Shown: positions 1 through 64,000 of the stretch, one piece after another
Numbering within the stretch: the stretch's first letter is position 1
How the letters are laid out: every line of letters starts with the position of its first letter
Origin: Butyrivibrio fibrisolvens
Lineage (GTDB): Bacteria; Bacillota; Clostridia; Lachnospirales; Lachnospiraceae
Assembly: GCF_023206215.1 (NCBI RefSeq)
Contig: NZ_CP065800.1
Span: forward strand, 3,906,001 to 3,970,000
Length of the DNA: 64,000 bases
Reading direction: 5' to 3'
The notes under the pieces: model-generated
Told to the model about the DNA's origin: nothing
Database searches by the model: none
What the model saw: the letters and a program-made list of their open reading frames with translations, nothing else
Position numbers and translations under genes: made by a program

Positions 1-37
1 TACCAGCTCCATTTAAACCACAAATAATGATACGCAT
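1..37 (-). CDS. 5' end of a P-loop kinase/NTPase gene, cut by the window edge
   Basis: Only the first 12 codons lie in the window. They read MRIIICGLNGAG, a beta-strand running into the start of a Walker A loop (GxxGxG, expected to continue GKS/T). This is the usual beginning of small nucleotide or shikimate-type kinases and related ATPases; which one cannot be told. The ATG is at 35-37 on the minus strand, preceded by a GGGAG about 15 bases upstream, so spacing is loose. A hairpin with a T-rich tail (80-105) lies in the probable leader. Confidence 0.5.
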   Translation of the reverse strand, partial: MRIIICGLNGAG

Positions 38-63
38 ATTATAATGATTTAACTCCCAACACT

Positions 64-105
64 TTTTATAAAAAAGAAAACATGTGCCCTTCAAGAGAAC
101 ACATG
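64..105 (-). terminator. hairpin with T-rich tail ahead of the edge gene
   Basis: CATGTG (81-86) pairs with CACATG (100-105) around a 13-base loop. On the minus strand it is followed by a T-rich tract. It sits between glnN and the edge gene and could be a weak terminator or leader attenuator. The stem is only six base pairs. Confidence 0.35.
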
Positions 106-210
106 CTTTAATCTTAGCACAGCAATATTAAAGATTCTATCTAAATTCATTTGTTCTTTACCAGTCAGATTGAAAATCTGATGCAAGGGGATTGGGGGAA
201 GTTTCCTCAA

Positions 211-257
211 CAAGTGAGGCATATGTAATACATATGCCTCACTTGGACAGTGCAGTA
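211..257. repeat. 15-bp perfect palindrome plus CACTTGGA repeat, 3' of glnN
   Basis: Bases 211-225 and 231-245 form a perfect 15-bp inverted repeat around a 5-base loop, 28 bases beyond the glnN stop. No T-run follows on either strand, so it is not a textbook intrinsic terminator, though it could act in 3'-end formation. The right arm runs into CACTTGGACAGTGCAGTA (240-257), a motif that recurs at 8309-8326 (inverted) and 16798-16815. Confidence 0.6.
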
Positions 258-272
258 AATTACAATTTTTAT

Positions 273-2360
273 TTATTCTGAGAACAGCATCTCTGAGTAT
301 ACAGGGAATGGCCAGAAGTCACGATCTGTAAGCTCTTCGAGCTGATCTGCGATCTCTCTTGCCTTGTTCATATCCTTAAGGATAGTATCTCTGCTATACT
401 TCATGCACTTTGTTGCATCTGCAGGTTTCTTCTTAAGATCGTTGTCGATCTTCTCCTGAGCCAGCTGGAGCTTGTCAGAGAGAGTAGAGATCTTGGCTCC
501 GACCTTAGCTTCATATCCTGCTGAGAATCCTGCATCCTTCTTGACTGCTATACGATCTGCAAGTGTTGTTGCATACTCGGATACTGCAGGAAGGATCTGG
601 CGTCTTATCATATCGCTCATAGTGCGGGCTTCGATAGAGATCTGTGCATTGTAGATCTCTTCGTGGATAGCGCGTCTTGCATGCATCTCTTCTTCTGTAT
701 AGATGTCATTGTTAACATACAAAGCGATATTCTCAGGATCATCATAGTGAGGGATTGCTTCTGCTGTAGATGGATAGTTCTTAAGTCCTCTCTTTTCAGC
801 TTCTACAAGCCATGCATCGTCATATCCGTCTCCTTCGAAGATGATACGCTGATGATCTGTAAGTGTCTTCTTGATGAGCTTCTGAAGATCTGCCTGGAAG
901 TTCTTGCTCTTCTCAAGCTTGTCTGCGAATTCTTTAAGCTCCTCTGCCATGATAGTATTAAGTGCAATATTAGGACCTGATACAGACTGAGCACTTCCCA
1001 GCATACGGAACTCGAACTTGTTACCTGTAAATGCCATAGGTGATGTACGGTTTCTGTCTGTTGTATCCTGACGTATCTGAGGAAGTGAATCGATACCGAT
1101 CTTAAGTGTCTTCCTGCTGCCGTCCTTATAAGGTGTGCCATTGATGATAGCCTTGATAACATGCTCAAGCTCACTTCCAAGGAAGATAGACAGTACAGCC
1201 GGAGGTGCCTCCTGAGCTCCAAGACGGTGATCATTGCCTGCGCTTGCAACAGTACATCTAAGAGTTGTCTGATACTCATCGATACCCTTTATGAATGCTG
1301 CAAGGAACAGAAGGAACTGAGCGTTCTGGCTTGGTGTTGATCCGGGCTTGAAGAGGTTCTTGCCTGTATCTGTACCAAGAGACCAGTTATCATGCTTACC
1401 AGATCCGTTAACACCTGCAAATGGCTTCTCATGGATAAGGCATACAAGGTTATGACGAAGAGCTACCTTCTTCATAAGCTCCATTGCAAGCTGGTTCTGG
1501 TCGCAGGATGCGTTACAGTCTGTGTATATAGGAGCCATCTCATGCTGGCCGGGAGCAACTTCATTGTGCTTGGTCTTGGACAGAACTCCAACCTTCCAAA
1601 GTTCATTGTCAAGGTCTCTCATGTACTCAGATACACGAGGCTTAAGCTGACCGAAATAGTGATCAGAAAGTTCCTGACCTCTTGGTGGCATATTTCCAAA
1701 AAGAGTACGGCCTGTAAGTCTAAGGTCTTCTCTCTTGTCATATACATCCTTGTCGATAAGGAAGTATTCCTGCTCAGCGCCGACCTGAGGGATAACTCTC
1801 TTTGTCTCAGTATCGCCGAAGAGACGCAGGATCCTTAATGCCTGCTGGTTTACTTTTTCTATAGAACGAAGAAGAGGTGTCTTCTTATCAAGAGCCTGTC
1901 CACCGTAGGAAAGGAATACTGTAGGTATATAGAGTGAATTGTCCTTGATGAAAGCAAAGGAATTGGGATCCCACGCTGTGTATCCTCTTGCTTCAAATGT
2001 TGATCTAATGCCGCCGTTAGGGAAGCTTGATGCATCAGGCTCGCCTTTTACAAGCTCTTTGCCTGAAAATTCCATAACGATCTTGCCGCCTTCTGCAGGC
2101 TCAATAAAAGAGTCATGCTTTTCTGCGGTAACACCTGTCATAGGCTGGAACCAGTGTGTAAAATGTGTTGCGCCCTTTTCTACAGCCCACTGCTTCATAG
2201 CTTCCGCAATTTCATTGGCTGTTGACAGCTCAAGTGGTGTTCCGTCAGTAACAGATTTTTTCCATGCTTCATATGATGCGCTGGAAAGACGTTCTTTCAT
2301 GGTTTCTTCGTTGAAAACCATGCTTCCGAATAGCTCAGGTAACTTAGCAGATGTTTCCAT
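273..2360 (-). CDS. glnN: glutamine synthetase type III
   Basis: The 695-residue protein has the length and motifs of GSIII (GlnN), the large ATP-dependent glutamine synthetase that makes glutamine from glutamate and ammonia. Visible landmarks are the GAEQEYFLID strand near residues 194-203 with metal-binding glutamates, NEVAPGQHEMAP near 266-277, and NGSGKHDNWS near 318-327, which corresponds to the ATP and glutamate site. The C-terminal 150 residues are helical and charged, as usual in this family. The ATG at 2360 has GGAG four bases upstream. The gene stands alone, 76 bases after an ABC exporter gene on the same strand, so a promoter of its own is likely but I could not define one convincingly. 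Family assignment is secure; GSI and GSII are much shorter. Confidence 0.95.
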   Translation of the reverse strand: METSAKLPELFGSMVFNEETMKERLSSASYEAWKKSVTDGTPLELSTANEIAEAMKQWAVEKGATHFTHWFQPMTGVTAEKHDSFIEPAEGGKIVMEFSGKELVKGEPDASSFPNGGIRSTFEARGYTAWDPNSFAFIKDNSLYIPTVFLSYGGQALDKKTPLLRSIEKVNQQALRILRLFGDTETKRVIPQVGAEQEYFLIDKDVYDKREDLRLTGRTLFGNMPPRGQELSDHYFGQLKPRVSEYMRDLDNELWKVGVLSKTKHNEVAPGQHEMAPIYTDCNASCDQNQLAMELMKKVALRHNLVCLIHEKPFAGVNGSGKHDNWSLGTDTGKNLFKPGSTPSQNAQFLLFLAAFIKGIDEYQTTLRCTVASAGNDHRLGAQEAPPAVLSIFLGSELEHVIKAIINGTPYKDGSRKTLKIGIDSLPQIRQDTTDRNRTSPMAFTGNKFEFRMLGSAQSVSGPNIALNTIMAEELKEFADKLEKSKNFQADLQKLIKKTLTDHQRIIFEGDGYDDAWLVEAEKRGLKNYPSTAEAIPHYDDPENIALYVNNDIYTEEEMHARRAIHEEIYNAQISIEARTMSDMIRRQILPAVSEYATTLADRIAVKKDAGFSAGYEAKVGAKISTLSDKLQLAQEKIDNDLKKKPADATKCMKYSRDTILKDMNKAREIADQLEELTDRDFWPFPVYSEMLFSE

Positions 2361-2436
2361 ATGACTCCTTTTTCTTTAAATCAAAAAGATTTTTTGACCA
2401 AACGTTTCAACTTTTCTTATAGTAAATACTTTCTTG

Positions 2437-4284
2437 TCAATGTGCAAGTGCTTTTTCTATAGATTTGTTAACAACGAGGTCATTAAACTGTCTTGTGAAG
2501 AGTTCGAAGTACCTTCCGCCGGCTATCATAAGCTCTTCATGGGTGCCGCTTTCAACGATCCTGCCATCATCTACAACAAGGATCACATCATAGTCTGTGA
2601 TTGTTGAAAGTCTGTGTGCTATAGCAAAAGTCGTACGGCCCTTGGTCATGACTTTAATGGCATTTTGTATCTTCTTCTCTGTAACAGTATCAATAGATGC
2701 TGTAGCTTCGTCCAGGATCAGGATCCTTGGATCTGAAAGGATTGCTCTTGCAAATGACAATAGCTGCTTCTCACCTGTAGACAGGAGGTTTCCGCCTTCT
2801 CCTACATCACTGTCCAAGCCTTTCTCCATCCTTCTGACTACATCTCCTGCTGCCACAAGGTCAAGTGCAGTCCAGATCTCTTCGTCAGTTGCATCTTCTT
2901 TGCCATATTTAAGGTTCTCTCTTACAGAGCCCGAGAACAGATGAGGCGTCTGCAGCACATATCCTATAGAATTGTGTAGCCAGCCTATAGACCTGTCAGC
3001 AGCATCGTGGCCATCGATCAGAATCTGTCCCTTGGTAGGCTTATAGAACCTGCAGACGAGGTTAACAAGTGTAGATTTGCCTGCGCCAGTCTCTCCTACT
3101 ATAGCTACCCTCTTACCCTGAGGTACTTTAAGATTGAAATTCTCAAGGACGTTCTCTTCGCCGTCAGGATAACGGAAGGTAATATCTTTAAACTCAATAT
3201 CACCTTTAAGTTCTTCCCAGTTCTCTTTTTTGGGATTAAAAGTGTCACCGTATTTCTCTATGACATCAGGTCTGTCTGATACGTCAGACTCTGTCTCCAT
3301 AAGCCTGGTGAATCTCTCTATATTGACCTGAATAGCTATAACCTCAGATATAGTAACTACTATGTTCTGTATAGGCTCCATGATGCCAAGAGCATAGGAT
3401 GCAAATACAGAGATGGTTCCTATAGTCATAAGCCCTTCTACAGAAAGGGATCCGCCGTACCACAAGACTATTGCAAGAGCAAGTGATGATACAAGAGTTA
3501 CTATTGCGGTAAAAAATGCTGAGTAGCGCACAGATCTTACAGCTGTACTTCTCATCTTGCCTGTATCTTTCTCAAAGTCTTCCTGGATCTTGTCTTCTAC
3601 TACAAGAGTCTTGATGGATGAAGCTCCTGTGATACCTTCGTTGAAGTTACCTGTGATCTTGGAATTGATCTCTCTTATCTTCCTGTTGATAACAAGGAGC
3701 TTCTTCTGAAATACAGCAACAAGTATTACAACAATAGGTATCAGCATGAAGATTATAAGTGCCAGCTTTAAGTTTATAGTCAGCATCATTATAAGTACGA
3801 AGATTATATACGAAAGCTGCCATACTATATCCATGAATCTCCAAGCAATCATCTCACCTATTTTGCCGGAATCACTCATAACCCTTGCATGGACATAACC
3901 TACATTATTGGTATTGAAGTAAAAAAGTGACAGCTCCTGCAAATGAGAGAACGATGCATTTCTAAGGTCTCTGTTAACGCTCATCTCCACCTTGCCGCAC
4001 ATAGCTACAGTTATGTAGTTGTCTATAGTCTGAAGGGTTAAGACTATGACATAAAGTGCTATAAATACAGGGAGTCCTTTTAAAGTCCCATGTCCTATGA
4101 AATTGTTGATGGCATACTGGTTAAAAAGAGGATATGCAGAGTCAGCAAGTGAGCTTAGCATTCCAAGTGTTACCATCTGAACTATGATCTTCTTGTAAGG
4201 CCTGACATATGGAAGGAGCTTTGGAATGCCAAGCCATGGAAGAGTCTTTATTTTATTTTCATTATCTTTAATATTGTTATTCAT
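2437..4284 (-). CDS. ABC exporter half-transporter, catalytic-site subunit of a heterodimer
   Basis: This 615-residue half-transporter has an N-terminal exporter membrane domain (about residues 25-330, six predicted helices) and a C-terminal ATPase domain. Walker A GETGAGKST lies near 395 and Walker B ILDEATASID near 523, with the catalytic glutamate present. Its signature motif is LSTGEKQ rather than LSGGQ. The upstream partner has a good LSGGQKQR but FDDS where the catalytic Glu should be. That is the pattern of heterodimeric exporters with one canonical and one degenerate ATP site (LmrCD, BmrCD and TM287/288 type). AAGGA precedes the ATG. It starts 30 bases after the partner's stop, so the two are cotranscribed. 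Substrate unknown; drugs, lipids or peptides are typical. Confidence 0.9.
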   Translation of the reverse strand: MNNNIKDNENKIKTLPWLGIPKLLPYVRPYKKIIVQMVTLGMLSSLADSAYPLFNQYAINNFIGHGTLKGLPVFIALYVIVLTLQTIDNYITVAMCGKVEMSVNRDLRNASFSHLQELSLFYFNTNNVGYVHARVMSDSGKIGEMIAWRFMDIVWQLSYIIFVLIMMLTINLKLALIIFMLIPIVVILVAVFQKKLLVINRKIREINSKITGNFNEGITGASSIKTLVVEDKIQEDFEKDTGKMRSTAVRSVRYSAFFTAIVTLVSSLALAIVLWYGGSLSVEGLMTIGTISVFASYALGIMEPIQNIVVTISEVIAIQVNIERFTRLMETESDVSDRPDVIEKYGDTFNPKKENWEELKGDIEFKDITFRYPDGEENVLENFNLKVPQGKRVAIVGETGAGKSTLVNLVCRFYKPTKGQILIDGHDAADRSIGWLHNSIGYVLQTPHLFSGSVRENLKYGKEDATDEEIWTALDLVAAGDVVRRMEKGLDSDVGEGGNLLSTGEKQLLSFARAILSDPRILILDEATASIDTVTEKKIQNAIKVMTKGRTTFAIAHRLSTITDYDVILVVDDGRIVESGTHEELMIAGGRYFELFTRQFNDLVVNKSIEKALAH

Positions 4285-4314
4285 ATTATTCCTTCATGAA
4301 TTCTATGTCAGTTG

Positions 4315-6270
4315 TCACACTGCATCTACGTCAAGGCCCTGCAGCCTTGCACATGTATAATATATGCCTTTCCTTTCAAGAAGCTCTTTATGTGTTCCCT
4401 GCTCTACGATCCTTCCCTTATCAAGGACTATGATATTGTCAGCATGCATAAGAGTCATGATCCTGTGGGATATCAGTATGACTGTAGCATCATCTATGTT
4501 TTCAGACAGTGCTTTCCTGATACGGGCATCTGTCTGAGTATCAACTGCCGAAAGTGAATCATCAAATATCATTACAGGCGGCTCTTCTATGAGCATCTGA
4601 GCGATGGCAGTTCGTTGTTTCTGACCACCTGATAAGGTCACGCCCCTTTCACCTACGAAGGTATCATAACCTGACGGGAACTTCTCAACAGACTCATCCA
4701 GCGCTGCGATCTTGGATGCATGTCTTATTCTGTCCATGCTGACGCTTCCCTTGTCATCAGCATCTGCAGCTATTCCTATATTCTCAGACAGAGTCCTTGA
4801 GAACAGGTACGGTTCCTGAAGCACAAATCCCAGATTCTTGCGAAGCCATGACCTTTTGATCTTCCTGATGTCAACGCCTCCTATTGTGATGGTTCCGTTT
4901 TCCTTAGGAAGGTCATAAAGTCTGTCAAGAAGATACATAAGAGTAGACTTTCCTGATCCCGTACCGCCCAGGATTCCAAGGGTTGAGCCTTTCTTTATGG
5001 TGAAACTTACATTCTTTAATATTTCGTTGTCGCATACTTCATTAGCTGATCTGTTATCCTTAACAGACATTTCTTTATCAGATTTTGCTTTATCAGATTT
5101 TTCTTTATCAGAATCTGTTTCTTTTATCTGCTCACCATCATTCCTATCTGTGTCAGATTCATTGTCCTTATGTTCAAAAGAATAGGATACATTATCAAAC
5201 ACGATATCCCTGTCTATAGGACACTCCAGAGCGCCCTCTTCGTCCTGTTCTTCTTCGCTGTTCATGATATATCTGACCCTGTCAATTGATATGCCGGCTT
5301 TACTCATCTCGGAGATGATCCTTCCCAGCATTCTCACAGGCCAGATGAGCATTGAGTTATAGGATACGAAAGCTATAAACTCTCCGGCAGTTATATGTCC
5401 CCTTACGCTGAATACAGCGCCCATAACAGTTACGATCATGACCTGAAGGCCTGATATAAGGTCATTGGAAGCCCAGAATGCAGACAGAAGCTTCATAAGA
5501 TTGGTCCACATCCTGGTATATTCTTCGTTATAGGATACGAACTTGTCCTTCTCGTACTGCTCTCTTCCGAAGGCTCTTACTATACGCACACCTGTAAGGT
5601 TCTCCTGCGCTATGGCAGAAAGCTTACCCTCCTGCTCATCAGCCTTTTCAAATGTGGCACCTATCCTCCTATGGAAAAAGAATGAATAGAGTATCAGTAC
5701 CGGGAAAAGAAGCATTGCGATAAGCGAAAGCTTCACGTTAATAGAGAACATAAAATAAAGGGCCAGAGATATCATGATCACAACTCTGAAAAAAGATACA
5801 AGCTGTCCTGAAAGGAAGTTCTTGATAGTCTCTACATCAGAGGTGCACCTCTGTATGATATCACCTGTATGATTGGCACTATGCCAGGAATAGGGAAGCT
5901 TTAAGATATGCTCAAATAAAGTATTACGCATTGTCTCAACAAGCTTCTCAGCACCCTTAGTGTTATATACTTTAGAAAAATATCTGAATACCGCTGCTAT
6001 AAAAGCTATACAAATGATAACAATAGCGATATAGATAAGGTTATGTCTTATTACTTCCCTTCCACCGAGCCTGTTCATGATAAAGCTCATATAAAAGGGG
6101 AGCTTGGACTTGGAATCCCCAATACAATAGTCAACTGTATACTGTATGATCTTGGGGTTTATCATATCTAGAAAAGCAACGACAAGAGATGCTGCTATTC
6201 CGCCAAAAAAGAAATGCAGACTCCCTCTTAGAAAAAACATAACCATGCTGCTTCTGGATTTAAATCTCAT
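4315..6270 (-). CDS. ABC exporter half-transporter, degenerate-site subunit
   Basis: I place the start at the ATG at 6268-6270, which has GGAGG (6280-6284) nine bases upstream; an in-frame TTG further out would add 42 residues that cross a leader hairpin. The 651-residue product has an exporter membrane domain, Walker A GGTGSGKST near 437, LSGGQKQR near 547 and FDDSLSAVD near 569. The Glu-to-Asp change after Walker B marks the non-hydrolysing site of a heterodimeric exporter, complementing the LSTGEKQ signature in the next gene. An unusual charged stretch rich in Ser, Asp and Lys (about residues 370-415) is inserted between the first ATPase strand and Walker A. Part of it comes from a 15-bp tandem repeat (5073-5117). 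The pair forms an operon behind a leader terminator. Confidence 0.9.
   Translation of the reverse strand: MRFKSRSSMVMFFLRGSLHFFFGGIAASLVVAFLDMINPKIIQYTVDYCIGDSKSKLPFYMSFIMNRLGGREVIRHNLIYIAIVIICIAFIAAVFRYFSKVYNTKGAEKLVETMRNTLFEHILKLPYSWHSANHTGDIIQRCTSDVETIKNFLSGQLVSFFRVVIMISLALYFMFSINVKLSLIAMLLFPVLILYSFFFHRRIGATFEKADEQEGKLSAIAQENLTGVRIVRAFGREQYEKDKFVSYNEEYTRMWTNLMKLLSAFWASNDLISGLQVMIVTVMGAVFSVRGHITAGEFIAFVSYNSMLIWPVRMLGRIISEMSKAGISIDRVRYIMNSEEEQDEEGALECPIDRDIVFDNVSYSFEHKDNESDTDRNDGEQIKETDSDKEKSDKAKSDKEMSVKDNRSANEVCDNEILKNVSFTIKKGSTLGILGGTGSGKSTLMYLLDRLYDLPKENGTITIGGVDIRKIKRSWLRKNLGFVLQEPYLFSRTLSENIGIAADADDKGSVSMDRIRHASKIAALDESVEKFPSGYDTFVGERGVTLSGGQKQRTAIAQMLIEEPPVMIFDDSLSAVDTQTDARIRKALSENIDDATVILISHRIMTLMHADNIIVLDKGRIVEQGTHKELLERKGIYYTCARLQGLDVDAV
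5073..5117 (-). repeat. three 15-bp in-frame tandem repeats inside an ABC ATPase domain
   Basis: Three consecutive 15-base units begin ctttatcaga and differ at only a few positions. Read on the coding strand they give SDK-containing pentapeptides (SDKEK, SDKAK and a variant). The unit keeps the reading frame, so copy number could vary without breaking the protein. Confidence 0.85.
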
Positions 6271-6290
6271 AAAAGCAAACCTCCATGCAT

Positions 6291-6356
6291 AAAAAATCCC
6301 GGTGCATATCACAATTAAACGGTACCATAAGTACTCGTATGTAACAACACCGGGAT
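6291..6356 (-). terminator. leader terminator/attenuator ahead of the ABC exporter operon
   Basis: On the minus strand, ATCCCGGTG (complement of 6348-6356) pairs perfectly with CACCGGGAT (complement of 6296-6304), immediately followed by six Ts, then GGAGG and the exporter start. The loop is 43 bases, long for a simple terminator and able to hold alternative structures. The position between promoter and ribosome site suggests conditional termination, as known for several drug-exporter leaders. No clear antiterminator or leader peptide could be assigned. Confidence 0.6.
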
Positions 6357-6452
6357 ATAAATATAAAGCCTTAATAAATCCTTGAAATATTTTCAAGAAG
6401 TCATGTTTAAGTGCAATAAGTCTATACTATTAATTCAGATCTAACGAAAGAA

Positions 6453-7433
6453 TCAAAGAAGGTGATTTCTAAGCTCTTCGTCGCTCTTTTCAGAAAGATA
6501 TGTAGGAGGAACATCAAGAACAGTCTTGCATCCGCGCTGTCCCTCGTCATACATTCTCTTTACTGCTCTAGCATAAGCTACCAGTACACTTGTAGTAAAT
6601 TCCGGATTGGAATCAAGCTTTAAGCTATACTCGATGATGTGATTGTTCTCTTTATTAACGCCTGTTCTGCCACTTCTAAATACAAAACCGCCGTGAGCCA
6701 TACCTGAGTGGTTCTTGTTGAACTCATCCTCATCTATGAAATGTACAGTTGTATTGTATTCATCGAAGTAGTTAGGCATCTCTTTGATCTGCTTCTCAAT
6801 AAGAGCCTTGTCAGCACCTTCCTTAGCTACAACGAAGACTTCTCTTGTATGCTTGTCACGTGTAGTAAGCTCCGGATTCTCGCCATTTCTGACAGCTTCA
6901 AGAGCAGCTTCTACAGGGATAGTATACTGCTTTGCATTCTTAACACCCTCGATACGGCGTACTGCATCTGAGTGACCCTGGCTTACGCCCTTGCCCCAGA
7001 ATGTATAATCCTTACCATCAGGAAGGATAGCATTGGCATATACTCTGTTAAGAGAGAAAAGACCCGGATCCCATCCGCAAGAGATAAGTCCAACATGTCC
7101 TGACTCCTTAGCTGCCTTGTCAACATTGGCAAAATGCTCAGGAATACGTGCATGTGTATCGAAGCTGTCAATTACATTAAAGAGCTTAGCATACTCAGGT
7201 GTCTGAACAGGAAGATCTGTCGCAGAACCTCCGCAGATGACCATAACATCGATCTTGTCTTTCCAGTCAGCCACTTCACTTACATTTACAACAGGCACAT
7301 CCTTAGAGATGATAGATACGCTCTTTGGATCTCTTCTTGTAAATACTGCTGCAAGCTCCATATCAGGAGCAGCATTAACAGCTATCTCAACGCCTCGGCC
7401 CAGATTGCCGTAACCAATAATACCGATCTTCAT
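6453..7433 (-). CDS. ddh: meso-diaminopimelate D-dehydrogenase
   Basis: The protein is 326 residues if started at the ATG at 7431-7433, which has AGGAGG (7444-7449) ten bases upstream; this matches the family length, so the 26-residue upstream extension is rejected. The N-terminus MKIGIIGYGNLGRGVE is the NADP-binding Rossmann loop, and CGWDPGLFSLNRVYANA and GKGVSQGHSDAVRRIEGV are recognisable Ddh segments. The enzyme converts tetrahydrodipicolinate, ammonia and NADPH to meso-diaminopimelate in one step, a short cut in lysine and peptidoglycan synthesis that uses free ammonia. It is monocistronic or paired with the HAD gene upstream (about 140 bases away). Nearby glnN also assimilates ammonia, but the two are separated by the exporter operon. 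Confidence 0.95.
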   Translation of the reverse strand: MKIGIIGYGNLGRGVEIAVNAAPDMELAAVFTRRDPKSVSIISKDVPVVNVSEVADWKDKIDVMVICGGSATDLPVQTPEYAKLFNVIDSFDTHARIPEHFANVDKAAKESGHVGLISCGWDPGLFSLNRVYANAILPDGKDYTFWGKGVSQGHSDAVRRIEGVKNAKQYTIPVEAALEAVRNGENPELTTRDKHTREVFVVAKEGADKALIEKQIKEMPNYFDEYNTTVHFIDEDEFNKNHSGMAHGGFVFRSGRTGVNKENNHIIEYSLKLDSNPEFTTSVLVAYARAVKRMYDEGQRGCKTVLDVPPTYLSEKSDEELRNHLL

Positions 7434-7572
7434 ATTGTTTCTTCCTCCTAAATTATAAAAAAACATTTGTGTCACAAAATTTAATTGCGTTCTGTAAGTC
7501 GCACCTAACAATTATATTATAGGCTTATAATTTATGAAATATGTTATTTGCATATTTTTGCATTATCTATGA

Positions 7573-8202
7573 TTAATTTTTTATAAACTGCTCCGCATAT
7601 TCAGGAAACTCCTTAAGGCTTCCAAGAACTGTATCAGCAAGTTCATTCATCTCATCATCGGCAGGAATGATATCAGGTACCATTACTGTGAGCATATCAG
7701 CAGCCTTGCCTGCTCTTACTCCGTTGAAACTATCCTCTACAACCATGCACTGATCTGTATCTACACAAAGCTCCTTTGCTGCATAAATAAAGATATCAGG
7801 AGCAGGCTTGCCGTTTTCAAGCTGATTGCCGCTTATAACCTTGTCAAAATACTCTTCCATACCAGTTTCTTTTATATATCTAAGTGCAACCTGCTTGGCA
7901 GAAGATGTTGCTATAGCTGTAAGAAGTCCGTTTTCTTTGCACCATTTAAGTGTTTCAAGTGTGCCTTCCTTAACAGGAATACCCTTACTTATCTCTTCTT
8001 CGGTATATTTATTCTTGAGCTCATATATCTTGTCTGAGTCGTATCCATTATCTTCAAGCATCTTCACTATGCTCACATGACTTCTTCCTATAAGCTTAAG
8101 ATAGAACTCGTCAGGGATTCCTGCCTTGATCCAGGCCTTCCTATACACAGCCTCTGTATCATATAATGTTCCATCCATGTCAAAAATTACTGCTTTGATC
8201 AT
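7573..8202 (-). CDS. HAD-superfamily phosphatase, beta-phosphoglucomutase-like
   Basis: This 209-residue protein starts MIKAVIFDMDGTLYDTE, the HAD motif I with both catalytic aspartates. Motif II is ATSSAKQVA, motif III lies at the GKPAPDIF lysine, and motif IV is VVEDSFNGVRAG. The cap domain after motif I is the small helical type seen in beta-phosphoglucomutase and related sugar-phosphate phosphatases. I prefer the ATG at 8200-8202 because AAAGGA lies just upstream of it; an ATG five codons earlier has no ribosome site. Substrate cannot be predicted from sequence alone. Confidence 0.85.
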   Translation of the reverse strand: MIKAVIFDMDGTLYDTEAVYRKAWIKAGIPDEFYLKLIGRSHVSIVKMLEDNGYDSDKIYELKNKYTEEEISKGIPVKEGTLETLKWCKENGLLTAIATSSAKQVALRYIKETGMEEYFDKVISGNQLENGKPAPDIFIYAAKELCVDTDQCMVVEDSFNGVRAGKAADMLTVMVPDIIPADDEMNELADTVLGSLKEFPEYAEQFIKN

Positions 8203-8308
8203 CCTATATCCTTTCATTTGCGGATAACTATCAACCGCTTCTAAAAAACTTATCTATTACTATATCTTTTTTGGTCAAAAGAAAAAGCCCTTACTGAAAA
8301 TGATCAGA

Positions 8309-8326
8309 TACTGCACCGTCCAAGTG
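8309..8326 (-). repeat. inverted copy of the CACTTGGA-GGTGCAGTA repeat
   Basis: Read on the minus strand this is CACTTGGACGGTGCAGTA. It matches the copy at 240-257 at 17 of 18 bases and the copy at 16798-16815 at 17 of 18. It lies in the 246-base gap between the HAD gene and the small gene at 8464; the palindromic partner arm seen at the other copies is not obvious here. Confidence 0.7.
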
Positions 8327-8463
8327 AGAATTTAGATATTAACAAACCTATCTTTCTCTCCGATATAGCTAATGGACTGATTCATTATCATCAATTGGAT
8401 ATAAACGTATCGGCATATTTATATTTCTTTTAAGGATACCAATTTTTACTCAAGGAGGTATAT

Positions 8464-8718
8464 ATGAGAGTTCTATTTGCACCCGGAGTTGTAAAGGAAG
8501 TTATATCAGCAGAAGTAGTCCCTATGGATATCGGAGATGGCAAGATCATCGGCACTCAGGTCAACTTCAAACTTGCACCTTCCGGCGATATGCTTGAATA
8601 TATCTACAGCCAGTCAGTTCCGATAGAAGAATCAGGCCAGCGTGCTATTGATTTTGTAAACGGACTCTACGAAAAGGGCTATGGCGATTTCTCATCAGAG
8701 CCTACAGAAGTATTGTGA
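8464..8718 (+). CDS. small protein of unknown function (84 aa)
   Basis: I do not recognise this family. The ATG at 8464 follows AAGGAGG at ideal spacing and the ORF is followed by its own terminator, so it is very likely expressed as a single gene. The protein is compact, without signal peptide, membrane segment or cysteines. It has alternating hydrophobic strands (VLFAPGVVKEVISAEVVPM, then KIIGTQVNFKLA) followed by one helix (QRAIDFVNGLYEKG), suggesting a small alpha/beta fold. The acidic composition fits a cytoplasmic protein. Confidence 0.75.
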   Translation: MRVLFAPGVVKEVISAEVVPMDIGDGKIIGTQVNFKLAPSGDMLEYIYSQSVPIEESGQRAIDFVNGLYEKGYGDFSSEPTEVL

Positions 8719-8729
8719 TATGCACACCT

Positions 8730-8767
8730 TCCCACTTGGACTCATCCGTATCTCCAAGTGGGATTTT
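8730..8767 (+). terminator. intrinsic terminator of the 84-aa gene
   Basis: TCCCACTTGGA (8730-8740) pairs perfectly with TCCAAGTGGGA (8753-8763), followed by four Ts. The stem contains the same CACTTGGA core as the repeats at 240, 8309 and 16798, but with a different loop. Confidence 0.8.
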
Positions 8768-8782
8768 CAGGTATGATCTTGT

Positions 8783-8882
8783 ATCGAGTAGGCTGACTCC
8801 TACTCGATTTCGCACACGAACATTCCGCACTTAGTGCTCCATGTTCTTACGACCGGCAAATGAATTTGTAGGTCTTGTGCAA
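8783..8882. ncRNA. candidate structured RNA with cruciform fold
   Basis: Four nested or adjacent perfect stems are visible. A 10-bp hairpin spans 8783-8792/8799-8808. An outer stem GCACA/TGTGC (8812-8816/8876-8880) encloses a GAACAT/ATGTTC stem (8818-8823/8841-8846) with an inner GCAC/GTGC, and a GACC/GGTC stem (8851-8854/8871-8874) with an inner CAAAT/ATTTG. A bidirectional terminator follows at 8886-8920. The segment lies between two terminators and encodes no plausible protein. I do not recognise the family, and strand is uncertain; plus is favoured because the terminator then ends it. Confidence 0.5.
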
Positions 8883-8885
8883 CAA

Positions 8886-8920
8886 AAAAGGAGACTCCCC
8901 GCTGTGGGACGCCTCCTTTT
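8886..8920. terminator. bidirectional intrinsic terminator
   Basis: AAAAGGAG (8886-8893) pairs with CTCCTTTT (8913-8920), with a further inner CCC/GGG pairing. T-runs are present on both strands, so it can end the RNA candidate from the left and the 186-aa gene from the right. Confidence 0.8.
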
Positions 8921-8979
8921 ATTTATCTGATCCAATTATTTCTGCTGCGATGTTTTTAATATATCTATCTATTAAAGCA

Positions 8980-9540
8980 TTATGTTTCGTCATATCCGGT
9001 TGTCTGTTTATCAACAACCATGTCTTTGAGCTGCGGAAGTGCCTTCTCGGGGTCTTCTCGAAGTGATACCATAAACAGGTATGCGCCTATCAGCGTCATC
9101 TGTGTTATATCCATGAGCTTTCTGGCTGTAAATCCTGCTGCCTTGACACTTCTTATGCCGGGACTTTCTTCCACTATCATGTTGTACATCTCCTGCACCA
9201 GATCTTCGTGCCTGCTAAGCTTTGACCATATTTTGGATGCCTGCGTCATGGGCATATCACCGCTATATAATAAGCAGTCTATTATAGTTGACTGCACATA
9301 AGATGTCTCTGTCCAGTCCCCCTTTTGCCTGAAAGCATTCACTATCTTGATCATCTCAGACGGCTTGTCTGTTATAAGCTTTACAACATTTTTGCCCGTA
9401 GGAATCTCAGAAACCGGAAGTTCTGCTATAAATCCGCTTTCAAGTTCAAATCGTATATAGTAACGGTCCTGATATCGCCTTATAAGCTGATACTTAACAG
9501 TATCATCCAAAAAGTCTTTGCAGCTTGCGATAACTTCCAC
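8980..9540 (-). CDS. unknown 186-aa cytoplasmic protein
   Basis: Not recognised. The start is GTG at 9540 with AAAGGAG at good spacing. The first 60 residues look like beta strands (KYQLIRRYQDRYYIRFELESGFIAELPVSEI is broken by a short turn), the rest is helical, and there is no signal peptide or transmembrane helix except one moderately hydrophobic stretch (MTLIGAYLFMVSL). It follows the 94-aa gene by 26 bases on the same strand, so the two form an operon, and a bidirectional terminator lies downstream. No catalytic motif stands out. Confidence 0.7.
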   Translation of the reverse strand: MEVIASCKDFLDDTVKYQLIRRYQDRYYIRFELESGFIAELPVSEIPTGKNVVKLITDKPSEMIKIVNAFRQKGDWTETSYVQSTIIDCLLYSGDMPMTQASKIWSKLSRHEDLVQEMYNMIVEESPGIRSVKAAGFTARKLMDITQMTLIGAYLFMVSLREDPEKALPQLKDMVVDKQTTGYDET

Positions 9541-9566
9541 GGATAGCTCCTTTCCGGCGGCGTCTT

Positions 9567-9851
9567 TTATACCTGCTGTTCTTCCTCCTGCAATAATTTA
9601 ATTGCACACATGGCTATTTTGTAATAAGTCTCTCTTCCGGTATTCTGATCCTTCTCTATAGATTCTCGAAGGTATTTCTCAGCTCCCTGAATCTGATCAA
9701 GGGTATACTTTACTTCACTATTGTCCGCACGACAGTACAGCGTTCCGGTAGATTTATCGTATCTTTCCAGAATATCGCCATATTTACTGTATTCCTTACC
9801 AAACGTCTTCTTATAAAGCTCATTTATAAGTTCAACACGATCTTCTGCCAT
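9567..9851 (-). CDS. unknown 94-aa protein
   Basis: Not recognised. The ATG at 9851 has AGGAGG upstream, and the protein is charged, mostly helical and soluble, ending in a glutamate/glutamine-rich tail. A central segment (TGTLYCRADNSEVKYTLDQI) may form a beta hairpin with one cysteine. It is the first gene of a two-gene operon with the 186-aa protein. The roughly 280-base region upstream, shared with divergent purC, contains hairpins and a minus-strand terminator, hinting at leader control. Confidence 0.65.
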   Translation of the reverse strand: MAEDRVELINELYKKTFGKEYSKYGDILERYDKSTGTLYCRADNSEVKYTLDQIQGAEKYLRESIEKDQNTGRETYYKIAMCAIKLLQEEEQQV

Positions 9852-9952
9852 ACGTCTTCCTCCTTTATGTACGTAAAAAAGTGTGTGTATTATTATTTTA
9901 TCATGTATCAGTTTAGTTTCAAAGAGGAAAAGGCATTCCCTTTATACGTCAC

Positions 9953-10023
9953 AAAAAAACCGATGAGCTGATCTCATCGGGGATTTTAGGGAGGAGGGCC
10001 ATCTGATGGGGAGTCAGACAGCC
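9953..10023 (-). promoter_or_regulatory. structured leader or small RNA ending in a terminator
   Basis: CCGATGAG (9960-9967) and CTCATCGG (9973-9980) form a perfect stem, followed on the minus strand by seven Ts (9953-9959). A second, interrupted hairpin lies just upstream (9997-10006 with 10014-10023). The terminator is about 100 bases ahead of the 94-aa gene and no gene ends into it, so it is either a conditional leader terminator or the end of a short RNA starting in the purC divergent region. Confidence 0.55.
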
Positions 10024-10195
10024 CATTATGAAAAAGTTAAGTTATTGGTTGCTTCGGATCATTTATCTTCTTCCGATGATTTAATATTACATTGATAATA
10101 TGACGAAATTATGAACACCACGTTAATGTTGTGTGCAGGAAGAAATTGAAATCGATTTCGAGCAAAAAATATTTTCAAAAAACATGCACAATTTT

Positions 10196-10211
10196 TTGAC
10201 TGAATGTTCAA
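10196..10211. promoter_or_regulatory. 16-bp motif shared by purC and purF upstream regions
   Basis: TTGACTGAATGTTCAA lies 129 bases ahead of the purC start. The same 16-mer with one change (C for T) lies 57 bases ahead of purF at 15284-15299. Its core is a near-palindrome, TGAAYGTTCA. A shared operator for purine genes is the simplest reading. The binding protein is unknown; it is not the Bacillus PurR box as I know it. Confidence 0.65.
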
Positions 10212-10233
10212 TTTATTTTTTACATCTAGAATG

Positions 10234-10263
10234 TTTACTTTTGAAAAGGGTGTGTAATATACT
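10234..10263 (+). promoter_or_regulatory. candidate sigma-A promoter of purC
   Basis: TTTACT (10234-10239) and TATACT (10258-10263) are separated by 18 bases, about 60 bases before the purC ATG. The 16-bp shared motif lies 22 bases upstream of the -35. Prediction only. Confidence 0.5.
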
Positions 10264-10324
10264 TGTACCGAAACATAAAAAGGCTATATGCCACTATATA
10301 AAGCATATTAAGAGAGGTCATGAA

Positions 10325-11200
10325 ATGAAGGAGTTTACACCTATTAAGGAAGGCAAGGTTCGTGAGATCTACGATACAGGAGACAATCTTATTATGGTTG
10401 CTACAGACCGTATCTCCGCTTTCGACGTTATTCTCAAAAACAAGGTTGTTAAAAAGGGTGCTGTTCTGACTCAGATGTCCAAGTTCTGGTTCGACTATAC
10501 ATCTGATATAGTTGCCAATCATATGATAAGTACTGATGTTAAGGATATGCCTGAATTTTTCAACCAGCCTCAGTTTACAGGCAACAGCATGCTTTGCAAA
10601 AAGCTTACAATGATCCCTGTAGAGTGTATCGTTCGTGGTTACATCACAGGAAGCGGCTGGGAAAGCTATAAGACAAACGGCACAGTATGCGGCATAAAGC
10701 TCCCTGAAGGACTTAAGGAATGCGACAAGCTCCCTGAGCCTATCTACACTCCTTCCACCAAAGCCGAGATCGGTGATCATGACGAGAATATAGATTTCGA
10801 AAGAAGCGTAGAAGTTCTTGAAAGAGACTTCCCGGGACATGGCAGAGACTACGCCGAGAAGATCCGCGATTATACAATAGCTCTTTATAAGAAGTGCGCT
10901 GACTATGCACTTACAAGAGGCATAATCATCGCTGATACCAAGTTCGAATTCGGTCTTGATGAAAATGGCGCGGTAGTTCTTGCAGATGAGATGCTCACTC
11001 CTGATTCAAGCCGTTTCTGGCCTTTAGAGGGATATGAAGCAGGTCATTCACAGCCTTCATTTGACAAGCAGTTCGTACGTGACTGGCTCAAGGCCAATCC
11101 TGACAGCGACTACAATCTCCCTCAGGATGTTATAGACAAAACTATCGAGAAATACAAAGAAGCATATAAACTCCTTACAGGCAAGGATCTCGAGGCATAA
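10325..11200 (+). CDS. purC: phosphoribosylaminoimidazole-succinocarboxamide synthase
   Basis: The ATG at 10325 has GAGAGG just upstream and gives a 291-residue protein beginning MKEFTPIKEGKVREIYDTGDN; the in-frame extension upstream covers the promoter and is rejected. SAICAR synthetase joins aspartate to CAIR using ATP in purine synthesis. Family segments visible include VATDRISAFDVILKN, PVECIVRGYITGSGWESYK, and the DEMLTPDSSRFWP signature near residue 220. The length is that of the longer bacterial/eukaryotic type rather than the 237-residue E. coli type. It is monocistronic, with its own promoter, upstream motif shared with purF, and a strong terminator. Confidence 0.96.
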   Translation: MKEFTPIKEGKVREIYDTGDNLIMVATDRISAFDVILKNKVVKKGAVLTQMSKFWFDYTSDIVANHMISTDVKDMPEFFNQPQFTGNSMLCKKLTMIPVECIVRGYITGSGWESYKTNGTVCGIKLPEGLKECDKLPEPIYTPSTKAEIGDHDENIDFERSVEVLERDFPGHGRDYAEKIRDYTIALYKKCADYALTRGIIIADTKFEFGLDENGAVVLADEMLTPDSSRFWPLEGYEAGHSQPSFDKQFVRDWLKANPDSDYNLPQDVIDKTIEKYKEAYKLLTGKDLEA

Positions 11201-11206
11201 TAATAC

Positions 11207-11246
11207 AAGCGGGAAGCAGCACAATAGCATAGCTTCCCGCTTTTTT
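11207..11246. terminator. terminator of purC
   Basis: AAGCGGGAAGC (11207-11217) pairs perfectly with GCTTCCCGCTT (11232-11242) and is followed by a T-run. The run overlaps the stop of the convergent permease gene. Confidence 0.9.
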
Positions 11247-14200
11247 ATTCTACCGATTTGAGGCTTTCTACCATATTTATCTTCTGTATAGAAAAATGCG
11301 CAATGATATTTACAAACAGTGAAAAGCCTGCGGTCAATGCTGCTGCCAGAATATAACTTCTAACAGATACATCTCTTCCGAACATCATATAATTATTCTC
11401 AACCGTACTCATAAGCCACACGAGAAGGTATTTTCCAAGGAATAGACCGATAACAATTCCTACCAAAGTCATGACAGTGTTCTCCCTGTATATATAATTG
11501 GTAGTCTCTTTGTCAGTAAATCCCAGAACTTTAAGAGTTGCAAGTTCTCTTACTCTTTCTGTTATATTGATATTGGTCAGGTTATAAAGAACTATAAAAG
11601 CAAGAGCTGCCGCAGCTACTATTATGATACCTACAGCTACATTGACTGCTGCCAGAGATTTACTGAATCTGTCTACTACAGAATTGATCCTGGTATATGA
11701 GGATGCACCGTCCATAGCTACAAGCTTAGAAGACAGATCATCAATCTGCTCATCAGTGGCATTCTCATTATATTTGAGCATAAATCTGTTATCAGAAAGT
11801 TCCTCATCTGTAATGGCATTCAGATCATCAAAATCAACATATATATAGTTGTATACGTAGTTCTCAACGATGTCAGCCACAATGAGTTTTACAACACTGT
11901 CATCTGACATTACAACTTCGACTTCATCTCCAATCTTCGCATCATAGGTATCTGCCAGCTTCTCTGTAAATAAAGCTTTGGCAGTGCCTTTTTGAATATC
12001 AGCCGATTCTTTGGTCATGACAACTTCTTTATTGTCAGTTCTATGCGCTATGGAGATAAAGTTCTTAAAGGCATCATAATCTCTTACTGCAATGATATAT
12101 GTTCCAAGTATGCTGTCATCTCCAAATACTGATGCCGGCATGTCGGTATATACAGCCATATGATCAGCTACTAAAGCTGCGTTTTCTATCTCATTGTCTA
12201 TAGCACTACGCTCATCTTTTGTCACATCTTCTGATATATCAAGATATGCATCATAATGGGTGACTTCTACAAACTGCTTGTCTATTACTGTATATAAAGA
12301 GTCATATAATCCAAGGCCTACTACCAGAAGCGATGTACAGCCTGCTATACCTATTACTGTCATCCAGAATCTCTGCTTATATCTAAACAGGTTTCTGCAA
12401 GATACTTTGGAAGAGAACTTAAGTCGGTTCCATATAAAGCCTATTTTTTCAAGAAATACTCTCTTCCCGGCCTTGGGCGCGCGAGGTCTCATAAGCTTGG
12501 CAGGACGTGCCTGTAGCTCTACGCGGCTTGCAAGATAGGCAGTACCAGTGACAGCTACTACAGCTATACCTACAGACATGATATAGATATCGGGCTGTGC
12601 TATGAGCTTTAGATCAGGAAGTGTATACTGCCCCTTCCATGCAGTAAAGCATAGCACAGGAAGAAGGGTACATCCCCAGATAAGTCCTATAATTCCGCCT
12701 GTAAAACTTGCAAGGAAAGCATAGCCTATATATTTGATAGAGATCATGCTATAGCCATATCCAAGTGCCTTAAGTGTTCCTATCTCGCCTCTGTGATCTT
12801 CTACCATTCTGGTCATGGACGTAAGACATGACAGGGCTGCTACAAGATAGAATATAACAGGGAATACCTTGGCAAGATCCCCCATCTTCTCAGCATCCTG
12901 TTTGAAGTTCATATATCCTGTGTTACCGCTTCTTGAAAGGACGTAGGATTTACCTGTGTCCATGTCATCTATGTCTTTTTGAGCATCGTCTATCCTAGTC
13001 TGTCCATCTTCTATTTCTGATTTGGCATCTGCAATCTTTGCTTTGGCATCATCTACCTCTTCCTGAGCATCTGCCAGCTCTTTATACGATTCATCAAGCT
13101 GTTCCTGCACATCCGGCATCTCATAGGGCGATTCATCGATCATCTTCTGAGTGTCATCAAGTTCTTTTAGTCCGTCATCTATTTTACTCTGTGCATCGTC
13201 AATCTGAGTCTGGGCTTCATCAAGCCTTACTCTTCCATCATCAATTTTGGCCTGGCAGTCATCAAGTATACTCTGACTCTTATCATGCAGGTATTCATAC
13301 CTGGACTCTACAAGACCATCCGCAAAGCTTTCCATCTTCTTGGCAAAATCTTTGGTATAGTCTTCATATTCGGAAGTATAAGCTTCCATATCAGCTGTCT
13401 TATCCAGCATCAGATATATAGCTGTATAGTAATCCCAGTCATATTCTGTCTCCGGTACATATATGAAAGCTGCAATAGTACCTGTACCGATGTTGGATGT
13501 ACCTCTGTCAACAGATACAAATAAAGGGCTGTCCGCTATACCTACTATAGTAAAGGTATAGTCATTAAGCCTGGTAGAAGCCACCTCAATATCTGTATCT
13601 ACCTGTGAATCAACTTCTGTATCAAAATCCGTGTTTATAGTATTATCATTTTCTGAATCTGCAGGTTTTGCTTCATCCTTGTTTGTATCTTCGCTTTCGT
13701 CTGTCTCTATGGATTCTGTATTGCTATTTTCTGATACACTATCATTTTTATCTTTTTCACCAGTTGATATTTCAGGATCGTCTTTTGCAGTATCTGCATT
13801 ATCATTCACAGATTCTGTGACTTCATCATCCTCATCATCCTTATCAGGATCAGTCAGCGTGATGACGTCTCCAACCTTAAGGCCCATCTCATCTACAAGT
13901 AAACTGTCTATTACGCACTCACCATTCTTGGTTGCATACCTTCCCTCTTTTAGATACAGTAGGTTGATATCACCGGGATTTGAAAAAACAGATACTACAA
14001 GATTCCCAAGCAGAAGATCTACCTGTCTTGAGCCTTCTGCATATGCAACACCTTCATACGAAGACACCTTTAAAAGGTCTTCTTCCATAAAGCCAAGGGT
14101 AGAAAGCATACGGATATCCATAAGCTTCCTGTCCTTATAATATCTTGACGCAGTATACTTCATGTCAGGTGATGTAGTACGAAGACCTGACAGGAAAGCT

Positions 14201-14286
14201 GCCGCCAGCATTACCAGAAGGAGCAGTGATAAGAACCTTTTTATTGACTTTCTAATCTCTCTAAATGCATCAGTTATAATTACCAT
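11245..14286 (-). CDS. FtsX/MacB-type ABC permease with coiled coil and acidic insert
   Basis: A 1013-residue permease with two FtsX modules. An N-terminal helix leads into a large extracytoplasmic region, then three helices near residues 480-610, a second extracytoplasmic domain, and three C-terminal helices ending FSIQKINMVESLKSVE. The first extracytoplasmic region contains a long acidic low-complexity insert (about residues 150-245, rich in Asp, Glu, Ser, Thr, Asn). It also contains a roughly 110-residue coiled coil of repeated IDDAQ/ELDDAQ heptads. Such proteins work with a LolD/MacB-like ATPase, here the gene just upstream, overlapping by seven bases. Likely roles are envelope stress response, antimicrobial-peptide handling or export of a surface molecule; the substrate is unknown. 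No sensor kinase is adjacent. Confidence 0.88.
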   Translation of the reverse strand: MVIITDAFREIRKSIKRFLSLLLLVMLAAAFLSGLRTTSPDMKYTASRYYKDRKLMDIRMLSTLGFMEEDLLKVSSYEGVAYAEGSRQVDLLLGNLVVSVFSNPGDINLLYLKEGRYATKNGECVIDSLLVDEMGLKVGDVITLTDPDKDDEDDEVTESVNDNADTAKDDPEISTGEKDKNDSVSENSNTESIETDESEDTNKDEAKPADSENDNTINTDFDTEVDSQVDTDIEVASTRLNDYTFTIVGIADSPLFVSVDRGTSNIGTGTIAAFIYVPETEYDWDYYTAIYLMLDKTADMEAYTSEYEDYTKDFAKKMESFADGLVESRYEYLHDKSQSILDDCQAKIDDGRVRLDEAQTQIDDAQSKIDDGLKELDDTQKMIDESPYEMPDVQEQLDESYKELADAQEEVDDAKAKIADAKSEIEDGQTRIDDAQKDIDDMDTGKSYVLSRSGNTGYMNFKQDAEKMGDLAKVFPVIFYLVAALSCLTSMTRMVEDHRGEIGTLKALGYGYSMISIKYIGYAFLASFTGGIIGLIWGCTLLPVLCFTAWKGQYTLPDLKLIAQPDIYIMSVGIAVVAVTGTAYLASRVELQARPAKLMRPRAPKAGKRVFLEKIGFIWNRLKFSSKVSCRNLFRYKQRFWMTVIGIAGCTSLLVVGLGLYDSLYTVIDKQFVEVTHYDAYLDISEDVTKDERSAIDNEIENAALVADHMAVYTDMPASVFGDDSILGTYIIAVRDYDAFKNFISIAHRTDNKEVVMTKESADIQKGTAKALFTEKLADTYDAKIGDEVEVVMSDDSVVKLIVADIVENYVYNYIYVDFDDLNAITDEELSDNRFMLKYNENATDEQIDDLSSKLVAMDGASSYTRINSVVDRFSKSLAAVNVAVGIIIVAAAALAFIVLYNLTNINITERVRELATLKVLGFTDKETTNYIYRENTVMTLVGIVIGLFLGKYLLVWLMSTVENNYMMFGRDVSVRSYILAAALTAGFSLFVNIIAHFSIQKINMVESLKSVE

Positions 14287-14987
14287 TCAATATCCTCTAT
14301 ATCTGTAGGATGCAGATTATCATCGATTCTGTCAGCCTTACCGTTTCTAATGTGTATGACACGATCAGCCATAGGGCATATAGCAAGGTTGTGCGTTATG
14401 ACAACTACAGTGATCCCCTGCTTTCTTGCCATATCCTGAAGGATCTTAAGTACCTGCTTGCCGGTCACATAGTCAAGGGCACCTGTAGGCTCATCGCATA
14501 GAAGTATCTTAGGATTCTTGGCAAGAGCTCTGGCTATGGCAACTCTTTGCTGTTCACCACCTGATAGCTGCGCAGGAAAGTTGTTGACGCGATGTGAAAG
14601 TCCCACTCTTTCGAGAGCTTCAAGGGCGTCCATAGGCTCTTTACAGATCTGGGAAGCAAGCTCCACATTTTCCTTGGCTGTCAGATTCTGTATCAGGTTA
14701 TAGAACTGGAATACAAATCCTATATCATATCGTCTGTACATAGTGAGCTGACGCCTGTTAAAGCCGCTGACAAGGACATCATCCACGATGATGGTCCCTG
14801 ATGTACATACATCCATTCCTCCTAGCATATTTAGAACTGTAGTCTTGCCGGCTCCGGAAGGTCCCACTATGATAGTGAACTTACCCTTATCTATGGTAAA
14901 AGATGCTCCGTCTACTGCTTTGATCGGCACTTCACCCATGTTGTACTGCTTTACAACATTGTCAAATGTGATATAACTACTATCCAT
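14280..14987 (-). CDS. ABC transporter ATP-binding protein, LolD/MacB family
   Basis: A 235-residue ATPase with Walker [10 protein letters not shown] near residue 41, signature [15 protein letters not shown] and Walker [12 protein letters not shown], followed by the H-loop histidine in VVITHN. The TGALD and GEQQR wording is characteristic of the LolD/MacB/FtsE branch that partners FtsX-like permeases. It overlaps the start of the permease gene by seven bases, so the two are translationally coupled. AAGAGG precedes the ATG. Confidence 0.93.
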
Positions 14988-15283
14988 ATCTCATAACCTC
15001 TTTTATACTTAGCAAGTTATCTGTTGTACAATTATCCTTATCATTTTTCGGCTTATTTGAAGGATTTTATAAGAGTCTGTCGGGAATATCCCCTGCTTCT
15101 GACAATGAATCGTTCCCTCCCTTTTTACATATAAATCTACCGACTCATAAAGCGGTTTTTTAGACTATATAAATTTTGATATAAATTTCCTTTATAATGG
15201 ACTGTTTTTATGCAACTATACAAAATATTAATTTTGTAGTTATTAATGACTTATTTCATGGTATTATTGTCGTGGCAAAAAGT

Positions 15284-15299
15284 TTGACTGAACGTTCAA
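15284..15299. promoter_or_regulatory. 16-bp motif upstream of the purF homologue
   Basis: TTGACTGAACGTTCAA, the same motif as at 10196-10211 with one base different. It contains a perfect 10-bp palindrome, TGAACGTTCA, and sits 57 bases before the purF start. TACAAT at 15303-15308 could be a -10, which would place the motif over the promoter. Confidence 0.65.
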
Positions 15300-15355
15300 A
15301 CTACAATTTTAAACATGGCAATAAAATCCCTATTTTATTCCAGAAAGAGGCATGC

Positions 15356-16780
15356 ATGGGTGGTTTTTTCGGATTAGCATCTCACGAGGATGCAGTTTTT
15401 GATCTATTCTATGGAACTGATTATCATTCACATTTGGGAACAAGACGCGCAGGTCTGGCGGTATACGACAGTGAAAAGGGTTTTGACCGCGCTATCCACA
15501 ACATTGAATCTTCAAACTTCCGTCCTAAATTCGACAAAGATATCCTTCACATGAAAGGAAATATCGGAATAGGCTGTATTTCAGACTTTGAGCCTCAGCC
15601 TCTTATCGTTCGCTCTCATCATGGCACATATGCTATCACTACAGTCGGCAGAATCAATAATGTTGACGAGCTTACAGATAAACTCTTTGAGAATAACCGT
15701 TCTCACTTCCTTGAGATGAGCGGCGGAGATGTAAATCCAACTGAGCTTGTAGCTTCTCTTATCAATCAGCAGGATACCATAGTAGACGGTATCCGCTTTG
15801 CTCAGGATCATATCAAGGGTTCTATGACACTTCTTGTTATGACCAAAGACGGAATCTATGCAGCCCGCGACAAGTTCGGCCGTACTCCTGTAGAGATCGG
15901 CCATAAAGAAGGCGCATACTGTGCTTGTTTTGAAAGCTTCTCATATCTTAACCTTGGATATGAACCTTATAAAGAACTAGGACCAGGAGAGATCGTATTC
16001 CTTACTGCTGACGGAGTAGAGACACTCTCAGCTCCCCGCAAAGAGATGAAGATCTGCACATTCCTCTGGATCTATTACGGATTCCCTGCAGCATCCTATG
16101 AAGGCCTCAATGTAGAGCAGGCAAGATATAACTGCGGTTTCAAACTTGCTGACAGAGATATCCAGCGAAGGAACGTATATCCTGATCTTATCGCCGGCGT
16201 TCCGGATTCCGGAGTTGCACATGCGATCGGATACTCTAACAGATCAGGTATCCCATATGCAAGACCATTTGTTAAGTACACACCTACATGGCCCAGATCC
16301 TTTATGCCTACTATCCAGTCAAGGCGTAATCTTATTGCCAAGATGAAGCTGATCCCTATAGAGGACCTTATCAAAGATAAAAAACTCCTCCTTATCGATG
16401 ATTCTATCGTTAGAGGAACACAGCTACGAGAGACTACAGAATATCTGTATGACAAGGGAGCTAAAGAAGTACACATCCGTCCCGCATGCCCTCCGCTTGT
16501 ATTCGGATGTCCTTATATAAGCTTCTCCAGATCCAACTCAGACAGAGAACTTATCACAAGACGAGTTATCGAACAGCTTGAAGGCAATCCTAATCCTTCA
16601 AGAGAAACTCTTGACAAATATACAGATCCGGATTCAGAGCAGTACGCAGCAATGCTTGAAGAGATCAGAAAGCAGCTCAACTTCACTTCTCTTCACTATC
16701 ACAGACTTGACGATATGATCGAAGGTATCGGTATAGAGTCCTGCAAGCTCTGCACATACTGCTGGAACGGCAAAGGCTAA
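15356..16780 (+). CDS. PurF-type amidophosphoribosyltransferase homologue with erased glutaminase site
   Basis: The ATG at 15356 has AAAGAGG five bases upstream and gives 474 residues. The C-terminal half is a clear PurF phosphoribosyltransferase: GVPDSGVAHAIGYSNRSGIPY and LLIDDSIVRGTQLRET (about 344-359), the PRPP loop, and a cysteine-rich end (CKLCTYC) fitting the iron-sulfur cluster of Bacillus-type PurF. The N-terminal half keeps the Ntn fold pattern but not its chemistry. The N-terminal catalytic Cys is absent (MGGFFG replaces CGVFG), the Arg of GHVRYST is Cys74, the NGN asparagine is Val (TVGRINN), and the Asp near residue 127 is Asn/Pro. Glutamine hydrolysis is therefore unlikely; ammonia use, a partner glutaminase, or a regulatory role are possible. 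Coregulation with purC is suggested by the shared motif. Confidence 0.85.
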   Translation: MGGFFGLASHEDAVFDLFYGTDYHSHLGTRRAGLAVYDSEKGFDRAIHNIESSNFRPKFDKDILHMKGNIGIGCISDFEPQPLIVRSHHGTYAITTVGRINNVDELTDKLFENNRSHFLEMSGGDVNPTELVASLINQQDTIVDGIRFAQDHIKGSMTLLVMTKDGIYAARDKFGRTPVEIGHKEGAYCACFESFSYLNLGYEPYKELGPGEIVFLTADGVETLSAPRKEMKICTFLWIYYGFPAASYEGLNVEQARYNCGFKLADRDIQRRNVYPDLIAGVPDSGVAHAIGYSNRSGIPYARPFVKYTPTWPRSFMPTIQSRRNLIAKMKLIPIEDLIKDKKLLLIDDSIVRGTQLRETTEYLYDKGAKEVHIRPACPPLVFGCPYISFSRSNSDRELITRRVIEQLEGNPNPSRETLDKYTDPDSEQYAAMLEEIRKQLNFTSLHYHRLDDMIEGIGIESCKLCTYCWNGKG

Positions 16781-16790
16781 ATAATAACTA

Positions 16791-16832
16791 AACTTCCCAC
16801 TTGGATGGTGCAGTATCACCAAATGGGAAGCT
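16791..16832. repeat. hairpin carrying the CACTTGGA-GGTGCAGTA repeat in stem and loop
   Basis: CTTCCCACTTGG pairs with CCAAATGGGAAG with a single G-T wobble. The 14-base loop holds GGTGCAGTA, so the full repeat is 16798-16815. It sits ten bases after the purF homologue stop. Confidence 0.7.
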
Positions 16833-16853
16833 TGAGATAATAATAATAATAAT

Positions 16854-16897
16854 AAAGCTTTCTTACTATTTTGATCATCAGTAAGAAAGCTTTTTTT
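16854..16897. terminator. bidirectional terminator between purF homologue and GGDEF-EAL gene
   Basis: AAAGCTTTCTTACT (16854-16867) pairs perfectly with AGTAAGAAAGCTTT (16880-16893), followed on plus by a run of Ts. On the minus strand an ATT repeat follows. It is preceded by a (TAA)n run. Confidence 0.85.
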
Positions 16898-17010
16898 ATG
16901 TTCATTTTGTTAAACATATCGTATATATCATCATGATATAAATTATAAAAATAATATATACAATAATCTTTTATTTTTTCTTATCTAAATTCTTATCAAT
17001 TCAGCGTCTG

Positions 17011-18672
17011 TCAAGTCGCATGATACAAAGGAAGCTTCTTGAGCTCTTCGATACTTACAGGCTTGGAATAGTAATAACCCTGGAAAGAATCTGCAGGGAA
17101 CTTATCTCTTACAAAGCCAAGCATCTCAGCATTCTCGATACCTGTAAGTGCAACATGTACATTCATGTTGTGTGCAAAGCCTGACATAGCTTCTACTATG
17201 TACTGGTTTACAAGGTTCTTGTCTATATCTCTAAGGAATCTTCTGTCAACCTTGATAAGGTCTATAGGAAGAAGTCTTAGAAGATCAAGTGAGCTAAAGT
17301 CTTCCACATCAAGAGCTATCTGGCTTCCAAGTGACTTCATAAAGTCTACCTGACTCTTAAGATGCTCTCTACTCATGTCACGGCAACGCTTGGTAAGTTC
17401 AAGCGTAAGATTCTTAACCGGGAATCTGGTACGTCGCAGCAGTTCCATAAGAGAAGTTCTGAACTCGCTTCGCTCAAGCTGCATGAATGTAAGATTTATA
17501 TTGAGCATGAAATCAGGGAATACTGCTACTATTCCACGAGTCTCATTAAATGCCTGCTCTAGGATCCAGTTACCAAGCTCAAAGAATACACTGTCATTCT
17601 CTAAAAGAGGTATAAATGTATCAGGCATTACCTCGCCATATTTCTCACTCTTCCATCTAATAAGAACCTCTGCACCTATCATATGATTATCTTTGGAAGA
17701 TACTATAGGCTGGTACACAAGATAGAAGCCTTCACATCTGTTCATGATATCTGCACGTATTGCATCAAGGAGCTCTATACGTCTTGCATTCTGTTCCTGA
17801 TGTTCATTGTGATATACTACAAGTCCGCCATGATTCATATCCTTGGATACATCCAAAGCATACTTGGCACTTGTATATATAGTATGCTCATCAAGAGCAA
17901 AGTTCTCAACAACGACTATACCACCTGCAATACTTACAGGAACTCTTGTGCCGGCAACGTAGAACGCAGTCTTAAGCTGCTCACGCATTCTCGAATACAG
18001 ACGCCTTACTTCATCAAGAGACAGCGAACCTGTTATAGCTACAAGGCTCGTTCCATCACCTCTGTATATCTTGCCATCACTCTTAACAAGATTAGAAAAA
18101 AGATCTGCCTGTGCTCTCAGAAGCTGATTACCAAAAGAATAACCGTATGTACGGTTAATATCATCAAATCTTATTGTATCAATTACAAGAACAACAGATT
18201 TCTGCTTGCGATCACGTCTTTGACGAAGTTCATTGAACAGCTGATACAGATTGTCTGTATCTGTGATCGGATCTCTGTTTGAAACTATTCCGTGATTGGT
18301 AATAAAGAATGCAAGATAAGCAGGTCTACCCGAATAATCCTTTATGATAGTTCCTTTGCTGGAGCAGGCTACGTACTCACCATTCTTGTCCATAGCTCTA
18401 TACTCCATAGGAGCTTCCTGATTGATACCTGCTATCATGGCGGTTATACGCTGTTCATAATTCTTACGGTCATCAGGATGGATACGTTTGTGCCAGTCAT
18501 CGTCGGCATTCTCTATATATTCTCCTGACAGTCCGAAAAATTCTACCGCATTGGTTGACCATCTTGCATAGTGATTAAAGATATCATACACAACTGCGTA
18601 TCGGCTCTTAGATACAACTACAAAAGTATCAAATATCCTACTTATTGTGTCATTAAGTCCGGTCCTAGGCAT
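17011..18672 (-). CDS. PAS-GGDEF-EAL protein with both catalytic motifs degenerate
   Basis: A 553-residue soluble protein with a PAS fold at the N-terminus (about 1-130), a GGDEF-like domain (about 135-300) and an EAL-like domain (about 305-550). The GGDEF signature is YRGDGTSLV near residue 207, losing the second Gly and the Asp-Glu-Phe. The EAL triad is EVL near 333, the ELTE metal site is ELTK, DDFG is replaced by DVED, and the AEGVE glutamate is lost (ALTGIEN). It is thus probably neither a cyclase nor an active phosphodiesterase, but may bind c-di-GMP or GTP as a sensor, as known for degenerate homologues. The ATG has GGGAGG upstream. It is monocistronic and divergent from the PH-domain gene. 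Confidence 0.85.
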   Translation of the reverse strand: MPRTGLNDTISRIFDTFVVVSKSRYAVVYDIFNHYARWSTNAVEFFGLSGEYIENADDDWHKRIHPDDRKNYEQRITAMIAGINQEAPMEYRAMDKNGEYVACSSKGTIIKDYSGRPAYLAFFITNHGIVSNRDPITDTDNLYQLFNELRQRRDRKQKSVVLVIDTIRFDDINRTYGYSFGNQLLRAQADLFSNLVKSDGKIYRGDGTSLVAITGSLSLDEVRRLYSRMREQLKTAFYVAGTRVPVSIAGGIVVVENFALDEHTIYTSAKYALDVSKDMNHGGLVVYHNEHQEQNARRIELLDAIRADIMNRCEGFYLVYQPIVSSKDNHMIGAEVLIRWKSEKYGEVMPDTFIPLLENDSVFFELGNWILEQAFNETRGIVAVFPDFMLNINLTFMQLERSEFRTSLMELLRRTRFPVKNLTLELTKRCRDMSREHLKSQVDFMKSLGSQIALDVEDFSSLDLLRLLPIDLIKVDRRFLRDIDKNLVNQYIVEAMSGFAHNMNVHVALTGIENAEMLGFVRDKFPADSFQGYYYSKPVSIEELKKLPLYHAT

Positions 18673-18941
18673 ATTTCCTCCCTATACGGCTAATATCACT
18701 CTCCCCAGCCGTACATAAAACTAGATAATATTTTGAATCTGATATAAAAAAATAGTATCGCATTTATATTTTATGTCATTACTGACAAAAATGCCATTAT
18801 TTTAGATAATTTCGTTAAATTTCTACATTTTGCCCTATATTATATACAAGATTCCGTCACCGTTCCCATATTAGTAATCTTTACTTTTACTATGTTTTCG
18901 CTTATTATAAGAAAAAACCACAAAATAACAGGAGGTGTACA

Positions 18942-19430
18942 ATGGCAGATCCAATCATGGAATCAGGTCCATCTCTTACAGCCAAAGGTAATCTAGTATT
19001 CAAGGAGACTACGCGTCTGCGCTTTTTTGGAATTCCGTGGCCTTTCACACATTATCAGATCTATGAGAATGACCTTGTAGTCATTAAGGGACTTCTCAAT
19101 CTCGACGAAGATGACTGCTATCTTTACAAGATAGCTGATGTTAATATCAAACGTACTCTAGGCCAGAGGATTTTCGGTCTCTCTACTATAACCTGCTTTG
19201 TAGCTTCAGATGCTTCAGGTGACAAGATCGAGCTTAAGAATATCAAGCATGGCAAAGAGATCAAGGACTTCCTTCTATCTCAGTCAGAAGCCTGCAGACT
19301 TCGCAGAAGAACTGTAGCGACCCAGAACTTAAGTTACCATGATGGTCATCATCATATGGATGAATATCCCGGAATGGATCACGGCGTTGATCTAAACCAT
19401 GACGGAATCCCTGATGATCTCCAGCACTGA
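18942..19430 (+). CDS. bacterial PH-domain (DUF304-like) protein with His-rich, EF-hand-like tail
   Basis: The ATG follows AGGAGGTGTACA. Residues 15-115 resemble the bacterial PH domain (bPH/YdbS type): RFFGIPWPFTHYQIYENDLVVIKGLL, then YKIADVNIKRTLGQRIFG and an amphipathic closing helix KHGKEIKDFLLSQS. No membrane helices are present, so this is a free PH domain rather than a YdbS membrane protein. The last 30 residues are histidine and aspartate rich and end DLNHDGIPDDLQH, a DxNxDGxxDD loop like calcium-binding EF-hand or dockerin loops. Role unknown. Divergent from the GGDEF-EAL gene. Confidence 0.7.
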   Translation: MADPIMESGPSLTAKGNLVFKETTRLRFFGIPWPFTHYQIYENDLVVIKGLLNLDEDDCYLYKIADVNIKRTLGQRIFGLSTITCFVASDASGDKIELKNIKHGKEIKDFLLSQSEACRLRRRTVATQNLSYHDGHHHMDEYPGMDHGVDLNHDGIPDDLQH

Positions 19431-19498
19431 TGTTTTATATAAGATTAGTATAGTTGTGTTTCAAGATTCATTTTAGAATACATTTTCATGCTTATACA

Positions 19499-19552
19499 CT
19501 AGTGTGGTGACTCGTTCATAATTGATCAAACATGAATGAGTCAGTACACTAG
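19499..19552. repeat. long imperfect inverted repeat
   Basis: CTAGTGT-TGACTC-TTCAT on the left pairs with ATGAA-GAGTCA-ACACTAG on the right, giving an imperfect stem of about 20 bp around a 12-base loop. No T-run follows; the true terminator is the next hairpin. Confidence 0.6.
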
Positions 19553-19553
19553 C

Positions 19554-19597
19554 AAAGGCAGTGGTCTTTTCATTAATCGAAAGACCACTGCCTTTTT
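19554..19597. terminator. strong intrinsic terminator
   Basis: AAAGGCAGTGGTCTTT (19554-19569) pairs with AAAGACCACTGCCTTT (19580-19595), a perfect 16-bp stem with a T-run. It ends the PH-domain gene transcript and could work in both directions. Confidence 0.9.
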
Positions 19598-19726
19598 ATT
19601 TACTAACTTAGATCTACTGATATAAATCTACTGTCATAGACTTACTGTTTTAGACATAGTCATCTGCCAAGCATACACGTATCTTATGCTAAGTCTTCGA
19701 AGATACTGTACTTACAGAGACAACAT

Positions 19727-20806
19727 CTATATCCTTGTTGCTATAAATACAGCTTCTCTTTGAGCTTCTTCATCATCCGGATACAATGACAGATAGGTAC
19801 TCATAAGAGAATTGGCTGTTTCAAAATCTCCGGTATACTCATATGCTGTTATCTCATTTCGAAGAAGCGCCTTGTTCTCATTGGGATCATTAAGTGCAAG
19901 ACCTGCTTCAAAATCATTAATAGCCATGCTGTAATAACTTATATCATTGTAAGATACAGCCATCTGCATCTCACACAGTCCCAACCTGTTGTATATCTCA
20001 GCATGCTCGCCATTTTCCTCAAGGTATGATTTATATACACTTATTGCATAGTTATAATCACCTTGTTTCTCACCGGTCTGGCCAAGGAGCAGGATGATAG
20101 GTGATTTGTCCATCTCATTCTTTTCATTCCTGGCAAGCTCCAGATAGTTCTGAGCCTGAGCGTTATTGCCAAGATAGAAAGCTATCTGTCCCAGTTCATA
20201 GTTGGTCATATGGTTCTGATCCCTTACGCCTTCAAGGATTTCTATGCCCTCATCTTCATACCCGTTGTCTGCAAGGAGCTGATAGATCTCTATGATCCTG
20301 TCATATCCCTTAGGATCCAGCTTCATAACAGTCTGGAAGTCCGTCATTGCAAGATCATGATCTCCCTGTTCCAGATAGCAGACGCCTCGCATGTATATAG
20401 CATTCTTATCATTCTTTCGAAGATTCAGTATCGCATTATATACACTAATAGCATCACTGTAATCATCATTAAGATAATATGCCTTGGCAAGATAGAAGTT
20501 GGTATCAAAGTCTACATCATGAATTATGCCATTGCCTGAGGATAGAGCTGTTTTGAAGTACTCTATAGCACTATCATAATCGCCCTGCTCCAAAGAGCAT
20601 ATGCCAAGAGCCCTACAGCAGTCATGCTCGCTTGCGCCCTGTGAAAGAGCCTTTTCAAGCGTCTCTTTAGCTTTCTGATACTCATGATCCTGAATATATT
20701 TGATTCCGGAATCAAGAAGATTATCTGTTTGTGATGATGAGCATCCACTTAGCATCATCACCATTGTAAGAGCCATAGCAATAAGCGCTTTATCTCGTCC
20801 CCTCAT
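19727..20806 (-). CDS. TPR-repeat lipoprotein
   Basis: Started at the ATG at 20806, which has GGGGGA eight bases upstream, the product is 359 residues; an ATG ten codons earlier has no ribosome site. It begins with a lipoprotein signal peptide ending LSGC, so Cys22 should be lipidated and the protein anchored outside the membrane. The rest is a chain of about eight to nine TPR units (for example YQKAKETLEKALSQGASEHDCCRALGI and DYDSAIEYFKTALSSG), a scaffold for protein contacts. It is the last gene of the minus-strand group starting at folC, though a separate promoter is possible. Confidence 0.88.
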   Translation of the reverse strand: MRGRDKALIAMALTMVMMLSGCSSSQTDNLLDSGIKYIQDHEYQKAKETLEKALSQGASEHDCCRALGICSLEQGDYDSAIEYFKTALSSGNGIIHDVDFDTNFYLAKAYYLNDDYSDAISVYNAILNLRKNDKNAIYMRGVCYLEQGDHDLAMTDFQTVMKLDPKGYDRIIEIYQLLADNGYEDEGIEILEGVRDQNHMTNYELGQIAFYLGNNAQAQNYLELARNEKNEMDKSPIILLLGQTGEKQGDYNYAISVYKSYLEENGEHAEIYNRLGLCEMQMAVSYNDISYYSMAINDFEAGLALNDPNENKALLRNEITAYEYTGDFETANSLMSTYLSLYPDDEEAQREAVFIATRI

Positions 20807-20851
20807 TCTGAGTATCCCCCGGTTCTTAATTGACATATATCATAGAATAAT

Positions 20852-21226
20852 TTATTTAAGATAAGCAATTATCTCAACTTCGCACAGTACATTCTTAGGA
20901 AGCTGCTTGACAGCAACACAGCTTCTTGCAGGCTTACCTGTAAAGTATTTCTCATATACTCCGTTGAACTTGGCAAAGTCGCCCATATCTGCAAGGAAGC
21001 ATGTTGTCTTAACTACATGCTCATAATCTGTTCCTGCTGCCTTTAATATCTCTCCGATATTGCGGCATACAAGATCAGTCTGCTCTTCGATATCAGCTCC
21101 TTCAATCTCACCTGTTGCAGGATTGATCGGAATCTGACCTGATGCATAAAGGAAATCTCCCGCGATTATACCCTGTGAATATGGTCCGATAGCTGCCGGA
21201 GCCTTGTCTGTAGATACTTTTTTCAT
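20852..21226 (-). CDS. RidA-family enamine/imine deaminase
   Basis: With the ATG at 21226 (AAGGAGG upstream) the protein is 124 residues, the normal RidA length. It starts MKKVSTDKAPAAIGPYSQG, has FLYASGQIPINPATGE, and ends with PARSCVAVKQLPKNVLCEVEIIAYLK, including the substrate-binding arginine and the final glutamate of the family signature. RidA hydrolyses reactive 2-aminoacrylate and related enamines made by PLP enzymes. It lies 46 bases from the lipoprotein gene and 90 bases downstream of the 84-aa gene. Confidence 0.93.
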   Translation of the reverse strand: MKKVSTDKAPAAIGPYSQGIIAGDFLYASGQIPINPATGEIEGADIEEQTDLVCRNIGEILKAAGTDYEHVVKTTCFLADMGDFAKFNGVYEKYFTGKPARSCVAVKQLPKNVLCEVEIIAYLK

Positions 21227-21315
21227 AATAACTTCCTCCTTAGATATAGATTTAAAAAAATACTTATAGTACAAATAATAATACTTATACTAAATACACA
21301 TGATCCAAAGCGTTT

Positions 21316-21570
21316 TTAAAAAACAGATTTGTTTTCCTGTTCTTCAAATACCGCTGTAACGTAGAAGCCTCTGGCATTCTCTTCCACTTTAATGACCTTA
21401 CCTTCTCTTGCAAGCATCCTTTGATTAAAAGGATAATTGCCACTCATAGCAAGAGACGGATCAATTGTATAATAATAATTACTCGGAAGAACTCCCTCTG
21501 TGACCGTGATGGTATCGCCTTCTTTCAAAAGGCCGGGACGCTCCATCTTAAATTCCATAACTCGTTCCAT
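21316..21570 (-). CDS. small unknown protein (84 aa) in the folC cluster
   Basis: Not recognised. It starts ten bases after the TPR zinc-ribbon gene on the same strand with a weak GAAGAG site. The sequence has KEGDTITVTEGVLPSNYYYTI and a C-terminal strand pair (REGKVIKVEENARGFYVTAVFEE), suggesting a small beta-barrel such as an SH3- or KOW-like fold. No membrane segment. Its tight linkage suggests cotranscription with folC and the TPR protein. Confidence 0.65.
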   Translation of the reverse strand: MERVMEFKMERPGLLKEGDTITVTEGVLPSNYYYTIDPSLAMSGNYPFNQRMLAREGKVIKVEENARGFYVTAVFEEQENKSVF

Positions 21571-21579
21571 AATCTATAA

Positions 21580-22995
21580 TCACTCTTCTAAATTATTGAT
21601 CTCTGCAATCTTGGTCTCTGCATTATTAGCATACTTGGTATCCGGGAACAGTGACATGACTTCATTATATGCTTTCTTGGCCTTGTCATAATCGCCGTTT
21701 TCATAATATGCACTTCCAAGGAAGTACAGAGCAGGCTCATTGGTATTGTCATAGCCGTAAGATTTGGCAAGATCTGTTATCGCGCTGTCATAGTCCTGTG
21801 AAGTATATGCTTTATAACCAAGCTTATAATAATAATCGCTAAGTGTAGGTCCTACCAGCTCCATCATAGTGCCATACAAAGTAGAAAACTCTTCAGATGC
21901 TGATTCACTTATCTTGTCCATATTAACAAGATCCATATGTTGAGCTATACTCTTTGTATCATTTGGCGTCTGAATGTATACATCAACTGCTGCCATCAGC
22001 TCATTCATAGCTTCAACTGTAACATCGTTCTCTGAATAAGACTCTATTGTCGCCTGAAGGTCTGCTATCTGGTCATTCAGATCATTTACAGTATTCTGAT
22101 TCTCCTGAAGAAGCGATGACTTAAGGTCACCTTCTTCGCTTATAGCAGCAATCCTTGCGCTTGCCTCATCATTGATATCCTGTATCTTGGCAGGAAGTAC
22201 GAGGAATATTGCTGCAAGAAGTCCCAGTACTATACCTATAAACACACTTATAAGAGATACTGTTCCTTTGGGCTGCATACTATGTACAGGCTGGATGATA
22301 GTATCATTACCGCTTCTATACTCGATAACATCACCTGTTTCGGATCTCTCCTTGACAGTCTTATCATCGTCATCATCAGGAGACAACATCTTCTCCGCTT
22401 CCTGAAGATAAAACCTGGTCTTGGTGCTTCCGTTATCTATTCGAAGAGCTCTTGTAAGCTCTTTTTTGGCCTTGGAATATGAACCGTTGTTAAGATACAA
22501 AAGTCCAAGGAGCTGATGAGCTGCAAGAAAATTAGGATTGGACTGCAGTATTTTTTTGAGCTGGATAACTGCAACATCAAGGCTTCCTTCTTCGCAGTAT
22601 CTGAGTGCTACATTATATTTTCTTACAGACTGGTTTACAACATCCAGATGAGTAGGATTGTTGCGAAGCTCTTCCATATAGTCATCTGCATGATTGTCTG
22701 ATGTCTGAAGGTTCTTACTTATGACCCATTCACACAGAGCCGGAACGACTTCGCCAACTTCATAATAGACAAGGCCCAGAAGGTTTCTGGCCTCGATATT
22801 ATTTTTATTAAGTTTTATACTGTGCTGAAGAGAGTTAATAGCACCGGAAAGATTTCTGACTGTAGCCTTCTGAAGGCCGTCATTATAATATACATTGGAA
22901 AGGCTTATAACCTTTTTGTACAAGGCTACATTTTCACCACATTCCGGGCAGAACTCGCTCTCAGTTAGAGTACTTCCGCATCTGTAGCAAATCAT
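21580..22995 (-). CDS. membrane TPR protein with N-terminal zinc ribbon
   Basis: The 471-residue protein begins MICYRCGSTLTESEFCPECGEN, a four-cysteine zinc ribbon. TPR units follow to about residue 200. A hydrophilic linker and one membrane helix (about 248-270, VSLISVFIGIVLGLLAAIFLVL) come next, then a coiled coil (SSLLQENQNTVNDLNDQIADLQATIESY) and further TPRs at the C-terminus. Topology is probably cytoplasmic zinc ribbon and extracellular C-terminal TPRs. The start ATGA overlaps the stop of the 57-aa gene, so translation is coupled. Function unknown; the architecture suggests a scaffold linking cytoplasm and envelope. Confidence 0.8.
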   Translation of the reverse strand: MICYRCGSTLTESEFCPECGENVALYKKVISLSNVYYNDGLQKATVRNLSGAINSLQHSIKLNKNNIEARNLLGLVYYEVGEVVPALCEWVISKNLQTSDNHADDYMEELRNNPTHLDVVNQSVRKYNVALRYCEEGSLDVAVIQLKKILQSNPNFLAAHQLLGLLYLNNGSYSKAKKELTRALRIDNGSTKTRFYLQEAEKMLSPDDDDDKTVKERSETGDVIEYRSGNDTIIQPVHSMQPKGTVSLISVFIGIVLGLLAAIFLVLPAKIQDINDEASARIAAISEEGDLKSSLLQENQNTVNDLNDQIADLQATIESYSENDVTVEAMNELMAAVDVYIQTPNDTKSIAQHMDLVNMDKISESASEEFSTLYGTMMELVGPTLSDYYYKLGYKAYTSQDYDSAITDLAKSYGYDNTNEPALYFLGSAYYENGDYDKAKKAYNEVMSLFPDTKYANNAETKIAEINNLEE

Positions 22996-23165
22996 ATATT
23001 GCCTCGCCCATTCTTGGATTTTTTGGGAGCATTTTCAGCTTCTTTCATCATCCTTACAAGAATATCCGCCATATCATCAAGATCCTGATTATGTATCAGT
23101 TCTTCAGCATCTTCTATTTCAAGGCTTGGGCGGAATTTTTTGAGTTCTTCTTCGAAATTAATCAT
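22992..23165 (-). CDS. 57-aa protein between folC and the TPR protein
   Basis: The ATG at 23165 lies inside the folC end (eight-base overlap) with GGGAG upstream, and the stop overlaps the next start. The product MINFEEELKKFRPSLEIEDAEE and onward is highly acidic, helical and ends with a basic tail (PKKSKNGRGNI). No known motif. The double overlap makes it a real coupled gene; an interaction partner of the TPR protein is a guess. Confidence 0.7.
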   Translation of the reverse strand: MINFEEELKKFRPSLEIEDAEELIHNQDLDDMADILVRMMKEAENAPKKSKNGRGNI

Positions 23166-24618
23166 ATGTCTCCCTGAGCTGACCGGCCAAATATAATGAA
23201 CCGGCCGCAAAGATCAAATCGTCTTGTGTTCTAATTGAATCTATATATGCGGTAGCTTCTGATACGCTATCATAAAATGATACATTGTCATAACCTTTAA
23301 ATGCATCTGTAAGTCTGTCCATGTCCAAAGATCTTGAAGTCTTAAGGCAAGTCACCGCGATAATGTCAAATATCCTGCTATCACCGATCATGGAAGCCAT
23401 CAGCTTGTACTGTTTGTCTGAAACAGCTCCAAACAGTAGAATCTTGCGACCTTTCGTGTCTATATCCCTTGTACTTGCAAGAAAAGCTTCCATTCCATCT
23501 GTATTATGCGCTCCATCTACTATAAATCCCGGTCTTATCTCTTCCATGCGGCATGGCCACATAGCACCAGATAATCCCATCCTTATATCATCATAAGATA
23601 CCAAAGCCCCTGTATTCTTGAGTTCTTCGATACAACTTATGGCAAGTGCACTGTTCTGAGTCTGATATATTGCACTTGTATGAAGGCATAATCCAACATA
23701 ATTATAATACTCAGAATCATAGCAAAAATCAACGTACTTATTGCCCTCATCATCCCTGCAAAGCTTGACGTTTTTTATGCTTTCTTCTGAAATCATATGG
23801 GTTCTGGCACCTTTTTGCATGGCAGTTTCACGGATTACTTGTGTGCTCTCAGGTCTTTTGTCAAAAAAGATAACCGGTACGTCCGGTTTGATAATCCCTG
23901 CCTTGTGAGCTGCTATCTTCTCATAAGTATCTCCAAGATACTGCATATGATCCATGCCGATCTCAGTAATCACACATACTACAGGCTTATCTATAGTATT
24001 TGTAACATCCAAAAGCCCGCCAAGGCCTGTTTCAAGTACCAGATAATCTACCGGATGATCCGTATATACTATCATCGACATAAAGAAAAGATATTCAAAG
24101 TATGATGGAAAAAAGAAACCAGCATCGTCTTCATCTATTTTATCTGTCTTATTTATTGAATACGTGTGATCTTTTTGCTTATTGTATCTCTCTATAATGT
24201 CAAGGATTTTGCAAAAAGCATCTCTAAATACATCTTCGGATATATCTGATCCATCTATTTTGAACCTCTCCGTAATATCTACAAGATGAGGAGAAGTGAA
24301 CATTCCTATATGATAGCCACTATGCAGCAGTATCGATGATACATAATTGCATACGGAGCCCTTGCCGTTGGTTCCTGCAACATGGATGATCTTCATATCC
24401 TTGTCAGGGCTTTTCATATATTCAAGAAAAGCTTTGTTTTCAGAAATAGTATGCTTGACTGTGCAGTAAGGCAGGCTATTTAGAAACTCCTCACACGCTG
24501 CAAGAGTCAGTTTGTTTTGTTTTTGTATGTTTTTTATATTAATAATATTCTGTTTGAGATCATTTGTATTGTAAGTCATATATTCCATTGCCTGCTTTGA
24601 TATGATGTGCTGACTCAT
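23158..24618 (-). CDS. folC: folylpolyglutamate synthase / dihydrofolate synthase
   Basis: The protein has the Mur-ligase-like ATP loop HVAGTNGKGSVCNYVSSIL, the folate-binding TSPHLVDITERFKIDG loop, the ETGLGGLLDVTN motif and the C-terminal VDGAHNTDG motif, all FolC hallmarks. It adds glutamate to folates. At 486 residues it is longer than the usual 420-440; about 30 extra residues are at the N-terminus and an insert (IIERYNKQKDHTYSINKTDK) occurs in the middle. The start at 24618 has no good ribosome site and a later ATG near residue 11 is possible. It heads a tight gene group running through the TPR protein. Confidence 0.92.
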   Translation of the reverse strand: MSQHIISKQAMEYMTYNTNDLKQNIINIKNIQKQNKLTLAACEEFLNSLPYCTVKHTISENKAFLEYMKSPDKDMKIIHVAGTNGKGSVCNYVSSILLHSGYHIGMFTSPHLVDITERFKIDGSDISEDVFRDAFCKILDIIERYNKQKDHTYSINKTDKIDEDDAGFFFPSYFEYLFFMSMIVYTDHPVDYLVLETGLGGLLDVTNTIDKPVVCVITEIGMDHMQYLGDTYEKIAAHKAGIIKPDVPVIFFDKRPESTQVIRETAMQKGARTHMISEESIKNVKLCRDDEGNKYVDFCYDSEYYNYVGLCLHTSAIYQTQNSALAISCIEELKNTGALVSYDDIRMGLSGAMWPCRMEEIRPGFIVDGAHNTDGMEAFLASTRDIDTKGRKILLFGAVSDKQYKLMASMIGDSRIFDIIAVTCLKTSRSLDMDRLTDAFKGYDNVSFYDSVSEATAYIDSIRTQDDLIFAAGSLYLAGQLRETYD

Positions 24619-24663
24619 TCATCTTTAAGCTTATGCCGTGAGCAAGCGAGTCCTCTATAAATA

Positions 24664-24700
24664 TATATCCGCAGGCACTATATTTTTACCTGCGGATATA
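24664..24700. terminator. hairpin between valS and folC
   Basis: TATATCCGCAGG (24664-24675) pairs perfectly with CCTGCGGATATA (24689-24700). On the minus strand an AT-rich tract follows; on plus a run of Ts begins two bases after. It probably ends the valS transcript. Confidence 0.75.
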
Positions 24701-24760
24701 CCGTTTTTTCTGTAATGATGTAAGACCGTATCGTTATTATGATCTCACATTTTAATACTA

Positions 24761-27433
24761 TTATTTCTCAAGCTGAGCAAGTCTTTCAACAATCTGATCA
24801 TACTGCTGTTTATATTTTGCCTGCTTTTCTTTTTCCTCAGCAATCTTAGCTTCAGGAGCCTTAGAAAGGAACTTCTCGTTAGAGAGCATAGCCTGTGATC
24901 TCTTAAGCTCACCTTCAAGCTTGCCCTTCTCCTTATTAAGACGCTCTATCTCCGCCTTTATATCTACGAGTTCTGCGAAAGGAATGTAGATATTGCATCC
25001 GGGGATAACTACAGAAACTGCATCATCTGCAATTCCTTCCTTGTCCTTCTGGCATACTGATTCGTTAGCATATGCAAGAGACTCAAAGAAAAGCTTACCT
25101 GTTCTGAAGATATCAAGCATCTCATCGCTATCAGATACTACGAATACCTTAGCTTTACGGCTTGGTGCAACATTCATCTGAGTTCTAACGTTACGGATAC
25201 CGCGAACAGCTTCCTTGATAGTCTCAATACTCTTCTCATCATCAGCGAAGTTCCATTCATCCTTGTATACAGGCCATGAAGAGATCATGATAGACTCCTC
25301 TTCGTCCTGAATAGTGCAGAAGATCTCCTCTGTAATGAAAGGCATGAACGGATGAAGGAGCTTGAGACCGCCTATAAGAACAGTCTGAAGTGTCCACATA
25401 GCAGCATCTCTTGATACCTTATTGTCTGAGTTGTAGAGTCTAGGCTTAACCATCTCGATGTACCAGTCACAGAACTCTTCCCAGATAAAGTCATAAACCT
25501 TCTGAACAGCGATACCCATCTCAAACTTGTCCATGTTGTCTGTAACTTCTTTTACAGTGTTATTGAACTTGGACAGTATCCAGTGGTCAACAGGTTCAAG
25601 TCCCTCTGGTGCAGGCTTATTGATAGCACTCTCTTCATCATCACCCATATTCATCATGATGAAACGTGAAGCATTCCATACCTTATTGGCAAAGTTACGG
25701 CTGTTCTCAACACGCTCGATGTAGAAACGCATATCGTTACCAGGTGCATTACCTGTAATAAGTGTAAGACGAAGTGCATCAGCGCCGTACTGATCGATGA
25801 TCTCAAGAGGATCGATACCGTTACCAAGTGACTTACTCATCTTACGACCCTGAGAGTCTCTTACAAGACCATGGAACAGAACTGTCTTGAAAGGTTTCTC
25901 TCCCATCTGTTCAAATCCTGAGAATATCATTCTGATAACCCAGAAGAAGATGATATCGTATCCTGTTACAAGAACATCTGTAGGATAGAAATACTTAAGA
26001 TCCTCTGTGATCTCAGGCCATCCAAGTGTCTCAAAAGGCCAAAGGGCTGATGAGAACCATGTATCAAGTGTATCAGGATCCTGTGTCAGATGCTTGCATC
26101 CGCACTTAGGACATACTGTAGGTGCCTCTTTGGCAACAACGATCTCACCGCACTCATCACAGTACCATGCAGGGATTCTGTGTCCCCACCAGAGCTGACG
26201 TGATATACACCAGTCTTTGATGTTATTGGTCCAGTTATAATATGTCTTTTCCATAGACTTAGGAATAAGCTGGATCTCGCCATCTTCAATAGCCTTAACT
26301 GCAGGCTTGATGAGCTCGTCCATCTTAACGAACCACTGATCTTTAACCATAGGCTCAACTGTCTCACCGCATCTGTCGTGAGTTCCTACGTTGTGAGTCA
26401 TATCTTCTATGGATACTAAAAGTCCCATATTATCAAGCTCTTCTACGATAAGCTTTCTTGCTTCGTAGCGGTCCATACCTTCGAACTTGCCACCCTTTTC
26501 ATTGATAGTAGCATCGTCGTTGAGTATGTTGATAACTTCAAGGTTATGACGCTTACCAACTTCAAAGTCGTTAGGGTCATGACCGGGAGTGATCTTAACA
26601 ACACCTGTACCGAATTCCATATCAGCGTGTTCATCGCCAACTACAGGAATAGGACGGTTGATTATAGGAAGCATTACATTCTTGCCGATATAATCCTTGT
26701 ATCTTGGATCTTCAGGGTTTACAGCTACTGCTGTATCACCAAGCATAGTCTCAGGACGTGTTGTTGCAAACTCCAGGAACTTAGTTGTAGAAACAGTTCC
26801 ATCGTCCTCGATAAGAGGATACTTGATGTGCCAGAAATGGCTTGCCTGCTCTTTGTATTCTACTTCTGCATCTGAGATAGAGGTCTTACATATAGGGCAC
26901 CAGTTAACCATTCTCTTGCCCTTGTAAATATATCCTTTTTCATGCATCTTAACGAATACTTCGGTAACGGCCTTGTTACAGCCTTCATCCATTGTAAAAC
27001 GTTCTCTGTCCCAGTCACATGAAGAACCGAGTTTTTTGAGCTGCTTAACGATACGTCCGCCGTACTCTTTTCTCCAGTCCCAGCACTTCTCAAGGAAGCC
27101 TTCACGACCAAGATCAGCCTTGGTGATGCCCTGCTTCTTGAGCTCATTTATAACCTTAACCTCTGTTGCTATGGAAGCATGGTCTGTTCCTGGCTGCCAG
27201 AGTGCATTATATCCTTCCATTCTCTTATATCTAATGAGAATATCCTGCATTGTGTTATCAAGGGCATGTCCCATATGGAGCTGTCCTGTGATATTTGGGG
27301 GCGGGATCACAATAGTGAATGGTTTCTTAGTTTCATCAACTTCTGCATGGAAATACTTTTTTTCTTCCCACTTGCTGTAAAGACGATTCTCAATACCCTG
27401 AGGATCATAATTCTTTGCCAGTTCTTTTTTCAT
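24761..27433 (-). CDS. valS: valyl-tRNA synthetase
   Basis: The 890-residue class I synthetase has the HIGH-type motif PNITGQLHMGHALD near residue 45-55, the KMSKS motif RKMSKSLGNGIDP near 530, an editing domain between them with the TTRPETMLGDTAVAV motif, and a C-terminal coiled coil (DIKAEIERLNKEKGKLEGELKRSQAML) typical of ValRS. A CxxC zinc ribbon pair (DECGEI and CPKCGCKH) is visible near 430-450. The ATG follows GAAGGAAG. Expression is controlled by a T-box leader upstream. Confidence 0.97.
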   Translation of the reverse strand: MKKELAKNYDPQGIENRLYSKWEEKKYFHAEVDETKKPFTIVIPPPNITGQLHMGHALDNTMQDILIRYKRMEGYNALWQPGTDHASIATEVKVINELKKQGITKADLGREGFLEKCWDWRKEYGGRIVKQLKKLGSSCDWDRERFTMDEGCNKAVTEVFVKMHEKGYIYKGKRMVNWCPICKTSISDAEVEYKEQASHFWHIKYPLIEDDGTVSTTKFLEFATTRPETMLGDTAVAVNPEDPRYKDYIGKNVMLPIINRPIPVVGDEHADMEFGTGVVKITPGHDPNDFEVGKRHNLEVINILNDDATINEKGGKFEGMDRYEARKLIVEELDNMGLLVSIEDMTHNVGTHDRCGETVEPMVKDQWFVKMDELIKPAVKAIEDGEIQLIPKSMEKTYYNWTNNIKDWCISRQLWWGHRIPAWYCDECGEIVVAKEAPTVCPKCGCKHLTQDPDTLDTWFSSALWPFETLGWPEITEDLKYFYPTDVLVTGYDIIFFWVIRMIFSGFEQMGEKPFKTVLFHGLVRDSQGRKMSKSLGNGIDPLEIIDQYGADALRLTLITGNAPGNDMRFYIERVENSRNFANKVWNASRFIMMNMGDDEESAINKPAPEGLEPVDHWILSKFNNTVKEVTDNMDKFEMGIAVQKVYDFIWEEFCDWYIEMVKPRLYNSDNKVSRDAAMWTLQTVLIGGLKLLHPFMPFITEEIFCTIQDEEESIMISSWPVYKDEWNFADDEKSIETIKEAVRGIRNVRTQMNVAPSRKAKVFVVSDSDEMLDIFRTGKLFFESLAYANESVCQKDKEGIADDAVSVVIPGCNIYIPFAELVDIKAEIERLNKEKGKLEGELKRSQAMLSNEKFLSKAPEAKIAEEKEKQAKYKQQYDQIVERLAQLEK

Positions 27434-27502
27434 GGTTTCTTCCTTTCTTATGACTATGATCTGGTTTCGTCCACTGCCTGGCTATTTATTGCAATAATAA
27501 AA

Positions 27503-27830
27503 GCCCTCGGCCGGACATTATCGGCCAAGGGCGTCATAAACGCGGTACCACCTTGATTCCATGGACCAGTACAAAAGATCCATGCTCATTTAGCCTGTAA
27601 CGGAGAGCACCCGGGACTGCCTTTGTATTCATACAAATACTTTCTGAGCAATCCGGCTAGTACATAATACGTTTTTAGAAATGCATGGATGCATTTCTAT
27701 GTACCATGTCCAGAAGCTACCTTCGGGATACGACAACACGCATTTTTCCACCCTATCAAATGCTCTCTGTTGAGTGTCTGTAACCTTACTCCTCTTCCTT
27801 ATCGCCTAAGCGAAGGCATCTATAAAACTA
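27503..27830 (-). promoter_or_regulatory. T-box leader controlling valS
   Basis: On the minus strand the region contains the T-box sequence AAGGTGGTACCGCG (complement of 27541-27554), whose UGGN core pairs with the uncharged tRNA acceptor end. It is followed by a terminator stem (27503-27513 with 27522-27532) and T-run. Upstream lie Stem I elements including an AGAGAG loop and a GGGTGGAA segment. Valine specificity is inferred from the downstream gene; I could not fix the specifier codon with certainty. Confidence 0.93.
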
Positions 27831-27840
27831 CCTACGCCAT

Positions 27841-28316
27841 ATTAAAATTATTTTTATCTTATCACTTGCATAAGACTTGTCAAGTTTTATTCAAAATATA
27901 TTAAGTTCATGATCTCATAACAAGAATATAACTTTTATATATCCAAATATGATTTTATCAGAAAAATGACACCTGTGTCATACGTTTTATGGTTTACATA
28001 ATTCTATTGACTACACCAGTTCTTGTTCCAAAATCCATTACGCGTTTAACGGTATTTCATAAGTTTGTCAAAATAGCGTTCTTATGCGATTCTTGAAACT
28101 CGTTTTTTAAATAATCCCCAGTTTCCACGGAGTTATCCACATAGACATTAGTGTCAGTTTCATGATCTTTTAACTACTTTTGTACCTTCACAGATGCTTT
28201 TTTTGCAAAAATTCGAACAATTTTATGCAATTGTTCGGTTAACATATATCTTGATCAAAAAAGTTTATGTTAACCTATTTGCTGATTTTTATGATTTATT
28301 ATATCAGGGCCTCAAA
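27841..28316. other. AT-rich intergenic region with two short palindromes
   Basis: No gene is supported. It should hold the valS T-box promoter at its left end. Visible elements are the IR ATGACAC-CT-GTGTCAT near 27966-27981, a single perfect DnaA-box-like TTATCCACA (28133-28141), and the terminator hairpin at 28214-28237. Confidence 0.5.
28205..28237 (-). terminator. terminator of the nuclease-helicase gene
   Basis: CGAACAATT (28214-28222) pairs perfectly with AATTGTTCG (28229-28237), with T-rich sequence following on the minus strand. It lies 80 bases beyond the helicase stop. Confidence 0.6.
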
Positions 28317-30722
28317 CTAGTCCTGAGTTTGGCTTAACCGCGCCCAAAACTCACTTATCGCATTATTGACCGTCTGAGTCGTAACCGTTTCAACATCATT
28401 CCATTCTCTTGGAAATAGCGATCTATAGCTACTTTGAAGGAATCTGTTATCAAGAAGTGCTACTACACCTGTATCTTCTTCTGTCCTGATGACGCGTCCC
28501 GCTGCCTGAAGCACCTTGTTCATGCCAGGATACCTGTAAGCAAAGTCATATCCATCTCTTCCGTTTTCATCAAAGAAATGTCTTAAAACTTCCCTTTCAT
28601 TGCAGACAAGAGGGATACCACATCCCACAATTATGGACCCTATCAGTGAATCTTTCCTTAAATCTATACTCTCAGAAAATATTCCTCCCGTAACACAGAA
28701 TCCTATAACGATCCTGTCATCCTCAATATCTACTTCCATATTGATAAGGTCACTTAGATTCACATTATTGCCCTCAGAGAACATATCAAGGAACATCTCA
28801 CGCTCTTCTTCTGACATATTGCTCCCCTGAGCAAGGACCTGCGCTCCATCAATTTCTGCATATTTGGATAGATATACATCATATACCTCTTCAAGAAATG
28901 CATGAGATGGGAAAAATACCATATAGTTGCCACGTCTTTTTTGTACGATCCTATGAATATATTCAGATATCTTCTCATACTGCTCCGGCCCTCTCATAGC
29001 ATAGCGGCTTGTGACATCCTTGGCTATTATGATACATCTTTTGTCAGGATCAAAGCTTGAACTTGAATACATCTCGAAGTCTTCATCATCTCCGCCCAGA
29101 AGCTCTTTGTAATACTGTATGGGAAGAAATGTAGCCGAAAACAGTATCGTAGATACGGCTCTTGACATACATGCACCCAGATTTAGTGACGGATCCACGC
29201 ACAAAAGTCTTATCCTGAAACCTTCTTTATCATCCCATTCCTGATATATCCTGTAATGGTCATCAAGCTTATCATAGATTGTAAGAAATCTTGAAAGCTC
29301 AAAATAATAATTAACTATCTCATCATGGAAAGGACCTTCCGAATTATCATCAAGATATGATGACATAGACGAAGAAAGTCTGTCTATCATCTCCACAAGA
29401 GGTTCTATAGTCTCTAGCATCATAGGTCTGTCAGAAGAATTCGCCATAGACATAATCTGGTTATAAAGGGCTGTCATATGAGATTTAAAAGGTACATAGG
29501 CTCCCGAAAGCATCTCTTTAAGATCAGCCAAAGGGGATAGCATAAGGTCTGCGCTATACATACTCCTGCCTCTGTCTACAAGGTTGTGAGCCTCATCTAT
29601 GAGGAATATATATTCTCCTGAATTGTTCTCAGCAAAGTATCTTTTAAGATACACAAAAGGATCAAAAACATAATTATAATCACAGATTATCCCATCAGCA
29701 AAAAGGCTTATATCAAGTGACAGCTCGAAGGGACATACCATATGCTTCCTTGCATAATACAAAATAGTATCTCTGCTGTAATTGTCTTCGCTCCTCATCA
29801 TATCCAGCATAGCTTCATTAACCCTGTCATAATGTCCCTTGGCATATGGACATTTCTCAGGATTGCAGTCACATTCTTTAGAAAGACATATCTTGTCCTT
29901 AGCTGTTATGGTTACTGTTTTAAACCTAAGTTTGCCGGTTCTTCTAAGAAGCTGGAAAGTATCTGATGCCGCAGCTGCTGTAAGAGTTTTGGCTGTCATA
30001 TAGAAAAGTTTCTCTGCCTTGCCCTGCCCTATAGCTGCTATTGCAGGAAAAACAGTCGTAAGAGTCTTACCTGTACCTGTAGGAGCTTCAAGAAAGAGCT
30101 TTTTGCCATGAACTATCGTCCTGTATACTCCTGCAGCAAGTTCCTTCTGGCCTTTCCTATAAGGAAAAGGAAATGGGCAATTCTTAATTGAGTTTGTACA
30201 TATACTGTTCCATTCTGCTTTGAAATCAGCAAATACTCTATACTTACTGACAACGTCTTCAAACCAGCTCACGATCTGTGAAGCAGAATAGGTATAGTCA
30301 AATTTTTTGATCTCTTCTGTCTCAAGACTGCAATAGGTCATCCTGACCCCAATCTGTTCCAGCGAATTCTGAATCAGATATATGGCCGCATAAACCTTAG
30401 CCTGCGATAGGTGTACAGGCACAGGTTCATCCATGTGATCAAGATTTTTGTATGTTCCTTTTATCTCATCTATGATAACAGGATCTTCTTCTATGATTCC
30501 GTCTGCACGTCCTTCGATGATAAGGTCATACTTGGACGAATGTATATTATAAGAAAGAGGATACTCAGCATGGTAACTGGATCCCTGCTGTTTCTGAATC
30601 TTACGATGGATCCTGCCGCCTTCAAGCATGGCATTTTCAGCTGATGTATGTATTCGATTGTCTATATCACCCTGTCGTAATATGAACTCGACAAGGCCTC
30701 TGACAGAGATTCTGATCTGCAT
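28317..30722 (-). CDS. Cas4-like nuclease fused to an XPD/DinG-type Fe-S DNA helicase
   Basis: An 801-residue fusion. Residues 1-160 carry a PD-(D/E)XK nuclease pattern: GRADG near 71, VIIDEIKGT near 86 (E-x-K) and SQAKVYAAIY, the Q-motif of Cas4/RecB-type nucleases. The helicase follows: Walker A EAPTGTGKT near 212, a four-cysteine iron-sulfur cluster (CLSKECDCNPEKCPYAKG near 277-292), the DEAH box LIDEAHNL near 374, and motif VI with QAAGRVIRTEED near the C-terminus. This is the Rad3/XPD/DinG superfamily 2 fold, a 5'-3' helicase. A DNA repair role is likely; no CRISPR or phage genes are nearby. Conserved Firmicute relatives with this fusion exist to my knowledge but no gene name is secure. 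Confidence 0.88.
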   Translation of the reverse strand: MQIRISVRGLVEFILRQGDIDNRIHTSAENAMLEGGRIHRKIQKQQGSSYHAEYPLSYNIHSSKYDLIIEGRADGIIEEDPVIIDEIKGTYKNLDHMDEPVPVHLSQAKVYAAIYLIQNSLEQIGVRMTYCSLETEEIKKFDYTYSASQIVSWFEDVVSKYRVFADFKAEWNSICTNSIKNCPFPFPYRKGQKELAAGVYRTIVHGKKLFLEAPTGTGKTLTTVFPAIAAIGQGKAEKLFYMTAKTLTAAAASDTFQLLRRTGKLRFKTVTITAKDKICLSKECDCNPEKCPYAKGHYDRVNEAMLDMMRSEDNYSRDTILYYARKHMVCPFELSLDISLFADGIICDYNYVFDPFVYLKRYFAENNSGEYIFLIDEAHNLVDRGRSMYSADLMLSPLADLKEMLSGAYVPFKSHMTALYNQIMSMANSSDRPMMLETIEPLVEMIDRLSSSMSSYLDDNSEGPFHDEIVNYYFELSRFLTIYDKLDDHYRIYQEWDDKEGFRIRLLCVDPSLNLGACMSRAVSTILFSATFLPIQYYKELLGGDDEDFEMYSSSSFDPDKRCIIIAKDVTSRYAMRGPEQYEKISEYIHRIVQKRRGNYMVFFPSHAFLEEVYDVYLSKYAEIDGAQVLAQGSNMSEEEREMFLDMFSEGNNVNLSDLINMEVDIEDDRIVIGFCVTGGIFSESIDLRKDSLIGSIIVGCGIPLVCNEREVLRHFFDENGRDGYDFAYRYPGMNKVLQAAGRVIRTEEDTGVVALLDNRFLQSSYRSLFPREWNDVETVTTQTVNNAISEFWARLSQTQD

Positions 30723-30774
30723 TAATAAACCTCATGTTGATCTATGATTATTTTTATGTAAAAAGGCATAGAAA

Positions 30775-30808
30775 AAAGCCCCTCATGGATTATACCACGA
30801 AGAGCTTT
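30775..30808 (-). terminator. terminator of the HPr-like gene
   Basis: The minus-strand RNA can fold a 14-bp stem using several G-U pairs, with the loop at 30789-30794 and a run of six Ts after it. On the plus strand the same stem has mismatches, so the direction is clear. Confidence 0.7.
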
Positions 30809-30845
30809 ATAATCATAAAAGATCTAATTAACTTAATATAAGAAA

Positions 30846-31079
30846 TTATACTGCAACACCTGCAAGATATGATTCGAAATCTTCATTCTGTCCAAAGAAG
30901 CTTACTGTAAGCTTTCTAGTAAGATCAAGTCCGAGGATACCAAGGATAGATTTGGCATCTACTACAACATGACCGTAAGAAATATCAATATCAAAATCGC
31001 ACTTCTCTGCAGCTCTTACAAAATCCTTGACCTGTGAAGGTGATAACTTTATAACGTGCTGTATTCTCTCTTTTACCAT
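30846..31079 (-). CDS. HPr-fold protein lacking the phosphorylatable histidine
   Basis: With the ATG at 31079 the protein is 77 residues. It matches the HPr fold: a first strand and helix IKLSPSQVKDFVRAAEKCDFDIDI, the conserved VVVDAKSILGILGLDL segment with the Ser46 region, and a closing helix. Where phosphotransfer HPr has GIHARPA it has LSPSQVK, so no active-site His15. It cannot carry phosphate in the PTS, but could still meet HPr kinase at the serine or bind CcpA-like partners. AAAGG precedes the start at slightly long spacing. Monocistronic, with its own terminator. Confidence 0.85.
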   Translation of the reverse strand: MVKERIQHVIKLSPSQVKDFVRAAEKCDFDIDISYGHVVVDAKSILGILGLDLTRKLTVSFFGQNEDFESYLAGVAV

Positions 31080-31109
31080 TATCAAAACATCCTTTCTTAT
31101 ATACGGCAT

Positions 31110-31583
31110 TGCCGAAACCGTATATCAATAACCCATGACTCCATCATGATACTAATAGCATCAATCTCTTACAAGATGAAGTTCATACCAAAAACCGAAT
31201 CGAACTTATACATTTCCTCGTTCAATTTCAATTTATTATAAATCATACATGATGATTGTAAAGGCTTTACAGGGCTAAATATTGCACAAACTTTACCATC
31301 AAATATACTCAAAGGCGCTTAATAATGCTCAATAATTATCATATTTGTATGTATTATTATCATTTTTACGTGTATTTGATATATATTTTCGTGACTTTTT
31401 CTGATTCGTTTCATAAAATGATTACTTACTCATCCGCGCATTTTTGCGCACCAGTTTTATCACTTCTATTCTTGTATAAAAATCAGCTCACATTTATTCA
31501 AACTTCTCTTGAAATGAATAAAAAAAAAGAGTTTTAATAAGAAAGTAGTTTTTTTATACAAAATTCGAAAGGTATATACCATT
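31110..31583. other. 474-base intergenic region between the HPr-like gene and asnA
   Basis: No gene is supported. An 8-bp inverted repeat ATATACGG/CCGTATAT sits near 31099-31125 in the HPr-like leader, and TTTATTCA/TGAATAAA forms a weak hairpin near 31493-31520. The asnA promoter must lie in its right part. No T-box core (TGGNACCGCG) is present, although some asparagine genes have one. Confidence 0.5.
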
Positions 31584-32594
31584 ATGGAGAAACTTAAACT
31601 TCCAAAAGAGTATCATTCCGAGCTTAGTCTCCATGATACACAGGTTGCTATCAAAACAGTCAAAGACTTTTTCCAGAGCATGCTCTCAGCACGCCTTAAT
31701 CTTCAGCGTGTATCAGCTCCTCTGTTTGTAGATCCTACATCAGGCCTTAATGATAACCTCAATGGTGTTGAACGTCCTGTAGCATTCGATATCCTCAATG
31801 ATAAGGATCATACAGGTGAGATAGTTCAGTCACTTGCCAAGTGGAAGAGATTCGCTCTTAAGAAATACGGCTTTAATATAGAAGAAGGTCTCTATACAGA
31901 TATGAATGCTATCCGCCGCGATGAAGAGACTGACAACATTCATTCTATATTCGTAGATCAGTGGGACTGGGAGAAGGTTATCCGCAAGGAAGACCGTAAT
32001 CTTGACTATCTCAAGGAGACAGTACGCCAGGTTTACAAGATCCTTAGAAAGACTGAAAAGTTCCTTTCTATCCAGTACGACTATATCGAAGAGATCCTGC
32101 CTCATGATATCTTCTTTATAACAACTCAGGAACTTGAAGATATGTTCCCTGAATACACTCCCAAGGAACGTGAATACTACATCACCAAGGCCAAAGGTGC
32201 TGTATGCATCATGAAGATCGGCGATAAACTTGCATCAGGCGAGCCTCACGATGGACGTGCTCCTGACTATGATGACTGGGAACTTAATGCAGATATCCTT
32301 GTATACTATCCTGTACTTGATATCGCACTTGAGCTTTCATCCATGGGTATCCGTGTAGATGAGAACTCACTTAAATCTCAGCTTGAGAAGGCAGGCTGCA
32401 CAGATCGTGCTAAGCTTCCTTTCCAGAAAGCAATCCTTGATAAGGAACTTCCTTATACTATCGGTGGTGGTATCGGACAGTCACGTATATGTATGTTCTT
32501 CCTGCGCAAGGCACATATAGGTGAAGTTCAGAGCTCTCTATGGCCACTTGAGACCGAGAAAGCCTGCGCAGAGAACGGAATTCAGCTCTTATAA
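31584..32594 (+). CDS. asnA: aspartate-ammonia ligase (ammonia-dependent asparagine synthetase)
   Basis: The 336-residue protein shows AsnA features: RLNLQRVSAPLFVDPTSGLNDNLNGVERPVAFDI at the N-terminus (substrate loop, split by short turns), VDQWDWEKVI, and the class II synthetase-like end TIGGGIGQSRICMFFLRKAHIGEVQSS. AsnA makes asparagine from aspartate using ATP and free ammonia, unlike glutamine-dependent AsnB. AAAGG lies 11 bases before the ATG. Its stop TAA shares its last base with the hflX start, so the two are coupled. Confidence 0.96.
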   Translation: MEKLKLPKEYHSELSLHDTQVAIKTVKDFFQSMLSARLNLQRVSAPLFVDPTSGLNDNLNGVERPVAFDILNDKDHTGEIVQSLAKWKRFALKKYGFNIEEGLYTDMNAIRRDEETDNIHSIFVDQWDWEKVIRKEDRNLDYLKETVRQVYKILRKTEKFLSIQYDYIEEILPHDIFFITTQELEDMFPEYTPKEREYYITKAKGAVCIMKIGDKLASGEPHDGRAPDYDDWELNADILVYYPVLDIALELSSMGIRVDENSLKSQLEKAGCTDRAKLPFQKAILDKELPYTIGGGIGQSRICMFFLRKAHIGEVQSSLWPLETEKACAENGIQLL

Positions 32595-33907
32595 TGATAG
32601 ATATCATAAAAGAAGAAAAGAAACCGGTCGTAATACTGGTCGGACTTAATACAGATCGCGATGAAGACGTCTTTGCAAGTTCCATGCAGGAACTCAGAGG
32701 TCTATCTGAAGCGGCAGGAATGAAGGTCTGCGCTGTTGTGACTCAGAATGCTGAGTCACCTGTGCAGGCCACTTTTGTTGGAAGCGGCAAGGTTGACGAG
32801 ATAAAAGCAAGGATCGAATATGACGATGCTGATGCTGTTATCTTCAATCAGACACTGTCACCTATGCAGATACGAAATCTTGAGAAGATCCTCGACAGAG
32901 AAATTATCGACAGGACAGCTCTTATCCTTTTAATATTTGCAGATAGAGCAAGAACAAGAGAAGCCAGACTCCAGGTAGAGGTTGCAAGACTTCAGTATCT
33001 CCTGCCAAGACTTTCCCATATGAGGAAAGGTCTTACAAGGCAAGGAGGAGCTTCCGGTTCTAAGTCAAGCAAAGGTGCCGGCGAGAAACAACTAGAGCTT
33101 GACAAGCGTCGTATCGAACACCGCCTTGCAGAACTTAGAAGAGAACTTGAAGCAGTAAGTAAGGAACGATCTACTCAGCGAAACAGACGACTATCATCTT
33201 CTGTTCCCAAGGTAGCACTTGTAGGATATACCAATGCCGGCAAATCAACCATCATGAATCATCTCCTTACAGACTATGCGGATGGTAATACTGATGACAA
33301 GAAGGTTCTGGAACAGGATATGCTCTTTGCTACCCTTGATACTACTGTAAGAAAGATATCTCCTGCAGGTCACAGGTCATTTCTTCTATCAGATACAGTA
33401 GGATTCATAGACGATCTTCCAACAACACTTGTCAAAGCTTTCAGATCAACTCTTGAAGAGATCAAATATGCTGATATTCTACTGGAAGTTATAGACTTCT
33501 CTGATCCTGACTATAACAGGCATATGGAAGTCACTGATAAGACACTGTCTGAGATTGGCGCCGGGGATATACCTAAAATATATGTCTTCAACAAATCAGA
33601 TATAGCTGATGAACAGGGATCTACAATGGTTCAGCTTCCATATGTTCGTGATCACAGAATATATATGGCTGCAAAAAAGGATATCGGAACAGAAGAACTA
33701 CTGTCCCTTATAGACAAAGTCCTTCTGGAAGGGAGTCAGGAATGCGAACTTATAATTCCATATTCTCAAGGAGCAGTTGTTGCTGCTATCCTCGATGGAA
33801 GTGAAGTCCTTACTACTGAATATCTTCCGGAAGGAACCAAAATAAGAGCTAAGCTCAAAAAACAGGATATAAACAAATACGCTGAATATATCAGCAGCAC
33901 TTCTTAA
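32594..33907 (+). CDS. hflX: GTPase HflX
   Basis: The 437-residue protein has the HflX N-terminal domain (VGSGKVDEIK, then DADAVIFNQTLSPMQIRNLEKILDREIIDRTALILLIFADRARTREA broken by turns), the coiled-coil linker GEKQLELDKRRIEHRLAELRRELE, and a GTPase domain with G1 GYTNAGKST near residue 211, G3 DTVGFIDDLP and G4 NKSD near 333. HflX splits stalled 70S ribosomes. It overlaps asnA by one base (TAATG) and its 3' end overlaps the convergent HAD gene by 17 bases. Confidence 0.95.
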   Translation: MIDIIKEEKKPVVILVGLNTDRDEDVFASSMQELRGLSEAAGMKVCAVVTQNAESPVQATFVGSGKVDEIKARIEYDDADAVIFNQTLSPMQIRNLEKILDREIIDRTALILLIFADRARTREARLQVEVARLQYLLPRLSHMRKGLTRQGGASGSKSSKGAGEKQLELDKRRIEHRLAELRRELEAVSKERSTQRNRRLSSSVPKVALVGYTNAGKSTIMNHLLTDYADGNTDDKKVLEQDMLFATLDTTVRKISPAGHRSFLLSDTVGFIDDLPTTLVKAFRSTLEEIKYADILLEVIDFSDPDYNRHMEVTDKTLSEIGAGDIPKIYVFNKSDIADEQGSTMVQLPYVRDHRIYMAAKKDIGTEELLSLIDKVLLEGSQECELIIPYSQGAVVAAILDGSEVLTTEYLPEGTKIRAKLKKQDINKYAEYISSTS

Positions 33908-34562
33908 GTGCACCACATGCCGCCAGCAGGTAATTCTTAAGATCTTCTACAGTATCAAAAGTCTTGTCTGCTCCGGCATTTTTTAATTCAAGATATGTTC
34001 CGTAGCCATAGGTTACGCCAAGAGCCATAAGGTCATGATTGACTGCTCCAACCATGTCATAGCATCTGTCACCAACCATTGCTGTCTCATCAGCATTGGC
34101 CATAAGCTTTCTAAGAGCCTCTTCTACTACTTCGTTCTTGTCAGTACGGCGACCGTCAAGCTCACTTCCTACGATAACATCAAAATATGATGTAAGCTTA
34201 AAGTGATTGAGCACCTTATAGACCATAACTTCAGGCTTACTGGATGCGATAGCTATCTTAAGACCTGCCTCGTGACAAGCTTTGAGCATTTCTTCAACAC
34301 CTTCATAAGGTTTATTTTCAAATACCCCGATAGGATTATAATATTCTCGAAACTTGGCTACGGCATTAAGCATATGCTGCTCGTCCATACCATATCGCTC
34401 CATAAATGTTACATTGAGCGGAGGTCCTACGAAGAACCCAAGTTTAGAAAGATCGGGTTCATCTATTCCCTGGTCTTTAAGCGCATACTGCGCAGCCTTG
34501 GTAATGCCAAGACCGGAATCTGTTAATGTGCCATCAAGATCAAATAGTACGTACTTCAGCAT
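33891..34562 (-). CDS. HAD-superfamily phosphatase, phosphoglycolate-phosphatase-like
   Basis: A 223-residue HAD enzyme with motif I YVLFDLDGTLTDSG, a helical cap containing GFFVGPPLNVTFMERYG, motif II IASSKPEVM, and motif IV MVGDRCYDMVGA. The cap and VGPPL wording match the Gph-like group that includes phosphoglycolate phosphatases and nucleotidase-like HADs. Substrate not assignable. The C-terminal codons overlap the end of hflX for 17 bases in the opposite direction, with no terminator between. Confidence 0.88.
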   Translation of the reverse strand: MLKYVLFDLDGTLTDSGLGITKAAQYALKDQGIDEPDLSKLGFFVGPPLNVTFMERYGMDEQHMLNAVAKFREYYNPIGVFENKPYEGVEEMLKACHEAGLKIAIASSKPEVMVYKVLNHFKLTSYFDVIVGSELDGRRTDKNEVVEEALRKLMANADETAMVGDRCYDMVGAVNHDLMALGVTYGYGTYLELKNAGADKTFDTVEDLKNYLLAACGALKKCC

Positions 34563-34795
34563 GTTTTCGTCTCCCTTTGGATATATGGATTATCATACGT
34601 GCGCATTATTAAATGTACGATATAATGACACATTCACGCAATAGCCATTATATTCAAAATGCATAAATAGTTACGGAACTTTTTGTGCATTATTTCGTTT
34701 CTTATCAATATGACGTTTGAGGGAAGGTTATGTTCAAAGGATATCTTGAATAAATCCTCTTACTGTGTTAGATTTAATAAGGTTAAGAATTGAAT

Positions 34796-34894
34796 ACCTG
34801 CTAGGGGAGCTTTGCTGAGAAGAGCCTTTTGTTATACTGATAACATGGCTTGACCCTTATTACTTGAACCGGGTAATACCGGCGTAAGGAAGCA
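34796..34894 (+). promoter_or_regulatory. TPP riboswitch
   Basis: The conserved core is clear: CTAGGGGAGC, then GCTGAGA, then TGACCC, ACTTGAACC, GGGTAATACC and GGCGTAAGGAAG. These are the thiamine pyrophosphate-sensing helices. Downstream GTTTCCTTG (about 34943-34951) could pair either with the aptamer end AAGGAA or with the thiT ribosome site CAAGGAGG, so switching may act on translation. It precedes thiT by 120 bases. Confidence 0.96.
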
Positions 34895-35016
34895 TTTCAT
34901 TATCAACTTTCTGTAAGTGTGACGCACTAATTCTAACGGATCGTTTCCTTGGGCATATTCAAAAAACTAATATTTTATTACATTTTTTCAGCTAATGCTG
35001 CAAGGAGGGATATTCA

Positions 35017-35727
35017 ATGTCATTATTCTTCAATGCTGTCACAAGTGATGGCGAAACCACTTATTCATTCACTACCGCAGGCTACGCAGCCCTTATTATC
35101 GTGCTGATCGCTGCAGTTGTAGCCGCATGTTTTTTTAAGAACACCAAAGACCAGCACAAATTCAGCACACGCCAGCTTGTAGTATCAGGCATGTGCATAG
35201 CACTTGCATTTGTACTTTCTAATGTCAAGATTTTCAAAATGCCACAGGGTGGATCTATAACCCTTCTATCCATGTTTTTTGTATGCTTTGTTGGATATCT
35301 GTATGGTCTTAGAAGCGGACTTATGGCAGGACTTGCATACGGTCTTCTGCAGATGATCGTAGACCCTTATATCATAAGCTTCCCTCAGATGCTGTTCGAC
35401 TATATATTCTCATTCACAGCGCTGGGACTTTCAGGTCTTACAAGCACCAGAAAATACGGATTGTATTCCGGATATTTAATAGGTATAGTAGGCCGTATGG
35501 TATTTGCAGTTCTGTCAGGTGTTATCTTCTTCGGAATGTATGCTCCTGAAGGTCAGAATGTATGGGTATATTCATTTGGATATAACGGACTGTATATCAT
35601 CACAGAAGCAGCTATCACTATCGTAGTGCTCCTCATCCCTGCTGTCAGAAAGGGACTTAATCAGATCAGAGTTGCTGCCAACGAAGCTGATTCCAAGAGA
35701 ATCGCTGTAAATAAGCTGGCTTCATAA
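35017..35727 (+). CDS. thiT: thiamine ECF transporter S-component
   Basis: A 236-residue membrane protein. After one N-terminal helix extra to the usual family (residues 22-42), the ThiT core of six helices begins STRQLVVSGMCIALAFVLSN, with KMPQGGSITLLSMFFVCFVGYLYGL (thiamine-binding helix and loop) and a conserved GLAYGLLQMIVDPYIISFPQ. S-components capture the vitamin and dock on the general EcfAAT energising module, which is not in this window. The TPP riboswitch upstream confirms thiamine as substrate. AAGGAGGG precedes the ATG. Confidence 0.94.
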   Translation: MSLFFNAVTSDGETTYSFTTAGYAALIIVLIAAVVAACFFKNTKDQHKFSTRQLVVSGMCIALAFVLSNVKIFKMPQGGSITLLSMFFVCFVGYLYGLRSGLMAGLAYGLLQMIVDPYIISFPQMLFDYIFSFTALGLSGLTSTRKYGLYSGYLIGIVGRMVFAVLSGVIFFGMYAPEGQNVWVYSFGYNGLYIITEAAITIVVLLIPAVRKGLNQIRVAANEADSKRIAVNKLAS

Positions 35728-35745
35728 TATCACATTGCCAAAATC

Positions 35746-35795
35746 AGAGGCTGCTTCCTTAAATGTATTTTCAATTTAAGGTAGCAGCCTCTTTC
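35746..35795 (+). terminator. terminator of thiT
   Basis: AGAGGCTGC (35746-35754) pairs with GCAGCCTCT (35784-35792), with an inner CCTTAAAT/ATTTAAGG stem and a short T-run after. Confidence 0.85.
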
Positions 35796-35816
35796 TATAG
35801 ATCTGAATTTTGTCAT

Positions 35817-35890
35817 AAAAAAGCTTCTCACCAGCCATGGCAGCACCAGCAAATCCGAAGGGACGCTTCCTTGGCTGGTGAGAAGTTTTT
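35817..35890. terminator. long-loop bidirectional terminator at the addA end
   Basis: CTTCTCACCAGCCA (35824-35837) pairs perfectly with TGGCTGGTGAGAAG (35872-35885). T-runs flank both sides (five on plus, six on minus). The 34-base loop is large and contains a small GAAG/CTTC hairpin. Confidence 0.8.
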
Positions 35891-35899
35891 ATACATCAA

Positions 35900-38800
35900 T
35901 CATATGACTACGCTTTCGCTAAGTGCAAAGGAGTACAGGTACCGCTCCCTGACCTTCTTATGGGTCATCCTTTCAAGAGCTCTTGTGTAGTAATCTATCT
36001 GGACCTTGTACCTTGATAGAAGTTCAGATGCCTCCTTTACACGATCAGTCTTGTAATCTACAAGCACTATCTCATCTCCTTCTACAAACCATGCATCGAT
36101 AACACCCTGTATCAGCATGATCTCGCCATCAGGAAGATCTTTAGATACTTCTGTTGCCGGGATTCCCATCATGAACTGACGCTCTCTGTATAGGTCTCCC
36201 CTGATAGAAGCCTGCCTGAATCTCTTTCCAAGTTCTGTATCAAGGAATGCCACGATATCTTTGGCATAGATGCTCTTTACTGACGGCTCGTCCATTCTTC
36301 CTTCTGACTCTTTACGTTTTAGAAAATCAAGAATGTCCGCTGCAGTAATGTCATCTTTGGCCAGTATCTCATCATCCAGAAGTTCCATAACTCTATGGTA
36401 AGCTGTTCCTCTTCCTGCTCCCGACAGCTTATCTTCGTCATCGAAACCTTTGATGAATCTTGGGACATATTCTTCTTCATCTGATCTTATGATCCTGGTA
36501 TCAGGCTCTAGAGCTTCGGTATAAGCAGCTCTTTTTAGTTCAGATACTGTTGTCTTGGTATATAGCGAAGCATATTCCTTGTGACCATATTCAAAAGCAA
36601 AGTTATCTGCAAGTGCCTTGCCAAGATCCTGATCTATATCAAGAGGTGTTATGCCGCCTTCAAGTTTCTCCCTACGTATCACACTATCAACCTGGTCTTT
36701 GAGCACCATAGAGTTTAGATCACCGGAATACACAAGTTTTATCTTGGCAGGAGGAGTTATGCCTGCTGCCTCAATTGCGGTATTGCAGTTCTCTGAGTCC
36801 GTAACAGCTATCTTGTCATATCCTATAAGGCTTACGTCTACGCCAAGAGCATCTGCGACTTCCTTCATCGCAGGATGTCCTATCATAGAGCGAAGGATAA
36901 GGGTCAGATAATCTCCGGCTTTATTCCTTGCAGAATAGGGAAGGAGCTGTTCCTGATCTTTAGGTCCTTTACTAAAAGCCAGATACTGCTCATTTTGTAT
37001 GAACGTATCCATTTTACCTATCTGGCCTGTTATTATAAGCTTCTCCTTGGCTCTTGTAAGTGCTACATACAAAACTCTTAACTCTTCGCCAAGGCTGTCT
37101 TTTTTCATCCTGTCAGCTATCATGATACGCCTTGGAGTTACGGACTTGACTCTTAGATCCAGATCTACTGCATTAAGGCCTATACCTACGTCCTCTTCAA
37201 GAAGTACAGGCGCATTGGTATCCTGTTTATTAAAGCCTTTGGAAGTACCTGATACGAATACTACAGGGAATTCCAGACCTTTACTCTTATGAATACTCAT
37301 GATGCGCACTACATCGGCATTTTCATCTATGACATTGGCTTCGCCAAAATCCACCTCATACTTCTCGAGTTCCTCTATATAACGTATGAAGTTAAAAAGG
37401 CCCTTGAAGCTGGTATTTTCAAAAGAGGTTGCTCTTGTAAGCAGCATCTCGATATTGGCACGCCTTCTGATACCTCCCGGCATAGCTGTAACATAGTTAA
37501 GATACCCGGTAGAATCTATTATAAATTCAAGAAGTTCATGAACAGGCATATATACAGCCCTGCGCCTTAGGTCTCTTAGAGCATCAAGAAATGCATGAAC
37601 TCTTATCGCCAGTTCTTTAATCTCATCCGGTACTGTATTTTCTGATCCTGTGTCCTGTCTTTTTTCAGTATCATCTTCACATCCGTCATCTTCGCTAAGC
37701 CCTGTATCACATATAAGTCCTGAAAACTTCTCTATATACACAAGATGCTCATAGAACTTATCAGGGATCTCTTCTTCCTTTTTTCTAAGGTCGCCGCATA
37801 CAAAGGCTTTGATACGGGCAAGATCTTCATCAGTGAATCTTCCGATCGCAGAATGCATCACAGATGCAAGAGGTATATCCTGAAGAGGATTGTCAATAAT
37901 GCGCAGGTAGTTCAGCAGTGTCGCAACTTCTATCGCTGCAAAATATCCTGTTCTTGACTCAATATATGCAGGTATACCTTCTGACTCTAAAATCTTTCTA
38001 AAAGTATCATCCCATCCAAGGGTTGCTCTTAATAGGATCACTATATCGCTATAATGAATACTTCTAAAGCCGCCGTTTCCATCAGATACATAGCCGTCTT
38101 TGATCAGTTCTTTGATCCTTCCGGCTATTACCATAGCTTCCTTTTGTCTTGGGTTAAGCTTCTGTCCGGGCCTTATAGGTTCATCTTCAAGTCCCCATAT
38201 ATCAGGCCCATCCTCATCTTCCGGTGCGCTATCTTCACCTGACTCGCTATCAGAGCCAGTACTAGCATCATCATCCTGAAGCAGTATTATCTCCGGAGCA
38301 AAAAAATCTTCCTCGCTAGGATCATCAGGATACGAAGCACCTGTTATGAGCATAGCATCCTCGTCATAAGAAACCTTGCCAAGGTCAGCCCCCATTATCC
38401 TTCTGAATATATAATTGACAAAATCAAGGACCCTACGCCTACTTCTAAAATTCCTGTGAAGATCTATACGCCTAAGAGACGCTGTATCTGACTTATCGTA
38501 AGTCCTGAGCTTATCCATAAAGATCTCAGGTCTTGCAAGACGGAACTTGTAGATACTCTGCTTGACATCACCTACCATAAATCTGTCATAGGTATCTTCG
38601 GTACTTCCTGCTATAGCTGATAGTATCAGTTCCTGAACAGAGTTACTGTCCTGGTACTCATCTATCAGGATCTCCCTGTAGAACTCAGCATACTGCATTG
38701 CCACATCTGTAGGCTTATTCTTCCTGGTCTCGGGATCATGGTCTATAAGGATATTCAGAGCAAAATGCTCCATATCGCCAAAGTCGATGATATTTTGTTC

Positions 38801-39871
38801 ACGCTTTTTGTCATCAAGAGCCTGTTTAAAATCTATCGCAAGTTCAGATAAGCCTTTAAGAGCGCGTGATGCCAGCATACTTGCAGCGATTATCGTCTCT
38901 TTGTCCTGAGCAAAATATTTTTCTTTAAAAGCCTTAATGCTTTTTTTGACATCATCTCTTATCTTTTTGACCATATCTCTTTTATCAGGAGATACGCTGT
39001 CATCCTTTTTGCGAGGAAGGGTTGCAAAGGACATAGTATTCAGGGCATTTCGAAGTGATTCATAATCCATACGCTGCGCAGCATTCTGTATCATATCCTT
39101 CTCAGATTCAAGAAGCTCTTCATACATATACGGGCCATCCGGCTGATTGCAGATAATTATGCCCCTTTGGATACTAGCAGCAAGCTCGTATAGATCTGTC
39201 CTTACAGATTCTATGTACTCTGTGACCCAGTCCTTGGTATCGAAAGTCTCTTCATCTATATCATAGTCATGACTCCTGTCTCTAAGCCAGTCAACCGGCC
39301 ATGGCATACTAATAGAATAGTGATACAGGCGCAGCAGCTGCTGCTCAAGACCTTTATCCCCTGATCCTTCTGAAAAATACTCAGCTGTATACATAAAATC
39401 TTCGTCAGCTTCTTCGTATTTGGCTTCAAGCAGGTCCTTCATAACACTCTCTTCGAGGAGTTTGATCTCACCTTCATCTGCAACCCTGTAGGATGGATCT
39501 ATACCAATATCATTAAAATTATTCCTTATAATATACTGGCAAAAAGAGTCTATCGTAGTGATCTGCGCATTATGAATAAGTGTCTCCTGCTTCTGAAGAT
39601 GGGCATCGTCAGGACTTTCAAGGAGCCTTTTGGCTATAGCTGCAGTTATCTTATCCTTCATAGAAGCTGCCGCAGCTCTAGTGAATGTAACCACCAGAAG
39701 ATGATCTATATCAAGAGGTTCTTTGCCATCCTCCCCATTCGTTATTAGTTGTATTATTCTCTCAACAAGAACAGCTGTCTTACCTGATCCTGCCGCAGCA
39801 GATACCAGAATATTACAATTCCTTGCGTCTATGACCGACTGCTGTTCACTTGTAAACTTAACTTCTGCCAT
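35900..39871 (-). CDS. addA: ATP-dependent helicase/nuclease subunit A
   Basis: About 1323 residues from the ATG at 39871, which has GAGGG five bases upstream; an ATG four codons earlier is the alternative. It is a UvrD-type superfamily 1 helicase with Walker A SAAAGSGKTAVL near residue 30, Walker B/II ILIDEYQDSN near 420, later motifs RIMSIHKSKGLEFPVVF and VLYVALTRAKEKLII, and a C-terminal RecB-family nuclease with IVLVDYKTDR near 1270. AddAB resects double-strand ends to load RecA, the Firmicute counterpart of RecBCD. An acidic insert (ASTGSDSESGEDSAPEDEDG) lies near residue 540. It overlaps addB by 14 bases. Confidence 0.96.
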   Translation of the reverse strand: MAEVKFTSEQQSVIDARNCNILVSAAAGSGKTAVLVERIIQLITNGEDGKEPLDIDHLLVVTFTRAAAASMKDKITAAIAKRLLESPDDAHLQKQETLIHNAQITTIDSFCQYIIRNNFNDIGIDPSYRVADEGEIKLLEESVMKDLLEAKYEEADEDFMYTAEYFSEGSGDKGLEQQLLRLYHYSISMPWPVDWLRDRSHDYDIDEETFDTKDWVTEYIESVRTDLYELAASIQRGIIICNQPDGPYMYEELLESEKDMIQNAAQRMDYESLRNALNTMSFATLPRKKDDSVSPDKRDMVKKIRDDVKKSIKAFKEKYFAQDKETIIAASMLASRALKGLSELAIDFKQALDDKKREQNIIDFGDMEHFALNILIDHDPETRKNKPTDVAMQYAEFYREILIDEYQDSNSVQELILSAIAGSTEDTYDRFMVGDVKQSIYKFRLARPEIFMDKLRTYDKSDTASLRRIDLHRNFRSRRRVLDFVNYIFRRIMGADLGKVSYDEDAMLITGASYPDDPSEEDFFAPEIILLQDDDASTGSDSESGEDSAPEDEDGPDIWGLEDEPIRPGQKLNPRQKEAMVIAGRIKELIKDGYVSDGNGGFRSIHYSDIVILLRATLGWDDTFRKILESEGIPAYIESRTGYFAAIEVATLLNYLRIIDNPLQDIPLASVMHSAIGRFTDEDLARIKAFVCGDLRKKEEEIPDKFYEHLVYIEKFSGLICDTGLSEDDGCEDDTEKRQDTGSENTVPDEIKELAIRVHAFLDALRDLRRRAVYMPVHELLEFIIDSTGYLNYVTAMPGGIRRRANIEMLLTRATSFENTSFKGLFNFIRYIEELEKYEVDFGEANVIDENADVVRIMSIHKSKGLEFPVVFVSGTSKGFNKQDTNAPVLLEEDVGIGLNAVDLDLRVKSVTPRRIMIADRMKKDSLGEELRVLYVALTRAKEKLIITGQIGKMDTFIQNEQYLAFSKGPKDQEQLLPYSARNKAGDYLTLILRSMIGHPAMKEVADALGVDVSLIGYDKIAVTDSENCNTAIEAAGITPPAKIKLVYSGDLNSMVLKDQVDSVIRREKLEGGITPLDIDQDLGKALADNFAFEYGHKEYASLYTKTTVSELKRAAYTEALEPDTRIIRSDEEEYVPRFIKGFDDEDKLSGAGRGTAYHRVMELLDDEILAKDDITAADILDFLKRKESEGRMDEPSVKSIYAKDIVAFLDTELGKRFRQASIRGDLYRERQFMMGIPATEVSKDLPDGEIMLIQGVIDAWFVEGDEIVLVDYKTDRVKEASELLSRYKVQIDYYTRALERMTHKKVRERYLYSFALSESVVI

Positions 39872-42800
39872 GTTGTCCCTCATCTTTGATAAGTGTCATA
39901 ACTTCATCCTCAGATAACTTAGATAGCTCCCTGAGCTGATATCCGGGCGTTGATACATCAAAACCGCATATAGACCTGAAATTGCAATAGGTGCATGCAT
40001 TCTTATTGCCAAGACTATAAGGATTGACCTCTATATCTCCGTCCAGGATTCTGCGGCCATACTCCCTTATCTTGTGCCTTACATAGGACGATACCGCCAT
40101 GTATGAATCATTTTCCATTACCTGCGATGATGCATAGAAAGATCCGTCTTTTTTGAGCTTTACATGCAGGATATCTGATTCCGTAGCGCCTTGTGCTATA
40201 GACTTATCAAGAAGATCTATGACCTTCTTGTCAGCATTGATAACACCTGATGCTTTGAGCTCTTTGATGATCTTCTGATTGATCCTCTCAGGATCATTGT
40301 CTGTATCCTTGGCATCCACCAGAGGATCTGCCACATGATAGTACAATATCGCAGCAGGTACGACTTCCTTGTCAGGGTTATCGTGACGCTCCATAGCCAT
40401 AGCCACGTTCATGTAGACTACAAGCTGTAACTGCAGTCCATAATACACAGAAGCTATGTCAAAAGACTTATTGCCTGATTTAAAATCTATGATCTTGATA
40501 TATATATTGTCATCTTCATCAGTTGCAATATCCATACGGTCTATGCGGCCATGCAGCTGCATCTTCTGCCTGATCCTGGTCTCTTCTTCAGGAGTCAGAG
40601 CTATATTGATCTCGTCTATATTACCGGCTTCCTTGAAGTCCAGCTCGAACTTCTCAGGCTTAAAATCTCCTTTTTGCAGCTGATAGCGAAGTGTCTTGAC
40701 GCTTCTAAGCAGGATACGATACATACGATCAATAGCAGCAACATTACGAGCAGATGAATACAGGACATTCTCGCCATACTCGCCTGTAACTTCCTGTATG
40801 ACCTCCGACAGGATCTCCTGCCCCTGCTCATCTGTAAACTTGGTCCATTCTATGCCCTTTTCTTCAAGCCTCAAGGAAAAAAGTTCCAGAACGCTGTGGA
40901 AGACATTACCAAGGTCTGCATTGTCAAAATCATATTCACTTCTTTCATCAAGCATAAGTCCGTACTTAACAAAATGCTCGTAGCAGCAGGATGCAAATAC
41001 TTCAAGTCTGCTGACAGAATTCTCAAGATAATTGCCATAAAGAGCAGATGCAAGTGCCTTGGGCAGAGGCGAATTGGTATATCTTAAAAAGGCCGCTTCA
41101 TGAACCCTCTTAGCAGCGGCGGGATCATCTTTATTCAAAATATCATAGAGTGTCAGGAACTTCTTCTCCTCATCCTCCTTCATATTGCCATCTGCATACT
41201 CTCTGGCCTTCATACAGATATAGGTCCTGGCATCATTCATATTAAGGAGCTGTCTCTCTATAGGATCCGTGCCTGGCATTCTGACTTTAAGATCCGGGAA
41301 CAAAGCCCTGATCTTGCCTATGATATATGCAGGATTAAGGCTCTTACCATCTGCAGATATCCCTGCATATGACATATACAGAAGCTTTGAAGGCTTAGTC
41401 AGATTCATATACAGATAGAGCCTCTGGATATACATCTGCTGCCTTGGAGACGGCGCAAGCTCTATATCCGGAACGCTTGTCATAAGGAACTGCCTGTCTA
41501 TATCCGACAATATACCGCCTTCTGATGCATGCTTAGGAATATTGGTATCATTGACTCCCAGAAAAAGTAGATACTTGATATTAGAAAGACGGCTTCTCTC
41601 TATATCTCCGACTCTTACAGTATCAACATTCTGCGGGATAGTACCAACCTCTATCTCTCCAAATCCAGCATCCAGGATCTCCATATATTCTTTTAATGAT
41701 ATCTTCTCATCTCCAAGAAGAAGGGCAACCTGATCCAGAAGTTCCATGATCTTGCCATATATCTGGCTGTACTCATCAGCCTTGACACCATCACCCTCTA
41801 TGGCAAAACGCTCTGCATATCTTAAAAGCTTGGCACCTGCATTACCTTTTTGTATAAATTCATATAGACCCTTAGACAGTTCCAGCACAGTCTTTTTATG
41901 ATTGTCCATGATAGGACTTATCATATCTACAAGTTCCTGTCTCATGCGATTCATCTCATCCAGGAACAAGACCATCCTCTCATCGTCCTTAGCATCAGCC
42001 TTCCTGCGGCTTCTAGGGCGCCTTGTGAATATATCTTCCCAGGCTTTATGCCCCCTTATGCCAAGAGATCTGACATAGTTCTCAAGAAGGTCTATCTTGT
42101 CATCATCAAAATCCATCATACCGCTTCGCATGAAATGAAAGACCGTCTCATAGCTGTAATCGGTTCTGACTATATCAAGGGCGCTGCGGATGTATTCTAT
42201 AAAGGGATTGAGCTTAATACCTCTGGTCTCATCAATATAAACAGGTATACCAAAAGTATCAGCATCTCTTTTGATCTTCTCACCATAAGTAGACAGATCA
42301 CCACAGACTATCGCAAAATCGCGGTAGAACAGCTCAGGATCCTTCCTGATCATGCGGCTTATGAAGATAAGAGCCTGTCGCACCTCTTCAGAAGGACTGT
42401 CACACTGAGCTATAACTATACTATCTGAAACATCAGCACTATCACCATCATAAGAAGATGCTCTGTATCTGAACAGATTCTGCTCAAGAAATGCCATAGG
42501 CGCATTGCCTTTGAGCCTGTAATTAGTCCCCTTAAGGACTATATCGTCGTTGTGAAGATCCCTGTATCCCTTCCACCTGTCATAATCAGGCGTTCCCATA
42601 GGATCAAGTCTTTGAAGACATCTCCACTCACACTTAAGAAGACTCTGGACAGTTTTCTTACTCAGGTAAAAGAGCTCCTGCTCGCTTATATTATCTTTGT
42701 AAGGATCTGACTCATCATCCATCTCAAGTGATACGATAACTTCGCTAGCACATGTAAGCAGCTCTTCTATGACCCTGTACTGAATAGGAGTAAATCCCGT

Positions 42801-43409
42801 AAAGCCGTCAAATACGATAACGCTGTCTTTGACAAGGTTAGAAGCGGCAAGTCTCTTACACAAAAATGAGAGAGTCTCTTCGGGAGTAACGTATTTACCT
42901 TCTGTATATTCCTGAAACTTTTGATATAGCAGCTGTAGATCAGAGAGTTTACTCTTAAGAGCTCTTCTTGACTGGCAATTGTCAATCAATATCTTCATCT
43001 GATCAGGCCCTACATCATACTGCATCAGCTCTGATATTGTAGACTTGACTTCGTCTATATATCCTGCTCTGTGCATATGAGAGCCAATAACAGGAAGTTC
43101 GTCCTTATTAAGATCAGCAACATGCCTTAAGATAAGAGACTTACCTACATCATCAAGGACAGCTTCTGTGCGCCTTCCTGTCTCTTCAAATATTCTGTGG
43201 GATAGTCGTCCAAAAGATAAGACGTCAATATTCATGATGCCCTGATCGGGATGCATCCTGACGATGTCCATCTGCGTCTGCATGGTGAACTGGTCAGGCA
43301 CTATGATAAGGTAGTTCCTGTCAGTATCTTTGGTACTACGATCTATGATCTCTTCATATAGTCTGTGGCTCTTACCTGAGCCTGAAGCTCCAAAGCAAAA
43401 TCTAAGCAT
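39858..43409 (-). CDS. addB: ATP-dependent helicase/nuclease subunit B
   Basis: The ATG at 43409 has GGAGGG four bases upstream and yields 1183 residues; the longer reading is rejected. It starts MLRFCFGASGSGKSHRLYEE, the AddB P-loop, and has an inactive helicase body. The C-terminal nuclease shows IKIIDFKSGNKSFD and GLQLQLVVYMN. The four iron-sulfur ligands are a cysteine in ASCCYEHF near residue 808 and the terminal CTYCNFRSIC. AddB recognises Chi-like sequences and cuts the 5' strand. It precedes addA in the operon with overlap. Confidence 0.95.
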   Translation of the reverse strand: MLRFCFGASGSGKSHRLYEEIIDRSTKDTDRNYLIIVPDQFTMQTQMDIVRMHPDQGIMNIDVLSFGRLSHRIFEETGRRTEAVLDDVGKSLILRHVADLNKDELPVIGSHMHRAGYIDEVKSTISELMQYDVGPDQMKILIDNCQSRRALKSKLSDLQLLYQKFQEYTEGKYVTPEETLSFLCKRLAASNLVKDSVIVFDGFTGFTPIQYRVIEELLTCASEVIVSLEMDDESDPYKDNISEQELFYLSKKTVQSLLKCEWRCLQRLDPMGTPDYDRWKGYRDLHNDDIVLKGTNYRLKGNAPMAFLEQNLFRYRASSYDGDSADVSDSIVIAQCDSPSEEVRQALIFISRMIRKDPELFYRDFAIVCGDLSTYGEKIKRDADTFGIPVYIDETRGIKLNPFIEYIRSALDIVRTDYSYETVFHFMRSGMMDFDDDKIDLLENYVRSLGIRGHKAWEDIFTRRPRSRRKADAKDDERMVLFLDEMNRMRQELVDMISPIMDNHKKTVLELSKGLYEFIQKGNAGAKLLRYAERFAIEGDGVKADEYSQIYGKIMELLDQVALLLGDEKISLKEYMEILDAGFGEIEVGTIPQNVDTVRVGDIERSRLSNIKYLLFLGVNDTNIPKHASEGGILSDIDRQFLMTSVPDIELAPSPRQQMYIQRLYLYMNLTKPSKLLYMSYAGISADGKSLNPAYIIGKIRALFPDLKVRMPGTDPIERQLLNMNDARTYICMKAREYADGNMKEDEEKKFLTLYDILNKDDPAAAKRVHEAAFLRYTNSPLPKALASALYGNYLENSVSRLEVFASCCYEHFVKYGLMLDERSEYDFDNADLGNVFHSVLELFSLRLEEKGIEWTKFTDEQGQEILSEVIQEVTGEYGENVLYSSARNVAAIDRMYRILLRSVKTLRYQLQKGDFKPEKFELDFKEAGNIDEINIALTPEEETRIRQKMQLHGRIDRMDIATDEDDNIYIKIIDFKSGNKSFDIASVYYGLQLQLVVYMNVAMAMERHDNPDKEVVPAAILYYHVADPLVDAKDTDNDPERINQKIIKELKASGVINADKKVIDLLDKSIAQGATESDILHVKLKKDGSFYASSQVMENDSYMAVSSYVRHKIREYGRRILDGDIEVNPYSLGNKNACTYCNFRSICGFDVSTPGYQLRELSKLSEDEVMTLIKDEGQHGRS

Positions 43410-43553
43410 ATGTCCCTCCGGGATGTAAAAAATTTTGTAACATCCCTCAAAATCCAATATCTCTATTCATTAATACTTTTACTATAGCACACTTTTAGCT
43501 ATAATTATTTTATCCAAATTCTAAAAAAGGGGTATCAAGGAGGAATATAATTA

Positions 43554-44558
43554 ATGATTTCTAAAAAGAAGTTATTGCAGGCAGTGTCTGTATCTGCTCT
43601 TAGTGCTGTTCTTGCAATAGGAGCACTTACTAATGCTGCTACTGTTAATGCTCAGGCCGGCATCAATGAACTTACAGGACTTGCTACAACAGCGCCTGAA
43701 AATCAGCGTCCTATAGCTGTCATGATCGACAATGATAAGAGGGCCAATCCTCATTATGGTCTGTCAGAAGCTGATGTTGTATATGAGATGATCAACTCAA
43801 CTCACAACAACCGTGTAACACGTCTTATGGCTGTCTATAAGGATTACAACTCTGTATCAAGGATCGGTAACATCCGCTCTACAAGACCTACCAATATCAT
43901 GCTGGCTGCTGAGTACAATGCAGTTCTTATTCATGATGGCGGTCCATTCTATATCTATCCATATTTTGATGCAACAGGTCTTAACCACTTATCAGGCGGA
44001 TTTTCAAGAATACCTAACGGTAAGCCAAGAGAATTCACAGAATACTGCACAGCCGGTGAAGCTGCTTCCAGAATGGCCAAGGCCGGATATCCATCAGCTT
44101 ATACCGCATATGAAGGACAGCACTATACATTTGGTGCCAACTCACTTGCAGATGATGCAGGAGTAGCTGTTGCTACAAACGTATCTGTACCATTTCCACA
44201 CAATTCAACACAGTTCGTATACAACGCTGCAACAGGTACATATGACTATTATGAATTCGGAAGTCCTGTAGTAGACGGTGATGACAAGCAGCAGGTTACA
44301 TTCACCAATGTATTCCTTCAGGACTGCGACTTCACACTTCTTGATAAGAACGGATATATGGTATATAACTGCATCGGAACCAATGTAGGCTACTACCTCA
44401 CAGGCGGTATGGTAATCCCTGTAACATGGCTTAAGACATCTTATACAGGAGCTACAAAATTCTACACATTAGATGGTGCTGAGCTTGTAGTTAATCCAGG
44501 AAAGACTTATATAGCACTTGTTCCATCTGATGCTTGGGGTCAGGTTGGAATCAAATAA
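43554..44558 (+). CDS. secreted DUF3048 (YerB-like) protein
   Basis: The 334-residue protein has a signal peptide (KKKLLQAVSVSALSAVLAIGALTNAATVNAQA, split by the cleavage region; no lipobox). The mature part carries the DUF3048 pattern: NELTGLAT, RPIAVMIDNDKRANPHYGLSEADVVYEM, RLMAVYKDY, RIGNIRSTRP and HDGGP, followed by a C-terminal domain. The Bacillus relative YerB is a lipoprotein of unknown function; here it seems to be freely secreted. AAGGAGG precedes the ATG, and a strong terminator follows. Monocistronic. Confidence 0.88.
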   Translation: MISKKKLLQAVSVSALSAVLAIGALTNAATVNAQAGINELTGLATTAPENQRPIAVMIDNDKRANPHYGLSEADVVYEMINSTHNNRVTRLMAVYKDYNSVSRIGNIRSTRPTNIMLAAEYNAVLIHDGGPFYIYPYFDATGLNHLSGGFSRIPNGKPREFTEYCTAGEAASRMAKAGYPSAYTAYEGQHYTFGANSLADDAGVAVATNVSVPFPHNSTQFVYNAATGTYDYYEFGSPVVDGDDKQQVTFTNVFLQDCDFTLLDKNGYMVYNCIGTNVGYYLTGGMVIPVTWLKTSYTGATKFYTLDGAELVVNPGKTYIALVPSDAWGQVGIK

Positions 44559-44579
44559 TTATCTATATATTAAAAGTAT

Positions 44580-44612
44580 GGGGATCATATCTGCGGATAT
44601 GATCCCCTTTTT
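44580..44612 (+). terminator. terminator of the DUF3048 gene
   Basis: GGGGATCATATC (44580-44591) and GATATGATCCCC (44596-44607) form a perfect 12-bp stem with a four-base loop, followed by Ts. Confidence 0.92.
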
Positions 44613-44655
44613 GATACAACATTACATCAACATTACGCAACATTACAACTACATT

Positions 44656-45306
44656 TCATTTTATCGCTCTTAAGGTATGTGTTGCTTTCCAGCTACATAA
44701 CTCCTCAACCTGTGTGAATCCGGCAGCAAGAAGAGCTTCCTTTTCATGTTCAACGGTTAATGGCGTATCGTAATGATAGAATACATCATCAGGCAGATTC
44801 TGCTCTTGTCGTATTCTTAAGAGTTCTTGTCTGAAACATACTTCCTGCTCATCAAGATCAGCAAAGTAATCCGTAAGTATAAAGTAACCGTCAGGTTTAA
44901 GCGATTTTCTGAGCTTTGTATATAATGGTATTTTTTCCTCTTTTGTAAAATGATGTAGCGATTCTACCGAAACAGCTGCATCAAATATATCTGCACCAAA
45001 CGAAACCTCGAAATAAGATCCACAGATAGTAGTAATGTCTTTATCCGGAAACTTAGTCTTAAGCGAATCCAGCATTGCCTTAGTCAGGTCAATTCCTGTA
45101 ACTTTAGAAGAAGGATTTATGGAAAAGAATTCTTCTAATTCAAGGCCTGTGCCACATCCTAAATCCAGGACATTAGCATTTTTCTCTTTTGGTAAAAGCG
45201 ATGCTGTATACTTATAAAATGAATCTGCCCCTTCAATATTGTTCTTCATATGCTCGTCATATCCATTAACGCGAGCGGTGAAGAAATCATCCATCTTTTC
45301 AAGCAT
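44656..45306 (-). CDS. class I SAM-dependent methyltransferase
   Basis: A 216-residue methyltransferase with motif I VLDLGCGTGLELEEF near residues 46-60, the acidic motif II loop VTGIDLTKAML and motif IV-like AAVSVESLHHF. The small-molecule type C-terminal half suggests a metabolite rather than rRNA or DNA substrate, but the target is not predictable. GGGGAG lies ten bases before the ATG. Just upstream on the same strand are remnants of another methyltransferase-like gene, and the region beyond is accessory. Confidence 0.85.
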   Translation of the reverse strand: MLEKMDDFFTARVNGYDEHMKNNIEGADSFYKYTASLLPKEKNANVLDLGCGTGLELEEFFSINPSSKVTGIDLTKAMLDSLKTKFPDKDITTICGSYFEVSFGADIFDAAVSVESLHHFTKEEKIPLYTKLRKSLKPDGYFILTDYFADLDEQEVCFRQELLRIRQEQNLPDDVFYHYDTPLTVEHEKEALLAAGFTQVEELCSWKATHTLRAIK

Positions 45307-45486
45307 TTGATATATTCTCCCCTGTAATCTCCCTACATTGAATTTTGCTTAATGCTTTCAATATCGAGTATCTTCTGAAGATCATTTCACTAGGTGTCAT
45401 TTTAATCCTCAATTCTTGAATGCCTTAGATTCATTAGCCATTTCATAGAACTTTTCGTATTCGTTATAAAACAATAAATCTTTCAT
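45299..45486 (-). pseudogene. two short ORF remnants, one like the N-terminus of a methyltransferase
   Basis: Bases 45409-45486 encode a 25-residue ORF beginning MKDLLFYNEYEKFYEMANES, which resembles the N-terminus of Lachnospiraceae class I methyltransferases as I recall them, then stops. Bases 45299-45400 encode a 33-residue ORF with TGAGG upstream that runs into the start of the intact methyltransferase gene. Neither looks functional alone; the first is best read as the stump of a deleted gene. Confidence 0.45.
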
Positions 45487-45542
45487 CTTGATCTTGTAAC
45501 CTTATTATTGTAATTTCTCAGCACTCATGCAAAAAAGCGCCT

Positions 45543-45923
45543 CTACAGTTCCTGCCATCGTATACAATCCGGTCTGCTGCCTGCTTCAAGAAATGTGCGA
45601 ATGCAGGCATATGCATCATCCGCACTTACAATAGCTGTCGCTTCGGGGCTCCACTCTTCTCCGCCAGCCATAAAGCTCACTTCTTCATGGTTGTCAGCGT
45701 TATAGGACAGCCACATTTCTCCTGCTTCATCCTGATAAAAATTTAAAGCAGCATACTCTCCGAATATCCAGACAACCAGGCAAGGATACTTATCATCAAG
45801 GCTGATCCAAATATCATTTTTATCTAGTAATTTGGATTTTACTATATCAATTGCTTCATCTACATTTTCAAAAGCGTAATCTCCATTATTAGTGCTTATT
45901 AATCCCATGCCTCTTCTATACAC
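45543..45923 (-). CDS. Imm1-like immunity protein (orphan)
   Basis: The reading frame opens with GTG at 45923; an ATG five codons in is also possible, and neither has ideal ribosome-site spacing. The 126-residue protein resembles Imm1-family immunity proteins of polymorphic toxin systems: alternating strands (CLVVWIFGEYAALNFYQDEAG), a VSFMAGGEEW segment, then AIVSADDAYACIRTFLEAGSRPDCIRWQEL, with the typical final helix and terminal Trp. No toxin gene or secretion locus lies nearby, so it would be an orphan. Assignment is by pattern only. Confidence 0.55.
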   Translation of the reverse strand: MYRRGMGLISTNNGDYAFENVDEAIDIVKSKLLDKNDIWISLDDKYPCLVVWIFGEYAALNFYQDEAGEMWLSYNADNHEEVSFMAGGEEWSPEATAIVSADDAYACIRTFLEAGSRPDCIRWQEL

Positions 45924-46033
45924 CTATCATAAAATCTGAATCTATTTTTATCGTATCGCTTATATGCATGCCTATGTTCTTTTACAATGTAGCTACACCA
46001 AACTTGTTTGTACATATATAACAAACAAGTTTC

Positions 46034-46807
46034 TCAAATGCACCTATTAGAAACTGATCTGCTCCTGACCAGCAAAAACACTGATAGCGCAGGAAGACAT
46101 AACATAAAAGTTAACATTATTACTACTGCCCCTGCTGGCGTACCAGATAAAGCCGAAACAATATATCCACAGAACAGGTTAAACAAGCTATGTAGAACCA
46201 TGCATGGCCAGAGTCTTCCGGTCTTTATCCTGATATATCCCCAAACCAGAGCGACAATGAAAGTTCCAAACATCTGAGGAATACCTTGGGATATAGCATG
46301 TGGAATTGCAAAAAGGATTGCTGAGATAATGATGGCTTCTTTTTTGCCAAGTATCAGAAGCCTTTCAAGAATCATTTTTCTAAAAAGAAGTTCTTCGAAA
46401 ATCGGATTGAACACCAAAAGCAAAGCTGCATAGAACAACCAGTTCTTTCCAAAGAGATCTGCAGACATACTGCTGCCAACGTTTCCGCCAAGCATTCTGA
46501 TAATGATGTTAATGACCGTAATAACCGGTATAGACAGTCCAAGCTGAATTATCAGGCTTTTTAGTAGTAATGCGCTAGTTACAGGGATTTCAGCCTTAGG
46601 CATTACCTTTTCCATCCTACCTGCAACCGCCAGGAATCCGGCAAGTCCCAAAGTATAAGGAGCGATCATACTGCTCAAAATCAGTATTACAATATCCGGT
46701 ATTCCCTCAGGAAGCTTATGAACCAAAATTCTTGAAAACGCTATTGTGATCAAAAACCACACTGCAAGTCCCAAAGAAACTCTTAACACAGCTATACCAT
46801 TCTTCAT
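46034..46807 (-). CDS. CPBP-family intramembrane metalloprotease
   Basis: Started at the ATG at 46807 (AGGAG 11 bases upstream) the protein has 257 residues and about seven to eight membrane helices. The CPBP (Abi/CAAX protease) motifs are present: EELLFRKMILERL (EExxxR), FAIPHAISQG (FxxxH) and HSLFNLFCG (HxxxN). Members process prenylated proteins in eukaryotes and in Firmicutes are often linked to bacteriocin immunity or maturation. No bacteriocin gene is visible here. The 240 bases upstream hold small ORFs of doubtful reality. Confidence 0.88.
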   Translation of the reverse strand: MKNGIAVLRVSLGLAVWFLITIAFSRILVHKLPEGIPDIVILILSSMIAPYTLGLAGFLAVAGRMEKVMPKAEIPVTSALLLKSLIIQLGLSIPVITVINIIIRMLGGNVGSSMSADLFGKNWLFYAALLLVFNPIFEELLFRKMILERLLILGKKEAIIISAILFAIPHAISQGIPQMFGTFIVALVWGYIRIKTGRLWPCMVLHSLFNLFCGYIVSALSGTPAGAVVIMLTFMLCLPALSVFLLVRSRSVSNRCI

Positions 46808-47082
46808 CCCACTTCTGCTCCTTTCGAAATTCCAAAAGAACATCGTTCATACGGTCTGTCCTCTCCTTACACCTTATTTCCACTTCCGTTTCTGCTAGAT
46901 TTTGATTTTCCCGTACAAAGAGCTTCAATTTTCTGCCTCCATGTATCCTTTATACCTTCAAGCTGTGGGTTCATCAATAAATTATGAATAACAGGTACAT
47001 TTATGTGAATAATATGCCAAAATTTCAGTATTATCCGAATCCTGCATAAGGGATGCCACCTATCAAGCATTCCGCTGCATCT

Positions 47083-47541
47083 TCAATATCTCAAGAGATC
47101 TTTGTCCTTGGCAAGTTGTATAGCATCATCAATCATCTCATTACCTGCATGATCAGAATAGTTTAGATGATCTTTAATCCCATTAACTGCTACCAGCTCT
47201 CTCCCATAAATTTTTCCTGTAGCCGGATCAACATGGCTATCATAAATATCTTTTATCTTCGCTATCATTCTTACCTGAGCATACTTATCTGAGTTTTCCT
47301 CCACCAATAAATACCCGAGGTAATGGATATCTTCCAATTCAATATTTAATTCTTCAATATATTCCCGTTTCAATGTCTCTTCAAAGGATTCTGTATTTTC
47401 AGGCTTTCCACCAGTCAATTTGTATTTCCCATCCTCAATTCTCAAAACGACTCGATTGTCAGCTGAAAATGCTATTCCATAGACTTGTTTTACTGGTAAC
47501 TGTTTAGGAACAGAATCTTTGAACCATGTAAATTTAACCAT
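47083..47541 (-). CDS. Nudix hydrolase
   Basis: With the ATG at 47541 (GGGGA upstream) the protein has 152 residues. The Nudix box matches the consensus exactly: GGKPENTE, then seven residues, then REYIEELNI. The enzyme cleaves nucleoside diphosphates linked to another group; substrate unknown. A GTG 20 codons earlier gives a longer form. It stands alone in the accessory region, beside a 370-base non-coding stretch rich in inverted repeats. Confidence 0.85.
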   Translation of the reverse strand: MVKFTWFKDSVPKQLPVKQVYGIAFSADNRVVLRIEDGKYKLTGGKPENTESFEETLKREYIEELNIELEDIHYLGYLLVEENSDKYAQVRMIAKIKDIYDSHVDPATGKIYGRELVAVNGIKDHLNYSDHAGNEMIDDAIQLAKDKDLLRY

Positions 47542-47601
47542 AATGCCATCCCCACAAATACGATTAACAATGGGCAGGTGACTTTGAATATAATTTACCA
47601 C

Positions 47602-47973
47602 TCCCCTGTCCCAAAGAGACCATGATCGACTATTAAGCTGTAATATCCTCTCCTAAAAGGAAATCATATCGATAATCGAATTTTTACAAAGACTGTGTTC
47701 AAATTCGATTCATATTTATGATGCAATAATTGCACTTTAATGCCAAGAGCAGGTGCAATTATTGCAAAACGCTTCTTATGTTTGACTATCTTTTCCAATA
47801 AACCAGTAACATATAAAGATGTAAAGCGAGAAATGCCGTATTATAGCACCGGACAAGGTGTGTCTAGTCTAGTAATTTCAAGTCTACGGATTATTATATA
47901 CATATAAAAAGTAGCGTACAATCCGTAATTTGAATCATACGCTGCCCCAAATGCATTCCTTTTTGTTTTGTTC
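47602..47973. other. non-coding stretch with three inverted repeats
   Basis: No gene is supported. It holds AATCGAATTT (47674-47683) with AAATTCGATT (47701-47710), a 14-bp IR at 47722-47735 with 47753-47766 whose arms are themselves near-palindromic, and TACGGATT/AATCCGTA (47886-47893 with 47921-47928). The last could help end the MazF-like gene transcript. The others look like operator pairs or the ends of a small non-coding element. Confidence 0.6.
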
Positions 47974-48279
47974 TTAAACGCAGTCAAAGATTCCTTGAAT
48001 AGCATCTGTTATATTTATTATGTCAGGATAATGTATCCTATCTATCTTTAAATATCCTCTAATGTTCATATCAAGAAGTGCCATTTTTTCACAATGCACA
48101 TATCCTTCAACATCATCTGTCTTGATATATATGTGAAGTGGCCCTGCTTCTCCTTTTTCGAAAATAGGACAACCAATTATCTCATATGACTGATTAAAAA
48201 AATCCTTACTTACAACAAGAACCGGCTTCTTGATATGCTCAATCCTAAGTATATCTCCCTGATGTAACTCTTCCTTCAT
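47974..48279 (-). CDS. MazF/PemK-family toxin
   Basis: A 101-residue protein with the MazF/PemK pattern: the first strands LHQGDILRIEHIKKPVLVVS, the ISxD-like region and the helix EKMALLDMNIRGYLKIDRI. Such toxins are mRNA interferases. The start ATG (48279) shares its first base with the antitoxin stop (TAATG), giving coupled translation with the antitoxin first, as usual. Confidence 0.85.
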   Translation of the reverse strand: MKEELHQGDILRIEHIKKPVLVVSKDFFNQSYEIIGCPIFEKGEAGPLHIYIKTDDVEGYVHCEKMALLDMNIRGYLKIDRIHYPDIINITDAIQGIFDCV

Positions 48280-48521
48280 TACCAAAACTCTCTTCCTACC
48301 GGTTCACCCCAGTCAAATTCGCCATTCAAATGGAGCTTCCCACCATATTTAGCAGCACGCTCTTCTAATGATTTATGTCTAAATGGTTTGACAAGCATAA
48401 TCATACCGTTAGATACCTTTACATCAAGGATATCATCAACTGAAAATGCAGCTTCTTGAAGTACTTCTTTCGGTATTCTAATTCCCTGACTATTGCCCCA
48501 TGTTTTTATTTGAGCTTGCAT
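48279..48521 (-). CDS. MazE/AbrB-type antitoxin
   Basis: The ATG at 48521 has AAAGGAGG upstream and gives an 80-residue protein starting MQAQIKTWGNSQGIRIPKEV, the SpoVT/AbrB DNA-binding fold typical of MazE antitoxins. The C-terminal tail (SLEERAAKYGGKLHLNGEFDWGEP, broken after the helix) is the flexible toxin-binding segment. It is expected to repress its own promoter; GTATATAC repeats at 48538-48556 are candidate operators. Confidence 0.9.
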   Translation of the reverse strand: MQAQIKTWGNSQGIRIPKEVLQEAAFSVDDILDVKVSNGMIMLVKPFRHKSLEERAAKYGGKLHLNGEFDWGEPVGREFW

Positions 48522-48537
48522 ATGCAATACCTCCTTT

Positions 48538-48556
48538 GTATATACATTGTATATCC
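48538..48556. promoter_or_regulatory. candidate MazE operator
   Basis: GTATATAC (48538-48545, itself palindromic) and GTATATCC (48549-48556) are separated by three bases just upstream of the antitoxin ribosome site. Autoregulatory AbrB-type antitoxins commonly bind such repeats. Confidence 0.5.
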
Positions 48557-48573
48557 TTAAGGCAAAAAACAAT

Positions 48574-49131
48574 TTATTCGCCAGCGCTATTCAAAAATGC
48601 GATTATATCATTGATTCCTTTAACAGCTTGTTCGTCATCCAATGCAGGAACCAAATTAGTGTTATGGATGTACACCACATTATGAATATCAAAGCATTTC
48701 ATGTGGTGTAAAAGAGTGCAAGCCGTCTCATATGCCTTTTCTATTTTTCCGTCACCACCACCTACCAAAACTACAGCGCCCTTTTTAGGTTTGATGCTCA
48801 GTTCTTCCTTACGAAAATACTCTCCGCAAAAATAAGTCTGTAACCTACTTCCTATATCAAGTAATTTACCTGTCAATTCAGAAAAATAGATGGGTGAGGC
48901 AATAATGACATTATCGCATTCCTCTATATACTTATATACATCCTGCATTTCATCATTTATTGTGCATCCACTATTTTTCCAACAATGACGGCAATCTATA
49001 CAAGGAGAAATATCACAATAATAAGCATTTACTATTTTAGTATCGCCTTTTAATCCTGATGTGATTAAATTTATTAAGCTTACTGTATCTCCTGAAACAC
49101 GCGGAGATCCATTTAGGATCAACGTTTTCAA
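48574..49131 (-). CDS. flavodoxin-like NAD(P)H:FMN oxidoreductase
   Basis: A 185-residue protein starting at TTG (49131) with GGAG at good spacing. MKTLILNGSPRVSGDT is the FMN phosphate loop of the NADPH-dependent FMN reductase/iron-sulfur flavoprotein group; SPIYFSELTGKLLDIGSRL is the second flavin contact. CIDCRHCWKNSGC near residue 45-60 is a cysteine cluster like that in iron-sulfur flavoproteins. Electron partner unknown. It borders the IS200/IS605 element, which has inserted upstream of it without cutting the gene. Confidence 0.85.
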   Translation of the reverse strand: MKTLILNGSPRVSGDTVSLINLITSGLKGDTKIVNAYYCDISPCIDCRHCWKNSGCTINDEMQDVYKYIEECDNVIIASPIYFSELTGKLLDIGSRLQTYFCGEYFRKEELSIKPKKGAVVLVGGGDGKIEKAYETACTLLHHMKCFDIHNVVYIHNTNLVPALDDEQAVKGINDIIAFLNSAGE

Positions 49132-49290
49132 CTTTAACTCCTTTATTTGTTTAGTAAGTTATTCTGTCTGCAGCTTTATTAAAGCCGTTCTCTTATCTCA
49201 GTGAAGCCTCACACTAAAGTCGCGTGCTTCCATACCCGTTTATCTGAGGTATGAACTCATTGACTACATATACGGTCTGGCACCGAAACA

Positions 49291-50631
49291 TCACGCCTCA
49301 GCGTGAAGTTCTGCATCCAGACTAATCAACGTAGACAACGTGCATGTGCTCCTATACACGGCCTCTGGAACTTTAGCCAAAAGCCGCTGCCTTTTCGTCG
49401 CCGAAAAGGTCTTTATTATCTCACGTATAAAATATCTTGCTCCTATATTGTAGGTTGCATTCAGATCACAGTTATATATCTTTCCTGTGCTGAACTCACA
49501 CAGACTGTAATTACCTTTTGTTTTAGATGATTCTTTTCCTCGTAATACTTTTCCTGAGCCATCGAATGCAAGTCTTGATGTTCCCCATGCGTTCACCCTT
49601 GATATTCGCATGCCAAGTCTGTGTGCCTTGTCAGTTACCATCGACTGTACATAGCGGGCTTTCCACATATGAAGTCTCATCTTCTTTGATCCCCGTTTAC
49701 GTCCATTAAGATCCAGATGCTCAAAAACTATTGTATCTGCCTTATATTCTACTGCTGTATCAACAATGAACTTTACTGTCTTGACTGCTATGTCATCATT
49801 GACACCACGAGCAAGCCTCCAGAGTTTGGAGACTTTTTGTGAACCATGACGCTGTGCCATTTTGATGCGATCAGTCTTACGCTTTAGAGAGTCGTATTCT
49901 CTTGGAAGACGAAGGAACCGTCTTCCAAGGACCGTGCCATCCGCACGCATTACTGAGCATGTACAGGCATTATTTATTCCAAGGTCTACAGATAGTATTG
50001 TCTGATCAAAGATGTCTGTATCACTAAGTTTTACTTTTTCCTCAAATGCAAAATCAAGAAACCACTGCTTGCCACGCTTTTGCAATGTCGGCACACATTC
50101 TTTTCTCAAAAAGCAGTGTTTCATGATATAGTCTACATCTGTCTTACGGAGTGCTACCGTGATCCAGTCCCAGGTATTGTTATAAAAGACCTTAAGCTTT
50201 GCATGAAGTTCATCAAGTCTGTTAAATGTATTCCCTTTATACATGGCTGGATATATGTATCCTGACTTTGGTAATGATGGTGCCTCTCCTCTTTGACGAG
50301 GATCAAGGATCTCCCAGTTTTTTAGATTTGACTTATATGAACAGACTTTCCCATAGCCTTCCGCAATGGCTGCCCTTCTTAAGTATGATGGAAATTTATA
50401 AAAATCCATACCAAAATCATACTTTACGACAGGTCTTTTCTTTGATGTTACGCTATAGCTTTCAGCAAGACTCACAACCTTATTCTGATTGGGGCATAAC
50501 AAAAAGCTGTCCCATTCATTAAGGATGACATCAATATAAAAGTCTACAGCTCTGCGATAGAGTCTGATCGTGTCTTTAAATATATGATTGTATTCTTTTA
50601 TCTTTACTGAATAAGTTGACATGATCTTCAT
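49291..50631 (-). CDS. tnpB: TnpB RNA-guided nuclease, zinc-ribbon-less variant
   Basis: A 446-residue TnpB. RuvC residues are visible: Asp in LSVDLGINN near 212, Glu in IVFEHLDL near 305, Asp in NCDLNATYNIG near 390. The zinc ribbon that normally sits between the last two (TSxxCxxCG...CxxCG) is missing: the equivalent region reads WGTSRLAFDGSGKVLRG then YSLCEFSTGK, with only two cysteines. TnpB is an RNA-guided endonuclease and ancestor of Cas12. AAGGAGG precedes the ATG; tnpA ends 20 bases upstream. Confidence 0.88.
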   Translation of the reverse strand: MKIMSTYSVKIKEYNHIFKDTIRLYRRAVDFYIDVILNEWDSFLLCPNQNKVVSLAESYSVTSKKRPVVKYDFGMDFYKFPSYLRRAAIAEGYGKVCSYKSNLKNWEILDPRQRGEAPSLPKSGYIYPAMYKGNTFNRLDELHAKLKVFYNNTWDWITVALRKTDVDYIMKHCFLRKECVPTLQKRGKQWFLDFAFEEKVKLSDTDIFDQTILSVDLGINNACTCSVMRADGTVLGRRFLRLPREYDSLKRKTDRIKMAQRHGSQKVSKLWRLARGVNDDIAVKTVKFIVDTAVEYKADTIVFEHLDLNGRKRGSKKMRLHMWKARYVQSMVTDKAHRLGMRISRVNAWGTSRLAFDGSGKVLRGKESSKTKGNYSLCEFSTGKIYNCDLNATYNIGARYFIREIIKTFSATKRQRLLAKVPEAVYRSTCTLSTLISLDAELHAEA

Positions 50632-50651
50632 ATCGCAGAACCTCCTTTCTT

Positions 50652-51080
50652 TTAACGCGTTTTCTGTGAATCTATGTACTGCTTCACCTGATCATAGCTT
50701 CTGTCACTGGCCGTAACAATACAATAGGACGGATTCCAAAGATGTCCGCCCCATAACTGTTTCTTTAACTCAGGATGTTTCATAAACAACCATCGTGCGG
50801 TATTTCCTTTTAATATCTTGATCATATCTGATGGGAAAAACTGCGGTTTGCAATCGACAAGAATATGAATATGATCTGGCATAACTTCCATGGCCATGAT
50901 TGAAAAAGAATATTCCTTTGCAAGATCGTTAAGATAATCTTTGATCTCGTTATCTATCCCGTCCAAAAGAACCTTTTTTCTAAACTTGGTACACCATACT
51001 ATGTGATACTGCAAAGAATAAACATATCCTCTACCATATGTAAGATTAGATATATTAGTAGTATATATTATTTTGTCCAT
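50652..51080 (-). CDS. tnpA: IS200/IS605 Y1 transposase
   Basis: A 142-residue single-domain transposase with the HUH motif (PDHIHILVD near residue 72) and a C-terminal tyrosine in SYDQVKQYIDSQ. YHIVWCTKFRKKVL near the N-terminus is typical of IS200-like proteins. It excises and inserts single-stranded DNA. It looks intact, so the element may be active. No strong ribosome site precedes the ATG, common for IS200-like elements. Confidence 0.95.
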   Translation of the reverse strand: MDKIIYTTNISNLTYGRGYVYSLQYHIVWCTKFRKKVLLDGIDNEIKDYLNDLAKEYSFSIMAMEVMPDHIHILVDCKPQFFPSDMIKILKGNTARWLFMKHPELKKQLWGGHLWNPSYCIVTASDRSYDQVKQYIDSQKTR

Positions 51081-51224
51081 GAATACATTATACCATATGC
51101 TCTGATAAAATAAAAGGTGCGACGGCTAACTCACGACTAAAGTCACGAGAATGCGCCGCCGCAATTTTCAAAAAATATTTATAACCACATCTAAATCTCC
51201 AACTATTCTAAAAGTATAGTCATA

Positions 51225-51494
51225 TTAAAACTCAGTCAATTTTGACGTTCTATGTCCATTCTCATCGAAGCCACTAGAATGCACCATTCCTGGGCCATGC
51301 ATAAGTATAACAGGTGGGATACCAAGAGCCTTCCCCAGACTTTTAATATCACCTGCCGTGGGTTTTTGTATACCTTTTTCATACTTTTCCAAAGCCTCGA
51401 TATTAATACCTGTTTTTTCAGAAACATCGGTCATCGATAACCCTAAAGCTTTTCGCTTATCCGATATCAATTTAGCAAAAGAATTCAGATCCAT
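51225..51494 (-). CDS. XRE-family transcriptional regulator
   Basis: With the ATG at 51494 (AAGGGG upstream) the product is 89 residues. Residues 5-60 form a helix-turn-helix of the XRE/Cro type: FAKLISDKRKALGLSMTDVSEKTGINIEALEKYEKG, with the recognition helix in the middle, broken by the turn. The tail contains GPGMVHSSGFDENG and no enzyme domain. It is 50 bases downstream of the HD gene on the same strand. Target unknown; its location next to the IS and HD genes suggests a mobile-region regulator. Confidence 0.82.
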   Translation of the reverse strand: MDLNSFAKLISDKRKALGLSMTDVSEKTGINIEALEKYEKGIQKPTAGDIKSLGKALGIPPVILMHGPGMVHSSGFDENGHRTSKLTEF

Positions 51495-51543
51495 ATCGCC
51501 CCTTACTTTCTTCCGTACCTTGAAGTACATCCTGTAATTCCCA

Positions 51544-52134
51544 TCATTCCTTGATATTTCCCTTTCTTATTTGCTCCTGGATAATCTTATCGACAACTTC
51601 CTGATACAGTTTCTCAGAACCGAGTTTGGTCTTACTCTGTCGACCATAGACCTGGCTGGAAGTAACGCCATGTTCTTTCCAGTCTGAGCCTCCGTTACTG
51701 TTGTTAAGGATCAGTGGCTGAAGATTATCCATGGCATGGGCATATTTTGACTCCGGCGTCTCATATGCTTCAAACTCATCAAAAAGAGCTATCAAATCTG
51801 CTTTCTGGTCTTCCGGTAGAAGTGAGAAGATTCTTTCTTTTGCCCTATCTTCACGCTCTTTCTGAGTCTTAAGACCGTCTGCATCATAAGCGTAAGTATC
51901 TCCGGCATCGATTTCTACCACATCATGGATCAGGCACATAAGCATGACTTTTGCGATGTCTACAGGCTCATTAGAATACTCTTTTAATAGATACGCCATC
52001 AGCGCCATATGCCAGGCATGCTCTGCGTCGTTCTCGTTTCTGCCATGGCCTGAAAGATGGGTCTGTCTAAAAATATTCTTTTCCTTATCAACTTCTAATG
52101 CAAAATCCAGCTGTTTCCTAAGTCTCTCATCCAT
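51544..52134 (-). CDS. HD-domain hydrolase, YfbR/HDDC2-like nucleotidase
   Basis: A 196-residue HD protein with the metal motif: histidine in NDAEHAWHMALMAYLL near 35-45, HD in CLIHDVVEIDAGD near 70 and a later Asp in AHAMDNLQPLI near 130. The EHAWHMALMA and IHDVVEIDAGDTYAYD segments are those of the 5'-deoxynucleotidase YfbR/HDDC2 group. TAGGTGA precedes the chosen ATG at 52134. It starts two bases after the HIT remnant stop, so it probably used to follow an intact HIT gene. Confidence 0.85.
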   Translation of the reverse strand: MDERLRKQLDFALEVDKEKNIFRQTHLSGHGRNENDAEHAWHMALMAYLLKEYSNEPVDIAKVMLMCLIHDVVEIDAGDTYAYDADGLKTQKEREDRAKERIFSLLPEDQKADLIALFDEFEAYETPESKYAHAMDNLQPLILNNSNGGSDWKEHGVTSSQVYGRQSKTKLGSEKLYQEVVDKIIQEQIRKGNIKE

Positions 52135-52135
52135 C

Positions 52136-52237
52136 TTATTCACCTACTATTAGTATTGTCATAGTCTCAAGCTCTTTTACCAATGTTGGGTTCTTGCCTT
52201 CTCTAGTCTCTCTAACTCTGTCACATACAAAACACAT
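52136..52237 (-). pseudogene. N-terminal stump of a HIT-like protein
   Basis: The 33-residue ORF reads MCFVCDRVRETREGKNPTLV and onward, which matches the start of HIT-family proteins of this group (CxxC then RNPxxVxELETG). It stops before the HIT core. Its 5' end lies three bases from the stop of the truncated hydrolase remnant and its 3' end touches the HD gene. A deletion joined the two remnants. Confidence 0.6.
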
Positions 52238-52240
52238 AAG

Positions 52241-52555
52241 TTATCTCTCCATCATTCCAAGTGCTTCGTCCAAAGAAACGCAATCTGCAAATCTCTTCAG
52301 CCAAATCATTTCGTTGTAATACTTGTAGGTTGTCTCACCGTCCATATAATCGTTATTAAAAGTTGAGTTCGTACCTTCCGGTATTATGACTTTATAACCT
52401 CTTTCAAAGGCAGATTTCACTGATGCATCAATGCATAAATTCGTCTGAAGTCCTACGATCATCAGCGTTTTGTCAGCCTGCTCATCAAGATATCCTGCAA
52501 GTTCTTTATTACCAAAGCAGCTATTAATTTCTTTAGTATATATCTTCTCTGCCAC
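52241..52555 (-). pseudogene. isochorismatase-family cysteine hydrolase, 5' half lost at the IS607 end
   Basis: The 104-residue ORF is the C-terminal half of an isochorismatase-like hydrolase: FGNKELAGYLDEQADKTLMIVGLQTNLCIDASVKSAFERGYKV, containing the catalytic Cys in TNLCIDASV, split over two strands. The N-terminal catalytic Asp and Lys half (normally about 80 residues) is absent. The frame opens at GTG exactly at the IS607 edge. The missing half is not on the far side of the element, so insertion was accompanied by a deletion. Confidence 0.75.
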
Positions 52556-52734
52556 TCAAAATGTGTTTAAATATACTTAACACATCGAGAAATTGAAGCC
52601 CTCACGGGTACTTCTTACTGCTTCAACGTGTATGCTTTGGCGATTGCAAGCAATACGCTACTCACAAGTTCTTGTACACTCCACAGTCGTAAATTCCTGC
52701 GATAGCCCACAGTACATACTTACGTTTGCTTTAG
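52556..52734 (-). ncRNA. candidate TnpB guide (omega) RNA region of IS607
   Basis: This is the non-coding 3' tail of the IS607 tnpB transcript up to the element end, where omega RNAs are encoded in known TnpB systems. It contains several short inverted repeats (for instance GAAGC near 52596 with GCTTC near 52620). The guide would be read into the flanking truncated hydrolase gene. Inferred by position; no homologue was recognised. Confidence 0.4.
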
Positions 52735-53895
52735 TTATGCAATTTCGTAAGTTTTGGCATCTCTAAGATTTAGGCTTGCATTAAAATCTCTATCTTCAAC
52801 ATAACCGCAGTCACATCGATAAATTCTATCTGAAAGTTTTAAATCTTTCTTGATATTACCGCAGCAATGGCATATTTTTGATGATGGATACCATCTGTCT
52901 ACAATCCTAAGTTCAATACCGTTATCATCACATTTTGTTTTTAGTTTAGTTCTAAATTCATAAAACTTCTGCGATGCAACAGCTTTTGAAAGATGCCTGT
53001 TCTTCATCATTCCCGACACATTCAAGTCCTCAATAGTTATATAAGACGGCTTGGTTTTCACTATCTCAGCTATTGTCTTATTGATGTAATCCGTACGGAT
53101 ATTGTCTATCCTATGATGGATTTTCTGTACTTTGAGCTTTTGTTTTTGTATATTTTTTTGAGTGGACTCTCCTTTCTTTAAATTTCCATACTTACGAGAG
53201 AGACATTTTTGTTCTCTACGCAATTGTTTTTCTAATTTCCTTAATCTTGTTGATTTGTTGATATTCTTATATGTCTTACCGTTAGAGACAATCGCCAAAT
53301 CTTTTAAGCCTAAGTCAATCCCTATGCCATCATTGCTATTATTGGCAATCTTGACATTAGGAATTTCAACAAGAACTGATACGTAGTATCTACCTGCTCT
53401 AATGGACACTGTACCGCTTTTAATTTTCCATCCGTCTTTAGTTGTAGGTAAATAGCCCTTTTCTTTAAGACGTACCCAACCTAAAGTCGGTATGTTTAGT
53501 CTATGTCTTTCGCAGCAACAATCCTTTGGGTTGTTCTTTACAAAATACATTTTTACATCTGACTTGCCTTTCTTTTTGAAATTTGGAAAAGCACTCTGAT
53601 GTTTGAAAAACCTTGTAAAAGCAGTGTATCCATCTTCAATAGATTTCTTTACTGCTTTTGAATATGCTTCCTTAATCCATACTTTGTCAGGGTTATTAGG
53701 AATATATTCATTATTAAGCCACACACTAAAACTCTTGCCTGTCATGAACTTCTCACCCTTGTCATGTAAGCTTTTGTTATGACCAAGATAGAAGTTGTAG
53801 ACATATCTACAAGTACCAATAGTCTTATTGATTTTAACTTTTTGCTCGGCTGTCGGATTAATTTCCGTCTTGAAGCTCTTTAACAATTTCCTCAT
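52735..53895 (-). CDS. tnpB: TnpB RNA-guided nuclease of IS607, intact
   Basis: A 386-residue TnpB with the N-terminal helix-turn-helix-like start (FKTEINPTAEQKVKINKTIGTCRYVYNFYL, broken by a turn) and the RuvC triad: Asp in GIDLGLKDLA near 192, Glu in TIEDLNVSGM near 288, Asp in EDRDFNASLNL near 368. The zinc ribbon CHCC...CDCG (about 345-362) is present, unlike in the IS605 TnpB nearby. The gene looks intact. It overlaps the recombinase gene by 38 bases. Confidence 0.95.
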   Translation of the reverse strand: MRKLLKSFKTEINPTAEQKVKINKTIGTCRYVYNFYLGHNKSLHDKGEKFMTGKSFSVWLNNEYIPNNPDKVWIKEAYSKAVKKSIEDGYTAFTRFFKHQSAFPNFKKKGKSDVKMYFVKNNPKDCCCERHRLNIPTLGWVRLKEKGYLPTTKDGWKIKSGTVSIRAGRYYVSVLVEIPNVKIANNSNDGIGIDLGLKDLAIVSNGKTYKNINKSTRLRKLEKQLRREQKCLSRKYGNLKKGESTQKNIQKQKLKVQKIHHRIDNIRTDYINKTIAEIVKTKPSYITIEDLNVSGMMKNRHLSKAVASQKFYEFRTKLKTKCDDNGIELRIVDRWYPSSKICHCCGNIKKDLKLSDRIYRCDCGYVEDRDFNASLNLRDAKTYEIA

Positions 53896-54496
53896 CCCTT
53901 TCTATTTGTTTTTTATACTTGCGAAGTCCATACAACCTACAAGAAAACACATGGAGTATTGAAACAATATCCTGTACTAGTTCTTCTTGTGGTGATAGAT
54001 CTTCATTGTTTACTACCATTATGGTCGTATTGAACTTCATACAGAATTTTTCAAACCAATCATAGCCAAAACGGATAAATCTGTCTTTATGCGTTACTAT
54101 GATAGTTTTGATTTTTTGTTCCATGACTTCATCTAATAGTTCATTCCACTTTTTACGGTTGTAATTTAGACCACTTCCATAATCTTCAATACATTGGTCT
54201 ACAATAATACCTCTAGCATTGCAAAACTGCCGTAAAAAAGATACCTGATTATGTAAGTCATCTTTTTGATTTCTTGTAGACACTCTGGCATAAATAACAA
54301 TCTGACGATTATCATTTTCTGTGTTTATACCTTTAAACTGAAGATATTGGTCATAAGTATAATAACGCCTATCAGTTGGAGTTCGGTTCGCCTTTAGAGT
54401 TCCTTCCCTATCCCATCGCTGCAATGTCTTAACGGAAACACCCAATAGTTCGGCAAAATCTTTTGGCTTGTAATTTGTGATATTTGATGTGTTCAT
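53858..54496 (-). CDS. tnpA: IS607 serine recombinase/transposase
   Basis: A 212-residue protein with an N-terminal MerR-like helix-turn-helix (YKPKDFAELLGVSVKTLQRW and RTPTDRRYYTYDQY) and a C-terminal small serine-recombinase domain: IVIYARVSTRNQKDDL with the catalytic Ser near 71, and THKDRFIRFGYDWFEKF with catalytic arginines. This DNA-binding-first order is specific to IS607. AAGGAG precedes the ATG. It looks intact. Confidence 0.95.
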   Translation of the reverse strand: MNTSNITNYKPKDFAELLGVSVKTLQRWDREGTLKANRTPTDRRYYTYDQYLQFKGINTENDNRQIVIYARVSTRNQKDDLHNQVSFLRQFCNARGIIVDQCIEDYGSGLNYNRKKWNELLDEVMEQKIKTIIVTHKDRFIRFGYDWFEKFCMKFNTTIMVVNNEDLSPQEELVQDIVSILHVFSCRLYGLRKYKKQIERDEEIVKELQDGN

Positions 54497-54591
54497 AATA
54501 ACTTACTCCTTCGAGCACATTTAAACACATTTAATCACATTAGTCAATATCTTAGGCTACTTAACATTTCTTCTCCAGCTTTACTAATAGT

Positions 54592-56316
54592 TCATCCCTG
54601 TATCTTATTCATTCGTGCATATATTCCTCCAAGTGCCACGAGTTCTTCGTGAGTTCCTCTTTCTGCTATATGACCGTTTTCAATGACAAGGATAAGATCC
54701 GCATTACGGATAGTTGACAGCCTGTGTGCAATTGCAACGATCGTACGCTTACCTGTAATGTTGTTAATCGCTTCCTGAATCTGTTTCTCCGTCTCAACAT
54801 CGACAGATGCTGTAGCTTCATCAAGTACTATTATAGGGGACTTGCGAAGTATAGCTCTTGAAATAGCTACTCTTTGCTTCTGGCCGCCCGAAAGTCTAAG
54901 ACCTCTTTCGCCGACCAGCGTATCATAGCCATCAGGCATATTCATGATATCCTTATGAATATTGGCAGCCTTAGCCGCTTCTATGATCTCATCCATGTCT
55001 GCATCAGGAACTGCATAGCCGATATTCTCAGCAATAGTTCCATTAAAAAGGAATGTGTCCTGGAGAACAGGCGAGATATTCTGCCTGAGACTTTCTATAG
55101 TAATATCATTAATATCATTACCATCAATATATATGTGCCCATTGGTAGGTTCATAAAATCTTGATATAAGCTTTGTCATAGTAGTCTTACCAACTCCGGT
55201 AGGACCTACAAGAGCCAGCATCTTACCAGGCTCGCATTCAAAAGAGATATCATCAAGGATCTTACCACCAGTCTCATACGAAAAGCTCACATTCTCAAAC
55301 CTGATCTCACCCTTTACATTTTTTAACGCAAGAGCCCCTTCCTTGTCCTTGATCTCGCAAGGCGCATCAAGGATCGTGATAACTCGCTCAGCGCCTGCCA
55401 TAGACTGTTGCATATTCTCAAGAAGGTTGGCAAGCCCTGTGATAGGAGCATAGAATAATCCAAGATACAGAAGGAATGCAACCACGTCCTCGACTCTAAG
55501 ACTTTCTTTCCATGCAAGGTAGCCGCCAAAAGCGACAACAAGTATCGTACCTATAGAAGATATAAATTCAACGCAAGGATGAAATACAGCACTGATCTTA
55601 AGCGCCTTAAGCATAGCTTTTACGTGCTCGAAGTTCTTCTCATCAACCTGCTGCGTCTCATATTCTTCTCTGCCAAAAGACTGTATCTCCTGAAGACCAG
55701 ACAAGTTATCCTGAAGCTTACCGTTAAGTTCGCCCATTTTCTTCTGCGATGCCCTGAAGAAGGGTCTTACTTTTTTGGAAAAAATAATTCCGGATACAAA
55801 AATAAGTGGAATCGGCGCACATGTAATAAGAGCAAGCTTCACATTGATAGTAAGAAGCATTACGAGAACGCCGATGAAAGTCACAATGTTAGTGATAGTC
55901 TCCGGGATCATATGAGCATATAAAAGTTCAAAATCCCTTGTATCATTAACTATACGGCTCATCAGATCTCCAGTCTGCTTATCATGGAAATATCCGATGT
56001 GCATGCGTTCAAGCTTATCATAAGTACGGGTTCTGAGATCTCCCACAAGGTACCATGCCGCTTTGTGAGCAAGATAATTACTAAGGAATCTGAAAAGGAT
56101 CCTTCCAAGATAAAGTCCAATAAGAACGGCCGTAAGTATCCATATTCTCTTCATCCCGTTTTCATCAACGCCGTTACTTACAATTCCTGTCATCTCTGAC
56201 AGAGCCTTGGGCGCTGCAAGATTGATAACAGTAAGCATCAGGGTTGAAAAGATTGCGATCACATATAATAATCTGTATCTTACTGCCTCTTTACTCAGCC
56301 TCAATAGCAATTTCAT
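54592..56316 (-). CDS. ABC exporter half-transporter, homodimer type
   Basis: With the ATG at 56316, which has a G-rich ribosome site (GGGGGG) six bases upstream, the product is 574 residues. It has an exporter membrane domain (six helices to about 310) and an ATPase with Walker A GPTGVGKTT near 373, LSGGQKQR near 473 and VLDEATASVD. Both sites are canonical, so a homodimer is expected, unlike the pair at 2.4-6.3 kb. Substrate unknown. A small hairpin with T-run (56346-56356) lies in its leader. The IS607 element lies just beyond its stop and did not damage it. Confidence 0.9.
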   Translation of the reverse strand: MKLLLRLSKEAVRYRLLYVIAIFSTLMLTVINLAAPKALSEMTGIVSNGVDENGMKRIWILTAVLIGLYLGRILFRFLSNYLAHKAAWYLVGDLRTRTYDKLERMHIGYFHDKQTGDLMSRIVNDTRDFELLYAHMIPETITNIVTFIGVLVMLLTINVKLALITCAPIPLIFVSGIIFSKKVRPFFRASQKKMGELNGKLQDNLSGLQEIQSFGREEYETQQVDEKNFEHVKAMLKALKISAVFHPCVEFISSIGTILVVAFGGYLAWKESLRVEDVVAFLLYLGLFYAPITGLANLLENMQQSMAGAERVITILDAPCEIKDKEGALALKNVKGEIRFENVSFSYETGGKILDDISFECEPGKMLALVGPTGVGKTTMTKLISRFYEPTNGHIYIDGNDINDITIESLRQNISPVLQDTFLFNGTIAENIGYAVPDADMDEIIEAAKAANIHKDIMNMPDGYDTLVGERGLRLSGGQKQRVAISRAILRKSPIIVLDEATASVDVETEKQIQEAINNITGKRTIVAIAHRLSTIRNADLILVIENGHIAERGTHEELVALGGIYARMNKIQG

Positions 56317-56339
56317 AAACAGTCCCCCCCGTATCCTGG

Positions 56340-56365
56340 TAAAAAAGCGCAGTGCGCCAATTTTC
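56340..56365 (-). terminator. small leader hairpin with T-run ahead of the ABC gene
   Basis: GCGC-ACT-GCGC followed by six Ts on the minus strand, about 25 bases before the ribosome site. The stem is short (four strong pairs, plus A/T pairs). A leader attenuator is possible. Confidence 0.35.
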
Positions 56366-56614
56366 TGATAATTATATATCAAAAAAGAATAGTGCACAAT
56401 TCAATCACCAAAACTGAGCACAATTCTATAAATTTTGAGAATATTCATCTGGCATTACTTAAATAAAAAAGGCAGAAGAGCCTTTATCTAAGCACACTTA
56501 ATAATCAGAGATAGCAAAAAATGACTAAAATTCCTCAACAAATAGTAAGTCTGCGGTCCTGTATTTCGGTAGTATTGGGATGTAACAGAAAACCACGACA
56601 CAAAAGGTTAAAAT

Positions 56615-58198
56615 ATGAAAATCAAAGTATTTACAAGAGAAGTTAATGAAAACAATTACCCGGAAGGGCTTGCAAGAAGTGTACATTTCGAAGTTATTTC
56701 TGATGACGGGATCGCTGCACCTTTAAACAGAAACTACGGAATTCTTTTTGCAAAAGGTGCTATAAGCAAGGATAATACCATCATCCCAAAGGGTGTTCAG
56801 AATCCGCTTATATTCAATATGGAAGACGGATGGATTGGTATTACCGCAGAAAGAGTCCTTGAAAACGGTGAGATTGATAAGGATGCTTTAGGCCAAAAAG
56901 TCCTTTGGAAGACCAAAGATCTGATTCACTTTGAAGAGGAAAACCTTATTTCTGATGATGAAATCTCCAAATATCTCCCCAAAGAATATGAATCATCAGA
57001 TTCTATAAAAAAAGAGTTCCTGTCTAAAAATCAAATATATGCAGACGCCCTTGAAGTAGATCCCGAAATAGTAAAGAAAGCCGAGCAATACTGGAATCCA
57101 ATAGTATGCACCGGTGTAACCTGCAAGGACGACAAGTCAGGTATACTAATTTCATATAGCGACGGATCTTCAAGAGAGAAAAAGTTTGGTCCGGATGGAC
57201 GTATACACCAGCAGAAGTTTGACTTCCCTCTTGCAAAGGGATACGGCGATCCCGTTATTTTCCCATGGGAAGGAAGGTGGTATTTCATATCAACCAGCGA
57301 CAATCGTCATGATATAGGTATCTATGTGCGAGAAGCTGATGATGTACATGGTCTCTTTGCAGAAGGTGTCACCGAGCATCTCATCCTTCCATTTGATCCT
57401 GAAAGAGGCTTCGAGCAGACCTTCTGGGCACCCGAATTCCATGTAATCGGAGACGAATTATATATTCTTTTTGCTGTTAGCGGCCATGAGTGGGGCCCTC
57501 AGTGTCATATGATGAAGAAAAAGAAAGGCGCAAGTATCATAGAAGCTGACAGCTGGGAAGATCCTGTAAAGGTGTGCAAAATGGATGGAACGCCAATAGG
57601 ACAAGGCGCCATAACCCTTGATATGACTCATATTAAAACAAGCAAAGGTTCATATCTTATCTGGTCATACAGGCAGTTCATCGGACATCCGAATGATACT
57701 GGTTCCATGCTTTATATCGCATCCATTGATGAAGATAAGCCATGGATTCTTACAAGTGAACCTGTGCTCCTTACAAGACCTCTTCTTGGTTGGGAGAATG
57801 TATCAGGAACTATCAACAACGAAGGCCCTTATGGCTTTATCCATGAAGGAAAGCTCTATGTTACATATTCAGGCGGTGCTGCCAACTCATATACCTATGC
57901 AGTTGGTCTTCTGACAGCTGATGAAGATGCTGATCTGTTAGATATCTCCTCCTGGACCAAGAGCATTACACCAGTCCTTAACTTCTATTCTGTAAAAGGA
58001 GTTTTCGGCCCTGGTCACAACTCATTCTTTACTAACGAAGACGACGAACTGATGATAGCTTATCATGGAGAGACTGCAATAGATAGTACTCTTAGATGTG
58101 ATGGTATAAGGCGAGTACACTTCAGAGCTGATGAGACGCCGTATTTCCAGATGTCTGCGGCAGAGGATCTGATGACGTATAGCGAAAGTCAAATATAA
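56615..58198 (+). CDS. glycoside hydrolase family 43-like enzyme, cytoplasmic
   Basis: A 527-residue protein without signal peptide, so it acts in the cytoplasm on imported oligosaccharides. The five-bladed GH43 core begins near residue 205 (GYGDPVIFPWEGRWYFISTSD), with FWAPEFHVIGDELYILFA and INNEGPYGFIHEGKLYVTYSGG supplying the usual catalytic carboxylates, and GVFGPGHNSFF near the end. The first 200 residues are a second, less conserved propeller-like half. Substrates of GH43 are arabinoxylan or xylo-oligosaccharides; subfamily not assigned. AAGG precedes the ATG, and a perfect terminator follows. Fits a plant-fibre-degrading anaerobe. Confidence 0.82.
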   Translation: MKIKVFTREVNENNYPEGLARSVHFEVISDDGIAAPLNRNYGILFAKGAISKDNTIIPKGVQNPLIFNMEDGWIGITAERVLENGEIDKDALGQKVLWKTKDLIHFEEENLISDDEISKYLPKEYESSDSIKKEFLSKNQIYADALEVDPEIVKKAEQYWNPIVCTGVTCKDDKSGILISYSDGSSREKKFGPDGRIHQQKFDFPLAKGYGDPVIFPWEGRWYFISTSDNRHDIGIYVREADDVHGLFAEGVTEHLILPFDPERGFEQTFWAPEFHVIGDELYILFAVSGHEWGPQCHMMKKKKGASIIEADSWEDPVKVCKMDGTPIGQGAITLDMTHIKTSKGSYLIWSYRQFIGHPNDTGSMLYIASIDEDKPWILTSEPVLLTRPLLGWENVSGTINNEGPYGFIHEGKLYVTYSGGAANSYTYAVGLLTADEDADLLDISSWTKSITPVLNFYSVKGVFGPGHNSFFTNEDDELMIAYHGETAIDSTLRCDGIRRVHFRADETPYFQMSAAEDLMTYSESQI

Positions 58199-58235
58199 AA
58201 TTATTACAGTATAATCGAAGAAGCTCTATATTCAC

Positions 58236-58270
58236 AAAGAGGGTCGATTATGTGATCGACCCTCTTTTTT
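58236..58270 (+). terminator. terminator of the GH43 gene
   Basis: AAAGAGGGTCGAT (58236-58248) pairs perfectly with ATCGACCCTCTTT (58255-58267), followed by a T-run. Confidence 0.93.
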
Positions 58271-58359
58271 TCATTTACTGTTATACTGTTTTCTTTATTC
58301 TTCTCATTATTCTACTTTTCTTTATTCTACTTTATTCAGCTAGCACTATTCTACTTCTC

Positions 58360-58468
58360 GTTATACTTCCTTTCTTTTATACTTCTTTCTTTTATACTTC
58401 TTTCTTTTATACTTCTTTCTTTTATACTTCTTTCTCTTATACTGCCTTCTCTTATACTGCCTTCTCTT
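58360..58468 (-). repeat. 15-bp tandem repeat with in-frame stop codons at the end of hisC-like gene
   Basis: Read on the minus strand, the last codons GAG AAG GCA GTA TAA are followed by at least five more 15-base copies: one identical, then variants ending GTA TAA, and a final copy with a one-base insertion. Every copy carries TAA in the same frame. More diverged TTCTAC/TTATTC copies continue to about 58290. It looks like slippage duplication of the gene's own terminus. Confidence 0.92.
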
Positions 58469-59549
58469 TTACACAGCTCTTTTCAATAAATTCTCCAATA
58501 GTGTCAAGGAACTTCTGATTCTGCATTGGAAGACCTATACTAACGCGAATATATTCTTCGGAAAAGTATCTTATATAAACCCCTTTAGATTCAAGATAAC
58601 TCATGCATTCCTTAGTATCACAGTGTGGTGCAAAATAGATAAAGCTTGTAGAACTCGGCACTACCGTACAACCAAGCTTTTCAAGTTCTTTTGAAAGATA
58701 AACTCTTTGTTCTGTATTGTTGTCCTGTGCTGCCTTATAGAACTCTTTATCTTCCAGAGCAGCTGCTGCACCTGCTGCCGCAACCCTGTTAGTTCCAAAG
58801 ATACCTGATATTGCACTAAGACAAGTTATGATCTCTTCACTTGCTACAGCGTATCCGCATCTGATACCTGCAAGTCCATATATCTTAGAGAATGTTCGAA
58901 GTACGATAACATTTTTGCCGCACAGAACCTTTGAGACCATGCTGGGATAAGAGTCATCTGCCACCCAGTCTATATAAGCTTCATCTATAACACATACAAC
59001 GTGATCAGGAAGATCATCAATAAAGGTTGAAAGCTTGTCCGGACACAGAAGCGTACCTGTAGGATTGTTAGGATTACAGATATATATAAGCTTTGTTTTA
59101 TCAGTAATTGCAGCCGAAAGTGCATCAAGATCTGTACTCACACCATCTTTGCCAAAAACCTCTACAAGCTTTGCACCAAACTGGGCAGGAAGTCTGTAGT
59201 ACTGCATATATGTTGGTGAACAGATAAGAAGTTCATCATCAGGATTAAGGAAAGCTTCTGCAACTGCCTGAATTCCGGCTCCTGATCCATTAAAGGCTGT
59301 GATACAGCTCACCGGCATTCCTACATGCTCTGCTATCTTCTGCTTAAGATTCGTAATAGACTCCATTGGATACAGATTACACTTACTAAGTTCCTTTTCC
59401 ATGGCTTCAAGTGCCTTGGGGCTTGATCCCATCTGATTTTCATTAGCATTAAGTTTTATGATGCCGGGGCCCGGCTTTACCATCATGCCTCCTGCTGTAT
59501 AGATCTGAAATCCTTTAAGTGGCTCTCTCATTAAATCTTTAACTGACAT
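58452..59549 (-). CDS. histidinol-phosphate-aminotransferase-like PLP enzyme
   Basis: A 365-residue fold-type I aminotransferase. The N-terminus IIKLNANENQMGSSPKALEAM, NPNNPTGT, and the PLP lysine in RTFSKIYGLAGIRCGYAVA fit the HisC family; the end is EYIRVSIGLPMQNQKFL. No his genes are near. It lies downstream of the peptide-transporter operon on the same strand, so it may act on an imported peptide-derived amino acid, aromatic amino acid or amino-alcohol phosphate instead of histidinol phosphate. AAGGAGG precedes the ATG. A terminator-like hairpin separates it from oppA. The gene ends in the stop-codon tandem repeat. Confidence 0.8.
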   Translation of the reverse strand: MSVKDLMREPLKGFQIYTAGGMMVKPGPGIIKLNANENQMGSSPKALEAMEKELSKCNLYPMESITNLKQKIAEHVGMPVSCITAFNGSGAGIQAVAEAFLNPDDELLICSPTYMQYYRLPAQFGAKLVEVFGKDGVSTDLDALSAAITDKTKLIYICNPNNPTGTLLCPDKLSTFIDDLPDHVVCVIDEAYIDWVADDSYPSMVSKVLCGKNVIVLRTFSKIYGLAGIRCGYAVASEEIITCLSAISGIFGTNRVAAAGAAAALEDKEFYKAAQDNNTEQRVYLSKELEKLGCTVVPSSTSFIYFAPHCDTKECMSYLESKGVYIRYFSEEYIRVSIGLPMQNQKFLDTIGEFIEKSCVKEKAV

Positions 59550-59561
59550 ATCCGCATCCTC

Positions 59562-59620
59562 CTTAAAAATAAAAGACTGCTACCTGAAAGGTTTGGTCCC
59601 CTTTGACCAGGTAACAGTCT
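59562..59620 (-). terminator. hairpin between oppA-like gene and the aminotransferase
   Basis: AGACTG and TACCTG (59574-59586) pair with CAGGTA and CAGTCT (59608-59620) with one mismatch, with an inner AAAGG/CCCTTT stem. On the minus strand a T-rich tract follows and leads into the aminotransferase ribosome site. It may end the opp transcript partly. Confidence 0.7.
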
Positions 59621-59642
59621 GTGTATGGTTGGTTTCAATTCA

Positions 59643-61280
59643 TTACTCAATATCAAGATACTTGGTTCTTATATTTCCTCTTGATGGATCGACGATCCTG
59701 TTTGTAAGCTTAGGATTCATTAGTACTATTGTCTCCCTGTTTAGTACAGGAATTGCCCAGAAATAATCTGCTACAAGTATCTTTTCTGCTTCGTGTAAGA
59801 GTTCATACCTCTTTACAGGATCAGATTCTTTATTGGACTCTTCCATAAGAGCATCGTATTCACTGCAGTTTGTACCATTATCATTATAGGAATCTGTTGT
59901 TCTGTACATTGAAAGATATGTATATGGATCAATAAAGTCTGCTGTCCACTGCATTCTGCAGATATCAAAATCTCCTGCACGTCTGTCTGAAATATTTACC
60001 TGTGTTTCCTGAGCTTCAAGCTGTACTTCGATTCCGAGATTTTCTTTCCACTGAGCCTGAAGGGCCTGAGCTATATCGGATTCTATCTGAGTACTTGGAT
60101 ACTTATAAGTTACTGTAGGGAAGCCTTCTCCATTTGGATAACCGGCTTCTGCAAGAAGTTCTTTTGCTCTTTCTACATCATAGGTCAAAAGCTCTCCTCC
60201 AGCTTCTTCTGACCAGGTCTTACCTGAAGCCTTGGATATAACACCTGTTCCTACAAAAAATGATGTGCCGATATAATTCGTACCGCAGGCTGTTGCTACA
60301 GCATCCCTGTCAATTGAGATCGAAAATGCTTCTCTTACTCTTACATCATCAAATGGTGGCTTTGTTATATCAAAGAGTTCAAAGTTACTTGTTGTTGCAA
60401 CATATTTTACGAGCTCATCGCTACCATCATATTCTTCAAGAACTGTATAATCTGCTGTTGCTATATCAAGTTCACCTGTCTTATATGCACTGATTATTGC
60501 CTGTGTATCTTCCATAGCCATTGTCTTTACTTCATCAAGATGGATCTCATCTTTTAAAACATAGCTATCGTTTTTCTTATATACGCAATACTGATTTGGA
60601 ACATATTCAGCCATATAGAATGGTCCGCAGCTTACCAGTGCATCCATATCTTCGCCCATTGACCAGGGGCCATTTGTTTCTGTCTGAAGTTCTCTATGGG
60701 TCGGGATAAATACCGGAAGTGTCAGAAGATCCATAAAATATGCCGTAGGCTCTGTAAGATTGAAGATGATCGTCTTATCGTCGGGGCACTCAACTCCAAG
60801 CGTTGATATATCAGCGCCTTCCTTATAGATGGCTTCTGCTCCTTTAATACATAAGAGCATTGTTGAGTATCCATTACCACAATCAGGATCAAGAGCCCTT
60901 GTGATCGTGTTCAAAAAGTCTGCAGCTGTTACTGCATCTCCATTATTCCAGTTTGCATCTTCCTTGATATGGAAAGTATATACTGTCATATCATCATTAA
61001 CTTCATAGGAATCTGCCAGGATATTCTTGTAACTTCCATCTGCAGCAAGCTCTACAAGCGGTGCTGTTGCAAGAGAAGTATAACTCCACCACCAATATGA
61101 AGTGATACCGGCACTATCAAGAGTACCTGACTCCATAGACATTGTAGTAGTTATTGACTTGTAGTTGCCTGCTGCTGTAACCGTATCGCCTGCCTTATTC
61201 TTATCACCGCAGGCGCTCATCCCTAGTAGCATACTTAATGCCAGGCCTGTAGCCACAACTTTCTTAAATACTTTTCTCAT
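59643..61280 (-). CDS. peptide ABC transporter substrate-binding lipoprotein (OppA/DppA family)
   Basis: With the ATG at 61280 (AAGGGAG upstream) the product is 545 residues with a lipoprotein signal peptide ending GMSAC, so Cys25 should be lipidated. The mature protein has the family 5 SBP pattern: a DSAGITSYWWWSYTSLA region, YTFHIKEDANWNNGDAVTAADF and the C-terminal TADFIDPYTYLSMY. It binds oligopeptides outside the cell and delivers them to the permease. It is the last transporter gene, after oppF. The binding loop does not allow a substrate to be named. Confidence 0.92.
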   Translation of the reverse strand: MRKVFKKVVATGLALSMLLGMSACGDKNKAGDTVTAAGNYKSITTTMSMESGTLDSAGITSYWWWSYTSLATAPLVELAADGSYKNILADSYEVNDDMTVYTFHIKEDANWNNGDAVTAADFLNTITRALDPDCGNGYSTMLLCIKGAEAIYKEGADISTLGVECPDDKTIIFNLTEPTAYFMDLLTLPVFIPTHRELQTETNGPWSMGEDMDALVSCGPFYMAEYVPNQYCVYKKNDSYVLKDEIHLDEVKTMAMEDTQAIISAYKTGELDIATADYTVLEEYDGSDELVKYVATTSNFELFDITKPPFDDVRVREAFSISIDRDAVATACGTNYIGTSFFVGTGVISKASGKTWSEEAGGELLTYDVERAKELLAEAGYPNGEGFPTVTYKYPSTQIESDIAQALQAQWKENLGIEVQLEAQETQVNISDRRAGDFDICRMQWTADFIDPYTYLSMYRTTDSYNDNGTNCSEYDALMEESNKESDPVKRYELLHEAEKILVADYFWAIPVLNRETIVLMNPKLTNRIVDPSRGNIRTKYLDIE

Positions 61281-61300
61281 AATCACACTCCCTTTCTACT

Positions 61301-62311
61301 TTAAGCAAGATTTTCAATACTTAAGTTTTCTCTCATTCTCAGATATTTAGGTGCATATAAGAAACATGAGACCTGTCTGTTATCAACCTTAAAATTCGCC
61401 GGCATTTGATGGAAACATTCTGCCACCGCATATGGACATCTTGTATTAAACGGACATCCCTTTGGAGGGTTGATAGGACTTGGAATCTCTCCTTCTAAAA
61501 GGATTCTCTTTTTCCTTCTGGCTGTATTAGGATCTGGTATGGGTTCTGCACTTAGAAGTGCTTTGGAATAAGGATGAAGTGGTTTTTTATACACATCATT
61601 GGATGTCCCTACTTCCACCATGTGTCCCAAATACATAACGCCAATCCTGTGACTTATATGTTTAACCATTCCAAGGTCATGAGCTATAAAAAGATAACTT
61701 ATTCCGGTCGCCTTCTGAATATCTTCCAAAAGGTTAATGACCTGTGCCTGAATCGATACGTCAAGAGCTGATATAGGTTCATCACATACTATAAATTCAG
61801 GATCAAGAGCAAGTGTTCTTGCAATTCCTATTCTCTGCCTCTGTCCACCGGAGAATTCATGTGGATATCTTCTGATATGATCAGGCTTAAGCCCTACGAT
61901 TTCCAGAAGTTCCTGAACCTTCTTCTGTCTGGTTTTCGGTGTGCCAATATTGTGGATTTCCATAGGCTCTCCTATGATCTCACCAACTGTAAATCTAGGA
62001 TTAAGTGATGCATATGGATCCTGAAATATCATCTGAAGCTTCTGCCTGTATGGTAGCATCTGCTTTCTGGATAATTTTGTAATATCTTTTCCGTCAAAAA
62101 GTATCTCTCCGTTAGTTGGTTCATATATCCTTAATATGGTTCGACCAAGACTGCTCTTGCCACATCCCGATTCGCCTACAAGACCGAAGGTTTCTCCTTT
62201 TTTTACTTCAAATGATATGTCGTTAACAGCCTGAACCACCTGAGGTTTCATTCCCCTGTTTACTTCAAAAAACTTTGTAAGTCTTTTTACTTCCAATACA
62301 TTCTCTTCCAT
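61301..62311 (-). CDS. oligopeptide ABC transporter ATP-binding protein (OppF-like)
   Basis: A 336-residue ATPase of the peptide/nickel family: Walker [10 protein letters not shown], signature [19 protein letters not shown], Walker [13 protein letters not shown], and the OppD/F C-terminal extension with [17 protein letters not shown], whose cysteines fit the iron-sulfur/zinc site of these subunits. AAGGAGG precedes the ATG. It starts 11 bases after oppD. Confidence 0.94.
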
Positions 62312-62322
62312 GACAAACCTCC

Positions 62323-63387
62323 TTAGACGATCTTTTTTACAGGTTCTACGTCCACAGTCTTCATTGGCTTAACCTTGATAAGGGATTCATCCATATTTTC
62401 AAGCCAGCACCTGCAAAAATGGGTTCCGTTATATCTTGTTACCGGACCTTCCTGAACTGCGCAGACCTTCATGGCATTAGGACACCTGTTCATAAATGCA
62501 CAGCCTCCAGTCAGCGAAGTCAGATCAGGAGGAGTTCCCGGGATAGGTACCAGCGGCTCATCATCATCTTTTTCTGAATTATTGATACTGTTTAGAAGGC
62601 CTTTTGTATATGGATGCTTTGCATGATAGAAGATTTCATCCACTGTGCCCTCTTCAACGATCTGGCCTGCATACATTATTGCGATCCTGTCGCACATGGT
62701 TGCTACAACTCCCAGATCATGAGTAATGATTATTACACTTGAACCTCTCTCCTTGGTAAGCTTTTGCAACAGTTCAAGGATCTGTGCCTGAACCGTAACA
62801 TCAAGAGCTGTTGTAGGCTCATCTGCAATGATAAGTTTTGGGTTACAGGCAAGCGCTATTGCTATGATGATCCTCTGTCTCATACCTCCTGAGAATTCAA
62901 AAGGATACTGGTTAAGTCTTTTTTCAGGGCTTGGTATTCCTACCTGCCTCAAAAGTTCTATTGCCTGTTTTCTTGCCTCTTTTTTGCTGCATTTTGTATG
63001 TATCCTGATTCCTTCTGTAAGCTGGGTTCCGACCTTAAGTATCGGATTCAGGAAAGTCATGGGATCCTGAAAGATCATACCTATCTCATTACCTCTTACG
63101 GTTCTCATGAGCTTTTCATATTCTTTCCTGGCTTTCTTACTCTCATACCTTGGGGAGATGTCTTTGCCATTAAACTTGATCGTACCGTTTACAACTCTGC
63201 CGTTACTTGCAAGAAGTCCCATGAGTGTATACATTCCCTGGCTTTTTCCTGATCCGGACTCACCTACGATTCCCAGAACTTCTCCGGGGGCAACATTGTA
63301 GGATACATCTCTTACCGCCTGTACTATTCCATTTGGAGTTAGAAATTCAGTTGTCAAATGGCTTATCTCCAATAATTTTTCACTCAT
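62323..63387 (-). CDS. oligopeptide ABC transporter ATP-binding protein (OppD-like)
   Basis: A 354-residue ATPase when started at the ATG at 63387, with GGAAGG eight bases upstream; an ATG two codons earlier is too close to the ribosome site. Walker A GESGSGKSQ, signature FSGGMRQRIIIAIALACNP, Walker B IADEPTTALDVT, and the C-terminal GCAFMNRCPNAMKVC extension mark it as OppD. It pairs with the OppF-like protein to power the permease. The permease gene oppC ends 24 bases upstream. Confidence 0.94.
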   Translation of the reverse strand: MSEKLLEISHLTTEFLTPNGIVQAVRDVSYNVAPGEVLGIVGESGSGKSQGMYTLMGLLASNGRVVNGTIKFNGKDISPRYESKKARKEYEKLMRTVRGNEIGMIFQDPMTFLNPILKVGTQLTEGIRIHTKCSKKEARKQAIELLRQVGIPSPEKRLNQYPFEFSGGMRQRIIIAIALACNPKLIIADEPTTALDVTVQAQILELLQKLTKERGSSVIIITHDLGVVATMCDRIAIMYAGQIVEEGTVDEIFYHAKHPYTKGLLNSINNSEKDDDEPLVPIPGTPPDLTSLTGGCAFMNRCPNAMKVCAVQEGPVTRYNGTHFCRCWLENMDESLIKVKPMKTVDVEPVKKIV

Positions 63388-63411
63388 AGCCATGGCCTTC
63401 CTTTCACTAAA

Positions 63412-64000
63412 TTATTTTTTCTTTGGATTAAGTGCATCTCCTATTCCTTCACCAAAGAAGTTCAGGGAAAAAATCGTAAGGCAGATACAAATAGTTGGAA
63501 GAAGCATCTGCATAGGATGAAGCGTCATTACCTGTCTTGCGTCCTGGGCCATCGATCCCCAGCTCGCCATTGGAGCTGAAATACCGATTCCTATAAAACT
63601 CAGAAATGCTTCTGTAAAAATTGCACTTGGAACAAGTAGCGTCATCTGGACTATGATTGGTCCTATGGCATTTATGATTAGGTGCCTGAATAAGATTCTT
63701 TTATCTGTTGCTCCAAGTACCATGGCTGCAAGTGCGAATTCCTGTTCCTTAAGTGCTATGACCTGACCTCTTACCTGTCTGGCCATTCCTATCCATCCCG
63801 GGATACAGACACCTATGAGAATACTTTCTACATTTGCGCCATTTAGCATCATGATAAGGATTACATATATCATTGAAGGCATCGCATAGATGATATCCAC
63901 TATTCTCATGATCAGCGTATCGAGTTTGCCTCCAAAGTATCCGCAGATACCGCCAATGACTACACCTATGAAGCTGTTGATAATAGCTGCTCCAAAACCT
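63412..64000 (-). CDS. oligopeptide ABC transporter permease (OppC-like), 5' end beyond the window
   Basis: The frame runs open to the right edge: upstream of the first internal Met the sequence continues GFGAAIINSFIGVVIGGICGYFGGKLDTLIMRIVD, the standard second helix of OppC/DppC, split over the periplasmic loop. So the true start is outside and at least 30 codons lie before the Met at 63909. The EAA motif is visible near LRHLIINAIGPIIVQ, and it ends FFGEGIGDALNPKKK. OppB should lie further upstream. Confidence 0.92.
   Translation of the reverse strand, partial: GFGAAIINSFIGVVIGGICGYFGGKLDTLIMRIVDIIYAMPSMIYVILIMMLNGANVESILIGVCIPGWIGMARQVRGQVIALKEQEFALAAMVLGATDKRILFRHLIINAIGPIIVQMTLLVPSAIFTEAFLSFIGIGISAPMASWGSMAQDARQVMTLHPMQMLLPTICICLTIFSLNFFGEGIGDALNPKKK

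Follow-up and report, generated by a model that had tools for sequence, protein, structure and literature searches.

We identified a PurF homologue of 474 aa, here called PurF2, in the window (the whole stretch of 64,000 nucleotides of Butyrivibrio fibrisolvens DNA that was analysed), whose glutaminase active site is lost throughout its clade and whose PRPP site is retained (Table 1). Glutamine is the textbook nitrogen donor for the first purine step; PurF2, as judged from sequence comparisons, is very probably a PRPP:ammonia phosphoribosyltransferase that forms phosphoribosylamine from PRPP and free NH3. Direct use of free ammonia is the simplest account because the transferase half is intact, the side chains for cleaving and binding glutamine are gone, and PurF2 replaces PurF in the pathway.

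The PurF2 reading frame is open from position 15197, the homologous protein begins at ATG 15356 and the stop codon ends at 16780, in agreement with the coordinates of the preliminary description. An upstream start that would place a Cys directly after the initiator Met, which that description had raised against its own reading, is absent: the codons ahead of the ATG are GCA TGC, i.e., no initiator precedes the upstream Cys, and a Cys at −1 occurs in two of the 148 loci with a readable start (the window and L064). An alternative start restoring Cys1 is thus ruled out. PurF2 belongs to the PurF fold family, with Ntn and type I PRTase domains over the whole chain; its residues 3–388 align to B. 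subtilis PurF 1ao0 (phmmer, E 8e-48). The AlphaFold model (mean pLDDT 83.5, pTM 0.83, alignment of 63 sequences) is least confident in the flexible loop (residues 308–316) and at residues 391–393, and its best 17 PDB matches in Foldseek are all PurF chains with a TM to query of 0.75–0.81 (0.79 for 1ao0, 0.81 for 1gph). The NCBIfam purF model TIGR01134 gives PurF2 179 bits, which is below the curated cut-off of 350, and its full-length relatives 146–203 bits among the matches listed. By sequence, PurF2 is not a glutamine-dependent PurF, as the defining features were looked at and are lacking.

Loss of the glutaminase site was assessed in an alignment that combined 203 unique PurF2 relatives with 1ao0 and 21 canonical PurFs from the same order (B. 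subtilis numbering). Residue 2 of PurF2 falls in the Cys1 column, which holds Gly (n = 191) or Ser (n = 12) in the relatives and Cys in all canonical rows. The Arg26 position is Leu in 203/203 relatives, and B. subtilis residues 72–79, the glutamine loop that carries an Arg and a Tyr (Arg73 and Tyr74 in E. coli numbering), are deleted in every one of them. The Asn102 position (E. coli Asn101) is occupied by Val (n = 187), Ile (n = 13), Thr (n = 2) or Ala (n = 1). Asp127 is lost in 200 relatives (Ala 71, Pro 69, Gln 23, Ser 21, Glu 6, Val 3, Thr 2, His 2 and single Leu, Met and Asn) and retained in three, the window protein not among them. Cys1, Arg26, the loop, the Asn and Asp127 are all invariant in the 21 canonical rows. 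Chance loss is excluded because none of the 203 relatives keeps Cys1, Arg26, the loop or the Asn. The E. coli glutamine loop R73–E84 is described as binding a glutamine analogue and moving with the PRPP flexible loop K326–L350 (PMC7953260).

The preliminary description had stated that every glutaminase residue is replaced, which holds for Cys1, Arg26, the loop and the Asn but is a slight overstatement, as the Gly of the Asn-Gly pair is retained in 171/203 relatives. It correctly read a Val (Val97) in place of the Asn and a change at the Asp position (Pro128); its placing of Cys74 at the Arg position was mistaken, since Cys74 aligns with His70 and the Arg was deleted along with the glutamine loop. 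Its suggestion to look for conservation of the changed residues in a clade was followed, and they are shared by the 203 relatives. Two N-domain residues, H24 and L27, are newly invariant in PurF2, which shows that this domain is still under selection, and the mean fraction of the top residue is 0.74 over residues 1–232 and 0.77 over residues 233–474. What preserves the domain may be folding, contact between subunits, entry of ammonia or binding of a new ligand. The same losses in all relatives, together with the new invariant residues, rule out that residues were misread or that the gene copy is decaying.

The transferase half, described at the outset as conserved with an intact DDSIVRGT loop, is indeed so: besides the loop itself, Lys305 and Arg311 (B. 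subtilis numbering) are kept in 203/203 relatives. The flexible loop was remade, with NRYVG of canonical PurF changed to YTPTWP and a Trp inserted in all relatives. The four conserved Cys positions we take to be [4Fe-4S] ligands, and a cluster is predicted. One relative (L163, genome G030) has a damaged PRPP loop, DDSIACGA, and lies beside purE in a genome that also has canonical PurF; it may be decaying or regulatory.

Table 1. PurF2, its diagnostic positions and the nearest purine gene in the window
Feature	Position	Strand	Evidence or remark
PurF2	15356..16780	+	glutaminase domain ~1–232 without active site; PRPP transferase domain ~233–474, site intact
Met1-Gly2, Gly2 at the place of catalytic Cys1	15356..15361	+	Gly in 191 and Ser in 12 of 203 relatives
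C74-I75-S76-D77, deletion point of the glutamine loop (between I75 and S76)	15575..15586	+	gaps in 203/203 relatives
Val97, replacing catalytic Asn101	15644..15646	+	Asn in 0/203 relatives
Pro128, replacing catalytic Asp127	15737..15739	+	Asp in 3/203 relatives
C234, C385, C466, C469 at [4Fe-4S] ligand positions	span 16055..16762	+	203/203 PurF2, 21/21 canonical
Remade PRPP flexible loop K307-YTPTWPR-SF, Trp312 inserted	16274..16303	+	K307, W312, R314 and F316 invariant in 203 relatives
PRPP-binding loop DDSIVRGT	16397..16420	+	every residue conserved in 202–203 of 203 relatives
purC, nearest purine gene	10325..11200	+	~4.2 kb upstream, two opposite-strand genes between; NCBIfam PRK13961.1, 425 bits, cut-off 251

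PurF2 is widespread. Among the matches listed for 295 genomes of the order, its orthologues are full-length at 49–81% identity and stand apart from canonical PurF at 28–36%. At E up to 1e-100, PurF2 was counted in 272 of the 396 near-complete (at least 95%) genomes of the window's family and in 122/391 genomes of its class. The carriers among 80 named loci include Butyrivibrio, Roseburia, Blautia and other Lachnospiraceae and Clostridia, and rumen, gut or faeces is the stated origin of many of these loci. Most carriers also have a canonical PurF (46/67 in the order, 49/70 in the class, about 238/272 in the family). This includes the source genome, where the search for a second, canonical PurF recommended in the preliminary description returned one at G000:C1:374895–376247 (524 bits). 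Within the window's genus, four of the ten genomes examined (G005, G062, G134, G292) have no PurF2, which is thus dispensable in those. Genome G327 has a full-length PurF2 and a canonical purF split in two neighbouring open frames (contig C1, 606969–608133), possibly by decay or sequencing error.

In a considerable number of genomes PurF2 is the only PurF found. The remaining 21 of the 67 order genomes with PurF2 have no purF match above the cut-off. In 20 of these purM is over the cut-off, the exception being G154 (68% complete), which is also the exception for purD, matched in all 67 genomes and over the cut-off in 66. Of the 36 genomes without any PurF-like match, 16 were tested, and purM was over the cut-off in two. 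For 33 of the 396 family genomes, each with a completeness of 95% or more, the purF search gave no match above the PurF2 level, and all 33 carry full-length PurF2. In the class, 21/70 PurF2 genomes of at least 95% completeness lack a canonical PurF over the cut-off, with PurF2 itself partial in G1002. Three PurF2-only genomes are single contigs (G537, G893 and G256, the last 92% complete). The purF model matched 14/14 control genomes (13 over the cut-off), and most divergent PurF types would therefore be detected.

The purH model matched 44 of 45 PurF2-only genomes: seven have a full PurH that exceeds the cut-off, and the others a stand-alone AICAR transformylase scoring below it. G364 has no transformylase match. 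Neither kind of PurF was found in four of 39 genomes checked, of which G475 and G526 also lack the transformylase and G507 and G636 have it. The patterns of G364 and G507 imply that a working PurF does not follow from the presence of pathway genes, and G507 and G636 count mildly against the sole-PurF argument. Among transformylase genomes, those without full-length PurF divide into 33 with PurF2 and two with none, and those with PurF into 238 and 120 (Fisher p 4e-4, shared descent ignored). The test assumes 38 genomes without a full-length PurF, as the family count of genomes lacking one full-length canonical match is 38–39 of 396 and the discrepant one is probably G575 (two pieces in one frame). 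A tree of 124 PurF2 proteins (62 from genomes with PurF2 only, 60 with both, two unsure) requires 26 state changes, 18 of them forced by well-supported branches. G848 and G888 have near-identical PurF2 and differ in status, and some assignments to PurF2 only, such as in this pair, are probably assembly gaps. By gene content, as distinct from growth, PurF2 appears to serve as the sole PurF in genomes that hold other purine genes. A role in thiamine synthesis only is unlikely, given the transformylase in 44/45 PurF2-only genomes and purL in several operons.

The genomic position of PurF2 was compared at 165 loci, not all of them independent, as a few represent the same genome region from two sources. 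A purine-gene marker scan placed a same-strand purine gene within 500 bp of PurF2 in 36 loci and none in 129. In 12 loci (L236, L240, L242, L249, L251, L285–L290, L293) the order is purE-(purC)-PurF2-purM, and loci that extend far enough continue with purN, AICAR transformylase, purD, purL and usually an IMP cyclohydrolase-like gene. The gaps from PurF2 to purE/purC and purM are below 140 bp, save for 438 bp on one side in L251. Five of the 12 loci (L236, L240, L242, L249, L251; out of 20 loci examined from PurF2-only genomes of the class) derive from PurF2-only genomes, one of them a closed contig, and the genomes of the other seven have a canonical PurF elsewhere, outside the locus. The IMP cyclohydrolase-like genes at L256 (11831–12616) and L251 (12927–13700) match a PurO-type model at 62 and 56 bits, below the cut-off, and lie beside a stand-alone AICAR transformylase. 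A formate/nitrite-type transporter (Pfam Form_Nir_trans, 88 bits; L251, 11617–12306) separates purM from purN in the purine operon. Further arrangements in other lineages are purB-PurF2-purA and purE-PurF2, and purF adjoins PurF2 (gap below 100 bp) in five loci (L112, L118, L276, L277, L278).

The sister genomes G216 (L257) and G224 (L256) are collinear, the DNA flanking the purF site being 94.8% identical on one side and 96.0% on the other, and share the order purE-purM-purN-(IMP cyclohydrolase-like)-purB-AICAR transformylase-purD-purL. PurF2 is present in both, and purF stands between purE and purM in G216 only; G224 has 102 bp in place of the 1.5-kb block on a continuous contig. G224 (88% complete, PurF2 at L134) has no purF match over the cut-off, an absence that is certain for the operon slot and less so elsewhere in the genome. 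In G077 (L269/L270) the pur cluster lacks purF, and a canonical purF is found on a separate 32-kb contig unmatched in the pur region of its sister G046; this contig is possibly contamination.

In the window itself, asnA (326.5 bits) and ddh (460.8 bits) are over their cut-offs, which upholds that part of the earlier argument that glnN, asnA and ddh show a reliance on free ammonia; the glutamine synthetase-like protein of ~694 aa has only weak GlnA-type matches below the cut-off. No riboswitch above the Rfam gathering score was found near PurF2, and a promoter and terminator scan of 14950–17050 gave no more hits than shuffled sequence. A RidA-family gene lies ~4 kb from PurF2 (20852–21274, − strand). 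A few distant relatives (L139, L141, L162, L163) have a RidA gene ~110 bp or less from PurF2 and in the same orientation, and RidA was rejected as a constant partner, its adjacency being confined to a few relatives of one group. Elsewhere in the window there are only two Rfam hits. One is an ordinary TPP riboswitch (34793–34907, + strand) that precedes a ThiT-like thiamine transporter gene (35017–35724, + strand); the other is a RAGATH-18 RNA (52615–52687, − strand; Rfam score 75 bits), found immediately 3' of a gene for an RNA-guided TnpB (52738–53895, − strand) accompanied by an IS607-type transposase (53861–54496), a position that would be expected of a TnpB guide RNA.

One domain of PurF is described as freeing ammonia from glutamine and the other as joining it to PRPP, and PurF enzymes are also described as using ambient NH3 (PMC12017579). 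PurF2 would carry out the second PurF half-reaction alone, in which free NH3 reacts with PRPP and the products are phosphoribosylamine and pyrophosphate, and its glutaminase domain would persist as a folded scaffold without nucleophile, glutamine loop and glutamine-binding residues. In genomes with both proteins, PurF2 probably provides an ammonia-fed route beside the glutamine-fed PurF, as AsnA does beside AsnB; in genomes without canonical PurF, it would be the sole entry into purine synthesis. We infer the ammonia reaction and its physiological use from what was observed, namely the loss of the site, its conservation across the clade, the sole-PurF status and the operon position. Of the three options in the preliminary description, an ammonia-dependent amidotransferase was the preferred one, and it is also the one favoured by PurF2 being the only full-length PurF in many near-complete genomes with purine genes and occupying the purF slot of operons.

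Ammonia could instead be fed to PurF2 by a glutaminase partner protein, leaving the reaction glutamine-dependent but split over two proteins. The Ntn domain is conserved, and the invariant H24 and L27 could form a docking or delivery surface; the flanking purE/purC and purM genes, however, leave little room for a partner in the 12 operon loci, and a search of representative members from the 30 most common neighbour clusters (120 loci) revealed no glutaminase-type domain and no recurrent glutaminase neighbour apart from canonical PurF. We consider such a partner unlikely. It is more improbable still that PurF2 is a non-catalytic regulator or pseudo-subunit of canonical PurF (a PRPP sensor or part of a heteromer), a role that would fit the presence of canonical PurF in most carriers, the adjacency of the two genes in five loci and the broken PRPP loop of L163. 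Neither a pure regulator nor a subunit dependent on canonical PurF accounts for PurF2-only genomes with purine genes, i.e., the 33 family genomes and further order and class genomes without canonical PurF over the cut-off, three of them single contigs; in addition, PurF2 occupies the purF slot of operons, and its PRPP-site and FeS positions are conserved as in an enzyme. Hardly credible is the use of another phosphoribosyl acceptor or hydrolysis of PRPP in a purine side branch, with phosphoribosylamine arising elsewhere: the remade flexible loop (Trp in 203/203) facing a deleted glutamine loop means that the substrate could differ, G507 keeps AICAR transformylase with no PurF found, and PurF-independent phosphoribosylamine formation is described in Salmonella mutants, but those routes, as described, served thiamine synthesis in purF mutants (PMC3485032), and the PurF reaction itself is favoured, since PurF2 lies precisely in the purF slot and canonical PurF is missing repeatedly.

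PurF2 resembles canonical PurF (EC 2.4.2.14; TIGR01134; PDB 1ao0, 1gph, 1ecb) in its whole-length fold, PRPP loop, flexible-loop Lys and Arg, FeS cysteine positions and operon position, and differs from it by an identity of only 28–36% (among the matches listed), the absence of Cys1, Arg26, the glutamine loop and Asn101, and the nearly constant loss of Asp127. AsnA and AsnB, which have unrelated folds, are a functional parallel, being ammonia-fed and glutamine-fed versions of one step; unlike AsnA, PurF2 derives from its counterpart, PurF. In the open-licence PMC literature, PMC3261824 is, among the matches listed, the sole paper to suggest that a PurF relative depends on ammonia. It concerns archaea, and its crenarchaeal PurF', the closest description to PurF2, is a PurF paralogue without N-terminal Cys near purine genes, proposed, as a suggestion only, to be an ammonia-dependent transferase. 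PurF2 shares the missing Cys and a position near purine genes, and the same activity is proposed for it here. According to the same text, a normal PurF is also present in each crenarchaeon studied, whereas PurF2 is often the only PurF found and in the purF slot; PurF2 also has other hosts and, as far as the text on PurF' shows, a greater loss of the site, PurF' being compared by description only (PMC3261824). E. coli PurF without Cys1 is reported to lose glutamine use and keep ammonia use (Mei and Zalkin 1989, as cited in PMC3261824). That mutant is a one-residue laboratory change, in contrast to PurF2, a natural family in which nearly the whole glutaminase site is gone.

A wider picture is possible, and we put it forward tentatively: a repeated, class-wide shift of the first purine step to obligate ammonia use, in which a new conserved site, made up of H24, H26, L27, T29 and the YTPTWP lid, might have been built from the dead glutaminase domain to capture or gate ammonium or to sense nitrogen status, with two-enzyme cells switching the nitrogen donor for purines.

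PurF2 is a natural and widespread PurF that should be unable to use glutamine, in bacteria of ammonia-rich habitats. In genomes with PurF2 only, no second PurF confuses the picture, and this turns the suggestion made for archaeal PurF' into a testable case. The protein is also a natural scaffold to study the PRPP site without interdomain channelling. Azaserine and DON are inhibitors acting at the glutamine site, and such compounds should not affect PurF2-type proteins. If PurF2 is taken for a glutamine-dependent enzyme in annotation, metabolic models assign the wrong nitrogen donor to the first step of purine synthesis.
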